A stretch of DNA of 40,247 nt from Desulfuromonadales bacterium (GCA_035620395.1 DASPGW010000130.1:1-40247), one strand, 5' to 3'. Numbered from the stretch's first letter, positions 1-40,247 are shown. Program-made: numbers and translations. The notes: generated by a model from the sequence alone, not told the origin.

Positions 1-1077
1 ACCCTGCGCCATCTGCTCGCCCGGCTCAATATCTGCTCCAAGGAGAGCGTGGTCCGCCGCTACGACCACGAGGTCCAGGCCGGAACCATTGTCAAGCCCC
101 TGGTCGGAGCAGTCAACGACGGGCCGGCGGATGCCGCCGTGATTCGCCCCCTGTATGACTCCTTCGAAGGGGCAGTGGTCGCGCACGGTATCTGCCCGCG
201 GTTCAGCGACATCGACACCTTTCACATGACCGCCAACGCCATCGATGAGGCGCTGCGCAATTTTGTCGCAGTTGGCGGGAACATCGAGCATGTGGCGGGT
301 CTCGACAATTTCTGCTGGTGCGATCCGGTCAAGAGCGACAAGACCCCCGATGGCGAATACAAGGCGGCCCAGTTGGTGCGGGCCAACCAGGCCCTCTACG
401 AGTACTGCGTCGCCTTCGGCGTGCCGCTCATCTCGGGCAAGGACTCGATGAAGAACGACTACCAGATCGGCAACACCAAGATTTCGATTCCGCCGACCCT
501 CCTCTTTTCGGTTCTCGGCAAGATCGACGATGTACGCCGGGCGGTAACCATGGATGTCAAGCGGCCCGGCGATCTCGTCTACCTCCTCGGTGTCACCCGC
601 GAGGAACTGGGCGGTTCCGAGTACTACGCGCTGCTGGGGCATCTCGGCAAGAACGTGCCGCGGGTCGATGCAGCATCGGCGCTTGCCCGCTATCGAGCGC
701 TCAACCGGGCACAGGCCGAGGGGGTGATCACCTCCTGCCACGACCTCTCCGACGGCGGCCTCGGTGTCGCCCTGGCGGAGATGGCCTTCGCCGGGGGCTT
801 AGGCATCCACGCCGACCTGCGCCGAGTAACGACCGATGGCCCGCTGCGGGAGGATCACCTCCTCTTTTCCGAGACGGCCAGCCGCCTGCTGGTCACCGTC
901 CGTCAAGAGCACCAAGAGCGTTTCGAAGCGATCTTCGCAGGCCTCGACCATTGCCGGATCGGCGAGGTCTGCGACGATACCGAGCTGCGCCTTACCGGTC
1001 TGGCCGGCGAGATTCTCGTCCGGACCTCCATTCACGAACTCAAGGAGGCGTGGCAGTCGCCTCTCCGGGAGCTGTAA
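1..1077 (+). CDS. purL: Phosphoribosylformylglycinamidine synthase, PurL subunit (3' part)
   Basis: This is the C-terminal part (about 358 residues) of PurL; the reading frame is open from base 1, so the 5' end lies outside the window. PurL converts FGAR, ATP and glutamine-derived ammonia to FGAM in de novo purine synthesis. Visible features are the SGKDSMKND segment and the later CHDLSDGGLGVALAEMAF segment, both typical of the AIRS/PurM-like ATP-binding folds of PurL. It ends with a TAA four bases before the purQ start, so the two are almost certainly translated from one mRNA. Glutaminase activity is on the separate PurQ, so this is not the E. coli-type single polypeptide. Whether a PurS-like domain is fused upstream cannot be seen here. 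Identification is firm. Confidence 0.95.
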   Translation, partial: TLRHLLARLNICSKESVVRRYDHEVQAGTIVKPLVGAVNDGPADAAVIRPLYDSFEGAVVAHGICPRFSDIDTFHMTANAIDEALRNFVAVGGNIEHVAGLDNFCWCDPVKSDKTPDGEYKAAQLVRANQALYEYCVAFGVPLISGKDSMKNDYQIGNTKISIPPTLLFSVLGKIDDVRRAVTMDVKRPGDLVYLLGVTREELGGSEYYALLGHLGKNVPRVDAASALARYRALNRAQAEGVITSCHDLSDGGLGVALAEMAFAGGLGIHADLRRVTTDGPLREDHLLFSETASRLLVTVRQEHQERFEAIFAGLDHCRIGEVCDDTELRLTGLAGEILVRTSIHELKEAWQSPLREL

Positions 1078-1081
1078 AATC

Positions 1082-1909
1082 ATGGCCAAGATAGTCAAAG
1101 CCATCGTCATCGCCGGCAACGGGACCAACTGTGAACGGGAAGTGGCCAACGCCTGCCGGCTGGGCGGCGCCGACGTCGCCGACATCGTCCACATTGCCGA
1201 GCTGCTGGCCGGCCGCGTCCAACTGGACAGTTATCATTTTCTCAATTTGGCAGGCGGTTTCCTCGACGGCGACGATCTCGGCAGCGCCAAGGCCGGCGCC
1301 AACCGCCTTCTGCACGCGCCGGTGCGCGGACGCGGCGAACACCTGATCGACCAGGTACGGCGGTTCATCGCCGAAGGCAAACTGGTGATGGGGGTCTGCA
1401 ACGGTTTTCAGTTGATGGTCAAGATGGGGATGCTGCCAGCCTTGGGCGGCGATTACCGGCAGCAGAGCACGACCCTGACCTTCAACGACGGCGGCCGCTT
1501 CGAGGACCGCTGGGTCTATCTCAAGGCCGATCCCGCCTCGCCCTGCGTCTTCACCCGCGGCCTGAAAGGGCTCTATCTTCCCATCCGGCACGGCGAGGGG
1601 AAATTCGTCGCGGAAGCGGCGGCGGTTCTCGAGACCATCGAGGCGCGGCACCTGGCGGTTCTCAAATATTCCGACCCCGTTTTGCATGCCTCCACCATGG
1701 AGTACCCGTTCAACCCCAACGGCTCCCAGGCGGCCATTGCCGGCCTGTGCGACGAAACAGGGCGCATTTTCGGTCTCATGCCGCATCCTGAAGCCTACGT
1801 TCACCGTACCCACCATCCGCGCTGGACCCGGGAAGAGAATCTGCCGGAAGAAGGGATGGGGCTGTGGCTCTACCGGAATGCCGTCGATTTTATTCGGCGT
1901 GAATTGTAG
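1082..1909 (+). CDS. purQ: Phosphoribosylformylglycinamidine synthase, glutaminase subunit PurQ
   Basis: A 275-residue class I glutamine amidotransferase that releases ammonia from glutamine for PurL. The ATG at 1082 is chosen because the protein then begins MAKIVKAIVIAGNGTNCERE, the normal start of the family; the same frame is open further upstream but only inside purL. The nucleophile is Cys106 in GVCNGFQ. The His/Glu pair of the catalytic triad is in the C-terminal MPHPEAYVHRTHHP segment. The protein is somewhat longer than the Bacillus type (about 225 residues). The stop codon TAG lies within a short palindromic repeat (1906-1929). It follows purL by four bases and precedes purF by 190. 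Confidence 0.95.
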   Translation: MAKIVKAIVIAGNGTNCEREVANACRLGGADVADIVHIAELLAGRVQLDSYHFLNLAGGFLDGDDLGSAKAGANRLLHAPVRGRGEHLIDQVRRFIAEGKLVMGVCNGFQLMVKMGMLPALGGDYRQQSTTLTFNDGGRFEDRWVYLKADPASPCVFTRGLKGLYLPIRHGEGKFVAEAAAVLETIEARHLAVLKYSDPVLHASTMEYPFNPNGSQAAIAGLCDETGRIFGLMPHPEAYVHRTHHPRWTREENLPEEGMGLWLYRNAVDFIRREL

Positions 1910-1929
1910 GGCGGGTCTGCGCCCCGCCC
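1906..1929. repeat. GTAGGGCGGG...CCCGCCC palindromic repeat overlapping purQ stop
   Basis: A short inverted repeat beginning GTAGGGCGGG, whose third to fifth letters overlap the purQ stop codon. Its opening resembles those of the palindromes at 3526-3583 and 20699-20724, suggesting one dispersed REP-like family. It could also act as a weak transcriptional barrier or mRNA-stabilising hairpin at the end of purQ. Confidence 0.5.
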
Positions 1930-2005
1930 GGAGCGGACAGGTCCGAGACCTGCCCCAACACCCCCCGCTGGCATCCCCGGGGGGTATCTTTTTGACGGTG
2001 GTCTG

Positions 2006-2043
2006 TGCTATATTGCCACTGGTCCGGAACGGACGGTCCGTTC
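2006..2043 (+). promoter_or_regulatory. Putative extended -10 and palindromic operator upstream of purF
   Basis: TGCTATATT (2006-2014) looks like an extended -10 element. Immediately downstream is a perfect inverted repeat, GAACGGAC-G-GTCCGTTC (2027-2043), placed about where transcription would start. A palindrome at that position is typical of a repressor operator. No -35 at the right distance is evident, so the promoter part is weak; the palindrome itself is directly visible. Confidence 0.4.
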
Positions 2044-2099
2044 GCAAGTGTCTGATTCATCGGGTAAAAATTCCTTAACGCAGAGGATCACTCGATTTC

Positions 2100-3506
2100 A
2101 TGTTCGACAAACTCCATGAAGAATGCGGGGTCTTCGGGATATACGGTCATCCCGAGGCAGCCAACCTGACCTACCTGGGGCTCTATGCCCTGCAACACCG
2201 CGGCCAGGAGAGCTGCGGCATCGTCGCCTCCGACGGCGAACGCCTGCGGGCCCACAAGGGGATGGGGCTGGTTGCCGACGTATTCAAGCACGATTCGGTC
2301 TTCGAGAAACTGCCGGGACGCAGCGCCATCGGGCATGTCCGCTATTCCACCGCCGGCGGCAACGACTTCAAGAACTGCCAGCCGATCATGGTCGACTACG
2401 TGCGCGGGTCGATCGCCATCGCCCATAACGGCAACCTGGTCAACGCCCAGGAGCTTCGCAACGACCTGGAGCATCGCGGTTCGATCTTCTCCACCACCGC
2501 CGATACCGAGGTCATAATTCATCTGCTGGCCCGCGCTCCGAGCGACTCCCTCCCGGATCGCGTGACCGAGGCCCTGCAGGCGATCAAGGGCGCCTACAGC
2601 CTGGTCTTTCTCACCGAAACCCGGCTGGTGGCGGTACGCGACCCCAACGGCTTTCGCCCCCTGGCTCTCGGCAAACTCGACGGCGCCTATGTGGTCGCTT
2701 CGGAAACCTGCGCCTTCGATCTCATCGAGGCCGAGTTCATCCGCGAGATCGAACCCGGCGAGATGATCCTCATCGACAAGAACGGCATCAAATCGTTTCA
2801 CCCCTTCGGCAAGGTGAACCCTTCTCCCTGCATCTTCGAATACATCTACTTCGCCCGCCCCGACAGCACCGTCTACGGTCGCGAGGTCTACGGCGTGCGC
2901 AAGGAATTCGGCCGGCAGTTGGCCCGGGAGCATGCGGTGGAAGCCGACGTGGTCATTCCCATCCCCGACTCCGGGGTGCCGTCCGCTGTCGGCTATGCCG
3001 AAGAGTCCGGAATCCCCTTCCAGCTAGGTCTGATCCGCAACCACTATGTCGGCCGGACTTTCATCGAGCCGCAGCAGTCGATTCGCCACTTCGGGGTCAA
3101 ACTAAAGCTCAATCCGGTGCGCGAAGAGATCGAAGGGAAGCGGGTGGTCGTCATCGACGACTCGATTGTCCGCGGCACGACCGCCCGCAAGATCATCAAG
3201 ATGATCCGCAACGCCGGCGCCCGGGAGATTCACGTGCGCATCTCCAGTCCGCCCACTAGCTTCCCCTGCTATTACGGCATCGATACCCCGACCCGCAAGG
3301 AGCTGATCTCTTCCTCGCATACCATCGAAGAGATCAACCGCTACATCACGTCCGACAGTCTGGGCTACCTTTCCCGCGAGGGGATGCTGCATGCGGCCGG
3401 AGTTGCCGAAGGGAGCGCCAGACATTTCTGCGACGCCTGTTTCAGCGGTTACTACCCGGTGAAGTTTCCACGACTGAAGGACGACAGCCAGTTGGGACTT
3501 TTTTAA
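2100..3506 (+). CDS. purF: Amidophosphoribosyltransferase (glutamine PRPP amidotransferase)
   Basis: This 468-residue enzyme makes 5-phosphoribosylamine from PRPP and glutamine, the first committed step of purine synthesis. The sequence MFDKLHEEC shows a short propeptide before Cys9, which should become the N-terminal nucleophile of the class II glutaminase domain. The C-terminal phosphoribosyltransferase domain carries the PRPP loop [13 protein letters not shown] (about residues 349-361). Cysteines equivalent to the four 4Fe-4S ligands of the Bacillus enzyme are present ([23 protein letters not shown]), so an oxygen-sensitive Fe-S form is likely. The gene is separated from purQ by 190 bases with a possible promoter/operator, so it may also have its own control. 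Confidence 0.97.
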
Positions 3507-3525
3507 CCTGGTTGATGCATGGATC

Positions 3526-3583
3526 GTAGGGGCGCCCCTTGCGGGTGCCCTTGATTCTGGGCAGGCGCAAGGCCTGCCCCTAC
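3526..3583. repeat. REP-like palindromic repeat between purF and pyrE
   Basis: A 58-base imperfect palindrome that starts GTAGGGGC and ends GCCCCTAC, with internal arms GGGCAGGC/GCCTGCCC. It fills most of the 99-base purF-pyrE gap. Related GTAGGGGC/GTAGGGCG palindromes occur at 1906-1929 and 20699-20724. Its form suggests a dispersed REP/BIME-type element; a role in mRNA stability or attenuation between purF and pyrE is possible. Confidence 0.6.
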
Positions 3584-3605
3584 AATATGTAATGGGAGGA
3601 TTTTT

Positions 3606-4166
3606 ATGACTGTACAGGAGAGAGATGAACTGATGCGAATCGTCCGCGAACTGTCGTACGAGGAGCGCGAGGTGACCCTGGCATCGGGGCGAAAGAGCAA
3701 CTTTTACTTCGATGGCAAGCAAACCTGCCTGCATGCCAGGGGTGGCCTGCTGGTCGGCAAGGCGTTCTGGCAAGAGGTGAAGCAGTTCGCCGGGTCAGTC
3801 CACGGCGTCGGTGGTCTGACGCTGGGCGCCGATCCCATCGCCACTGCCACCTCCATTGCCGCGGCGCTGGAAGGGCAGGGCGTGCATGCCTTCATCATCC
3901 GCAAGGAACCGAAGGGACACGGCACCGGTCAGTGGCTGGAGGGACGCAAGAACCTTCCCCCCGGCTCGCGGGTGGTGATCGTCGAGGATGTCACCACCAC
4001 CGGCGGCTCGTCGATGAAGGCGGTCGAGCGTGCCCGCGAGGAAGGTCTCGAAGTTGTCGGGATCGTCACCCTGGTCGATCGGGAAGAGGGTGCCCGGGAG
4101 GCTATCGAGGCTGTCGGCCTCCCCCTGCGGGCCGTTTTTACCCGAACCCAGGTGGTGGGAAAATAG
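3606..4166 (+). CDS. pyrE: Orotate phosphoribosyltransferase
   Basis: A 186-residue enzyme that joins orotate and PRPP to form orotidine 5'-phosphate in pyrimidine synthesis. The PRPP-binding motif VVIVEDVTTTGGSS (about residues 121-134) and the N-terminal SGRKSNFYFDGK substrate segment identify the family. A GGGAGGA ribosome binding site precedes the ATG at 3606. It is the last gene of the + strand nucleotide cluster, 99 bases after purF, and a bidirectional terminator follows 22 bases after its stop. The length is slightly short but complete for the family. Confidence 0.95.
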   Translation: MTVQERDELMRIVRELSYEEREVTLASGRKSNFYFDGKQTCLHARGGLLVGKAFWQEVKQFAGSVHGVGGLTLGADPIATATSIAAALEGQGVHAFIIRKEPKGHGTGQWLEGRKNLPPGSRVVIVEDVTTTGGSSMKAVERAREEGLEVVGIVTLVDREEGAREAIEAVGLPLRAVFTRTQVVGK

Positions 4167-4188
4167 GGTTAACGCAGGAATATGAAGC

Positions 4189-4218
4189 AAAAAAGGGCGC
4201 CGTCAGGTGCCCTTTTTT
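4189..4218. terminator. Bidirectional intrinsic terminator between pyrE and the nadB operon
   Basis: The arms AAAAAAGGGC and GCCCTTTTTT pair around a short loop. T-runs occur on both strands, so the hairpin can end pyrE transcription on + and the nadB-chorismate mutase operon on -. It lies 22 bases after the pyrE stop and 20 bases from the stop of the 69-residue gene. Confidence 0.85.
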
Positions 4219-4237
4219 GTTCTTCAGGAGTGAACAG

Positions 4238-4447
4238 TTATTTCTCCTCCGGTATCTTGAACACCTCCAGCACGCCCGGCAGGGTGCGCAATTCGTCGCG
4301 ATTGACGGCGGCGGTGTCGCCGATGACGCCGATAATGACCCGGTTGGCGCCGGTCGACTGGTGAAAATCGTAATCGCGGTCGATCAGGTACTGCTTGACC
4401 CCCTGCAGCTGCGTATCGGTGGCACTCTTCTTCATCACTACGAGCAT
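4238..4447 (-). CDS. Stand-alone DAHP synthase N-terminal-type (ferredoxin-like) domain protein
   Basis: A 69-residue protein that matches only the N-terminal regulatory ferredoxin-like domain of the AroF/AroG-beta type DAHP synthases, with the hallmark segments MLVVMKKSATDTQLQGV, RVIIGVIGDT and LPGVLEVFKI. The catalytic TIM barrel is absent: the ORF stops cleanly and a terminator follows. It starts five bases after the chorismate mutase stop, so the two are probably cotranslated. In intact DAHP synthases this domain mediates feedback control by tyrosine or by a chorismate mutase partner; a trans-acting regulatory role is therefore an attractive inference but is not shown. It could also be a remnant, though the tidy operon position argues for function. 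Confidence 0.8.
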   Translation of the reverse strand: MLVVMKKSATDTQLQGVKQYLIDRDYDFHQSTGANRVIIGVIGDTAAVNRDELRTLPGVLEVFKIPEEK

Positions 4448-4452
4448 CGTCG

Positions 4453-4725
4453 TTATTCCCCTTTTGTCCGAATTCTCTCCAGTCTCCTGCTTTCGTCGAT
4501 CACGCGCTCAAACAGGCGGACAATGGCGTTGTCCTCCAGTGGGCCTGGGTTGGCGGCCTGCATCCGGTCGAAGATCCTCCTTTCCCGATCGGGGTCGTAG
4601 ACGGGAAGGCCCTTCTGTTTCTTGATTTCGCCAATTTGCAGGGCCAGGGCGGCGCGCTCGTTGAAGATTCGCAGCAGCTCGCTGTCGAGCCGGTCGATTT
4701 CCTTGCGGATATGATCGATATCCAA
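4453..4725 (-). CDS. Chorismate mutase, AroQ class, stand-alone
   Basis: A 90-residue all-helical AroQ-type chorismate mutase that converts chorismate to prephenate for phenylalanine and tyrosine synthesis. Residues at the expected active-site positions are visible: Arg7, Arg24, Lys35, Arg47 and Glu48, within IRKEIDRLDSELLRIFNER and DPDRERRIF. The domain is not fused to prephenate dehydratase or DAHP synthase, as it is in many relatives. It starts 23 bases after the nadB stop and ends five bases before the orphan DAHP-synthase regulatory domain. Confidence 0.9.
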   Translation of the reverse strand: MDIDHIRKEIDRLDSELLRIFNERAALALQIGEIKKQKGLPVYDPDRERRIFDRMQAANPGPLEDNAIVRLFERVIDESRRLERIRTKGE

Positions 4726-4748
4726 AGTTCGCTCCCTGTTTTCGTCTG

Positions 4749-6347
4749 TTAGAATTCCTTGCGAATCAAGGTGTCCCGCTTCCAGTGCACATCATCGGTC
4801 TGCGGAAAGTCGATGTTGTAATGCAGGCCCCGGCTCTCCTGCCGCTCGAGGGCACAGCGGACGATGAGTTCGGCGACGGTGGCGATATTGCGCAGCTCGA
4901 TCATATCGGAGGTGATGTAGAAATCCCAGTAGTAATCGGTGATCTCCTCCTGGATCATCTGGATGCGGCGCAGTGCCCGCACCAGGCGCTTGTTCGAACG
5001 GACGATGCCGACGTAATTCCACATGCAGAGACGGATCTCGTGCCAGTTGTGGGCGACCACCACCTCTTCGTCGCTGTTGGTGGCGCTGCCGCTGTCCCAG
5101 GGCTGGATCGGCGGGAAGGCGGCAGGCGGCTCGGTGAGCCGCAGCAGGGAACATTGCGCTGCGCGGTCAGCGAAAACGACCCCTTCGAGCAGGCTGTTGC
5201 TGGCCAGGCGATTGGCGCCATGCAGCCCGGTGCAGGAAGTTTCGCCGATGGCGAAAAGGTTGCGGATATCCGACTCACCGCTGGCGTCGACCTGGACGCC
5301 GCCGCACAGGTAGTGGGCAGCGGGCACGACCGGAATCGGCTCCCGGGTCATGTCGATGCCGAAGGAGAGACAGGTTTCGTAGATATTGGGAAAGCGCTCC
5401 CGGATGTAATCGGCCCCGCGGTGGGTGATGTCGAGAAAGACGCAGTCGTCGCCGTGGACCTTCATCTCGTTGTCGATGGCGCGGGCGACTATGTCCCGCG
5501 GCGCGAGATCTTTGAGCTCGTGATATTGCTCCATGAAGGCGGTTCCGTCCCGTCGCCTGAGGACCGCCCCTTCGCCGCGCACCGCCTCGGAAATGAGAAA
5601 CGATTTGGCCAGGGGATGAAACAGGGTGGTCGGATGGAACTGCATGAATTCCATGTTGGCGATGGTCGCTCCGGCCCGGTAGGCCATGGCGACGCCGTCC
5701 CCGGTGGCAACGTCGGGATTGCAGGTATAGAGATAGACCTTGCCGGCGCCGCCGGTAGCCAGAACGGTGGTCCGGGCGCCGAAGGCAATGACCTCCCGGT
5801 TGCGGATGTCGAGAACGTAAGCGCCCAGGCAGCGATTGGGCTTCAGGCGGCGATGGGTGACCTTGGCCTCGGTAATGAGGTCGATAGAGATATGCTGCTC
5901 GTAGACGGTGATGTTGGGGTGATTGCGCACGGCTGCCACCAGCGCCCGTTCGATCTCCTGGCCGGTGAGGTCTTTGGCATGGAGTATGCGTCTCTCGCTG
6001 TGTCCCCCTTCGCGGGTGAGGTCGTAGGTGTCATCGGCATTCTTGGTGAACTGCACTCCCCAGTCGATGAGGTCGTGAATCGCCTGCGGACCGCTTTCCA
6101 CAACGAGCCGGACCACATCTTCATGAGAGAGGAAGGCACCGGCAACCATGGTGTCGCGAATGTGCGAGTCGAAGGAGTCCTCGGCGGATATGACCGAGGC
6201 GATGCCGCCCTGAGCCAGGTTGGTGGCGGTTTCCGAAATTTCCCGCTTGGTTACAATGGAGACGGTGCCGTGGTTGGCGACCTTGAGGGCGTAGGAAAGG
6301 CCGGCAATGCCACTGCCGATGACCAAAAAATCCGATGTAATTTTCAT
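4749..6347 (-). CDS. nadB: L-aspartate oxidase
   Basis: A 532-residue flavoenzyme that oxidises L-aspartate to iminoaspartate, the first step of NAD synthesis, using oxygen or, in anaerobes, fumarate as acceptor. The N-terminal VIGSGIAGLSYAL is the FAD dinucleotide motif. Other succinate dehydrogenase/NadB family segments are NLAQGGIASV, GGHSERRILHA, PRDIVARAID, and HYLCGGVQVDASGESDIRNLFAIGE. The length is normal. It is the first gene of a - strand operon with chorismate mutase and the 69-residue gene. A TTGACA/GATAAT promoter lies about 90 bases upstream of its ATG. Confidence 0.96.
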   Translation of the reverse strand: MKITSDFLVIGSGIAGLSYALKVANHGTVSIVTKREISETATNLAQGGIASVISAEDSFDSHIRDTMVAGAFLSHEDVVRLVVESGPQAIHDLIDWGVQFTKNADDTYDLTREGGHSERRILHAKDLTGQEIERALVAAVRNHPNITVYEQHISIDLITEAKVTHRRLKPNRCLGAYVLDIRNREVIAFGARTTVLATGGAGKVYLYTCNPDVATGDGVAMAYRAGATIANMEFMQFHPTTLFHPLAKSFLISEAVRGEGAVLRRRDGTAFMEQYHELKDLAPRDIVARAIDNEMKVHGDDCVFLDITHRGADYIRERFPNIYETCLSFGIDMTREPIPVVPAAHYLCGGVQVDASGESDIRNLFAIGETSCTGLHGANRLASNSLLEGVVFADRAAQCSLLRLTEPPAAFPPIQPWDSGSATNSDEEVVVAHNWHEIRLCMWNYVGIVRSNKRLVRALRRIQMIQEEITDYYWDFYITSDMIELRNIATVAELIVRCALERQESRGLHYNIDFPQTDDVHWKRDTLIRKEF

Positions 6348-6437
6348 CTAGTAGCCTCGCAGGGCGCAATGTCCGGACTGGGTTTCGCCGGCGTAGAGGG
6401 AGATCCTCCCGCCGGTTTTCACCCCTCCGAGGGTCTC

Positions 6438-6466
6438 ATTATCGATTCGCTGACCCCGGTTGTCAA
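6438..6466 (-). promoter_or_regulatory. Sigma70-type promoter for nadB
   Basis: On the minus strand, a perfect -35 TTGACA (6461-6466) is separated by 17 bases from -10 GATAAT (6438-6443). Start of transcription is expected near 6431, giving a leader of about 85 bases to the nadB ATG at 6347. It is back to back with the lytic transglycosylase promoter. Confidence 0.75.
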
Positions 6467-6488
6467 GGTTTTTGCCTGGCTAAATGGG

Positions 6489-6517
6489 TTGAAATACAGT
6501 GGATTTTAAGCTATAGT
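6489..6517 (+). promoter_or_regulatory. Sigma70-type promoter for the lytic transglycosylase gene
   Basis: TTGAAA (6489-6494), a 17-base spacer and TATAGT (6512-6517). The expected start point is near 6524, followed by the GAGAGGA ribosome binding site and ATG at 6544. The divergent nadB promoter begins 23 bases to the left. Confidence 0.75.
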
Positions 6518-6543
6518 CCAAAATGTTTACGAGAGGATGAAGC

Positions 6544-7146
6544 ATGCCGAGCATCACCTTCCATGTCAGATCATCTCTTTTGGGGCTGATCCTGCTGCTC
6601 CTTCTCCCCCTCTCTGCTCAGGCGGACATCTATAAGTACGTCGACGCCAACGGCGTCGTTCATTTTACCAACACTCCCACCAGCAACCAGTACAAACTGT
6701 ATCTCAAAGAGCGTCGTTCTCCCGTATCCGGGACCGTTTCCTCGGGCACCATCGGCCCGATCATCAGCCGGCAGGCTGCTGCATTTCGCCTCGACGAAGC
6801 GCTGGTGCGGGCGGTGATCAAGGCGGAGAGCGGCTACAACCCCCGGGCCGTATCCAAAAAGGGTGCACTGGGGCTTATGCAGCTGATGCCTGATACGGCC
6901 AGGCTGCTGAAGGTTCGCGATCCGCTCGATGCGGAGGAGAATGTCCGGGGCGGCAGCCGCTATCTGCGGCTCATGCTCGATGAGTTCAATGGCAATCTCG
7001 ACCTTGCCCTGGCCGCCTATAACGCCGGTCCTAACGCGGTCCGTCGTCACGGCGGCATCCCGCCTTACGAAGAGACCCGCACCTACGTCAATCGCGTGAA
7101 GACATACATGCAGCACTACCGGCAGGGCAAGGACACCTGGCTATGA
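6544..7146 (+). CDS. Secreted lytic transglycosylase (DUF4124 + SLT domain)
   Basis: A 200-residue exported protein. A hydrophobic signal peptide (about residues 9-27, ending SAQA) is followed by a DUF4124-type segment (DIYKYVDANGVVHFTNTP, residues 28-45). The rest is an SLT goose-lysozyme-like domain. The catalytic glutamate is Glu95 in IKAESGYNP, followed by the GALGLMQLMPDTA and NLDLALAAYNAGPNAV motifs. It should cleave peptidoglycan between MurNAc and GlcNAc, forming 1,6-anhydro-MurNAc in the periplasm. The stop overlaps the pgsA start by four bases, so the two genes are translationally coupled. Confidence 0.92.
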   Translation: MPSITFHVRSSLLGLILLLLLPLSAQADIYKYVDANGVVHFTNTPTSNQYKLYLKERRSPVSGTVSSGTIGPIISRQAAAFRLDEALVRAVIKAESGYNPRAVSKKGALGLMQLMPDTARLLKVRDPLDAEENVRGGSRYLRLMLDEFNGNLDLALAAYNAGPNAVRRHGGIPPYEETRTYVNRVKTYMQHYRQGKDTWL

Positions 7147-7730
7147 ATTTTCGCACGGGGTTGCTCAACCTGCCGAACCTCCTGACCCTGGCGCGAATAG
7201 CCGCAATCCCGGCGGTAGTGATCCTCCTGCTTTACGACACTCGCACCACCAGCTTCATTGCCGCCGCCGTTTTCGGCGCTGCGGCCATCACCGACTGGCT
7301 GGACGGTTGGCTGGCACGCAAGTGGCAAGTCGTCACGGTGCTGGGCAAGTTTCTCGACCCGCTGGCCGACAAGCTCATCGTCATGGCGGCACTGATCATG
7401 CTCATTCCCCATGGACGAGTGCAGGCCTGGGCCGTTTTTCTCATTCTTGCCCGGGAAATGGTTGTTACCGGTCTGCGTTCCATCGCTTCGTCCGAAGGTG
7501 TAGTCATCTCTGCCAGCGACCTGGGCAAATACAAGACGATTTTCCAGATGACCGCCATCCCCGGACTGCTTCTGCACTATGATTATTACTGGTTGTTCGG
7601 CCTGCGCTGGGAACTTTTCCATGTCAACATGCACAACTTCGGTATTTTCTATTTTTACGTCGCCTTCTTCATGACCATGTGGTCGGGTGGCGATTATCTC
7701 TTTAAATTCTTTAAGGTTATTGCCAGATAA
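7143..7730 (+). CDS. pgsA: CDP-diacylglycerol-glycerol-3-phosphate 3-phosphatidyltransferase
   Basis: A 195-residue integral membrane enzyme that makes phosphatidylglycerol phosphate from CDP-diacylglycerol and glycerol-3-phosphate. The CDP-alcohol phosphotransferase signature is complete: DWLDGWLARKW followed by GKFLDPLADK (about residues 50-80). Several hydrophobic membrane segments follow. An ATGA overlap couples it to the preceding lytic transglycosylase, and it shares that gene's promoter. The C-terminus has a longer aromatic-rich tail than E. coli PgsA, which is unremarkable. Confidence 0.93.
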   Translation: MNFRTGLLNLPNLLTLARIAAIPAVVILLLYDTRTTSFIAAAVFGAAAITDWLDGWLARKWQVVTVLGKFLDPLADKLIVMAALIMLIPHGRVQAWAVFLILAREMVVTGLRSIASSEGVVISASDLGKYKTIFQMTAIPGLLLHYDYYWLFGLRWELFHVNMHNFGIFYFYVAFFMTMWSGGDYLFKFFKVIAR

Positions 7731-7768
7731 AGGTTTCCGCGGGCTGTCATTTTTTACCGAATTTTTTA

Positions 7769-7797
7769 TTGACTTGGGAAAAGCCTTTTGTTATACA
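7769..7797 (+). promoter_or_regulatory. Sigma70-type promoter for tRNA-Gly
   Basis: TTGACT (7769-7774), a 17-base spacer and TATACA (7792-7797), 33 bases before the mature tRNA. The expected start falls within a 7-bp GC-rich hairpin (7801-7820) that lies between promoter and tRNA. Confidence 0.8.
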
Positions 7798-7800
7798 TAA

Positions 7801-7820
7801 GCCCGCTCGCGACAGCGGGC
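7801..7820 (+). other. GC-rich hairpin in the tRNA-Gly leader
   Basis: GCCCGCT and AGCGGGC pair around a CGCGAC loop. It lies directly after the -10 of the tRNA-Gly promoter and 70 bases after the pgsA stop. It could be a processing signal in the tRNA precursor or a weak terminator for pgsA; no T-run follows, so the terminator reading is weak. Confidence 0.45.
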
Positions 7821-7830
7821 TCCAAAGTGA

Positions 7831-7905
<75 letters not shown>

Positions 7906-7916
7906 GAAAAGCACAG

Positions 7917-7947
7917 ACCCCAGGATCACCGGTCCTGGGGTTTTTTG
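7917..7947 (+). terminator. Intrinsic terminator after tRNA-Gly
   Basis: The arms ACCCCAGGA and TCCTGGGGT form a 9-bp stem around a 7-base loop and are followed by a run of T (7941-7946). Confidence 0.9.
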
Positions 7948-7990
7948 CTGTCTGCATCGCCCCGAATCAGGGGCAGGGAACCGCTCGAAA

Positions 7991-10162
7991 ATGAATGCCG
8001 ATACCCGTTTTTTCGCCACTGTTCCGCGACGGATGGAGCACCTGCTGGTCGAGGAGTTGCGTCGGCTCGCCGCCGTGGAGATCCAGGAGAGTCGCTCCGG
8101 CGTCTATTTCGCCGGTGGCCTTGAAACGGCGCTGCGGGTCTGTCTCTGGTCGCGCCTGGCGAGCCGGGTCTTGCTTCCGCTGGCCGAGTTTCCCGCCGCC
8201 ACTCCTGAGGCGCTCTATGCCGGAGCTGCGGCCATCGCCTGGGAGGAGCATCTGGCGCCGCAGGGAACACTGGCGGTCGATTGTACCCTGACGGCTTCGC
8301 GCCTCAACCATTCCCATTATGCGGCACTCAAGGTCAAGGATGCCGTTGTCGATCGCTTTCGCAACCGCTGCGGTATCCGTCCTTCGGTCGCCGTGGAACG
8401 CCCGGACCTGCGGATCAACGTGCACGTCCACCGCGATGTGGCGACGATCAGCCTCGATCTCTCCGGCGAGAGCCTGCATCGCCGCGGATACCGGGAGGAG
8501 GGAGGGGCGGCGCCGCTGAAGGAGAATCTGGCGGCCGCCATCCTGCTCAAGGCCGGCTGGCTTGAAACGGCGCAGAAAAACGGCGTCCTGGTCGACCCGA
8601 TGTGCGGCTCCGGGACCCTGCCGATCGAGGCGGCTCTCATGGCCGCCGACATCGCCCCGGGTTTGCTGCGCCCCTACTTCGGCTTTTCGGGCTGGCTGGG
8701 GAATGACCCCCGGCTCTGGCGGCGACTGGTCACCGAGGCCGAGACGCGGCGACTGACCGGGCTGGCGCGGATCCCCCTCATCGTCGGCTACGATGCCAAC
8801 CCGGCGGCTGTTCGTGTCGCCTGGGCCAACCTCGAGCGGGCCGGATTGGCGGGGCGGGTCCATTTTGAACGCCGCGACGTCGCTGAACTTTCGCCGCCGT
8901 CCGCCGGCGGAGAGCGGGGCGGTCTGGTGGTCGTCAACCCGCCCTACGGCGAGCGCCTCGGCGAGGTGGAGGAACTGCATGGCCTTTACCGTACTCTGGG
9001 TGAACGGCTGAAAAGTCACTTTTCTGGTTGGAACGCCGCCGTATTCACCGGCAACCCCGAGCTCGGCAGAGATCTCGGGCTGCGTGCCCGGCGGCTGCAT
9101 ACGCTCTTTAACGGGGCACTGGAATGCCGCCTGTTGCAGTTCGAAGTGGCACCGGAATGGTTTGCCGCCCTGCCGGAGGAGCACCGCAACAGGACCCATG
9201 CTGTCGCTCCCGCCAGTCTCGGGGAAGGAGCGGAGATGTTTGCCAACCGGTTGCGCAAGAATCTGCGCAATCTAGGGCGCTGGGCGCGGCAGAACGGCAT
9301 CACCTGTTACCGGCTTTACGATGCCGATTTGCCGGAGTATGCCGTCGCTGTCGACCTCTATGAACGGTGGGTGCACGTCCAGGAGTATGAAGCTCCCGCC
9401 ACCATCGATCCGCAGAAGGCCGGGAGCCGCCTGCGCGACGTGCTGGCGGTGCTGCCGGCGGTCCTGGAAGTTCCTGCCGAGAGCGTCTTCCTGAAGGTAC
9501 GGCGCCGGCAGAAGGGGACGGCCCAGTACCAGAAATTCGACCGCCGCGGCGAGTTCCACGAAGTTCACGAGGAGGATTGCCGGTTCCTGGTCAACTTCAG
9601 CGATTACCTCGACACCGGCCTTTTCCTCGACCACCGTCCGACCCGGCAGTTGCTGCGGGAGTTGGCGCCCGGGAAGCATTTCCTCAATCTTTTCGCCTAC
9701 ACCGGGGCGGCCACGGTGTATGCCGCCGCAGGCGGGGCTCGCGCTACCACCACCGTTGATCTGTCGCAGGTTTACCTTGACTGGGCGCAGCGCAACCTGG
9801 CGTTGAATGGATTCTCCGGGGCGCAGCACGAGTTTGTCCGCGCCGACTGTCTGGAGTGGCTGCAGCGGGAGCGCCGCCGGTTCGATCTCATTTTTCTCGA
9901 CCCGCCGACCTTTTCCACCTCCAAGCGCATGGAAGCCACCTTCGACGTGCAGCGCGATCACGTCCCGCTGTTGCGGGCGGCCGCCGGCCTGCTCGCCCCC
10001 GGCGGCGTACTGATCTTTTCAAACAATAACCGCCGTTTCAGGATGGACTGCGATTCGCTTCCGGCACTGCGGATCGAGGAGATTACCCGGCAGACCATCC
10101 CTCGGGACTTCGAGCGCAACCCGCGCATTCACAACTGCTGGCGAATCACTCTCAGGCAGTAG
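7991..10162 (+). CDS. rlmL: Bifunctional 23S rRNA methyltransferase RlmKL
   Basis: A 723-residue fusion of two S-adenosylmethionine-dependent rRNA methyltransferases. In E. coli the N-terminal half (THUMP domain plus RlmL) makes m2G2445 and the C-terminal half (RlmK) makes m7G2069 in 23S rRNA. The N-terminal half shows a THUMP region (about residues 45-160), the SAM-site segment DPMCGSGTLPIEAAL, and the base-flipping NPPYGERLG motif (about residue 316). The C-terminal half shows LNLFAYTGAATVYAAAGGA and DPPTFSTSK, typical of Rossmann RNA methyltransferases. Length is normal for the fused form. It stands alone between the tRNA-Gly terminator and folA. Confidence 0.95.
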   Translation: MNADTRFFATVPRRMEHLLVEELRRLAAVEIQESRSGVYFAGGLETALRVCLWSRLASRVLLPLAEFPAATPEALYAGAAAIAWEEHLAPQGTLAVDCTLTASRLNHSHYAALKVKDAVVDRFRNRCGIRPSVAVERPDLRINVHVHRDVATISLDLSGESLHRRGYREEGGAAPLKENLAAAILLKAGWLETAQKNGVLVDPMCGSGTLPIEAALMAADIAPGLLRPYFGFSGWLGNDPRLWRRLVTEAETRRLTGLARIPLIVGYDANPAAVRVAWANLERAGLAGRVHFERRDVAELSPPSAGGERGGLVVVNPPYGERLGEVEELHGLYRTLGERLKSHFSGWNAAVFTGNPELGRDLGLRARRLHTLFNGALECRLLQFEVAPEWFAALPEEHRNRTHAVAPASLGEGAEMFANRLRKNLRNLGRWARQNGITCYRLYDADLPEYAVAVDLYERWVHVQEYEAPATIDPQKAGSRLRDVLAVLPAVLEVPAESVFLKVRRRQKGTAQYQKFDRRGEFHEVHEEDCRFLVNFSDYLDTGLFLDHRPTRQLLRELAPGKHFLNLFAYTGAATVYAAAGGARATTTVDLSQVYLDWAQRNLALNGFSGAQHEFVRADCLEWLQRERRRFDLIFLDPPTFSTSKRMEATFDVQRDHVPLLRAAAGLLAPGGVLIFSNNNRRFRMDCDSLPALRIEEITRQTIPRDFERNPRIHNCWRITLRQ

Positions 10163-10180
10163 GTTTGGAGAGCTTCTAAG

Positions 10181-10209
10181 TTGACAATCCTGCGCCCTGG
10201 AAGTATTTA
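10181..10209 (+). promoter_or_regulatory. Possible promoter for folA
   Basis: A perfect -35 TTGACA (10181-10186), a 17-base spacer and a poor -10 TATTTA (10204-10209), 19 bases after the rlmL stop. The leader would be about 90 bases. The -10 matches only half of the consensus. Confidence 0.45.
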
Positions 10210-10303
10210 GAGGCGGGAAGCCTTTTCAACCCGGTGTTTTTCTCGGTCGAGAGGCGAAACTTTGAGAAGGTCTGCGAGAGCGCACTGAAGGAAGCCGGAG
10301 CCT

Positions 10304-10867
10304 GTGACAGAGACCCTTGAGCGCCGGACGATAACGAATTGGCCGGAAATCACCATTGTCGTTGCCATGACCCGGCAGCGGGTCATCGGCCGAAAGGGGC
10401 GGCTTCCCTGGCATATCCCCGAGGATTTGCGGCTGTTCAGGGAACTGACCACGGGGCAGACCGTCATCATGGGGCGAGAGACTTTCGCCTCGATCGGCCA
10501 CCCCTTGCCGGAGCGCCGCAATATCGTCGTCACCCGGACGCTCCGGGAGATTGCCGGAGCGGAGGTCTGTCAGAGCTTTTCAGAAGCTCTGAAAAAGCGC
10601 ACCGCCGACGGTAAAAAGATTTTTGTCATCGGCGGCAGGACGATCTATCGCCACGCTCTGCCGGTTGCCGATGCCATGGTGGTCTCATGGATCCGGGAAG
10701 ATTATGCCGGAGACACCTTTTTCCCCGAAGCTGACCTGGAGGCCTGGTCGGTGGAGAAGGTCGAAGAGCATGTGGCATTCACGCGGGTCTGGTACAAAAA
10801 GGGAAACCCTGGTCCGGACCGTTGCATTGCCTCTGGTGAGCGAAGGAGAGATCCATGGGCGACCTGA
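10304..10867 (+). CDS. folA: Dihydrofolate reductase
   Basis: A 187-residue NADPH-dependent reductase that makes tetrahydrofolate. The core begins ITIVVAMTRQRVIGRKGRLPWHIPEDL, with the active-site acidic residue in the PEDL segment. The NADPH-binding segments TVIMGRETFASIG and FVIGGRTIYRHALP follow. The GTG at 10304 is chosen because an AAGGAAG ribosome binding site lies about 11 bases upstream; this leaves a roughly 14-residue N-terminal extension before the core, so an internal start is not excluded. The last 13 bases overlap the next gene. Confidence 0.92.
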   Translation: MTETLERRTITNWPEITIVVAMTRQRVIGRKGRLPWHIPEDLRLFRELTTGQTVIMGRETFASIGHPLPERRNIVVTRTLREIAGAEVCQSFSEALKKRTADGKKIFVIGGRTIYRHALPVADAMVVSWIREDYAGDTFFPEADLEAWSVEKVEEHVAFTRVWYKKGNPGPDRCIASGERRRDPWAT

Positions 10868-11886
10868 CTTTGACCTGCCCGCATTGCGGTTTTGCCAGGA
10901 CGATGCCGGCAGAGAAGGTGCCCGAGCGCCCCGTCCGGGTAACCTGTCCGAAGTGCCGGGAAAGCTTCGCTTTCCGCAAACCCGCGGTCGTCCCGATCTC
11001 CCCGAAAGCTGACAGTCCTTCCTCCGTGCCGCCTTCGGCAGTTGATGCCCCTGCGCCGGAACCGTCGACGACCGGCCGGCTGCGGGGCATCGGTGAGCTG
11101 TTCAAGGATGCCTGGGAGATCTACGTCCGCCGGGTCGGCGTGCTGATGGGGCTCTATCTTCTCGCCCTCCTGTTTCTGCTGCTCCCGGTCGGCCTCTTTG
11201 CCCTCCTCGGGGTCTCAGTCTCTCTGGTGATGCCCGATCTCGGGACGCCTCTGCTCGCGGCCGGCATCCTGACCGGCCTTCTTCTCGGGTGCGTTGCCCT
11301 GTTCTGGGGCCTGGCAGCCATGGTCTATGCCGTCGCCGATGAGAACCTCGATATCAAGACAGCTCTGCAGAGAAGCTGGAGCCGGATCTGGGCCTTTGCC
11401 TGGGTCTTTACTCTCACCGGTTTCATTGTCACCGGCGGCTTCCTGCTTCTGATCATCCCCGGGATCATTTTTTCCGTCTGGTTCTTCCTCTCCCAGTTCG
11501 TTCTCGCTGCCGAGGACGAGCGGGGCATGCGTGCCCTGCTCAAAAGCAAGGCTTACATGCAGGGGCGTTTTTTCGAGGTCTTTCTCCGCCTGTTCGTCGT
11601 CTGGATAGTGTCGGCGGTTATCGGCATGGTGCCGGTCCTCGGCGCCGTTCTCTCCCTTCTCTTCGTTCCCTTCATGCTGATTTGCGGTTGGCTGATCTAC
11701 GATGATCTGCGGCGGGAAAGAGGGAGCTTTCCCTTTACCTGCTCGGCCGGCGACAAGATGATCTGGGTCGTGATCGGCGCTCTCGGTTTCCTGGTTGTCC
11801 CACTCTCTCTGCTGCTGCTGGGGATCGGCTGGCTGGGTCTTTCCCTTTCCGGCATCAACCTTCCCTGGCGGTGGTTCGGGTACTAG
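10855..11886 (+). CDS. MJ0042-type zinc-ribbon multi-pass membrane protein
   Basis: A 343-residue protein of unknown function. Residues 1-42 form an MJ0042-type zinc ribbon (CPHCGF about residue 7 and CPKCRESF about residue 33). A Pro/Ser-rich linker leads to an amphipathic start (RLRGIGELFKDAWEIYVRR) and then about six hydrophobic membrane segments to the C-terminus, ending in LPWRWFGY. The C-terminal region resembles bacterial proteins with a glycerophosphodiester phosphodiesterase-type membrane domain (weak call). The start overlaps folA by 13 bases, indicating coupling. Similar zinc ribbon-plus-membrane proteins are common in deltaproteobacteria and are uncharacterised. A 12-bp hairpin follows. 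Confidence 0.75.
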   Translation: MGDLTLTCPHCGFARTMPAEKVPERPVRVTCPKCRESFAFRKPAVVPISPKADSPSSVPPSAVDAPAPEPSTTGRLRGIGELFKDAWEIYVRRVGVLMGLYLLALLFLLLPVGLFALLGVSVSLVMPDLGTPLLAAGILTGLLLGCVALFWGLAAMVYAVADENLDIKTALQRSWSRIWAFAWVFTLTGFIVTGGFLLLIIPGIIFSVWFFLSQFVLAAEDERGMRALLKSKAYMQGRFFEVFLRLFVVWIVSAVIGMVPVLGAVLSLLFVPFMLICGWLIYDDLRRERGSFPFTCSAGDKMIWVVIGALGFLVVPLSLLLLGIGWLGLSLSGINLPWRWFGY

Positions 11887-11933
11887 GCGAACGCCACTAC
11901 TCTGACCGGCAGAAGGAGCGGGACCCAACGACA

Positions 11934-11963
11934 AGAGCCGCCTTCTGTCTGGAAGGCGGCTCT
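11934..11963. terminator. Strong hairpin after the zinc-ribbon membrane gene
   Basis: A perfect 12-bp stem AGAGCCGCCTTC/GAAGGCGGCTCT with a 6-base loop, between two convergent genes. There is no clear T-run on either strand, so termination efficiency is uncertain, but its position fits a shared terminator. Confidence 0.55.
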
Positions 11964-11990
11964 CATGCTTCGCCTGCTGTCCGCCGCTCA

Positions 11991-12281
11991 TCAGTCTCTG
12001 TCGTTGCTAGCGCCGCTCTCACGAGAAAGATTGAAGGGGTCATACAGCCAGGGTGCCACCCGGTAATGGACGCTGGGGTCGTAGTTGTCCTTGTGCCAGT
12101 AATATTCCTCTACCGTTTTGATTTCAATGATATTACTGGTGGACCAGTTGCCCCGGACCTCGCTTCCCTGCTCGTTGGTCCAGGTGGTTGTCGACGCTTT
12201 TTTGTCGGTCTCCGCAAGGCCGACACCGGCAGTGACAAGCATCGTCAGCAGAATAGCCATGATGGTGAATAATCGTGACAT
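11991..12281 (-). CDS. Small secreted protein of unknown function
   Basis: A 96-residue ORF with a clear Sec signal peptide: basic start, hydrophobic core MAILLTMLVTAGVGLA, and predicted cleavage after GLA (about residue 23), leaving a mature protein of about 73 residues. The mature part is rich in Trp, Tyr, Asn and acidic residues, with no cysteine and no lipobox, so it is likely periplasmic or extracellular. An AAAGGAGG ribosome binding site precedes the ATG and a -10 TATAAT lies 45 bases upstream. I do not recognise a family. Confidence 0.7.
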   Translation of the reverse strand: MSRLFTIMAILLTMLVTAGVGLAETDKKASTTTWTNEQGSEVRGNWSTSNIIEIKTVEEYYWHKDNYDPSVHYRVAPWLYDPFNLSRESGASNDRD

Positions 12282-12325
12282 TTTCTTCCTCCTTTCATCG
12301 ATTGCGAGGAAGTCCCTGTAAAATC

Positions 12326-12355
12326 ATTATATAACGTTTCTTCACCAGCCGTCAT
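12326..12355 (-). promoter_or_regulatory. Promoter for the small secreted protein
   Basis: On the minus strand, a consensus -10 TATAAT (12326-12331) is 18 bases from ATGACG (12350-12355), a 4/6 match to -35. The ATG is 45 bases beyond the -10, with a strong ribosome binding site. Confidence 0.6.
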
Positions 12356-12474
12356 TTCGTGGCCGCGAACGGGAGTTGAGACGGTTCTGTGGAATGCTTC
12401 CCGGCGGAAGGTCGTTGCCGATCCCGGGACAGAGGGAGCTGCATGCAGGAGGCTGCTTGGTCTCGCCGGTTGGC

Positions 12475-13107
12475 TCAGGAAGCCAGATGGCGCACGAACC
12501 AGTCCCGGGCCAGTTCCGCCGCCTTCTCCAGCGCCCCCGGTTCCTCGAAGAGGTGGGTGGCACCGGGGACGATGGCCAGTTCCTTCACCGAGGTCAGGCG
12601 GGCCAGGGCCTGCCGATTCAGCTCGAGCACCCCGGCGTCCCGCTCGCCGACAATCAGCAGGGTGGGGGAGACCACTTCTGCCAGGAAAGGCGTGGCCAGG
12701 TCCGGCCGGCCGCCGCGGGAGACTACCGCGGCGATGGCGCCGCCGACTTCGGCAGCTCCCTGCAACGCCGCCGCCGCGCCGGTGCTGGAGCCGAAATAGC
12801 CCAGCGCCATGCCCGCCCCCTCCGGCCGGGCCGTCAGCCAGCGGGTGACTGCTGCCAGGCGGCGGGCCAGGAGATCGATGTTGAAGCGGTTGGCGTAGTC
12901 GGCATCCTCCTCCCTGGTCAAAAGGTCGAAGAGCAGAGTGCCGAGCCCGCCCTGCTGCAGGAAGCGGGCGACGAAGGTGTTGCGCGGGCTCAGCCGGCTC
13001 GAGCCGCTGCCGTGGGCAAACAGGATAACTCCTTTGGCCTTCTCCGGCAGGCCCAGAAGCCCCTCGAGGGTGATCGGGCCGATCTCGATTCGCACGGTTT
13101 GCTCCAT
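12475..13107 (-). CDS. Alpha/beta hydrolase (dienelactone hydrolase-like)
   Basis: A 210-residue cytoplasmic alpha/beta hydrolase. The likely triad is Ser108 in GYFGSSTGAA, Asp157 in IVGERDAGV and His185 in PGATHLFEEPG. The HGSGSSRLSPRN segment near residue 32 would form the oxyanion region. The FEEPGALEKAAELARDWF tail is typical of dienelactone-hydrolase-like proteins often found beside phosphoribosyltransferase-like genes. The substrate cannot be read from the sequence. It appears to be a single gene, 193 bases upstream of the small secreted protein on the same strand and divergent from tRNA-Cys. Confidence 0.85.
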   Translation of the reverse strand: MEQTVRIEIGPITLEGLLGLPEKAKGVILFAHGSGSSRLSPRNTFVARFLQQGGLGTLLFDLLTREEDADYANRFNIDLLARRLAAVTRWLTARPEGAGMALGYFGSSTGAAAALQGAAEVGGAIAAVVSRGGRPDLATPFLAEVVSPTLLIVGERDAGVLELNRQALARLTSVKELAIVPGATHLFEEPGALEKAAELARDWFVRHLAS

Positions 13108-13305
13108 GCTCTCCCCCTTTCCGTCCTTCCATTTCCGCTCTGGCCGCCGTCATCGCGATGGACAGCCGCCCCTGTTCCAGCCTAACAGCCGCACCGGCTG
13201 CGTCAAGGCGGGAGACCGCTTGAGATTACCCTCTGCGAACGGCACGGCAGCGCGAAAAACTGAATTGGAGGGAGGGCCTGTCCATGCCGCTCGCCACTTT
13301 TCTCC

Positions 13306-13339
13306 TTGACACCCCGGTAGTGATTTGATATCACTACCG
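13306..13339 (+). promoter_or_regulatory. tRNA-Cys promoter with an embedded palindromic operator-like site
   Basis: TTGACA (13306-13311), 17 bases, TATCAC (13329-13334). Overlaid is a perfect 10-bp inverted repeat CGGTAGTGAT-N5-ATCACTACCG (13315-13339) covering the spacer and the -10. A protein bound there would block RNA polymerase. Such a site in front of a tRNA gene is unusual. Confidence 0.65.
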
Positions 13340-13371
13340 AGCCTTAAACGCCGCCTTCGGCGTCGTATCGG

Positions 13372-13445
<74 letters not shown>

Positions 13446-13455
13446 AAAAGAAACC

Positions 13456-13484
13456 AAGCCAGCCCCTTGCGGCTGGCTTTTTTT
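13456..13484 (+). terminator. Intrinsic terminator after tRNA-Cys
   Basis: AAGCCAGCC/GGCTGGCTT forms a 9-bp stem with a 6-base loop and a seven-T run. It ends 13 bases before the start of the TauE/SafE gene, so that gene is either read through or has no leader of its own. Confidence 0.9.
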
Positions 13485-13496
13485 GCTTCTGCGGCC

Positions 13497-14321
13497 ATGC
13501 ACCCCTTCTCCCTGCCCATTCTGATCCTTTTCGTTCTGGTCGGCTCCCTGGCAGGTTTTCTGGCTGGCCTCATGGGGATCGGCGGTGGGATCATTCTCAT
13601 TCCCCTGTTCCTATGGTCCTTCAAGGTAGCGGGATTTTCTCCCGACATCATCGTTCATGCCGCTTTCGGGACGAGTCTCGCGATTATCATTCCCACCGCT
13701 GTCAGCAGCACTTTGGGACACCGCAAACGTGGCAATGTCGAGTGGCGGCAGGTCTCACTCATGGCTTGTGGCGGCGTTTTCGGGGTCCTGGCCGGCTCGT
13801 CCCTGGCGGCAGGGTTGCCGGGCGACGTGCTCAAGGGGCTGTTCGGCCTGATGCAGATCGGTTCGGGGCTGAAGATGTTTCGCCACCAATCCCATCTGCC
13901 GCCTGAGGAAGTTGTCGGCATCCCGACCCGCTGGCTGTTATTGACCGGTTTTGTCGTCGGTACCTTTTCCGCCTTCTTCGGCGTCGGCGGCGGGATTGTG
14001 GCGGTCCCCATGATGGTCATCCTGCTGCGCCAGCCGATCCACCTTGCAGTGGGGAACTCCAGCGCCCTGATGGTCATCTCCGCCATCGCCGGATCAATCT
14101 CCTATGTTGTCCACGGCTGGAGGCTGCCGCAGCTTCCCCCGTTCTCCCTCGGCTATGTGAACCAGTTGGTAGCCGTCATTATCGCTCCCCTGACCATCGT
14201 TTTCGCCCGTTTGGGGGTGCGGCTTGCCTCCCGCACCGACCATGCTAAGCTGATGAAGACGTTCGCCGGCTTCCTGATCTGCACCGGCGCCTACATGGCC
14301 CTGGGACTGTTCTTCCGCTGA
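13497..14321 (+). CDS. TauE/SafE-family sulfite exporter-like permease
   Basis: A 274-residue multi-pass membrane protein of the TauE/SafE (DUF81) family, whose characterised members export or import sulfur-containing anions such as sulfite, sulfoacetate or taurine. Two related halves each begin with the family motif: LAGFLAGLMGIGGGIILIPLF (residues about 18-38) and TFSAFFGVGGGIVAVPMMV (about 155-173). The ATG at 13497 is chosen because longer forms would begin inside tRNA-Cys. No convincing ribosome binding site or promoter is visible in the 13 bases after the tRNA terminator. The next gene starts 43 bases later. Confidence 0.88.
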   Translation: MHPFSLPILILFVLVGSLAGFLAGLMGIGGGIILIPLFLWSFKVAGFSPDIIVHAAFGTSLAIIIPTAVSSTLGHRKRGNVEWRQVSLMACGGVFGVLAGSSLAAGLPGDVLKGLFGLMQIGSGLKMFRHQSHLPPEEVVGIPTRWLLLTGFVVGTFSAFFGVGGGIVAVPMMVILLRQPIHLAVGNSSALMVISAIAGSISYVVHGWRLPQLPPFSLGYVNQLVAVIIAPLTIVFARLGVRLASRTDHAKLMKTFAGFLICTGAYMALGLFFR

Positions 14322-14364
14322 AACAGCCAAGGCGGAGGCCACCCGCGATTTTTCGGAGGTCGTC

Positions 14365-15168
14365 ATGCAACGTTCACCGGCCGTGGCCGGCCAGTTCTAC
14401 CCCCTTCAGCCGGACGTTCTGCGCCAAACCGTAAAAGAGCTGTTGCCGAAAGTCCCGGCGCCACAGCCGGCCATCGGCGTCCTGGTGCCCCACGCCGGCT
14501 ATGTCTATTCCGGAGCCATCGCCGGCGAGACCTTCGCCCGGGTCCAGATCCCCTCCCGCGTCGTTATCATCGGACCCAATCACCGCGGAGTCGGTCACCC
14601 CGCCGCTGTTTTTCCGGCCGGCAGCTGGCTTACCCCGCTCGGGGAAGTGACAGTTGACGGCGAACTCGCAGACAACCTTCTCGCCGAGTGCCCCGGCCTG
14701 AGCGCCGACCCGGCGGCCCACCGCTTCGAGCATTCCCTGGAAGTTCAGGTCCCGTTCATCCAGGTCCTCAATCCGCAAGCCGCCATCGTGCCGATCTGCC
14801 TCGGGCATCTGCGCCTGGAAGATCTGCTGGCTATCGGGAAAGCGGTGGGGGGTGCGCTGAGCCGTTTCGGGGAAAAAGTCCTGCTGGTCGCCAGCACCGA
14901 TATGACCCATTACGAACCGGGCGACATCGCGCGCGGAAAAGACCATCTGGCCCTCGATCGGGTCCTCGCGCTCGATCCGGAAGGGCTTTACCGGAAGGTG
15001 TGCGAGAGGAGAATTTCCATGTGCGGCTTCATGCCGACGATATTGATGCTGGCGGCGGCTGCGGAGCTTGGAGCAACTGCCGCCAGCCTGGTGCGCTACG
15101 GGAATTCGGGGGAGGTCACCGGCGACCAGACCGAGGTGGTCGGCTATGCCGGCGTGATTGTCACGTAA
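14365..15168 (+). CDS. Memo-family protein (AmmeMemoRadiSam system protein B)
   Basis: A 267-residue member of the MEMO1 family, related in fold to class III extradiol dioxygenases. Conserved metal-site-like segments are visible: VPHAGYVYSGAIAGETF (about residue 33), GPNHRGVG, EHSLEVQVPFIQ and STDMTHYEPG. In many prokaryotes this protein is encoded with AMMECR1 and a radical SAM protein; neither partner is next to it here. GGAGG precedes the ATG. It may be cotranscribed with the TauE/SafE gene (43-base gap), and a hairpin terminator follows. Function is unknown. Confidence 0.88.
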   Translation: MQRSPAVAGQFYPLQPDVLRQTVKELLPKVPAPQPAIGVLVPHAGYVYSGAIAGETFARVQIPSRVVIIGPNHRGVGHPAAVFPAGSWLTPLGEVTVDGELADNLLAECPGLSADPAAHRFEHSLEVQVPFIQVLNPQAAIVPICLGHLRLEDLLAIGKAVGGALSRFGEKVLLVASTDMTHYEPGDIARGKDHLALDRVLALDPEGLYRKVCERRISMCGFMPTILMLAAAAELGATAASLVRYGNSGEVTGDQTEVVGYAGVIVT

Positions 15169-15179
15169 CTAGAAAAACC

Positions 15180-15209
15180 TTGTCAATTCTGTGGGCTTTG
15201 CAGTATAAA
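15180..15209 (+). promoter_or_regulatory. Promoter for gltX
   Basis: TTGTCA (15180-15185), an 18-base spacer and TATAAA (15204-15209), 66 bases before the gltX ATG. Confidence 0.6.
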
Positions 15210-15212
15210 ACC

Positions 15213-15240
15213 GGGGTCGCCGACGGCGGCCCCCTTTGTT
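15213..15240 (+). terminator. Hairpin terminator or leader attenuator before gltX
   Basis: GGGGTCGCC pairs with GGCGGCCCC around a GAC loop and is followed by TTTGTT. It starts only four bases after the gltX -10, so it spans the expected start point. It most simply ends the Memo transcript; action on the gltX transcript is less likely because little of the stem would be transcribed. Confidence 0.6.
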
Positions 15241-15274
15241 TAAGGCGCTAATCTCTCGATTTCAGGAGTTCAGG

Positions 15275-16678
15275 ATGTCCGACCTGCGTGTTCGTTTTGC
15301 CCCCAGCCCGACCGGCTACCTGCATATCGGCGGCGCCCGCACGGCGCTGTTCAACTACCTGCTGGCCCGCAAGGAAAAGGGGACGTTCATCCTGCGCATC
15401 GAGGATACCGACGTCGCCCGTTCCACCCAGGAGTCGGTGGATGCCATCCTGCAGGCGATGGAGTGGCTGAGCCTCTCCTACGACGAGGGTCCATACTACC
15501 AGTCAGAACGGTTCGACCTCTACCGGCAGAAAGTCGAGGAACTGCTGATTGCCGGCAAGGCCTTCCGCTGCTATTGCACGGCCGAAGAGCTCGAAGCCAA
15601 ACGCGAGGCGGCGCTGAAGAGCGGCGGCAAACCGAAATACGACGGCACCTGCCGCAACCGCACCGACCATCCGGCGGACTTGCCGTTCGTGGTACGCTTC
15701 CGTTCACCGCAGGAAGGGACGACCACCTTCGCCGACCGGATCAAGGGACCGATCTCCTTCCAGAACGAGGAACTCGACGACGTCATCATCCAGCGCTCCG
15801 ACGGCACCCCCACCTACAATTTCGTGGTCGTGGTGGACGATGCGGAGATGGGAATCACCCTGGTCATCCGCGGCGATGACCATATCAACAACACTCCCCG
15901 GCAGATCCTGATGTATCAGGCGCTCGGCTACCCGGTCCCCGAGTTCGCCCATGTGCCGATGATCCTCGGGGCCGACAAGACCCGTCTTTCCAAGCGGCAC
16001 GGCGCCACCTCGGTGATGGCCTACCGCGAGATGGGGTACCTGCCCGAGGCGATGGTCAACTACCTGGTCCGGCTCGGCTGGTCCTTCGGCGACCAGGAGA
16101 TCTTCTCCATGGACGAGCTGATCGAGAAGTTCAGCCTGGAGAACGTCGGCCGCTCCGCCGGCGTCTTCAACCCGGACAAGCTGCTCTGGCTCAACGCCCA
16201 TTACATCAAATCGGGCGACCCCGTCCGGCTGGGGAACCTGCTGCGGGAATATCTTGACGCCAAGGAAGTCCGCACCGAGGGTGGTCCGGAGCTGCCGGCG
16301 GTGGTCCGGACGCTCCAGGAACGATCGCGGACGATGGTGGAGATGGCCGAAGGGGCCGCTTTCTACTTCGCCCGGGAGGTCGTCTACGACCCCGAAGCGG
16401 CCGCCAAGCACCTCACCGTCGACAAGAAGACGGTCCTCGAGGCCCTGCTGGCCGGACTGGAAGACTGCGCCGGTTTCGACGAGGCGGCGATCGAGGCCGT
16501 TTTCGCTTCGGTCATGGCCGGACTCGGGCTCAAGCTCGGCAAGGTCGGCCCGACCGTCCGCGTGGCGTTGACCGGCGGCACGGTCAGCCCCGGCATCTAC
16601 GAGGTCATGGCCGTTCTCGGCAAGGAGGAAAGCCTCTGCCGGCTGGCCAAGGCCGTCCGGTTCTTGCAGCAGGTATAA
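15275..16678 (+). CDS. gltX: Glutamyl-tRNA synthetase
   Basis: A 467-residue class I aminoacyl-tRNA synthetase that charges tRNA-Glu (and, in organisms using GatCAB, also tRNA-Gln). The HIGH-type motif is in [16 protein letters not shown] (residues about 12-27) and the KMSKS-type motif is [10 protein letters not shown]. The ATG at 15275 is chosen for its AGGAG ribosome binding site and the canonical [20 protein letters not shown] start; the frame is open 13 codons further upstream without family similarity. Length is normal. It has its own promoter and an intrinsic terminator. Confidence 0.96.
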
Positions 16679-16707
16679 AGATAAAACGCATGTCTCGCCC
16701 GGACAAC

Positions 16708-16746
16708 AAAGCCCTTCCGTGCTTCCGTACGGAAGGGCTTTCTCTT
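16708..16746 (+). terminator. Intrinsic terminator after gltX
   Basis: A perfect 13-bp stem AAAGCCCTTCCGT/ACGGAAGGGCTTT with an 8-base loop, then TCTCTTT. It starts 29 bases after the gltX stop. Confidence 0.88.
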
Positions 16747-16793
16747 TAAAAGCATACGGTTATGCAAGCATTCTGCATCCGTTTTCGAGAGCA

Positions 16794-16821
16794 TTGAGAC
16801 CCCGGCAAATCCTGCTAGACT
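16794..16821 (+). promoter_or_regulatory. Possible promoter for wrbA
   Basis: TTGAGA (16794-16799), a 16-base spacer and TAGACT (16816-16821), 44 bases before the wrbA ATG. The match is moderate. Confidence 0.4.
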
Positions 16822-16865
16822 GACTGGCAAGGTCTGTATTTTCTTTCAGATAGGGGAGGTCGCTG

Positions 16866-17480
16866 ATGAAGGTTCTGGTGGTCTACTATTCGCGTTACGG
16901 CCATGTCCGCGCTCTGGCCAGAGCGGTAGCGGAAGGGGTGGGTTCGGTGCCGGGCGTCGAGCTGGTGCTGCGGCGGGTGGCGGAGTTCCCGGAGGTGGAA
17001 AGGACCATGGCCGAGGACAAGTACGCCAGCGCGGTATGGGATGAGCACAGGGACGTCCCGGTCTGCACCCTGGAGGACCTGAGCCAGGCGGACGGGGTGG
17101 TCTTCGGCAGCCCGACGCGCTACGGCAACATGATCGCCCAGATGAAGAGCCTGATCGACTCGACGGCCGGGCTCTGGTTGAAAGGGGAGATGGAGGGGAA
17201 GCCGGCCGGCTGCTTCACCTCCACCGCCACCACCCACGGCGGCCAGGAGACGACCCTGCTCACCATGATGGTCCCCCTGCTGCACCTGGGGATGGTGATC
17301 GTCGGCGTCCCCTACTCGACCCCGGGGATGCTGCACACCGAGGGACGCGGCGGCACCCCCTACGGGGCGACGGCGGTGGCGGGGCCGCGCAACGAGCTCA
17401 AGCCGACACCCGAGGACCTGGAGATCGCTCGGGCGTTGGGGAAGAGGGTGGCCGAGGCGGCGGTGAAGCTGCGGGGGTAG
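16866..17480 (+). CDS. wrbA: NAD(P)H:quinone oxidoreductase, WrbA family
   Basis: A 204-residue flavodoxin-like protein that binds FMN and reduces quinones by two electrons, which limits redox cycling. The FMN phosphate loop is YYSRYGHVRALA (residues about 8-19). The segments GSPTRYGNMIAQMKSLIDSTAGLW and FTSTATTHGGQETTLL are characteristic of WrbA. GGGGAGG precedes the ATG. It forms a single-gene unit after the gltX terminator, and the IS5-type element begins 93 bases after its stop. Confidence 0.93.
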   Translation: MKVLVVYYSRYGHVRALARAVAEGVGSVPGVELVLRRVAEFPEVERTMAEDKYASAVWDEHRDVPVCTLEDLSQADGVVFGSPTRYGNMIAQMKSLIDSTAGLWLKGEMEGKPAGCFTSTATTHGGQETTLLTMMVPLLHLGMVIVGVPYSTPGMLHTEGRGGTPYGATAVAGPRNELKPTPEDLEIARALGKRVAEAAVKLRG

Positions 17481-17507
17481 CGTGATTTGTCCCAGAAACG
17501 ACATTTG

Positions 17508-17537
17508 CCCACGCGACGCTGCAACGAACGCAACGTA
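17508..17537. repeat. Dispersed CACGCGACG-CAACGAACG repeat, copy 1
   Basis: A degenerate repeat of short ACGC/AACG units (CCCACGCGACGCTGCAACG...) in the gap between wrbA and the insertion sequence. It is clearly related to 20472-20500 (about 22 of 28 positions by eye) and more weakly to 20530-20551. Function is unknown. Confidence 0.5.
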
Positions 17538-17573
17538 AAATCAGAGATACCCAAGTCAGATCATTCACCAATT

Positions 17574-18938
17574 AGCAGGTCGCTGAAAAACTCCTCCACT
17601 CTTCCGGGTTACCGACTAGGATGAGGTTTCAGGGCGCTTTCAGCGGGTCAATTTCGGTTTCTCGGCAATCTTGTTCTTTGATTCTTGGTTTCTCGACCCC
17701 CGATTTCGGAGTTTTGCCCATTTATTCGGGGCTTTGGGCAATCCCTTCCCCTTTTCATGCTGGGGAGACCCTCAGGATGTTTCGCATTCGGACCAAGTTG
17801 TAGGCGGCGGCGACCAGGGCGAAGTGCCATCCCACCCGGTCAGTTCCTCGGTACTTGGGTGAGCGGTAGTTGCCCACCGTCTTCATCCACCCGAAGATCT
17901 CTTCCACCCGCTTGCGGATGCGCTGGCTCACTTTGTATTCATCATGCCGGGTGGTGCGGTCGTCAATGGCGGAGGCGCGGTTGGTATTATTCTGGGCGAC
18001 ATGGGGTGTCACCTTGAACCCCTGCAGCGCTTTGACGAACTCCTGGGTGTCGTAATCGGCCCCCAAGGTGAACCGCCGCTTCTGGCCCTTTTTGCGGGAC
18101 GCCTTCTTGATCATGGCCAAGGCGGCCTCGCGCTCGGCGGTCCCGTTGGCCTGGGTCACGGTCGCTTCGACTACCAGGCCGTTGCGATTCTCCATCAGCG
18201 CGTGGCCGATGTAATAAAGATCGGCTCCCTGCTGGCTGCTCTTGCGATAGAGCTTGGCCTTCGGGTCGGTCACCGAGGCATGGGTAGCATTGGAGAGTTT
18301 CTCTCCCTTGAAGTCGCGCTCTTCGTTGCGACCGACCGGACCATCGGGCGGGCCGTCTTTGGGCCGGAAGCTCTTGATCGATGCCCAGGCTTCCAGCAAG
18401 GTGCCGTTCACCGTGAAATGCTCGCTGGAGAGCAGCTTCTTGCTGCGGGCCTGCGCCAACACGGCTGCGAAGAAATGAGCGGAAATCTCAGCCTTGAGCA
18501 GTCGATCGCGGTTTTTGGTAAACACCGTGGCGTCCCAAGGTTTTTCATCCAGAGCCATGTCGAGAAACCAGTGGAAGAGGATGTTGTAGTCGATCTGCTC
18601 GACCAACTGCCGCTCACTGCGGATCGTATAGAAGGCCTGCAGCAGTGAGGCCTTGAGCAGCTTCTCCGCGGGATGGAGGGGCGGCCGGTGTGGGAGTAGA
18701 TGGCATCAAACTGAGTGGAAATCTGTTTCCGCGCGGCATCGACCATGGCCTTGATGGGCCGCAGGGGATGATCCTTGGGCACCATGGCCTCCGGGGAGAC
18801 GTAGCTGAACATGGTCAGGGTTGATTCGTTCTCGCCGCGCATAAATTTCTCCTGCAATATCGGTTAGATATGCGCAGGATTGTAGCACAGAAGGCCGTCT
18901 TTACCTCGTTTGTTTACAGAGTTTTTCAGCAGCCTGCT
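17574..18938 (-). mobile_element. IS5-family insertion sequence with near-perfect terminal inverted repeats
   Basis: A 1365-bp element bounded by 20-base inverted repeats (17574-17593 and 18919-18938) that match at 18 of 20 positions and share the core GCTGAAAAACTC. The similarity runs three more bases outward (TTA/TAA), so the true ends could be slightly longer. The flanks read TTAG and CTAA at the two ends, which fit the YTAR target preference of IS5 relatives but are not an exact direct repeat, so a target duplication is not proven. It carries one transposase gene on the minus strand, broken by a frameshift. It separates wrbA from the tatD gene. Confidence 0.9.
17755..18857 (-). pseudogene. 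IS5-family transposase, frameshifted
   Basis: The transposase reads in one frame from 18857 (MQEKFMRGENESTLTMF...) through HTGRPSIP, then needs a shift into the frame of 17755-18606 to continue (VEQIDYNILFHWFLDMALDE...). Around 18667-18672 the coding strand reads ATCCCGCGGAG where ATCCCGCCGGAG would keep the frame, so one base appears to be missing. The N-terminal part is the DUF772-type domain, and the C-terminal part is a DDE domain with candidate Asp residues in TDPKAK and TLGADYDTQ and Glu in RVEEIFGWMK. Full length would be about 367 residues. A programmed frameshift is conceivable but no typical slippery run is present; a sequencing error is also possible. Confidence 0.85.
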
Positions 18939-18995
18939 AAGCCGAGGTTAGCCCGGTTCGACTTCCTCCCACCACTCCCCACCCCTATGAAACCA

Positions 18996-19019
18996 AAAGG
19001 CCCGCTCGCGCGGGCCTTT
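18996..19019. terminator. Intrinsic terminator of the tatD fusion gene
   Basis: The arms AAAGGCCCGC and GCGGGCCTTT form a 10-bp stem with a TCGC loop. On the minus strand it is followed by TTTTGGTTTC. It lies 43 bases after the stop of the TatD-radical SAM gene. Confidence 0.8.
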
Positions 19020-19061
19020 CCCATCAGAAATTATCCTTATCAGTTCCAACCGCATTCCGGT

Positions 19062-20444
19062 CTACCCCACCTCGTTGTACTCCCGCTCCCGAAACTCCAC
19101 CCCCAGTTCCTCCGCCACCCGCCGGCAGGCCGCCATATCGACCCCCGGCAGGCCGACTGCAGTCGCGGTGACCGAGGGGATGTGTCCCTTCGCCGCCACA
19201 AGAAACGCCTTGACCGCCTCGTACCCCTGCGCACCGAACTTCGACCGGCAGAGCCTCTGGTAGGTCTCGGCGTCCGGTGCGTTCAGCGAGACGGAGACGG
19301 CGTCGACGAGGCCTTCGAGCTCCGGCAGGATGTTGCGGCCATGCACCAGGTTCGCCTGGCCGTCGGTGTTGATGCGCACCTTGACGCCCTTCGCCTTCAG
19401 CCAGGCGGCGATCTCCCGGATCAGGTCGAGGCGGATCAGCGGTTCGCCGTAGCCGCAGAAGACCACCTCCTGGAAGCGGGTCGGATCGCCGATCGCCGCC
19501 AGCACCTGCGCCGCAGTCGGCTCGTACTCCAGCCGCAGGTGGTGCCCCTTGACGGTGAAGTCCTTGAACTTGGCGCAGAAGATACAGGCGTTGGTGCAGC
19601 GGTTGGTGATGTTGAGGTAGAGCGAGTCGCGGATGCGGTAGGCGATCTTGCTGGTCATGTCGACCTCGCCGATGCCGAACAGGTTGAAGGCGTTGAGGGT
19701 GGTGATGCGGGCTACGTCCTCGATGGTCAGCCCCTTGATGGTGGCAATCGCCTCGGCGGTGTGGCGGACGAAGGCCGGTTCATTGCGCCGGCCGCGGCAG
19801 GTCTGGGGAGCGAGGTACGGGCAGTCGGTCTCCACCAGCATCTGGTCGACGGGAAGGGCGCGCACCACCTCGCGGGCGGCTTCGTTCTTCGGGTAGGTGA
19901 TGGTGCCGGGGAAGGAGATGTAGAAGCCGAGCCCGATGCAGGCCCTGGCCATGGCGAGGTCGCCGCTGAAGCAGTGCAGGACGCCGCCGACTTCGCTAGC
20001 CCGCTCCTCGCGCAGGATCTGCAGCACTTCGTCGTGCGCCTCGCGGTCGTGGACGATGACCGGCAGACCGACTTCGCGGGCCAGGCGGAGTTGCTGGCGG
20101 AAGGATTGCCGCTGCACCTCGCGCGGGGAGCGGTCCCGGTAGAAATCGAGGCCGATTTCGCCGATGGCGACAACTTTTGGCTCCCTTGCGAGCCGGCGCA
20201 GCTCATCGAGCCCGGCCGCGTCGGCCTCGCCGGCGTCATGTGGGTGGATGCCGACGGCAGCGTAGATGGAGGGGTGCGCCGCGGCGATCTTCACGCTTTC
20301 CCGGGAACTGGCGAGGTCGCAGCCGATGGTGAGGATGTGACTGATGCCGTTGTCGCCGGCGCGGGCGATGACGGCATCCAGGTCGGCGGCGAACTGGCCG
20401 CTGTCGAGGTGGGCGTGGGTGTCGATTAAAAGGGGTAGGGACAT
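19062..20444 (-). CDS. TatD-family hydrolase fused to a radical SAM domain
   Basis: A 460-residue two-domain protein. Residues 1-255 form a complete TatD metal-dependent hydrolase with ligands His10 and His12 (HAHLD), Glu96 (GEIGLD), His132, His157 and Asp207 (ETDCPYL); family members act as 3'-5' DNases or other phosphoesterases. Residues about 270-460 form a radical SAM domain with C283-x3-C287-x2-C290 (NRCTNACIFCAKF), then FCGYGEPLIRLDLI and VRINTDGQANL. This second part matches the radical SAM proteins that are elsewhere encoded next to tatD. The ATG at 20444 (GGAGAA upstream) gives the canonical TatD start; a 23-residue longer frame has no family similarity. It is downstream of metG, after a terminator. 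The substrate of the radical SAM part is unknown. Confidence 0.9.
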   Translation of the reverse strand: MSLPLLIDTHAHLDSGQFAADLDAVIARAGDNGISHILTIGCDLASSRESVKIAAAHPSIYAAVGIHPHDAGEADAAGLDELRRLAREPKVVAIGEIGLDFYRDRSPREVQRQSFRQQLRLAREVGLPVIVHDREAHDEVLQILREERASEVGGVLHCFSGDLAMARACIGLGFYISFPGTITYPKNEAAREVVRALPVDQMLVETDCPYLAPQTCRGRRNEPAFVRHTAEAIATIKGLTIEDVARITTLNAFNLFGIGEVDMTSKIAYRIRDSLYLNITNRCTNACIFCAKFKDFTVKGHHLRLEYEPTAAQVLAAIGDPTRFQEVVFCGYGEPLIRLDLIREIAAWLKAKGVKVRINTDGQANLVHGRNILPELEGLVDAVSVSLNAPDAETYQRLCRSKFGAQGYEAVKAFLVAAKGHIPSVTATAVGLPGVDMAACRRVAEELGVEFREREYNEVG

Positions 20445-20471
20445 GGATTCTCCAATACCTTGAAAATCGGT

Positions 20472-20500
20472 CTCACGCAACGCCGCAACGAACGCTACGC
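20472..20500. repeat. Dispersed CACGC-AACG repeat, copy 2
   Basis: CTCACGCAACGCCGCAACG followed by AACGCTACGC, closely related to 17508-17537. It lies in the 295-base metG-tatD gap, which otherwise holds only the third copy (20530-20551), the inverted pair CAAATCCTT/AAGGATTTG (20511-20519 and 20564-20572), the metG terminator and a REP-like palindrome. I see no gene in this gap. Confidence 0.5.
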
Positions 20501-20529
20501 AAACCCTGGTCAAATCCTTAAGCTATTTT

Positions 20530-20551
20530 CTCACGCGAAGCCGCGAAGACG
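20530..20551. repeat. Dispersed CTCACGCGAAGCCGCGAAG repeat, copy 3
   Basis: CTCACGCGAAGCCGCGAAGACG is the same repeat type as the copy starting at 20472, with the spacer units CGAAG instead of CAACG. It lies between the arms of the 9-bp inverted repeat at 20511-20519 and 20564-20572. Confidence 0.45.
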
Positions 20552-20659
20552 TGGAGAAATTCAAAGGATTTGATGTTTTGGTTTTACTTCGCTCTATTCA
20601 CTTAGCGTTAGAATTCGTCGCGTCGACGCGGCGACACGTAATCGATTCGATTTTACAAT

Positions 20660-20684
20660 AAACAAGGGGCGCAAAGTGCGCCCC
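20660..20684 (-). terminator. Intrinsic terminator of the metG operon
   Basis: GGGGCGC/GCGCCCC forms a 7-bp stem with a 5-base loop. On the minus strand it is followed by TTGTTTATT. It begins 56 bases after the metG stop codon. Confidence 0.8.
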
Positions 20685-20698
20685 GAAGGTGATGCGGC

Positions 20699-20724
20699 GG
20701 TAGGGGCACGGCATGCCGTGCCCT
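20699..20724. repeat. REP-like GGTAGGGGCACGG palindrome after metG
   Basis: GGTAGGGGCACGG followed by CATGCCGTGCCC: the arms GGGCACGGCATGCCGTGCCC are a perfect 20-base palindrome. The GTAGGGGC opening is shared with the element between purF and pyrE and resembles the one at the purQ stop. Confidence 0.55.
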
Positions 20725-20739
20725 TGGATCAAAGTCTCG

Positions 20740-22272
20740 TTATTCCGCTTCGATGCGCGGGAAGAGGGGTTCTGCCTTGGCGATTTTTGCTCCGGCCTTG
20801 AGTCCGCCCCAGCCGTCCTTCCCATCGAGGGAGATGTCCGCCGGGTCGCAGCCGAGGGTCGTCATGATCTTGCCGGCGGTTTCGGGCATGTAAGGGGCGA
20901 CCAGCAGGCCAATCAGGCGGATTCCCTCGATCAGGTTGTACATGACCGTTCCCAGTCGGGGGCGCTGCGCCTCGTCCTTGGCCAGAGTCCAGGGGGCGGT
21001 TTCGTCGATGTACTTGTTGGCCGCGCCGACCAACTCCCAGATCGCCTGCAGCGCCTTGTTGAAGGCGAGTTCGTCCATGTGAGCTTCGATGGCGCGGACG
21101 GCGGCGGGGAAACGGGCGATGAAAGCCGCGTCCACTTCAGGGGTGCCGACAGGGGCGGGGAGGGCGCCGTCGAAGTATTTGCCGAGCATGGCCGTGGAGC
21201 GGCTGACCAGGTTCCCCAGGTCATTGGCAAGGTCGGAGTTGATCCGGTGCACCAGGGCCGAATGGGAGAAGTCGCCGTCGAGTCCGAAGGGGACCTCGCG
21301 CAGCAGGAAGTAGCGGATGGCGTCGACTCCGTACTTGTCGACCAGCATGTTCGGTTCCACCACGTTGGCCAGGCTCTTGCTCATCTTCTGCCCCTCGACG
21401 GTCCACCAGCCGTGCGCGAACACCTTTTTTGGCAGAGGGATGCCGGCAGCGAGCAGGAAGGTGGGCCAGTAGACGGTGTGGAAGCGCAGGATGTCCTTGC
21501 CGATCACATGCACGTCGGCAGGCCAGTAACGGCCGAAATCGCCATCCGGGTCGTCAGGGTAGCCGAGGGCGGTGATGTAATTGGTCAGCGCATCGAACCA
21601 GACGTAGATGACGTGCTTTTCATCCCCCGGGACCGGAATTCCCCAGGAAAAGGAGGTGCGCGAGATGGAGAGGTCGCGCAAGCCCTCCTTGACGAAGTTG
21701 AGAATCTCGTTGCGCCGGCTGCGCGGCTGGATGAAGTCCGGATTGGCTTCAATATGCCGGATCAACTGCTCCTGGTATTTGCTCATCCGGAAGAAATAGG
21801 ACGATTCCTTGAGCTTTTCCGTCGGGCGGCCGCAGTCGGGACAGCAGCCGTCCATCAGCTGGGTCTCGGTCCAGAAGGTCTCGCACGGCGTACAGTACCA
21901 GTCCTCATACTCGCCCAGATAGATGTCGCCAGTGGCCAGTATCTTCTCGAAAAGGTGCCGCACCCCTTTTTTGTGCCGTTCCTGCGAGGTGCGGATGAAG
22001 TCGGTGTTGGAGACGTTGAGCTTCTCCCAGAGTGCCTGGAAACGCTTCATGACCCGGTCCGCCAGTTCCAGCGGCGTCTCCCCCTTGGCCTGGGCGGCTT
22101 TTTCCACCTTCTGGCCGTGCTCGTCGGTGCCGGTCAGGAAAAAGACGTCAAAGCCGCGGGCCCGTTTGTAGCGGGCCAACACGTCACAGGCCAGCGTGGT
22201 ATAGGCATGGCCGATGTGCGGCACATCGTTGACGTAATAGATCGGGGTGGTGATGTAGAAGGCCTTGGCCAT
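20740..22272 (-). CDS. metG: Methionyl-tRNA synthetase
   Basis: A 510-residue class I synthetase that charges initiator and elongator tRNA-Met. The HIGH-type motif is in DVPHIGHAYTTLACD (residues about 16-30), the zinc-binding cysteines are in CTPCETFW and CCPDCGRP, and the KMSKS motif is in EGQKMSKSLANVV (about residue 300). The C-terminal EMAP/tRNA-binding domain found in some MetGs is absent, consistent with the shorter form. It starts 14 bases after the ricT stop and is the last gene of the tmk-holB-ricT-metG operon; a terminator follows. Confidence 0.96.
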   Translation of the reverse strand: MAKAFYITTPIYYVNDVPHIGHAYTTLACDVLARYKRARGFDVFFLTGTDEHGQKVEKAAQAKGETPLELADRVMKRFQALWEKLNVSNTDFIRTSQERHKKGVRHLFEKILATGDIYLGEYEDWYCTPCETFWTETQLMDGCCPDCGRPTEKLKESSYFFRMSKYQEQLIRHIEANPDFIQPRSRRNEILNFVKEGLRDLSISRTSFSWGIPVPGDEKHVIYVWFDALTNYITALGYPDDPDGDFGRYWPADVHVIGKDILRFHTVYWPTFLLAAGIPLPKKVFAHGWWTVEGQKMSKSLANVVEPNMLVDKYGVDAIRYFLLREVPFGLDGDFSHSALVHRINSDLANDLGNLVSRSTAMLGKYFDGALPAPVGTPEVDAAFIARFPAAVRAIEAHMDELAFNKALQAIWELVGAANKYIDETAPWTLAKDEAQRPRLGTVMYNLIEGIRLIGLLVAPYMPETAGKIMTTLGCDPADISLDGKDGWGGLKAGAKIAKAEPLFPRIEAE

Positions 22273-22286
22273 GGGGATCTCCTGGG

Positions 22287-23372
22287 CTATTTTTGCCGGG
22301 GCCGACGTCGGCCCCGGTTCCTTTTCCGTTTGCTCTTGCTCTGGGCGGTCTCATCGGCGGCCTCCACCGGTTCGGCGGGCGAAAGCGGAGCGGCGGGCGT
22401 AACCGGAGCGGCGGGTGTAACCGGAGCGGCGGGTGTGCCCGGTTCGGCCGTCGGTGGTGCCGTCCGGAACTTTTCTTCACGCTTCAGTCGGGGTTCCCGA
22501 GGCCGGCGGGATTCGCGCTCCCTTTCGTTTTTTGCCGGTGACGGCGGCGTGACGGCAGGCGACGGCGCGGCGACCTGACCCCGCTCGACCTGCTCCGCCG
22601 TAACCTCCATGAACTTGCCGTCCTCCATCCGGAGCGTGACCTTCTGAGCCAGTATCTTCTGATCGATGACTTCGCCCCCCTTCCCCTCGATAAGGACTTT
22701 GCGGCCGCATTTGGGGAGGTTTTTCCTCATGCTGCAGTACGTTTCGAATTCATAGCCCAGGCAGCAGAGAAGGCGGCCGCATTGGCCGGATATCTTGTTG
22801 GGGTTGAGGGCGAGGCCTTGCTCCTTGGCCATTTTGACGGATACCGGGGCAAACTCGGTGAGAAAGGTGCAGCAGCAGAGTTCGCGGCCGCAGATGCCGA
22901 TGCCACCAATCATCTTGGCTTCGTCGCGAACGCCGATCTGGCGCATTTCGATCCGCGTATGAAAGTGATGGGCGAGATCCTTGACCAGTTCGCGGAAATC
23001 GACCCGGCCGTCGGCCGTGAAGAAAAAGATGATCTTGGAGCCGTCGAACAGATATTCGGCCCGCACCAGTTTCATCTCCATCCGGCGTTCCTTGATACGC
23101 TGCTGGCAGAAGCGCAATGCCTCCTTTTCACGAGCCGTGTTGACATTGGCCAGGGCAATGTCTTCCTCGGTGGCTGGTCGCACGATGCTCTTGACATCCT
23201 CCGGAGCGGCACTGCGCTGAACCTCCCTCGGCGGTTCCACGACGGTGCCGAGTGCCCGGCCGCGATCGGTTTCAACGACCACCCGATCGCCGGCCCTGAG
23301 TTCAAAATTGAGGGCGTTGAAATCGTAGTGCCGGCCGGCGGCGCGAAATTTGATGGGGACGAGACGAATCAT
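22287..23372 (-). CDS. ricT: PSP1-domain protein, RicT/YaaT family, with a repetitive basic tail
   Basis: A 361-residue protein. The first 270 or so residues are a PSP1/YaaT domain with the conserved cysteine-rich segments GICGRELCCCTFL and GQCGRLLCCLGYEFE. In Bacillus, RicT binds Fe-S clusters with RicA and RicF and affects RNA processing by RNase Y, sporulation and competence. Neither partner gene is seen here. The last 90 residues are low complexity: charged stretches, then a PAAPVT repeat encoded by three 18-base DNA repeats (22386-22439), then a highly basic end (SKRKRNRGRRRPRQK) that could contact nucleic acid. It lies 79 bases after holB and 14 before metG, as in the Bacillus neighbourhood. 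Confidence 0.88.
   Translation of the reverse strand: MIRLVPIKFRAAGRHYDFNALNFELRAGDRVVVETDRGRALGTVVEPPREVQRSAAPEDVKSIVRPATEEDIALANVNTAREKEALRFCQQRIKERRMEMKLVRAEYLFDGSKIIFFFTADGRVDFRELVKDLAHHFHTRIEMRQIGVRDEAKMIGGIGICGRELCCCTFLTEFAPVSVKMAKEQGLALNPNKISGQCGRLLCCLGYEFETYCSMRKNLPKCGRKVLIEGKGGEVIDQKILAQKVTLRMEDGKFMEVTAEQVERGQVAAPSPAVTPPSPAKNERERESRRPREPRLKREEKFRTAPPTAEPGTPAAPVTPAAPVTPAAPLSPAEPVEAADETAQSKSKRKRNRGRRRPRQK
22386..22439. repeat. Three tandem 18-bp repeats inside ricT
   Basis: Three near-identical copies of CGGAGCGGCGGGTGTAAC, encoding PAAPVT-type units in the C-terminal tail of RicT. Being in-frame multiples of three, they can change number without breaking the gene. Confidence 0.85.
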
Positions 23373-23451
23373 ATGGGATGGGAAAACCTCGTAAATGGGT
23401 TCGGTCGTATGAGGCGGCCAGGGTGGCCGATTCCTCAGGTCTGGTCGCAGC

Positions 23452-24420
23452 TCAGGCGGCCAGGTGCATCAGCAGGACGTCCATGGCCAACTCCCGGTTG
23501 ACGTTGCGGTCGAGCTGTCGACGGCTGGCGGCGATGGCATCGAGCTTGCGCAACAGGGTCGGAACGGTTTCCCGTCCGGCGGTACGGCGAATTTTGTCCA
23601 TAAGGTCGATATTGACCAGTTCCTGTTCCGGACGCCCGTGGTGGAAAAGCAGCAGGTCACGGTAAAAGGCCTGAAACATTTCGAGTATTTCAGGCAATTG
23701 TTCTTTTTGCTCGGCGAGTTCGTGAGCAAGATCGAACAGGGGGATGACGCTGCCGGCCGAAAGAGCGGTCAGCGATTTGAGCAGCGTCCGCCGCCCTTCG
23801 ATGTAGAGGTCGCGGTCCTTGCCCAGCGCTTTTTTGAAGCTTCCCTCGGAAAGGGCCGCCAGGATGTGCCCCTGGGTCTCATCCACCCCCAGCCGCTCGA
23901 GAAGGACTTGCCGCAGCTTCTCCTGCGGCAGGCGCCCGAAGGGGAGTCGCTGACAACGTGAACGGATGGTCGACAAAACCCCTTCCGGCCGCGCAGTGAG
24001 AAGAATAAGCAGGGCGTCTCCGGTCGGTTCCTCCAGGGTCTTGAGGAGGGAGTTGCCGGCTGCCGGATTCATTTTTTCGGCGCCGTCGATGAGGCAGACC
24101 TTCTTCGGCGCCTCCAGGGGACGATAGGAGAGTTCCTTCTGCAGGCCCCGGATCTGCTCGATCTTGATCGAGGCGCCGTCGGCTTCCAGGATGTGGAGAT
24201 CGGGGTGGTTGTGATGATCCACTTTGCGGCAGGCGCAGCAGCTGCCGCAGCCGCTGCCGTCCTGGCAAAACACCGCCCGGACCAGGGCGAGCGCCATCAG
24301 TCGCTTGCCGATTCCTTCCGGGCCCTCGAACAGATACGCGTGGGCCAACCGGCCCGAGTCGACGGCGCGGCGCAGGATGTCCTTCTGGCGGTCGTGTCCC
24401 AGTATCTGGTTGAAGGTCAT
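23452..24420 (-). CDS. holB: DNA polymerase III, delta' subunit
   Basis: A 322-residue AAA+ clamp-loader subunit that helps load the beta sliding clamp at the replication fork. The nucleotide-binding-like loop is FEGPEGIGKRLMAL (residues about 31-44). Zinc-binding cysteines are in CQDGSGCGSCCACRKV. The LLKTLEEPTGDALLILLT segment and the sensor motif TIRSRCQRLPFG, containing the conserved SRC, are typical. It overlaps tmk by four bases (ATGA), so the two are translationally coupled, as is common. Confidence 0.93.
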   Translation of the reverse strand: MTFNQILGHDRQKDILRRAVDSGRLAHAYLFEGPEGIGKRLMALALVRAVFCQDGSGCGSCCACRKVDHHNHPDLHILEADGASIKIEQIRGLQKELSYRPLEAPKKVCLIDGAEKMNPAAGNSLLKTLEEPTGDALLILLTARPEGVLSTIRSRCQRLPFGRLPQEKLRQVLLERLGVDETQGHILAALSEGSFKKALGKDRDLYIEGRRTLLKSLTALSAGSVIPLFDLAHELAEQKEQLPEILEMFQAFYRDLLLFHHGRPEQELVNIDLMDKIRRTAGRETVPTLLRKLDAIAASRRQLDRNVNRELAMDVLLMHLAA

Positions 24421-25064
24421 GATGGCCCTTTTTGCGTCAGCACGGCTTCGACTGCGGCTCCGATGCGCTCGGCTACCACATCGACCGACCCGGTAGCGTC
24501 TATCACCATGAAACGCTCGTGCTGCCGGGCCAGTTGCAGATACACGCTTCTTACGCGGCGATGGAAGTCGAGGTTTTCCCGTTCAAAACGGTCCTCTTCA
24601 GGGGCGGACGCATTGCGCCGTCGCGCCCGCTGCAATCCTTCTTCGGCCGGCATGTCGAGCAGAAGGGTAAGGTTCGGCAGAAGCCCGTCGGTCGCCAGCG
24701 TATTGAGCCCGGCGATGAGTGAAGGATCAAGACCGCGGCCGCCTCCCTGATAGGCAACGGTCGCATCGATGAAGCGGTCGCAAAGAACCAGTGTCCCGCC
24801 GCTCAGGGCCGGACGGATGACCTCGTCTACGTGCTGGGCACGAGCGGCGGCGTAGAGCAGCAATTCGGCCCGTGGGACGAGCGCACTGCTGCCGGGATGA
24901 AGGAGTATGCTGCGAATGGCATCGGCGATGGGACAGCCACCCGGTTCCCGGGTGACCAGAACCTCCAGTCCGCTTCTGCGCAGCCGTTCGGCCAGCAGGC
25001 GGATCTGGGTGGTTTTGCCGCAGCCCTCTATTCCCTCAAAGGTTATGAAAAGTGACATTTGCAC
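24417..25064 (-). CDS. tmk: Thymidylate kinase
   Basis: A 215-residue enzyme that phosphorylates dTMP to dTDP. The P-loop is FEGIEGCGKTTQ (residues about 8-19), the DR motif is LCDRFIDATVAYQGGGRG, and the lid region is RRRNASAPEEDRFE. The ATG at 25064 gives MQMSLFITFEG; the ATG two codons later is equally possible. It is the first gene of a - strand operon (tmk-holB-ricT-metG), with a near-consensus promoter 25 bases upstream. The divergent rnc gene starts 160 bases away. Confidence 0.95.
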   Translation of the reverse strand: MQMSLFITFEGIEGCGKTTQIRLLAERLRRSGLEVLVTREPGGCPIADAIRSILLHPGSSALVPRAELLLYAAARAQHVDEVIRPALSGGTLVLCDRFIDATVAYQGGGRGLDPSLIAGLNTLATDGLLPNLTLLLDMPAEEGLQRARRRNASAPEEDRFERENLDFHRRVRSVYLQLARQHERFMVIDATGSVDVVAERIGAAVEAVLTQKGPS

Positions 25065-25088
25065 CAGTCTGCTCAGTTAAATCGATAT

Positions 25089-25117
25089 ATTATAGGAACG
25101 CACCCGCCAATAATCAA
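25089..25117 (-). promoter_or_regulatory. Sigma70-type promoter for the tmk operon
   Basis: On the minus strand, TTGATT (25112-25117), a 17-base spacer and a consensus TATAAT (25089-25094). The tmk ATG lies 25 bases beyond the -10. Confidence 0.85.
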
Positions 25118-25148
25118 GGGAAAACCTGGTTTGGGGCGGCCGTAACCG

Positions 25149-25177
25149 TTGATAACGGGGGCCGCTTCAGGTATACT
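25149..25177 (+). promoter_or_regulatory. Sigma70-type promoter for rnc
   Basis: TTGATA (25149-25154), a 17-base spacer and TATACT (25172-25177), about 48 bases before the GTG start of rnc. It is divergent from the tmk promoter, with 31 bases between the two -35 elements. Confidence 0.8.
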
Positions 25178-25224
25178 CAGCCGCGGTTTTGCTGACAGGG
25201 GCGGGTTTTTTTTGTGGAGAAGAT

Positions 25225-25923
25225 GTGGAAATAAGGGATTGCGAAGAGGCATTGCAGGCGAGGATTGCCTACCATTTCAACAATCCTGCCCTACTGCGCG
25301 AGTCTCTGACCCACAAATCGTTCAGCAACGAGCACCCGGGCGAATCCGTTCCGCACAATGAAAGGCTTGAATTTCTCGGGGACGCCGTCCTCGATCTGGT
25401 CGTCAGCCACGGGATCTTTCGCAATTTTCCCGCTCTGCCGGAAGGCGAGCTGACCCGTATCCGCGCCGAAGTCGTCAGCGAAAAGGGGTTGGCGGCTATT
25501 GCCCGCGAGTTGGGCCTTGGCAGTTGCCTTCAGCTCGGTCGCGGGGAAGAGCGCAGCGGGGGCCGGGATAAGGAGAGCCTGGTCGCGGATGGCCTGGAGG
25601 CTTTGCTGGGCGCCGTTTTCTGCGATGGTGGTTTTGATCGCGTTTGCTCCGTCGTCGATGGGCTGTTCGGTCCGGCGGTTGCGCTCTCGGCCAGCCGCAA
25701 GGCGGGTATCGATCACAAGACCCGCTTGCAGGAGTTGTTGCAGGCCCGCCACGGGCATCCTCCCGTCTATGTGTTGACCCGTACCGAGGGGCCCGACCAT
25801 CAGCGGCTTTACACCGTCGAGGTTCGGCTCGACAACCGGACGATCGGCATGGGCCAGGGCCGGAACAAGAAGGGAGCCGAGCAGGCGGCCGCCTGCGAGG
25901 CACTTGCCCGTATGGACAATTAG
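25225..25923 (+). CDS. rnc: Ribonuclease III
   Basis: A 232-residue double-stranded RNA endonuclease that processes rRNA precursors and structured mRNAs. The RNase III signature is NERLEFLGDAVLDLV (about residues 41-55), with further metal-binding acidic residues in DKESLVADGLEALLGAVF. A double-stranded RNA-binding domain (KTRLQELLQARHG ... KKGAEQAAACEAL) ends the protein. The GTG at 25225 is chosen because GGAG lies five bases upstream; the frame can be extended 12 codons to a TTG at 25189, which would add a non-family tail. It is followed after three bases by a radical SAM gene. Confidence 0.94.
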   Translation: MEIRDCEEALQARIAYHFNNPALLRESLTHKSFSNEHPGESVPHNERLEFLGDAVLDLVVSHGIFRNFPALPEGELTRIRAEVVSEKGLAAIARELGLGSCLQLGRGEERSGGRDKESLVADGLEALLGAVFCDGGFDRVCSVVDGLFGPAVALSASRKAGIDHKTRLQELLQARHGHPPVYVLTRTEGPDHQRLYTVEVRLDNRTIGMGQGRNKKGAEQAAACEALARMDN

Positions 25924-25926
25924 ACG

Positions 25927-26943
25927 GTGCGGCTCTACCCCTTTTTTATTCCCCATGCCGGCTGCCCGCATCGTTGTCTGTTCTGCAGGCAGCAGCAGTC
26001 GGGCGGCGGCGATGAACCACCGTCTCCGGCCGTGGTGTCCGGCGCTCTCGAACAGATGCTGCCGCGCTGCGGTGACGGCGAGGTCGCCTTTTTCGGCGGA
26101 ACGTTCACCCTGCTGCCGACCGCGCAGCAGCAGGCTTGGCTGGAGGCCGTCGCGCCCTTTGTGCATAGCGGCAGGGTGGCCGGCATCAGGGTCTCGACCC
26201 GGCCCGACGCCTTGGCGCCGGGGGCAGCCGAGTGGCTTGCAGGCCTCGGGGTGACGACTGTAGAGCTGGGTTGTCAATCCTTCTCGGCTGATGTACTGCG
26301 CCTGGCCGGACGTGGCCACGACGAAGGGGCGGCGGCCGGGGCCGTTTGCCGGTTGCGGCGGGCCGGTCTTGCTGTCGGTCTGCAGTTGATGCCGGGTCTG
26401 CCTGGAGGCGACAGGGCCGAGGCCATGGCGTCGCTGACCTCAGCCCTGGCCCTGGCTCCGGACTTTCTGCGCATCTATCCAACGGTCGTGTTGCGGGACA
26501 CCGGGCTTGCGCAGTGGTATCTGGATGGCCTTTATTGCCCCGTTCCCCTCGAAGAGGCCGTCGATTGGTGCGCCGAGATGCTCTGGTACTGCCGCCGGGC
26601 TGGCGTTCCGGTGATTCGTCTGGGCTTGCAGTCGACGCCCGAACTGGACGGGGGCGAGACGTTGCTGGCCGGTCCGTATCATCCCGCTTTCGGTCAGCTG
26701 GTTCGCTCCCGTCTCTGGTTGCGGGCCCTGCTGCGGGGTCTGGCGGTGATGGACGCCCGTCTGGTGGCTGTCCACCCGGCCGAACTGGCCGATGTCATCG
26801 GCCAGCGGCGCGGCAATCTTTGCGAACTGCAGCGGCGCTTCGGTGATTTTAACCTGGTGCCTGACTCTGCCCTGTCACGGGGGCATCTGGCCCTTGACGG
26901 GCAGGACTTTCTGCTCATGGACCTCTCTGCTTACGAAGGATAA
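25927..26943 (+). CDS. Elp3-like radical SAM protein, function unknown
   Basis: A 338-residue radical SAM protein with a short start and the cluster motif Cys13-x3-Cys17-x2-Cys20 (HAGCPHRCLFC). The order of conserved segments, VAFFGGTFTLLP, GIRVSTRPDAL, TTVELGCQSFSADVLRLAGRGHDEGAA and GLQLMPGLPGGDR, is that of the Elp3/coproporphyrinogen oxidase-like superfamily. The N-acetyltransferase domain of true Elp3 is absent. The GTG start lies three bases after rnc, and era follows seven bases after its stop, so it is expressed between two RNA/ribosome genes. That position hints at an RNA-related substrate, but none can be named. Confidence 0.85.
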   Translation: MRLYPFFIPHAGCPHRCLFCRQQQSGGGDEPPSPAVVSGALEQMLPRCGDGEVAFFGGTFTLLPTAQQQAWLEAVAPFVHSGRVAGIRVSTRPDALAPGAAEWLAGLGVTTVELGCQSFSADVLRLAGRGHDEGAAAGAVCRLRRAGLAVGLQLMPGLPGGDRAEAMASLTSALALAPDFLRIYPTVVLRDTGLAQWYLDGLYCPVPLEEAVDWCAEMLWYCRRAGVPVIRLGLQSTPELDGGETLLAGPYHPAFGQLVRSRLWLRALLRGLAVMDARLVAVHPAELADVIGQRRGNLCELQRRFGDFNLVPDSALSRGHLALDGQDFLLMDLSAYEG

Positions 26944-26950
26944 TAGCGCA

Positions 26951-27853
26951 TTGGAAACTGGTAAGGAAATATTCCATTCGGGGTTCGTCTCGCTCATCGG
27001 TCGCCCCAATGTCGGCAAATCAACCCTGCTCAACGCCATTCTCGGGCAGAAAATCGCGATCACGTCGAACAAGCCCCAGACGACCCGCAACCGCATTCTC
27101 GGCATTCACAACGTCGAGGCGGGACAGATCCTGTTCCTCGACACCCCCGGCATACACAAAGCGCGCGGGCGACTGAACAAGTTCATGGTCGACCAGGCGC
27201 TGGCCGCCTGCGCCGATGTCGACGTAATCCTCTTCCTTGTCGAAGCGAACGATCCGCCTGGCGGCGGCGACGATTTCATCATCGAACTGCTTTCCCGCAG
27301 TCAGATTCCCGTCATTCTGGTCATCAACAAGATGGACCTGGTCCCACGGGAGCGACTGCTGCCGCTGATGGCCACCTACGCCGCCAGGTTCCCTTTCCGC
27401 GAGATCGTCCCGGTTTCCGCCTTGACCAGGGATGGGCTCGACGATCTGGTTGCGACCGTGAAAGCGCTGCTCCCCGAGGGGCCTCGCTATTATCCGGAGG
27501 ATATGGTGACCGATCTGCCGGAGCGGTTTATCGTTGCCGAGATGATCCGTGAGCAGATTCTCCGCCAGTCCCGGGAGGAGGTTCCCTACGGAGTGGCGGT
27601 GACGGTGGAGGCTTTCACCGAATCCCCGGAGAAGAATCTGGTCGTGATCAACGCGGTCATTCACGTCGAACGCGACAGTCACAAGCGGATCGTTGTCGGC
27701 AAGGGCGGGGCCAGAATCCGCGCCATCGGCCAGGCTTCGCGGGTTGCCATCGAGCGTTTGCTGGGGTGCCGGGTTTTTCTCGAGCTCTTTGTCAAAGTCC
27801 AGAAGAACTGGACCGAATCGGAACGCCTCCTGCGGGAATTCGGTTATCACTAG
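26951..27853 (+). CDS. era: GTPase Era
   Basis: A 300-residue GTPase that binds 16S rRNA and assists 30S ribosome assembly. G1 is [12 protein letters not shown] (about residues 17-28), G3 is DTPGIHKA, and G4 is NKMD. A C-terminal KH domain carries the [11 protein letters not shown] loop (about residues 252-262). The TTG at 26951 is chosen because the family N-terminus begins just there ([16 protein letters not shown]); it lies seven bases after the radical SAM stop, with AAGGA about ten bases upstream. A TTG start implies modest translation initiation, unless coupled. Confidence 0.95.
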
Positions 27854-27911
27854 CCCGGCCGGGGAAAATGCTCGTGCCTCGGGGCCCATCACCAATTACA
27901 CGGAATTATTC

Positions 27912-29231
27912 ATGCTGCCAGTTGTTGCTATCGTCGGTCGTCCGAATGTGGGCAAATCGACCCTGTTTAATCGTATATTCGGTCGTCGCAAGGCCATCGT
28001 CGAGGATATCCCCGGGGTCACCCGCGACCGCAACTATGCCGAGGTTACCCGGTTTGACAACCCTTTCACGCTGATCGATACGGGTGGGTTCGAACCGGTC
28101 AGCGAAGAGCGCCTGCTGGTGCAGATGCGCGAGCAGTCCCAGTTGGCGGTGGAAGAGGCCGATGTCATCCTGTTCGTTGTCGACGTCCAGCAGGGGCTCA
28201 CCCCCTCCGATATCGAGGTGGCCGGCATGCTGCGCCGCGTTTCCAAGCCGGTCCTCTACGTCGTGAACAAGGTTGATGGTGACCGGCAAGAGGGAGGGCT
28301 GCCCGAATTCTATGCGCTGGGGGTGGAAGTCGTCTATCCGGTTTCCGCCGAGCATGGCCGCGGCATCGACGATCTGATGGACGCAGTGCTGGCTCTGCTT
28401 CCGCCGGCACCGGCACCGGTGGAATCCGGTGAGGAGATCCGCCTGGCCGTAGTCGGCCGTCCCAATGTGGGCAAGTCGTCGCTGGTCAACCGCCTGCTCG
28501 GCTTCGAGCGGATGGTAGCCAATCCCCAGGCCGGTACCACACGCGACAGCATCGATACCCCCTTCACCTACAACCGCAAACGCTATGTGCTGATCGATAC
28601 CGCCGGCATCCGCCGCAAGGGGAAGGTCAGCCAGAAGCTGGAAAAGTACAGTGTCGTTCAGGCGCTCAAGGCGATGGATCGCGCCGACGTCGTGCTGGTG
28701 GTGATCGATGCCGAGGAGGGAGTCACCGACCAGGACGTGACCGTGGCCGGCTACGCCTACGAAAAGGGGCGGGCTGTCATTCTGGTGGTCAACAAGTGGG
28801 ACCGTCTCACCAAGGACAATGCCACTCTCGGCAAATACGTTGAAGAGTTGCGCCGCACCTTCAAGTATCTGCCGTTTGCGCCGATCCTCTTCGTCTCGGC
28901 ACTGACCGGGCAGCGCGTCAACAAAATCATGACAGAGGTCGAAAAGGTAGCTCAGGAGTATGTCAGAAGGATTCCCACGCCTCAGTTGAACAAGGTGCTC
29001 AGCGAGGCGGTCAAAGACCACCAGCCTCCCGTCTTTCAGGGAAAACGCCTGAAGTTTTTCTATGTTACCCAAGACGGCATCCGGCCGCCTAGTTTTGTGA
29101 TTTTCGTCAACCGCGCTGAAGGTGTCCATTTTTCCTATGAGCGCTATTTGGGCAACAAGTTGCGGGAAGCTTTCGGTTTTACGGGAACCCCTCTGCGGCT
29201 TTATTTTAAGGATCGGGAGCGTCAGGCGTAG
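27912..29231 (+). CDS. der: GTPase Der (EngA), double-GTPase ribosome assembly factor
   Basis: A 439-residue protein with two tandem GTPase domains. The first has G1 [16 protein letters not shown] (residues about 8-23) and the second has [16 protein letters not shown] (about residue 183). A C-terminal KH-like domain follows ([23 protein letters not shown]). Der acts in 50S subunit assembly. The ATG at 27912 is chosen because [17 protein letters not shown] is the family start; upstream in-frame sequence overlaps era without similarity. The 58-base gap to era suggests one operon rnc-radical SAM-era-der. Confidence 0.96.
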
Positions 29232-29242
29232 GGTGAAAAACC

Positions 29243-29271
29243 TTTACTTGGCTGGTATCCTAAGATATATT
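29243..29271 (+). promoter_or_regulatory. Promoter for the chemosensory operon
   Basis: TTTACT (29243-29248), a 17-base spacer and TATATT (29266-29271), just after der and 69 bases before the DUF4388 gene. No terminator is visible between der and this promoter, so read-through is also possible. Confidence 0.6.
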
Positions 29272-29339
29272 CAATCCCATTTAATTCTCGCCCGTTACGT
29301 TGACCCCCTGGCGTTTCAGCCACTCGCGTCCGGATTGCC

Positions 29340-30656
29340 ATGAGTCTTGTCGGAAATCTCGAAGACCTGGGCCTGGGGGACATTCTCCAGATCGTTAGTC
29401 TCAGTCGCAAATCGGGTGTGCTTTCTCTGTATGGTCGGGGTCGTGAGGGCCGGATAACCTTCCAGAACGGCCAGGTCATACAAGCGACATCCAGCTCCTT
29501 TCGCGAGAATCTGGGCGATCTGCTGTTGCGCAAGGGTCTTGTCGATATCGAAACCCTCAGGCAGGCCCTCAGCCTCCAACGGCAGAGCGTCGGGCCGCAA
29601 CGCATCTGCTCCATTCTGGCGGAGCACTTCGGCGTGTCTTTGCCGGCCATGGACGCGGTCGTCAAGGAACAGGTCGAAAGGATCATCTACAGCTTCTTCA
29701 ACTGGACGGAAGGAACCTTTTCTTTCGACGTCGGAGACCAGGATGAACTCACAGCCACCCGGTTCAGCCCCCTTCAGCACATGCTGGAGCAGGGGGTGAA
29801 TCCGCAGTGGCTGGCCATGGAGGGGAGCCGGCTCCTCGATGAAAAACGGCACCGCGGCGAATCCTTCGAGGAGATTCCGGAGGAGCCGGCTTACGCTACG
29901 GACAAGTTACTCGGCCACCTGCATGTTGCGCCCGTCGCCTACATCGCGCCGGCGCTTCCGCCAGAAATTACCGCGTCACGCCCCGTTCCGCAGTTGGGTG
30001 AGGGTGTCCCGGTCTGTCAGCGTCTGGCTGGGGAGGCGGCCAGTCGGCCGGCTGCACCCCTGTACGATATCGGCGCCGAGTTGCTGCGCGAACTCGGAGA
30101 TACGGATGTAGCCGCACGCGGCAAGGGACCGCAGTCTCCCGGTTTGCACCTGTTGCGCGGGATGTTGCAGGAGCTCAACAACCCGGCGCTGGGTGGCGAG
30201 ATCATTCTGCTGGTCCTGCGTTTTGCCAGCGAATGGATGAATCGGGCGGTCATATTCCTGGTCAAGGAAAAGGATATCGTCGGTCTGGGACAGTTCGGGC
30301 TCGATTCTTCAGGAGAAATGGCCGACGCCCGGATCCGGCGCATGAAGATTCCGCGCAACGAGGAATCCGTATTCACCAAGGCACTCAACGAAATGTTGCC
30401 GATGAAGCTCCGTCCCGAACCGGGCCAATGGGATAACTACCTGAAAAAACAGTTGGGTGGCGACTTGCCGGAGCAAATTTTTCTCGGACCCATCATCAGC
30501 GAGGGAACGGTCGTTGCTATCCTGTACGGCGACAATTTCCCCGATAAAAAGCCGATCGGCGATACCGAAGCGTTGGAAATCTTTCTTTCCCAGGCCGGAC
30601 TGGCGATGGAAAAAGCGCTTCTCGAACGCCGCCTGAGAGAAAGAGACGCTGTCTAG
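29340..30656 (+). CDS. DUF4388 (PATAN-like) protein with a C-terminal GAF-like region
   Basis: A 438-residue cytoplasmic protein that opens the chemosensory operon. Residues 1-100 form a DUF4388 domain (SLVGNLEDLGLGDILQIVSLSRKSGVL ... GRITFQNGQVIQA). Domains of this kind occur in PATAN-type regulators linked to pili and motility signalling in deltaproteobacteria and cyanobacteria. The middle (about 165-275) looks disordered and Pro/Ala-rich. Residues about 280-435 resemble a GAF/sensor fold (LNNPALGGEIILLVLRFASEWMNRAVIFLVKEKDIVGLGQFG ... ILYGDNFPDKKP) and end in a short helical tail. No DNA-binding or catalytic motif is seen. It probably acts as a sensor or scaffold, by inference. Confidence 0.78.
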   Translation: MSLVGNLEDLGLGDILQIVSLSRKSGVLSLYGRGREGRITFQNGQVIQATSSSFRENLGDLLLRKGLVDIETLRQALSLQRQSVGPQRICSILAEHFGVSLPAMDAVVKEQVERIIYSFFNWTEGTFSFDVGDQDELTATRFSPLQHMLEQGVNPQWLAMEGSRLLDEKRHRGESFEEIPEEPAYATDKLLGHLHVAPVAYIAPALPPEITASRPVPQLGEGVPVCQRLAGEAASRPAAPLYDIGAELLRELGDTDVAARGKGPQSPGLHLLRGMLQELNNPALGGEIILLVLRFASEWMNRAVIFLVKEKDIVGLGQFGLDSSGEMADARIRRMKIPRNEESVFTKALNEMLPMKLRPEPGQWDNYLKKQLGGDLPEQIFLGPIISEGTVVAILYGDNFPDKKPIGDTEALEIFLSQAGLAMEKALLERRLRERDAV

Positions 30657-30674
30657 CCGGGGGAGCAAAATCTC

Positions 30675-31052
30675 GTGTCAAAAAAAATCCTGATTGCCGA
30701 AGATTCGCCGACCATGCGTTCCCTGATTGTTTCGACCATCGCCGCTCTGGGGGATTTCGAAATCGTCGAGGCAGCCAATGGCTTCGAAGCGCTGCGCATT
30801 CTCCCTCGTGAAAAGGTCGATCTGGTAATTACGGATATCAACATGCCGGACATCAATGGTCTGGAACTGGTGAGTTTCATCAAGGGAAATGCGAACTACA
30901 AGACCACCCCGTTGTTCATCATCAGTACCGAGGGGAGCGAGCGGGACCGCGAAAAGGGTTTGTCTCTCGGGGCTGATGCTTATTTGACCAAACCTTTTTC
31001 GCCACAGGAACTGCAGTCTCTCATCGTGCGTTTTCTCGGTCAGGAGGCGTAA
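30675..31052 (+). CDS. CheY-like single-domain response regulator
   Basis: A 125-residue receiver domain with no output domain. The acidic pair is Glu9-Asp10 in IAEDSPTMR, the phospho-acceptor is Asp54 in LVITDINMPDING, and the conserved Lys is in YLTKPFSPQ. The GTG start at 30675 follows a GGGGGAG ribosome binding site. It ends one base before cheA, whose GTG follows immediately, so it is a likely direct CheA target. Confidence 0.9.
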   Translation: MSKKILIAEDSPTMRSLIVSTIAALGDFEIVEAANGFEALRILPREKVDLVITDINMPDINGLELVSFIKGNANYKTTPLFIISTEGSERDREKGLSLGADAYLTKPFSPQELQSLIVRFLGQEA

Positions 31053-33086
31053 GTGGCGGAGCGGCCCATCTCGCGCGCAATCAAGGAATTTCTCGGTGAG
31101 GCCGAGGAGATCATCGAGAAGCTCAATCTCGACCTGGTAACGTTCGCCGACGGCAATGAAAGCGGTGAGGTCGACCCGGAGTTGCTCAACAGTATTTTCC
31201 GTGGCGCCCATTCGCTCAAGGGCATCTCCGGAATGTTCGGTTTCGATGACATTTCCACCCTGGCCCACCATATGGAAAATCTCCTCGACCGTCTGCGTCT
31301 CGGCAAGGTAGCGCTGAGCGGGATTCTGGTCGAGGTTTTGTTTGATGCCCTGGAAACCTTGTCGCGTCTTGTCCACGGCAAGGGCGAAACCGAGGAATAT
31401 TCTCTCGATCTGGCGCCGGTCCTGACTCGCATCGAAGGGGTTCTGAACGGCGCGGCGGAGGGGAAAGAAAATCTGCTGGCAGGGCTGAACATCAATCCTG
31501 CCATACTTAGTGTTCTGACGGAGTACGAGGAGCATCGCCTGCTGGATTGTTTCAAGAAGGGGCGCAACATCCAGAGTGTAAAGTTCAGTTTCAATCTCGC
31601 CAGCTTCGATCAGGACCTGGCCGAGATCACCGATATTCTTAAGAAAAAGGGTGAAGTGATCAGTACTCTGCCTTGCGCCGGGGAGTTTGCTGACCGGATC
31701 GGCTTTCAACTCCTCTATGGCACATCTGCGACGGTCGGCGAGATTCTTGCGGCTCTTGGCCGTGATGATGCCGTGGTTGATCTGCTCGGCGAGAAGGCCG
31801 TGGCGGCAACGCCCCGGCCGAAGGAAGAAACTTTTGCGACTGAACCCGCAGGAGAAGGACAGGAGGGGGGCGCCACCTCGATGCGGTCGATCAGCCGCAC
31901 GGTCAGGGTCGACATCGACAAGCTTGATTCGTTGATGAACGTGGTCGGCGAACTGGTGCTCTCGAAGGGGGCGATCGCTGCAGTCACCGAAAAGGTCCGG
32001 GCCGGGGGGAATCTCGAGATGGCGGTTGAGCTGCAGAAGGCCGTCCGGGTGCTCGAGCGCCGGCTCGATGAGCTGCAGAAAGGGGTCATGGAGGTGCGCA
32101 TGGTCCCGGTCGGCCAGCTTTTCGAAAAGATGGTCCGTATTGTTCGGCGGGTGGCCGGCGAACATGGCAAGAAAGTCGCTATCGATATCCGCGGCGCTGA
32201 TACCGAACTGGACAAGCTCATCATGGAGGATCTGTCCGACCCTCTGATGCACATCATCCGTAATGCCATCGATCATGGTATCGAGCCCCCGGATGAGCGC
32301 CTGGCCGCCGGCAAGCCCGAGAAGGGAACGATTGCCCTTTGGGCCTCGCAGAAGGGGAACCACGTCGTCATCGAAGTGCGGGATGACGGCCGCGGCGTCG
32401 ATCCTGAAAAGGTCCGCCGCAAGGCGGTGCAGAAAGGCCTGATTGCCGAGGGGACCGAGCTTTCACGCGACGGGACCTATGATCTCCTTTTCTTGCCTGG
32501 TTTTTCCACCCGGGATGAGGTCAGCGACCTCTCAGGGCGCGGCGTCGGGATGGATGTGGTCAAAAACAACATCTCTGCCCTTTCCGGGATGATCGAGATG
32601 GACAGTCGCCCCGGTGAAGGGACCACGCTGGCTATCACCCTGCCCATTACCCTGGCGATCATCAAGGCGCTGATTGTTCGCGTCTGCGGCAAGACCTACG
32701 CTATTCCCATCAATGCAGTCATGGAGACGTTGATGGTCGAGACGGCGAGCGTGCGCACGATTGAACGGCGGGAGGTCATCGAACTGCGGCAAAGTACCCT
32801 GCCGCTTTTGCGTCTCGAAAATATCTTCAAGCTGCCGGTCAGTTCCCGTCGGGACGGCCGTATTTTCGTGGCGGTTGTCGGGTTGGCGGAGAAAAAACTC
32901 GGGATCGTCGTCGATGAACTGCTCGGCCAACAGGATATGGTCATCAAGTCGCTCGGTAGTGCCCTTTCCTTTGTCCGCGGCATTGCCGGTGCCGCCGATC
33001 TGGGCAACCAGAAGACCATTCTCGTGCTCGACGTCGGGGGCCTGATGAGCGAAGCGCTGCGCGGGGAATCGGCTTTCTATGTATGA
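31053..33086 (+). CDS. cheA: Chemotaxis histidine kinase CheA
   Basis: A 677-residue soluble histidine kinase. The Hpt domain (residues 1-105) carries the phosphorylated His53 in RGAHSLKGISGMFGF. A P2-like segment (about 160-245) follows, then the dimerisation domain from about residue 277, then the ATPase with N box HIIRNAIDHGIEPPDERL (about 395), G1 DDGRGVD, and the G2 region GFSTRDEVSDLSGRGVGMDVVK. A CheW-like domain ends the protein (about 530-677). There is no receiver at the C-terminus. The last 8 bases overlap the ATPase gene. It should phosphorylate one or both CheY-like proteins and CheB of this operon. Confidence 0.95.
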   Translation: MAERPISRAIKEFLGEAEEIIEKLNLDLVTFADGNESGEVDPELLNSIFRGAHSLKGISGMFGFDDISTLAHHMENLLDRLRLGKVALSGILVEVLFDALETLSRLVHGKGETEEYSLDLAPVLTRIEGVLNGAAEGKENLLAGLNINPAILSVLTEYEEHRLLDCFKKGRNIQSVKFSFNLASFDQDLAEITDILKKKGEVISTLPCAGEFADRIGFQLLYGTSATVGEILAALGRDDAVVDLLGEKAVAATPRPKEETFATEPAGEGQEGGATSMRSISRTVRVDIDKLDSLMNVVGELVLSKGAIAAVTEKVRAGGNLEMAVELQKAVRVLERRLDELQKGVMEVRMVPVGQLFEKMVRIVRRVAGEHGKKVAIDIRGADTELDKLIMEDLSDPLMHIIRNAIDHGIEPPDERLAAGKPEKGTIALWASQKGNHVVIEVRDDGRGVDPEKVRRKAVQKGLIAEGTELSRDGTYDLLFLPGFSTRDEVSDLSGRGVGMDVVKNNISALSGMIEMDSRPGEGTTLAITLPITLAIIKALIVRVCGKTYAIPINAVMETLMVETASVRTIERREVIELRQSTLPLLRLENIFKLPVSSRRDGRIFVAVVGLAEKKLGIVVDELLGQQDMVIKSLGSALSFVRGIAGAADLGNQKTILVLDVGGLMSEALRGESAFYV

Positions 33087-33885
33087 GGATTTTTTCGGTC
33101 TGAGCGAAAGGCCGTTCAGCAAGACGCCCGACCCGCGGTTTCTCTACTTCAGCCGGATACACCGGGAGGCGCTCGCTCGTCTCATCTATGCCGTCGAAGA
33201 ACGGGATCTGGTTCTGCTCATCGGCGAAATAGGCTGCGGCAAGACTACGCTGTCCCGGGCATTGATGGATGAACTCGATGAGCGCTATCGGATCATTCTC
33301 ATCATCAATCCCCGGCTTACCCCGATGGAATTTCTCCGGGCACTGGCGATAAGGTTGGGGGTGGCGGAGCCGTCCCGCCTGAAAACCGATCTGCTCGAAC
33401 AGATCGGCGGCGAACTGTACCGGCTCTACGAAGAAGGGGTCTGTCCGGTTCTCATCGTCGATGAGGCACAGCTTGTTCCGCACAAGGAGACCTTTGACGA
33501 AATCAGGCTGCTGACCAATTTTCAACTCGACGACCGCAATCTGCTGAGCGTCGTGCTGGTAGGTCAACCCGAACTTCGCAAACGTCTCGCGCACCGCGCT
33601 TACGAGCCCTTGCGGCAGCGCATCGGCATGCAGTGTGATCTCAGGCCCCTTGATCTGGTGGAAACGGCCGAGTATCTCGATTACCGCCTGCAGGTCGCCG
33701 GTGGGACTGCCGGCCTTTTCCTGCCGCCCGCCGTCGAACGGATATACCAGTATTCCGGCGGCATCCCGCGCAAGATCAATCACGCTGCGGCCCTTGCCCT
33801 GCTCGAAAGTTTCGGCCGCGAGGTCCGCAGGATCGATGCTTCCATCCTCGATGCAGTCATGAGTGAACTCGACCTGACCGCCTGA
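33079..33885 (+). CDS. ExeA/GspA-like AAA ATPase inside the che operon
   Basis: A 268-residue P-loop ATPase of the ExeA type. It starts YEDFFGLSERPFSKTPDPRFLYFSRIHREAL, typical of this family. Walker A is GEIGCGKTTL (residues about 49-58) and Walker B is VLIVDEAQ (about 127-134), followed by the sensor-like VLVGQPELRKRL. ExeA proteins of type II secretion have a periplasmic peptidoglycan-binding domain and a membrane segment; neither is present, so this is a cytoplasmic stand-alone ATPase. Its ATG overlaps cheA by 8 bases, which argues for a role in the same pathway. Its partner is unknown. Confidence 0.85.
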   Translation: MYEDFFGLSERPFSKTPDPRFLYFSRIHREALARLIYAVEERDLVLLIGEIGCGKTTLSRALMDELDERYRIILIINPRLTPMEFLRALAIRLGVAEPSRLKTDLLEQIGGELYRLYEEGVCPVLIVDEAQLVPHKETFDEIRLLTNFQLDDRNLLSVVLVGQPELRKRLAHRAYEPLRQRIGMQCDLRPLDLVETAEYLDYRLQVAGGTAGLFLPPAVERIYQYSGGIPRKINHAAALALLESFGREVRRIDASILDAVMSELDLTA

Positions 33886-33906
33886 GCCCTGCACAGGAAA
33901 CGGAAT

Positions 33907-34623
33907 ATGATGGATCTGGCAGAAATTCGCAAAAAAGCCAAAACTCGACCGAAATCGGGCGGGCAGGCATCGATCGCCGAGACGAAGTCTTCCCCCCGTG
34001 CTGTCGTCTCCATCCAGGGGGCTCCGGCAGAGCAGGGATCTCCGCCTCCGGTCATGCCGCTTTCCGCCATCCAGCCGCTGCCGGGCCATGAGGATCCGCT
34101 GGAGGCTCTTTTCAACTTTCGACCCGATGTCGCTCTCGCCTCCGAAGAGAGCTACCTGCAAACTTTGCGGGGGCAGGATGAGCAGAAGGCCGAGGTTCTT
34201 TGCGAATGGCTGACCTTTCGCCTGGGCAGCGAAGAATACGCTCTCGATATCGCCGGCGTCAGCGAAATCATCAAGCTCCGTGAAATTACCGATATCCCGC
34301 GTGTGCCGGAGTTCATTCTGGGAATCATCTCGCTGCGCGGAATCATTGTCCCGATATTCGATTTAAAAAAACGGCTCAAACTCGGAGTCAGTGAACTGAC
34401 GCCGGCTTCCCGCATCATCGTCTGCCAATGGGGTGAGCGCTCCGCCGGACTGTTGGTCGACAGCATTTCCCAGGTGGTTCGGATTCCTGCCGGCGGGGTC
34501 GAATCCCCACCCGCCGTTCTCTCCGGAGTCGATCGCGAACTGCTGAACGGGGTTGGGCGGATTCAGGGTCGGATGCTGATCCTGCTCGACCTGGCGAATG
34601 TTCTGAATGCAGAACTCAACTGA
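33907..34623 (+). CDS. CheW-like coupling protein with a long N-terminal extension
   Basis: A 238-residue protein. The last 140 residues form a CheW domain (LTFRLGSEEYALDIAGVSEIIK ... IPRVPEFILGIISLRGIIVPIFDLKKRL), which in chemosensory arrays links receptors to CheA. The first 95 residues are Pro/Ser/Ala-rich, begin with a basic helical stretch (LAEIRKKAKTRPKSG) and look disordered. The stop of this gene is followed within 24 bases by the second receiver gene. A tail like this could bind another operon product, by inference only. Confidence 0.9.
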   Translation: MMDLAEIRKKAKTRPKSGGQASIAETKSSPRAVVSIQGAPAEQGSPPPVMPLSAIQPLPGHEDPLEALFNFRPDVALASEESYLQTLRGQDEQKAEVLCEWLTFRLGSEEYALDIAGVSEIIKLREITDIPRVPEFILGIISLRGIIVPIFDLKKRLKLGVSELTPASRIIVCQWGERSAGLLVDSISQVVRIPAGGVESPPAVLSGVDRELLNGVGRIQGRMLILLDLANVLNAELN

Positions 34624-34646
34624 TGCCTCAGGAAAGGAGTCATTCG

Positions 34647-35018
34647 ATGCCCAAGAAAAAAATTCTGGTGGTCGAAGACGAGGAGAGTCTGCTCAAACTG
34701 GAGAGCATTCTGCTGACGTCGAAGGGATACGAAGTCAGGGGGGTGCCCAACGGACAGGCGGCACTCGATGCCATTGCCGAGGAACAGCCTGATCTGGTGC
34801 TGCTCGACATCATGCTCCCGGAAATCGATGGATTCGAGGTCTGCCGCCGGATCAAGAGCGATCCGGCTACCCGGGATATCCCGGTGGTCATGCTGACCGC
34901 CAAAAAGACCCGTGATGATATGGCGAGAGGGGAAAAGGTCGGTGCCGACTGGTATATCACCAAGCCCTTCAAATCAGCCATGGTGATCGAAACCATCCAG
35001 AGGTTTCTTGTCAAATGA
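34647..35018 (+). CDS. Second CheY-like response regulator
   Basis: A 123-residue receiver-only protein. The acidic pocket is in LVVEDEESLL, the phospho-acceptor is Asp54 in LVLLDIMLPEIDG, and the Lys is in YITKPFKS. The ATG at 34647 is chosen because an AGGAAAGGAG ribosome binding site lies just upstream; an earlier ATG at 34623 overlaps the CheW stop and would add eight non-family residues. Its stop overlaps the next CheW start by four bases (ATGA). It resembles PilH/PhoB-type receivers more than flagellar CheY. Confidence 0.92.
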   Translation: MPKKKILVVEDEESLLKLESILLTSKGYEVRGVPNGQAALDAIAEEQPDLVLLDIMLPEIDGFEVCRRIKSDPATRDIPVVMLTAKKTRDDMARGEKVGADWYITKPFKSAMVIETIQRFLVK

Positions 35019-35551
35019 GTATAGAGCGTGAGCAACAGTCTGTTTCCGGAGCTGCTCGGGAAGGGGTCCGGCAGGAGATTCAACTGGCCTGTTTCCGCAT
35101 CGGCACCGAGATGTACGCTCTCGACATCATGCGGATCAGGGAGATCATCCGTCCGCAGCGGTTGACTCCCGTACCCAAGGCGCCACCCTTCATCGAAGGG
35201 GTCATCAACCTTCGCGGTGCCGTCGTTCCGGTGGTCGATCTGCGCAAGCGTTTCGAGCAGCCCGCCGCCGGCTCTGAACGCCGGACGCGTATATTGATTT
35301 GTTCCCTGGCCGGCAAGGTTATCGGCCTGATGGTGGACGAGGTCGCTGAAGTCCGCCGTTATACCCGGCAGGAAATTCAGCCTTCGCCCCAATTTCTTCG
35401 AGGGCGCGGATCCGAGTTCTTTCTCGGGGTCTGCCGGCGTGAGGACCAACTGGTGATGCTGATCGATCTGGAAAAGATTCTTTCGTCCGGAGAGCGGATC
35501 GATCTTGAAAGCATCCAGAAATTGCAGGGCGAAGCGATCACCACGGCCTGA
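35015..35551 (+). CDS. Second CheW-like coupling protein
   Basis: A 178-residue CheW protein with a short N-terminal tail (about 25 residues) and a full CheW domain (IQLACFRIGTEMYALDIMRIREIIRPQRLTPVPKAPPFIEGVINLRGAVVPVVDLRKRF). Two CheW genes in one operon could couple two receptor groups to the same CheA. It is translationally coupled to the preceding receiver by an ATGA overlap. Confidence 0.93.
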   Translation: MSIEREQQSVSGAAREGVRQEIQLACFRIGTEMYALDIMRIREIIRPQRLTPVPKAPPFIEGVINLRGAVVPVVDLRKRFEQPAAGSERRTRILICSLAGKVIGLMVDEVAEVRRYTRQEIQPSPQFLRGRGSEFFLGVCRREDQLVMLIDLEKILSSGERIDLESIQKLQGEAITTA

Positions 35552-35600
35552 AGTTGTTTCCTTTGCCGCTGTTACCGATTTTGATTGATGCGAGGTTTTG

Positions 35601-36521
35601 ATGATTGCCAGCTGTCCGGCTTGCACTGCCCGTTTTCGTCTTGACCGTCAACGCCTCGGGGGAAAAAGGATCACCCTGCGTTGCAGTCGCTGCCACCAGG
35701 TTTTCAAGATGGAAGTCGCGGTACCTTCGTCAGCTGCCGGCCCTTACCGTGTTCTGGTAGCGCACAGTGACGAAAGTCTTTGCACGACCCTCGGCGAGAT
35801 TCTCGCCAGGGACGGTTTTACCTTTCAGATATGCCATAACGGGCATGAGGCATTGCGGGCGATGGAAGCTGCTCCACCCGAGGTTGCCCTCATCGATGTG
35901 GCCTTGCCCGGCCTTTTCGCCTTTGAACTGGTCGACAAGGTGCGCAACCGTCCTGCCCTCAAAGAGGTCAAGATTCTACTGCTTTCCTCGGTCTACAACA
36001 AGATGGCCTACAAGCGGATGCCCACTTCGCTTTACGGGGCGGACGACTACATCGAGAAGCACCACATTCCTGACGACCTCGTCCCGAAAATCAACAGCCT
36101 CATCACCCATGCCAAGCCGCTGAGAAAACGACAGGTTCAGCCCCGGGAGGAAGTTGTGGCCGGCAAGCTGTTGGAGCCGCAGGAAGCTGCCGCCGAGGGC
36201 AAGGAGTACTTCGAGGAAATCAACATGCTGATCCGCTCGGCCGAGGAGCGGGAGATGGCGGCCGCTACTTCCCTGGAAGCGCAGGAAAATGCCCGGCGTC
36301 TGGCGCGAAGCATCGTCACTGATATTGCCCTTTACAACCAGGAGCGGGTCGAGGAAGGGATACGCACAGGGCGGTTTCATGAACTCCTGGAGATGGAGAT
36401 CGCCGAGGGAAGGCGGCTGTTTGCCGAACGTGTCGGTTCCTCGGTGCATGCTCAGGAGGATTTTCTGCAGACGGCCTTTGCGGCCCTTATTGAGCGCCGC
36501 CGGAAAGAGCTTCAGCTCTGA
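35601..36521 (+). CDS. Zinc-ribbon protein with a modified receiver domain
   Basis: A 306-residue three-part protein. Residues 1-38 form an MJ0042-type zinc ribbon (Cys5, Cys8, Cys28, Cys31). Residues about 48-170 form a receiver domain with phospho-acceptor-like Asp99 in VALIDVALPG. The usual acidic pair after strand 1 is replaced by His-Ser (VLVAHSDESL), so phosphorylation may be weak or absent. The rest (about 190-306) is predicted helical and charged (VEEGIRTGRFHELLEMEIAEGRRLF). The start is ATG 35601, three bases inside a possible TTG start. It lies 49 bases after the second CheW. The fold assignment is good; the function is unknown. Confidence 0.82.
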   Translation: MIASCPACTARFRLDRQRLGGKRITLRCSRCHQVFKMEVAVPSSAAGPYRVLVAHSDESLCTTLGEILARDGFTFQICHNGHEALRAMEAAPPEVALIDVALPGLFAFELVDKVRNRPALKEVKILLLSSVYNKMAYKRMPTSLYGADDYIEKHHIPDDLVPKINSLITHAKPLRKRQVQPREEVVAGKLLEPQEAAAEGKEYFEEINMLIRSAEEREMAAATSLEAQENARRLARSIVTDIALYNQERVEEGIRTGRFHELLEMEIAEGRRLFAERVGSSVHAQEDFLQTAFAALIERRRKELQL

Positions 36522-36544
36522 ACGGCGGCCCGGACGATTTATCA

Positions 36545-38557
36545 GTGGAAGAAAGAGAACAGATTCATCGAATGCTCCTGTCCCTTCAGGAAGAAGAACG
36601 CATGCAAGGGCTCAAGGCCTTGGGGCGCCACGGTGTCGAAACCGACCTGGGCCTGGTTTGTCAGGCTCTGGGCGATGAGAGCTGGCGCGTCCGCAAGGAG
36701 GCTGTGCAACTTTTTCTCGAGATGCCGCGGGCCAGCGAGCTGGCTGGCGAGGTGATCGAGCTACTGCACGCACAAGAAAACGCGGGCCTGCGCAACGCTG
36801 CCGTCGAGATTCTGGTGCGACTCGGCTCGCAGGCGGTCCCGTTTCTGCTCGAAGAGCTTTCCTGCAGCGATCGCGACGTACGCAAATTCGTTCTCGATAT
36901 CCTGGGTGACATCGGTGATGAGAGCTGCGCCCGGTGGATGCTGCCGGCACTCTCAGACCCGGACGAAAATGTCCGTTCCGCTGCGGCGGAAAATCTGGGT
37001 AAACTATGTGCCGCCGAAGCTGTGCCGATGCTTCTCGATGCCATGGACCATGCCGACCTCTGGTTGCGCTTTACCATATTGGAGGCCCTGGCCCGTATTG
37101 GCGAGGCGGTCCCCGTCGCCAGGCTGCTTGAATTTTCGGACCAGAAATTGTTGCGGAAAGCCCTCTTCGACTGTCTCGGGCGAATCGGCGGCATAGACGC
37201 GGTTCCTGTACTCATCTGCGGGCTGGCCGACGACATGCGCAACGTCAGGGAGGCAGCCATCGTCGCTCTGGACCGGATTGCCGCATCCTTGCCCGATGCA
37301 ATCGACGAGGTCCTGTCCGGACTCGCCGGCACTCCGGCTGCCGAAGCGGTGGCGAGTGCACTGGAATGTTCCGACCCTGCCATTGGCCAGGCAGCGGTGC
37401 GACTTCTGCGCGGGACGGGTGACGTGCGGTTTGCGCCGCAGCTGCTGGCTCTGTTCGAAAATGAGCTTTTGCGTGAGGAGGCCGCAGCCGCCCTGGTCGT
37501 CATGGGGTGTCCGGCCACCTGCTCCCTGCTGGAGTTATGGCCGACCGCCAGCAGTCGAACACGGGTCTATCTCGCTTATCTCGTCGGCGAGTCGCGTTGT
37601 GTCGATGGCCTGGCACTGCTGTGTTCCGGCTTGAAATACGGGGATTCAGAGCTGCAACTCGTCTCCGCCCAGGCGCTTGGCAAACTCGGCGAGACCGCTG
37701 CTATAGACCCTCTGACGGAAACCCTGTGCCGTGCGCGGGATGAGGTTCGCGAAGTGACCACGCAGGCGCTTTGCCGTCTGAGCGAGACGCATCCGCAGGA
37801 AGTTCTCCAAAGGCTTCGACCCCTGCAGGCTGGCGACGATGCCGAATTGCGCATGCAGGTCATTACGATCTTCGGCCAGTTGGAAAGCCCCGAGGTCGAG
37901 AGTTGTCTCGCTTTCGCCGTGAAGGATGAATCCCCGCTGGTGCGGCGGGCGGCGGTGCGGGCCTTCGAGAGACGCTCTGGAGAAAATCGTCTCCCGACGC
38001 TGATGCTGGCGTTGACGGACGAGGACGCCGAAGTCCGCCGCCTGGCGGCCGAATCGCTCGGCATGACAGCGGACAGCCAGGCGACTGCCCCTCTGGAACT
38101 CGCCCTGCAGGATGAAGATATCTGGGTACGGGCTGCCGCTGTCCGCTCCCTGGGCCGGCTGGGCACGGCCGATGTTTTTGCCCCGATTTGCCGGGCGCTG
38201 CAGGACCCCGTCGGCCTGGTGGCGATTGCCGCATTGGAAGCCCTGGCCGGACTCGACGTCTGGCGGGCTTGTCCGGCGATGGTTCAGGCTCTGCAGCACG
38301 CTGACGAAGAGGTGGTCAATGTGGCGTTAAATCTGCTGGCTGCAAGCGGGCAACGGGACTGGTTGCCCGCAGCCGTCGAGCCGCTGCTCAACCATCGGCA
38401 TTGGGAGGTGCGCAGCGCGTTTGTCCGCACCCTGGCGTCTCTGGAAGGTCCCGCCTGCGCTCCCCTGCTCGAGGAGCGGCTACTGCTCGAGGGGGAAGAG
38501 TTGGTGCGTCAGCTCATTCAGGAGATCCTGAGCGAGCTGCGGGATTCGCGTGGATAG
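36545..38557 (+). CDS. Large HEAT-repeat protein of the chemosensory operon
   Basis: A 670-residue soluble protein made almost entirely of about 20 HEAT/PBS-lyase-like repeats of 30 residues, with the recurring pattern of alternate Ala/Leu helices, D-x-x-V-R turns and LG-x-x-G pairs (for example DRDVRKFVLDILGDIGDESC and DEDIWVRAAAVRSLGRLGT). No enzyme motif, signal peptide or membrane segment is present. Such repeats form protein-binding solenoids. A GTG at 36545 starts it 23 bases after the zinc-ribbon gene; an ATG at 36572 is possible. It overlaps cheR by 8 bases, so it is firmly part of the operon. A HEAT-repeat protein accompanies one chemosensory system of Myxococcus, from memory. Confidence 0.85.
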   Translation: MEEREQIHRMLLSLQEEERMQGLKALGRHGVETDLGLVCQALGDESWRVRKEAVQLFLEMPRASELAGEVIELLHAQENAGLRNAAVEILVRLGSQAVPFLLEELSCSDRDVRKFVLDILGDIGDESCARWMLPALSDPDENVRSAAAENLGKLCAAEAVPMLLDAMDHADLWLRFTILEALARIGEAVPVARLLEFSDQKLLRKALFDCLGRIGGIDAVPVLICGLADDMRNVREAAIVALDRIAASLPDAIDEVLSGLAGTPAAEAVASALECSDPAIGQAAVRLLRGTGDVRFAPQLLALFENELLREEAAAALVVMGCPATCSLLELWPTASSRTRVYLAYLVGESRCVDGLALLCSGLKYGDSELQLVSAQALGKLGETAAIDPLTETLCRARDEVREVTTQALCRLSETHPQEVLQRLRPLQAGDDAELRMQVITIFGQLESPEVESCLAFAVKDESPLVRRAAVRAFERRSGENRLPTLMLALTDEDAEVRRLAAESLGMTADSQATAPLELALQDEDIWVRAAAVRSLGRLGTADVFAPICRALQDPVGLVAIAALEALAGLDVWRACPAMVQALQHADEEVVNVALNLLAASGQRDWLPAAVEPLLNHRHWEVRSAFVRTLASLEGPACAPLLEERLLLEGEELVRQLIQEILSELRDSRG

Positions 38558-39437
38558 CCGACCGATGCTCTTCTTCGCTCCCGAGATTCCGATGAGTAAC
38601 GAGGAGTTCCGTCTGCTGCGGGATTTTGTCTACCAACACTGCGGACTCCATTTCAACGAGGAGTCGAAGTACCTGCTGGAAAAGCGCCTCGGCAAGCGCC
38701 TCCAGCACCACCGACTGAAGAATTTCAAGGACTATTACTACCTTCTGCGCTATGGTCAGCAGAAGGAGCAGGAACTCACCGAAGTCATCGACGTCCTTAC
38801 CACCAACGAAACCTATTTCTTTCGGGAGGAGTTCCAGCTCAAGACCTTTACCCAGGAGATTCTTCCGGAGATCCGGGCGCGCAAGGAGAAAGCCGGCGAC
38901 CGGCGACTGCGGATCTGGAGTGCCGGCTGCTCGACTGGCGAGGAGCCTTATACCATCGCCATGCTGCTACTCGATATGCCTGCCTTCCGGGACTGGCAGA
39001 TCGATATCATCGGCACCGACATCAGCCAGAAGGTTTTGCAGGCGGCGCGCAAGGGAGTTTACGGCAGTGCCTCTTTCCGGGCCACCGACTCCTCCTATCT
39101 GCAGCGCTATTTTGTTGAAGCTGAGGATAAATACCGGGTTGCCGACCAGGTCAAAAGCCTGGTGACGATCAGTCATCTCAACCTCTTCGATACCCCCCGG
39201 GTGGCTCTGCTGGGAAAAATGGATGTGGTTTTTTGTCGCAACGTCATCATCTATTTCGACCTGCCGGCGAAAAAAAGGGTCGTAGAGAGTTTCTACCAGC
39301 GACTGCGGCCGGAGGGTTTTCTGCTGCTCGGCCATTCAGAGTCGTTGATGAACATCAGCAACGCCTTCGTCCTGCGCCACTACGTTCATGACATGGTCTA
39401 TCAGCGTCCCGAGCTCGCCGCGCCGGAGGGGTTATGA
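38550..39437 (+). CDS. cheR: Chemoreceptor methyltransferase CheR
   Basis: A 295-residue S-adenosylmethionine-dependent methyltransferase that methylates glutamates of chemoreceptors. The N-terminal helical domain (FRLLRDFVYQHCGLHFNEESKYLLEKRLGKRL) and the SAM-binding motif IWSAGCSTGEEPYTIAML (about residues 119-136) are clear, followed by VVFCRNVIIYFD. The GTG at 38550 overlaps the HEAT gene; ATGs at 38565 and 38592 are alternatives, and I favour one of the first two because FAPEIPMSNEEF reads like a family start. Presence of cheR and cheB implies that methylated receptors exist elsewhere in the genome. Confidence 0.93.
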   Translation: MDSRPMLFFAPEIPMSNEEFRLLRDFVYQHCGLHFNEESKYLLEKRLGKRLQHHRLKNFKDYYYLLRYGQQKEQELTEVIDVLTTNETYFFREEFQLKTFTQEILPEIRARKEKAGDRRLRIWSAGCSTGEEPYTIAMLLLDMPAFRDWQIDIIGTDISQKVLQAARKGVYGSASFRATDSSYLQRYFVEAEDKYRVADQVKSLVTISHLNLFDTPRVALLGKMDVVFCRNVIIYFDLPAKKRVVESFYQRLRPEGFLLLGHSESLMNISNAFVLRHYVHDMVYQRPELAAPEGL

Positions 39438-40247
39438 ACAGTCTGGTGCGGGTGCTGGTGGTGGATGATTCGGCCTACAATAGGCGAACCATCATTCAAA
39501 TGCTGGAGTCGCTGCCGGCAGTGGAGGTCATCGGATATGCCTGCGACGGTGAGGAAGCGTTGCGCAAGGTCATCGATCTGAAGCCGGACCTGGTCACGCT
39601 CGACCTCGAAATGCCGCGCATGGACGGCTTCACCTTCCTGCGGATCGTCATGCAGAGCCGGCCGACGCCCGTCATCGTTGTTTCAGCCCGCTCCGAGGAT
39701 GCGAATGTTTTCAAGGCTCTGGAGTTCGGCGCCGTCGAATTCGTTGCCAAGCCTTCAGCCCGGATTTCTCCGGAACTGTTCAACATCCGTGATGACCTGC
39801 TGCATAAGGTGCGCGAAATCGCCCGGACGGATATGAACAAGGTGCTGAAACGGTCCGTGCTGCAGCGGTCGCTGCCTGGTCGTCCGCCCGCTCGGGTTGC
39901 GCCGTCTGCCAGAGCGGTGTCGGAGTACCATTTGGAACAGGTGGTGATCGGCGCGTCGACGGGAGGGCCGCCTGCCCTGCAGGCCATTTTCTCGGCGATC
40001 CAGCGGCCCATCCCGGTTGCCTTTGCCGTAACCCAGCATATGCCGCCAGGATTTACCCGGGCCTTCGCCGAGCGCCTGAATAAGTGTTCCGCTCTGGAAA
40101 TTCGGGAAGCCCGTTCAGGTGACATGGTACGAGCGGGACAGGTCCTCATCGCGCCCGGCGGCCGCAATCTTGTTTTTCGCCGCAGCGGCGCCGACGTTGT
40201 CGCCCAGGTGCTCGAACCGAGCCCCGACCAGCGCTATGTTCCTTCGG
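39434..40247 (+). CDS. cheB: Chemoreceptor methylesterase CheB (3' end missing)
   Basis: The first 271 residues of CheB; the window ends before the stop. A receiver domain (Asp57 in LVTLDLEMPRMDG) leads through a linker rich in basic residues to the methylesterase domain with Ser175 (IGASTGGPPALQ) and His202 (TQHMPPGFTRAF). It removes methyl groups from receptors, and in some species deamidates them, and is activated by CheA phosphorylation. The ATG overlaps the cheR stop (ATGA). Confidence 0.94.
   Translation, partial: MNSLVRVLVVDDSAYNRRTIIQMLESLPAVEVIGYACDGEEALRKVIDLKPDLVTLDLEMPRMDGFTFLRIVMQSRPTPVIVVSARSEDANVFKALEFGAVEFVAKPSARISPELFNIRDDLLHKVREIARTDMNKVLKRSVLQRSLPGRPPARVAPSARAVSEYHLEQVVIGASTGGPPALQAIFSAIQRPIPVAFAVTQHMPPGFTRAFAERLNKCSALEIREARSGDMVRAGQVLIAPGGRNLVFRRSGADVVAQVLEPSPDQRYVPS

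Follow-up and report, generated by a model that had tools for sequence, protein, structure and literature searches.

Two groups of che clusters without mcp genes were described in Geobacter by Tran et al. in 2008. One of these, group beta, includes cluster 5 of G. sulfurreducens and is conserved in delta-proteobacteria; an effect of cluster 5 mutations on the extracellular matrix was mentioned as a preliminary phenotype from unpublished observations (PMC2577667). In the Tn-Seq study of Chan et al. (2017) on electrodes, GSU2220 (CheW, esnB), GSU2221 (ATPase) and GSU2222 (CheA, esnC) were hits, and deletions of esnA-D rendered G. sulfurreducens defective on electrodes and left it normal with Fe(III) oxide (PMC5585712). 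EsnA is a GAF-MCP without a periplasmic domain and gives two-hybrid signals with EsnB and EsnC; GSU1704 is annotated as an MCP of class 40H, as published for EsnA (PMC5585712). EsnD makes c-di-GMP and antagonizes cGAMP signalling (PMC6456294), and an insertion in esnB resembles esnD when read out with a cGAMP reporter (PMC8835794). The beta cluster and EsnA homologues are also found in five Desulfuromonas strains (PMC8235581). The Esn system governs electrode colonization by Geobacter, and its studied parts are the CheW, the CheA, the receptor and one cyclase.

The window analysed here is a stretch of 40,247 nucleotides from a Desulfuromonadales bacterium and represents one whole contig (C130) of a 3.3 Mb draft genome in 313 contigs. 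Eleven densely packed genes on the + strand occupy positions 29340-40246. Their order according to open reading frames and Pfam is DUF4388, REC, CheA, AAA_22 ATPase, CheW, REC, CheW, Zn_ribbon_4+REC, HEAT_2, CheR and CheB. The genes and two segments discussed below are as follows.

29340-30656, + strand: DUF4388 (PATAN-type) protein, 438 residues, DUF4388 at residues 5-170 and a C-terminal GAF-like domain (Pfam E 1e-27; alignment; AF2 model)
29502-29672, + strand: MshEN-like segment within DUF4388, residues 55-111 (profile match to T. thermophilus PilF, E 6e-9; NF053729)
30675-31052, + strand: receiver 1, CheY-like single-domain protein with the usual acidic pair, Asp, Ser/Thr and Lys (Pfam E 1e-27; sequence)
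31053-33086, + strand: CheA, EsnC orthologue, with Hpt, dimerization, HATPase and CheW domains and the phospho-acceptor His in FRGAHSLKG (Pfam; alignment)
33079-33885, + strand: stand-alone AAA ATPase, ExeA/PEP-CTERM-ATPase-like, GSU2221 orthologue by position (AAA_22 E 2e-24)
33907-34623, + strand: CheW with an N-terminal tail of about 100 residues, EsnB orthologue by position beside the ATPase (CheW E 1e-35, residues 101-235)
34623-35018, + strand: receiver 2, CheY-like single-domain protein (Pfam E 6e-29)
35015-35551, + strand: second CheW (Pfam E 9e-41)
35598-36521, + strand: zinc ribbon with four invariant Cys, receiver and C-terminal RomX-like domain (Pfam/NCBIfam; alignment of 27 orthologues; AF2 model)
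36273-36509, + strand: RomX-like domain, residues 226-304 of the same protein (PDB entry 8zna, profile E 6.9e-20; single-sequence phmmer E 6.7e-11)
36545-38557, + strand: HEAT-repeat protein, 670 residues (HEAT_2 E 1e-71)
38550-39437, + strand: CheR methyltransferase, CheR_N and CheR (CheR E 4e-59)
39434-40246, + strand: CheB methylesterase, cut by the contig end (NCBIfam CheB E 1e-78; full length in relatives)

The distances between consecutive genes are 18, 0, -8, 21, -1, -4, 46, 23, -8 and -4 bases, so that five overlaps occur and the largest gap is 46 bases. The immediate upstream neighbour is der (27906-29231), separated from the cluster by 108 bases. Because the window is a complete contig, cheB is truncated (271 residues, open at its end). 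The ATPase also matches TIGR03015 (E 2e-67), below the equivalog cut-off of that family. Promoter and terminator scans of the region gave the numbers expected by chance.

An initial annotation of the window had listed these eleven + strand genes in the same order and had noted that no MCP is encoded there. The reading frames with their Pfam/NCBIfam matches agree with the gene list, and a PF00015 search over the source genome finds no MCP on the contig of the che cluster. The same annotation regarded the operon as a candidate for an undescribed system, which has to be corrected. The operon is almost certainly the group-beta/Esn chemosensory core of the Desulfuromonadia and thus a member of a described system, its CheW, ATPase and CheA corresponding to esnB, GSU2221 and esnC (PMC2577667, PMC5585712). 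The genes cheA, cheW, cheR and cheB are present and an mcp gene is not, as in group beta, with which the cluster also shares its delta-proteobacterial conservation (PMC2577667). The CheA-ATPase-CheW block has the order of GSU2222-2221-2220, matched by order and annotation, and the gene arrangement and CheA orthology are common to members of the Geobacteraceae such as Geobacter sp. AOG1. The equivalence with GSU2220-2222 and GSU1704 is based on published locus order, descriptions and relatives. As in EsnABCD, the GAF-MCP receptor is encoded in trans; the electrode phenotype was described in G. sulfurreducens (PMC5585712). The accessory genes have no assigned function in the description of group beta (PMC2577667), whereas a RomX and an MshEN-like assignment are made here. 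The interest of this known system lies in these two domain assignments.

For comparison, regions from 20 Desulfuromonadales and 20 further Desulfuromonadia were typed by BLAST against the genes of the window. The cluster lies between der and leuS in 39 of the 40 regions, and the remaining region is cut. The gene core is alike in almost all of them, including that of Geobacter sp. AOG1, and is followed by leuS, lptE and holA. Since the same arrangement recurs in both sets of 20, it is conserved far beyond chance. Gene set and order, and with them the accessory genes, are largely kept together with cheA across the 40 regions. Complete sets in relatives contain two additional genes between cheB and leuS, which encode a coiled-coil GAF protein and a CheY. 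Neither flagellar genes nor an MCP lie directly downstream of the cluster in the relatives. An orthologue of the GAF gene gave no match in the source genome, which may reflect an assembly gap. In the window and in the Desulfuromonadia regions examined, the cluster comprises neither flagellar or pilus genes nor an mcp; an output in the form of pilus or flagellar genes is not encoded at the locus, in agreement with the initial annotation.

A CheA orthologue was detected in 196 of 277 Desulfuromonadia genomes (E<=1e-150) and in 208 after a re-check of 28 genomes, which covered only genomes with an EsnA-type MCP and without a CheA call. Several of the sub-threshold cases were split alignments or fragments.

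CheR and CheB had been taken to imply an MCP, and an EsnA-type receptor is indeed found in trans in the same genome. Of the MCPs in the source genome, seven score above the Pfam cut-off and a further one is interrupted by the end of its contig. The latter is the EsnA-type MCP (contig C218, 15921-17087), which reads as two transmembrane helices, a GAF domain and the start of the MCP domain and, like EsnA, has no periplasmic domain. Its GAF domain aligns gap-free with 166 residues of an MCP fragment, PDB entry 3oov (E 3e-57). Relatives are present in 200 of the 277 genomes, nearly always as a single copy. In Geobacter sp. AOG1 the EsnA-type protein is the only GAF-MCP recognised, two weak matches there aside. 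In the orthologues the arms are long, with about 210 residues between tip and end, whereas the annotated class of GSU1704 is 40H; arm length is unreliable for class assignment, and the source copy ends before the tip.

EsnA-type MCP and CheA are both present in 192 of the 277 genomes and both absent from 61, with 24 discordant cases (phi 0.78, ignoring phylogeny). Before the CheA re-check the MCP/CheA figures were 180/16/20/61 (phi 0.68). As controls in the same genomes, CheA gives phi 0.16 with PilM and -0.07 with FliM. The 96%-complete draft of the source genome yielded no PilM. In some lineages (f2 genus g2, f8 genus g8 and f5 genus g34) the cluster occurs without an EsnA-type receptor. Very probably, the receptor of the cluster is the EsnA-type MCP encoded elsewhere in the genome.

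The best overall explanation, to which we assign a probability of roughly 80%, is an Esn/group-beta core with EsnA in trans that serves surface-attachment signalling and has additional local outputs. EsnA, with its two transmembrane helices, cytoplasmic GAF domain and MCP signalling domain, would assemble into arrays together with CheA and both CheW proteins and would be adapted by CheR and CheB. From CheA, phosphate would reach the CheY proteins as well as receivers encoded outside the operon; in Geobacter, EsnD, a diguanylate cyclase, is presumably one of the latter. This phosphotransfer would commit cells to surface-attached life. CheA would also phosphorylate the RomX-receiver. This protein may in turn tune an MglA-type GTPase, with effects on type IV pili and cell polarity; for the DUF4388/PATAN protein, either an action on the pilus motor or the reading of c-di-GMP is conceivable. 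Gene set, synteny, the presence and co-occurrence of an EsnA-type receptor and the domain homologies are observed here, whereas the routes of phosphate transfer and the two local outputs are our inference. The output would then be surface-attachment signalling through c-di-GMP, which we consider probable, and possibly MglA/type IV pilus polarity, which we put forward tentatively.

Judged by sequence, the zinc-ribbon receiver ends in 80 residues homologous to RomX. In Myxococcus, the polarity GTPase MglA has RomX and the response regulator RomR as its exchange factor, with RomX contacting MglA (PMC9481161, PMC7332107). MglA is present in 256 of the 277 genomes of the class, including the source genome, with 78-84% identity to Myxococcus MglA among the best matches listed; the query sequence is borne out by its matches. 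Geobacter and Pelobacter sequences were among the RomR homologues of Keilberg et al. in 2012 (PMC3441718). Among the papers listed by a literature search, which did not include the original RomX paper, none connects RomX to Geobacter. The RomX assignment on the zinc-ribbon receiver, like the MshEN-like one on the DUF4388 protein, is apparently new. The locus resembles Frz and RomR/RomX-MglA of Myxococcus xanthus in combining CheA-type signalling with a receiver/RomX/MglA module (PMC3441718, PMC7332107, PMC9481161). It differs in that RomX and a zinc-ribbon receiver form one protein encoded within the che operon, whereas in M. xanthus the signal enters the polarity module via FrzX and FrzZ. A CheA-RomX-MglA wiring, known from Myxococcus, may thus exist in metal-reducing bacteria, as the domain composition suggests. 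Of the two AF2 models obtained, both of fair quality, that of the zinc-ribbon receiver has a mean pLDDT of 86.7, and Foldseek listed essentially receivers for it.

DUF4388 is the counterpart of the PATAN domain in cyanobacterial regulators. PATAN regulators bind the pilus motor PilB1 in Synechocystis (PMC12288463, PMC9090330). As in the PATAN-REC regulators PixG and PixE of that organism, PATAN/DUF4388 is tied to CheA-type signalling here, and most orthologues carry a central receiver between DUF4388 and the GAF-like domain. The C-terminal GAF-like domain, in contrast, distinguishes the present proteins from PixG and PixE, and the copy in the window is devoid of the receiver. The best phmmer matches of the DUF4388 protein are the N-domains of PilB, MshE and PilF, all in one register and each weak (E 0.008 to 1). 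The MshEN-like segment also matches NCBIfam NF053729 (E 1e-5, under the cut-off of that family). Its motif I, NLGDLLLRKGLVDIETLRQALSLQ, agrees with the 24-residue c-di-GMP motif in the relaxed form that has been published (PMC5013675), with a chance of 2e-4 per shuffled domain. The two-motif form of MshEN (RLG...Q) is not present in the window, where motif II is degenerate and without the Gly. Both motifs occur in 20 of 111 DUF4388 orthologues. Given this frequency and the degenerate motif II, binding of c-di-GMP is possible for some orthologues and unlikely to be general. The AF2 model of the protein (pLDDT 75.2) has GAF domains as best Foldseek matches. The links to RomX and MshEN come from sequence comparison, and the fold searches returned receiver and GAF domains only. 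With RomX attached to a receiver and a pilus-motor-like segment present in a PATAN protein, both encoded in a class-wide operon, the output becomes directly testable.

The initial annotation had considered a type IV pilus output or an alternative function. The latter, in the sense of a non-flagellar cluster, agrees with the lack of association between CheA and FliM (phi -0.07) and with the regions of the relatives, in which no flagellar genes were recognised near the cluster. A flagellar chemotaxis cluster, as the standard set of cheA, W, Y, R and B would permit, has a negligible probability; FliM is absent from the source genome and from 64 of the 208 CheA carriers, and the flagellar assignment was rejected on the FliM-CheA coefficient. 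The pilus part is supported indirectly by the RomX and PATAN/MshEN-like domains, but stays tentative. In its specific form, the group-beta/Esn kinase would directly control an MglA-type GTPase through a RomR-RomX-like fusion whose exchange activity is switched by CheA phosphorylation. Surface or electrode sensing would thereby be joined to pilus polarity, and the DUF4388/PATAN protein would link the pilus motor to this signal as well. This arrangement is conceivable, although we lean against it.

Polarity of type IV pili might even be the main role, in the manner of Pil-Chp or Frz: phosphorylation of the RomX-receiver by CheA would yield an MglA exchange factor responsible for the positioning or activation of pili, and changes in c-di-GMP would be secondary. 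The near-universal MglA of the class, the RomX domain and the PATAN/MshEN-like protein with its PATAN-PilB1 precedent fit this role, and the electrode Tn-Seq screen that yielded the esn genes also had pilC, pilS, pilQ and pilP among its hits (PMC5585712). However, the zinc-ribbon/RomX-receiver gene is missing from 42 of 101 clusters although the core persists, and the RomX-receiver therefore cannot be the only output. The cluster also has no pil gene, and PilM co-occurs only weakly with CheA (phi 0.16). A main role in pilus polarity is thus unlikely. Control of extracellular matrix or exopolysaccharide independently of c-di-GMP, comparable to Dif, is in line with the matrix effect of cluster 5 mutants (PMC2577667) and with the relationship of the ATPase to PEP-CTERM/EPS-associated ATPases. 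Yet the former is an unpublished statement, the cluster has no EPS gene, and the levels of c-di-GMP and cGAMP are linked to Esn mutants (PMC8835794, PMC6456294), which makes this role rather improbable.

Variation between clusters is mostly found in the accessory genes. Three genes, those of the ATPase, one CheW and the zinc-ribbon protein, have been lost from one region (L067). In two others (L082 and L083) the apparent absence of cheB, and of one cheW, means little, as the gene caller chose antisense frames. In 99 of 101 clusters the genes for the zinc-ribbon receiver and the GAF protein agree in their occurrence, with both present in 58, neither in 41 and one case of each alone. This linkage comprises about four informative independent pairs, all of them concordant (p 0.125), and is suggestive only.

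The zinc-ribbon receiver, which has a C-terminal RomX-like domain, and the GAF gene found 3' of cheB in relatives are jointly present or jointly absent in 99 of 101 clusters:

35598–36521 of the window (+ strand), zinc-ribbon/RomX receiver
13539–14381 of L065 (cluster region of a relative), example of the GAF gene after cheB

This joint occurrence suggests that the receiver and the downstream GAF protein act as a functional pair.

From the L067 cluster (genome G005) the ATPase, one of the CheW genes and the zinc-ribbon receiver gene have been lost, but the downstream GAF gene and CheY are retained. In L058 (G009, contig C46), a TAA interrupts in frame a CheA that is otherwise full-length, and the adjacent ATPase frame is split; these lesions reflect either sequencing error or decay.

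The draft genome containing the window (G000) encodes three additional CheA proteins, on contigs C243, C226 and C41, and every one of these contigs also carries an MCP gene. Neither FliM nor PilM was found in this draft. Genomes G001, G021, G034, G007, G087 and G045 possess the CheA cluster and lack the EsnA-type GAF-MCP.

The DUF4388 protein of the window (29340–30656) lacks the central receiver domain present in the majority of its orthologues, and short and long forms alternate among the relatives.
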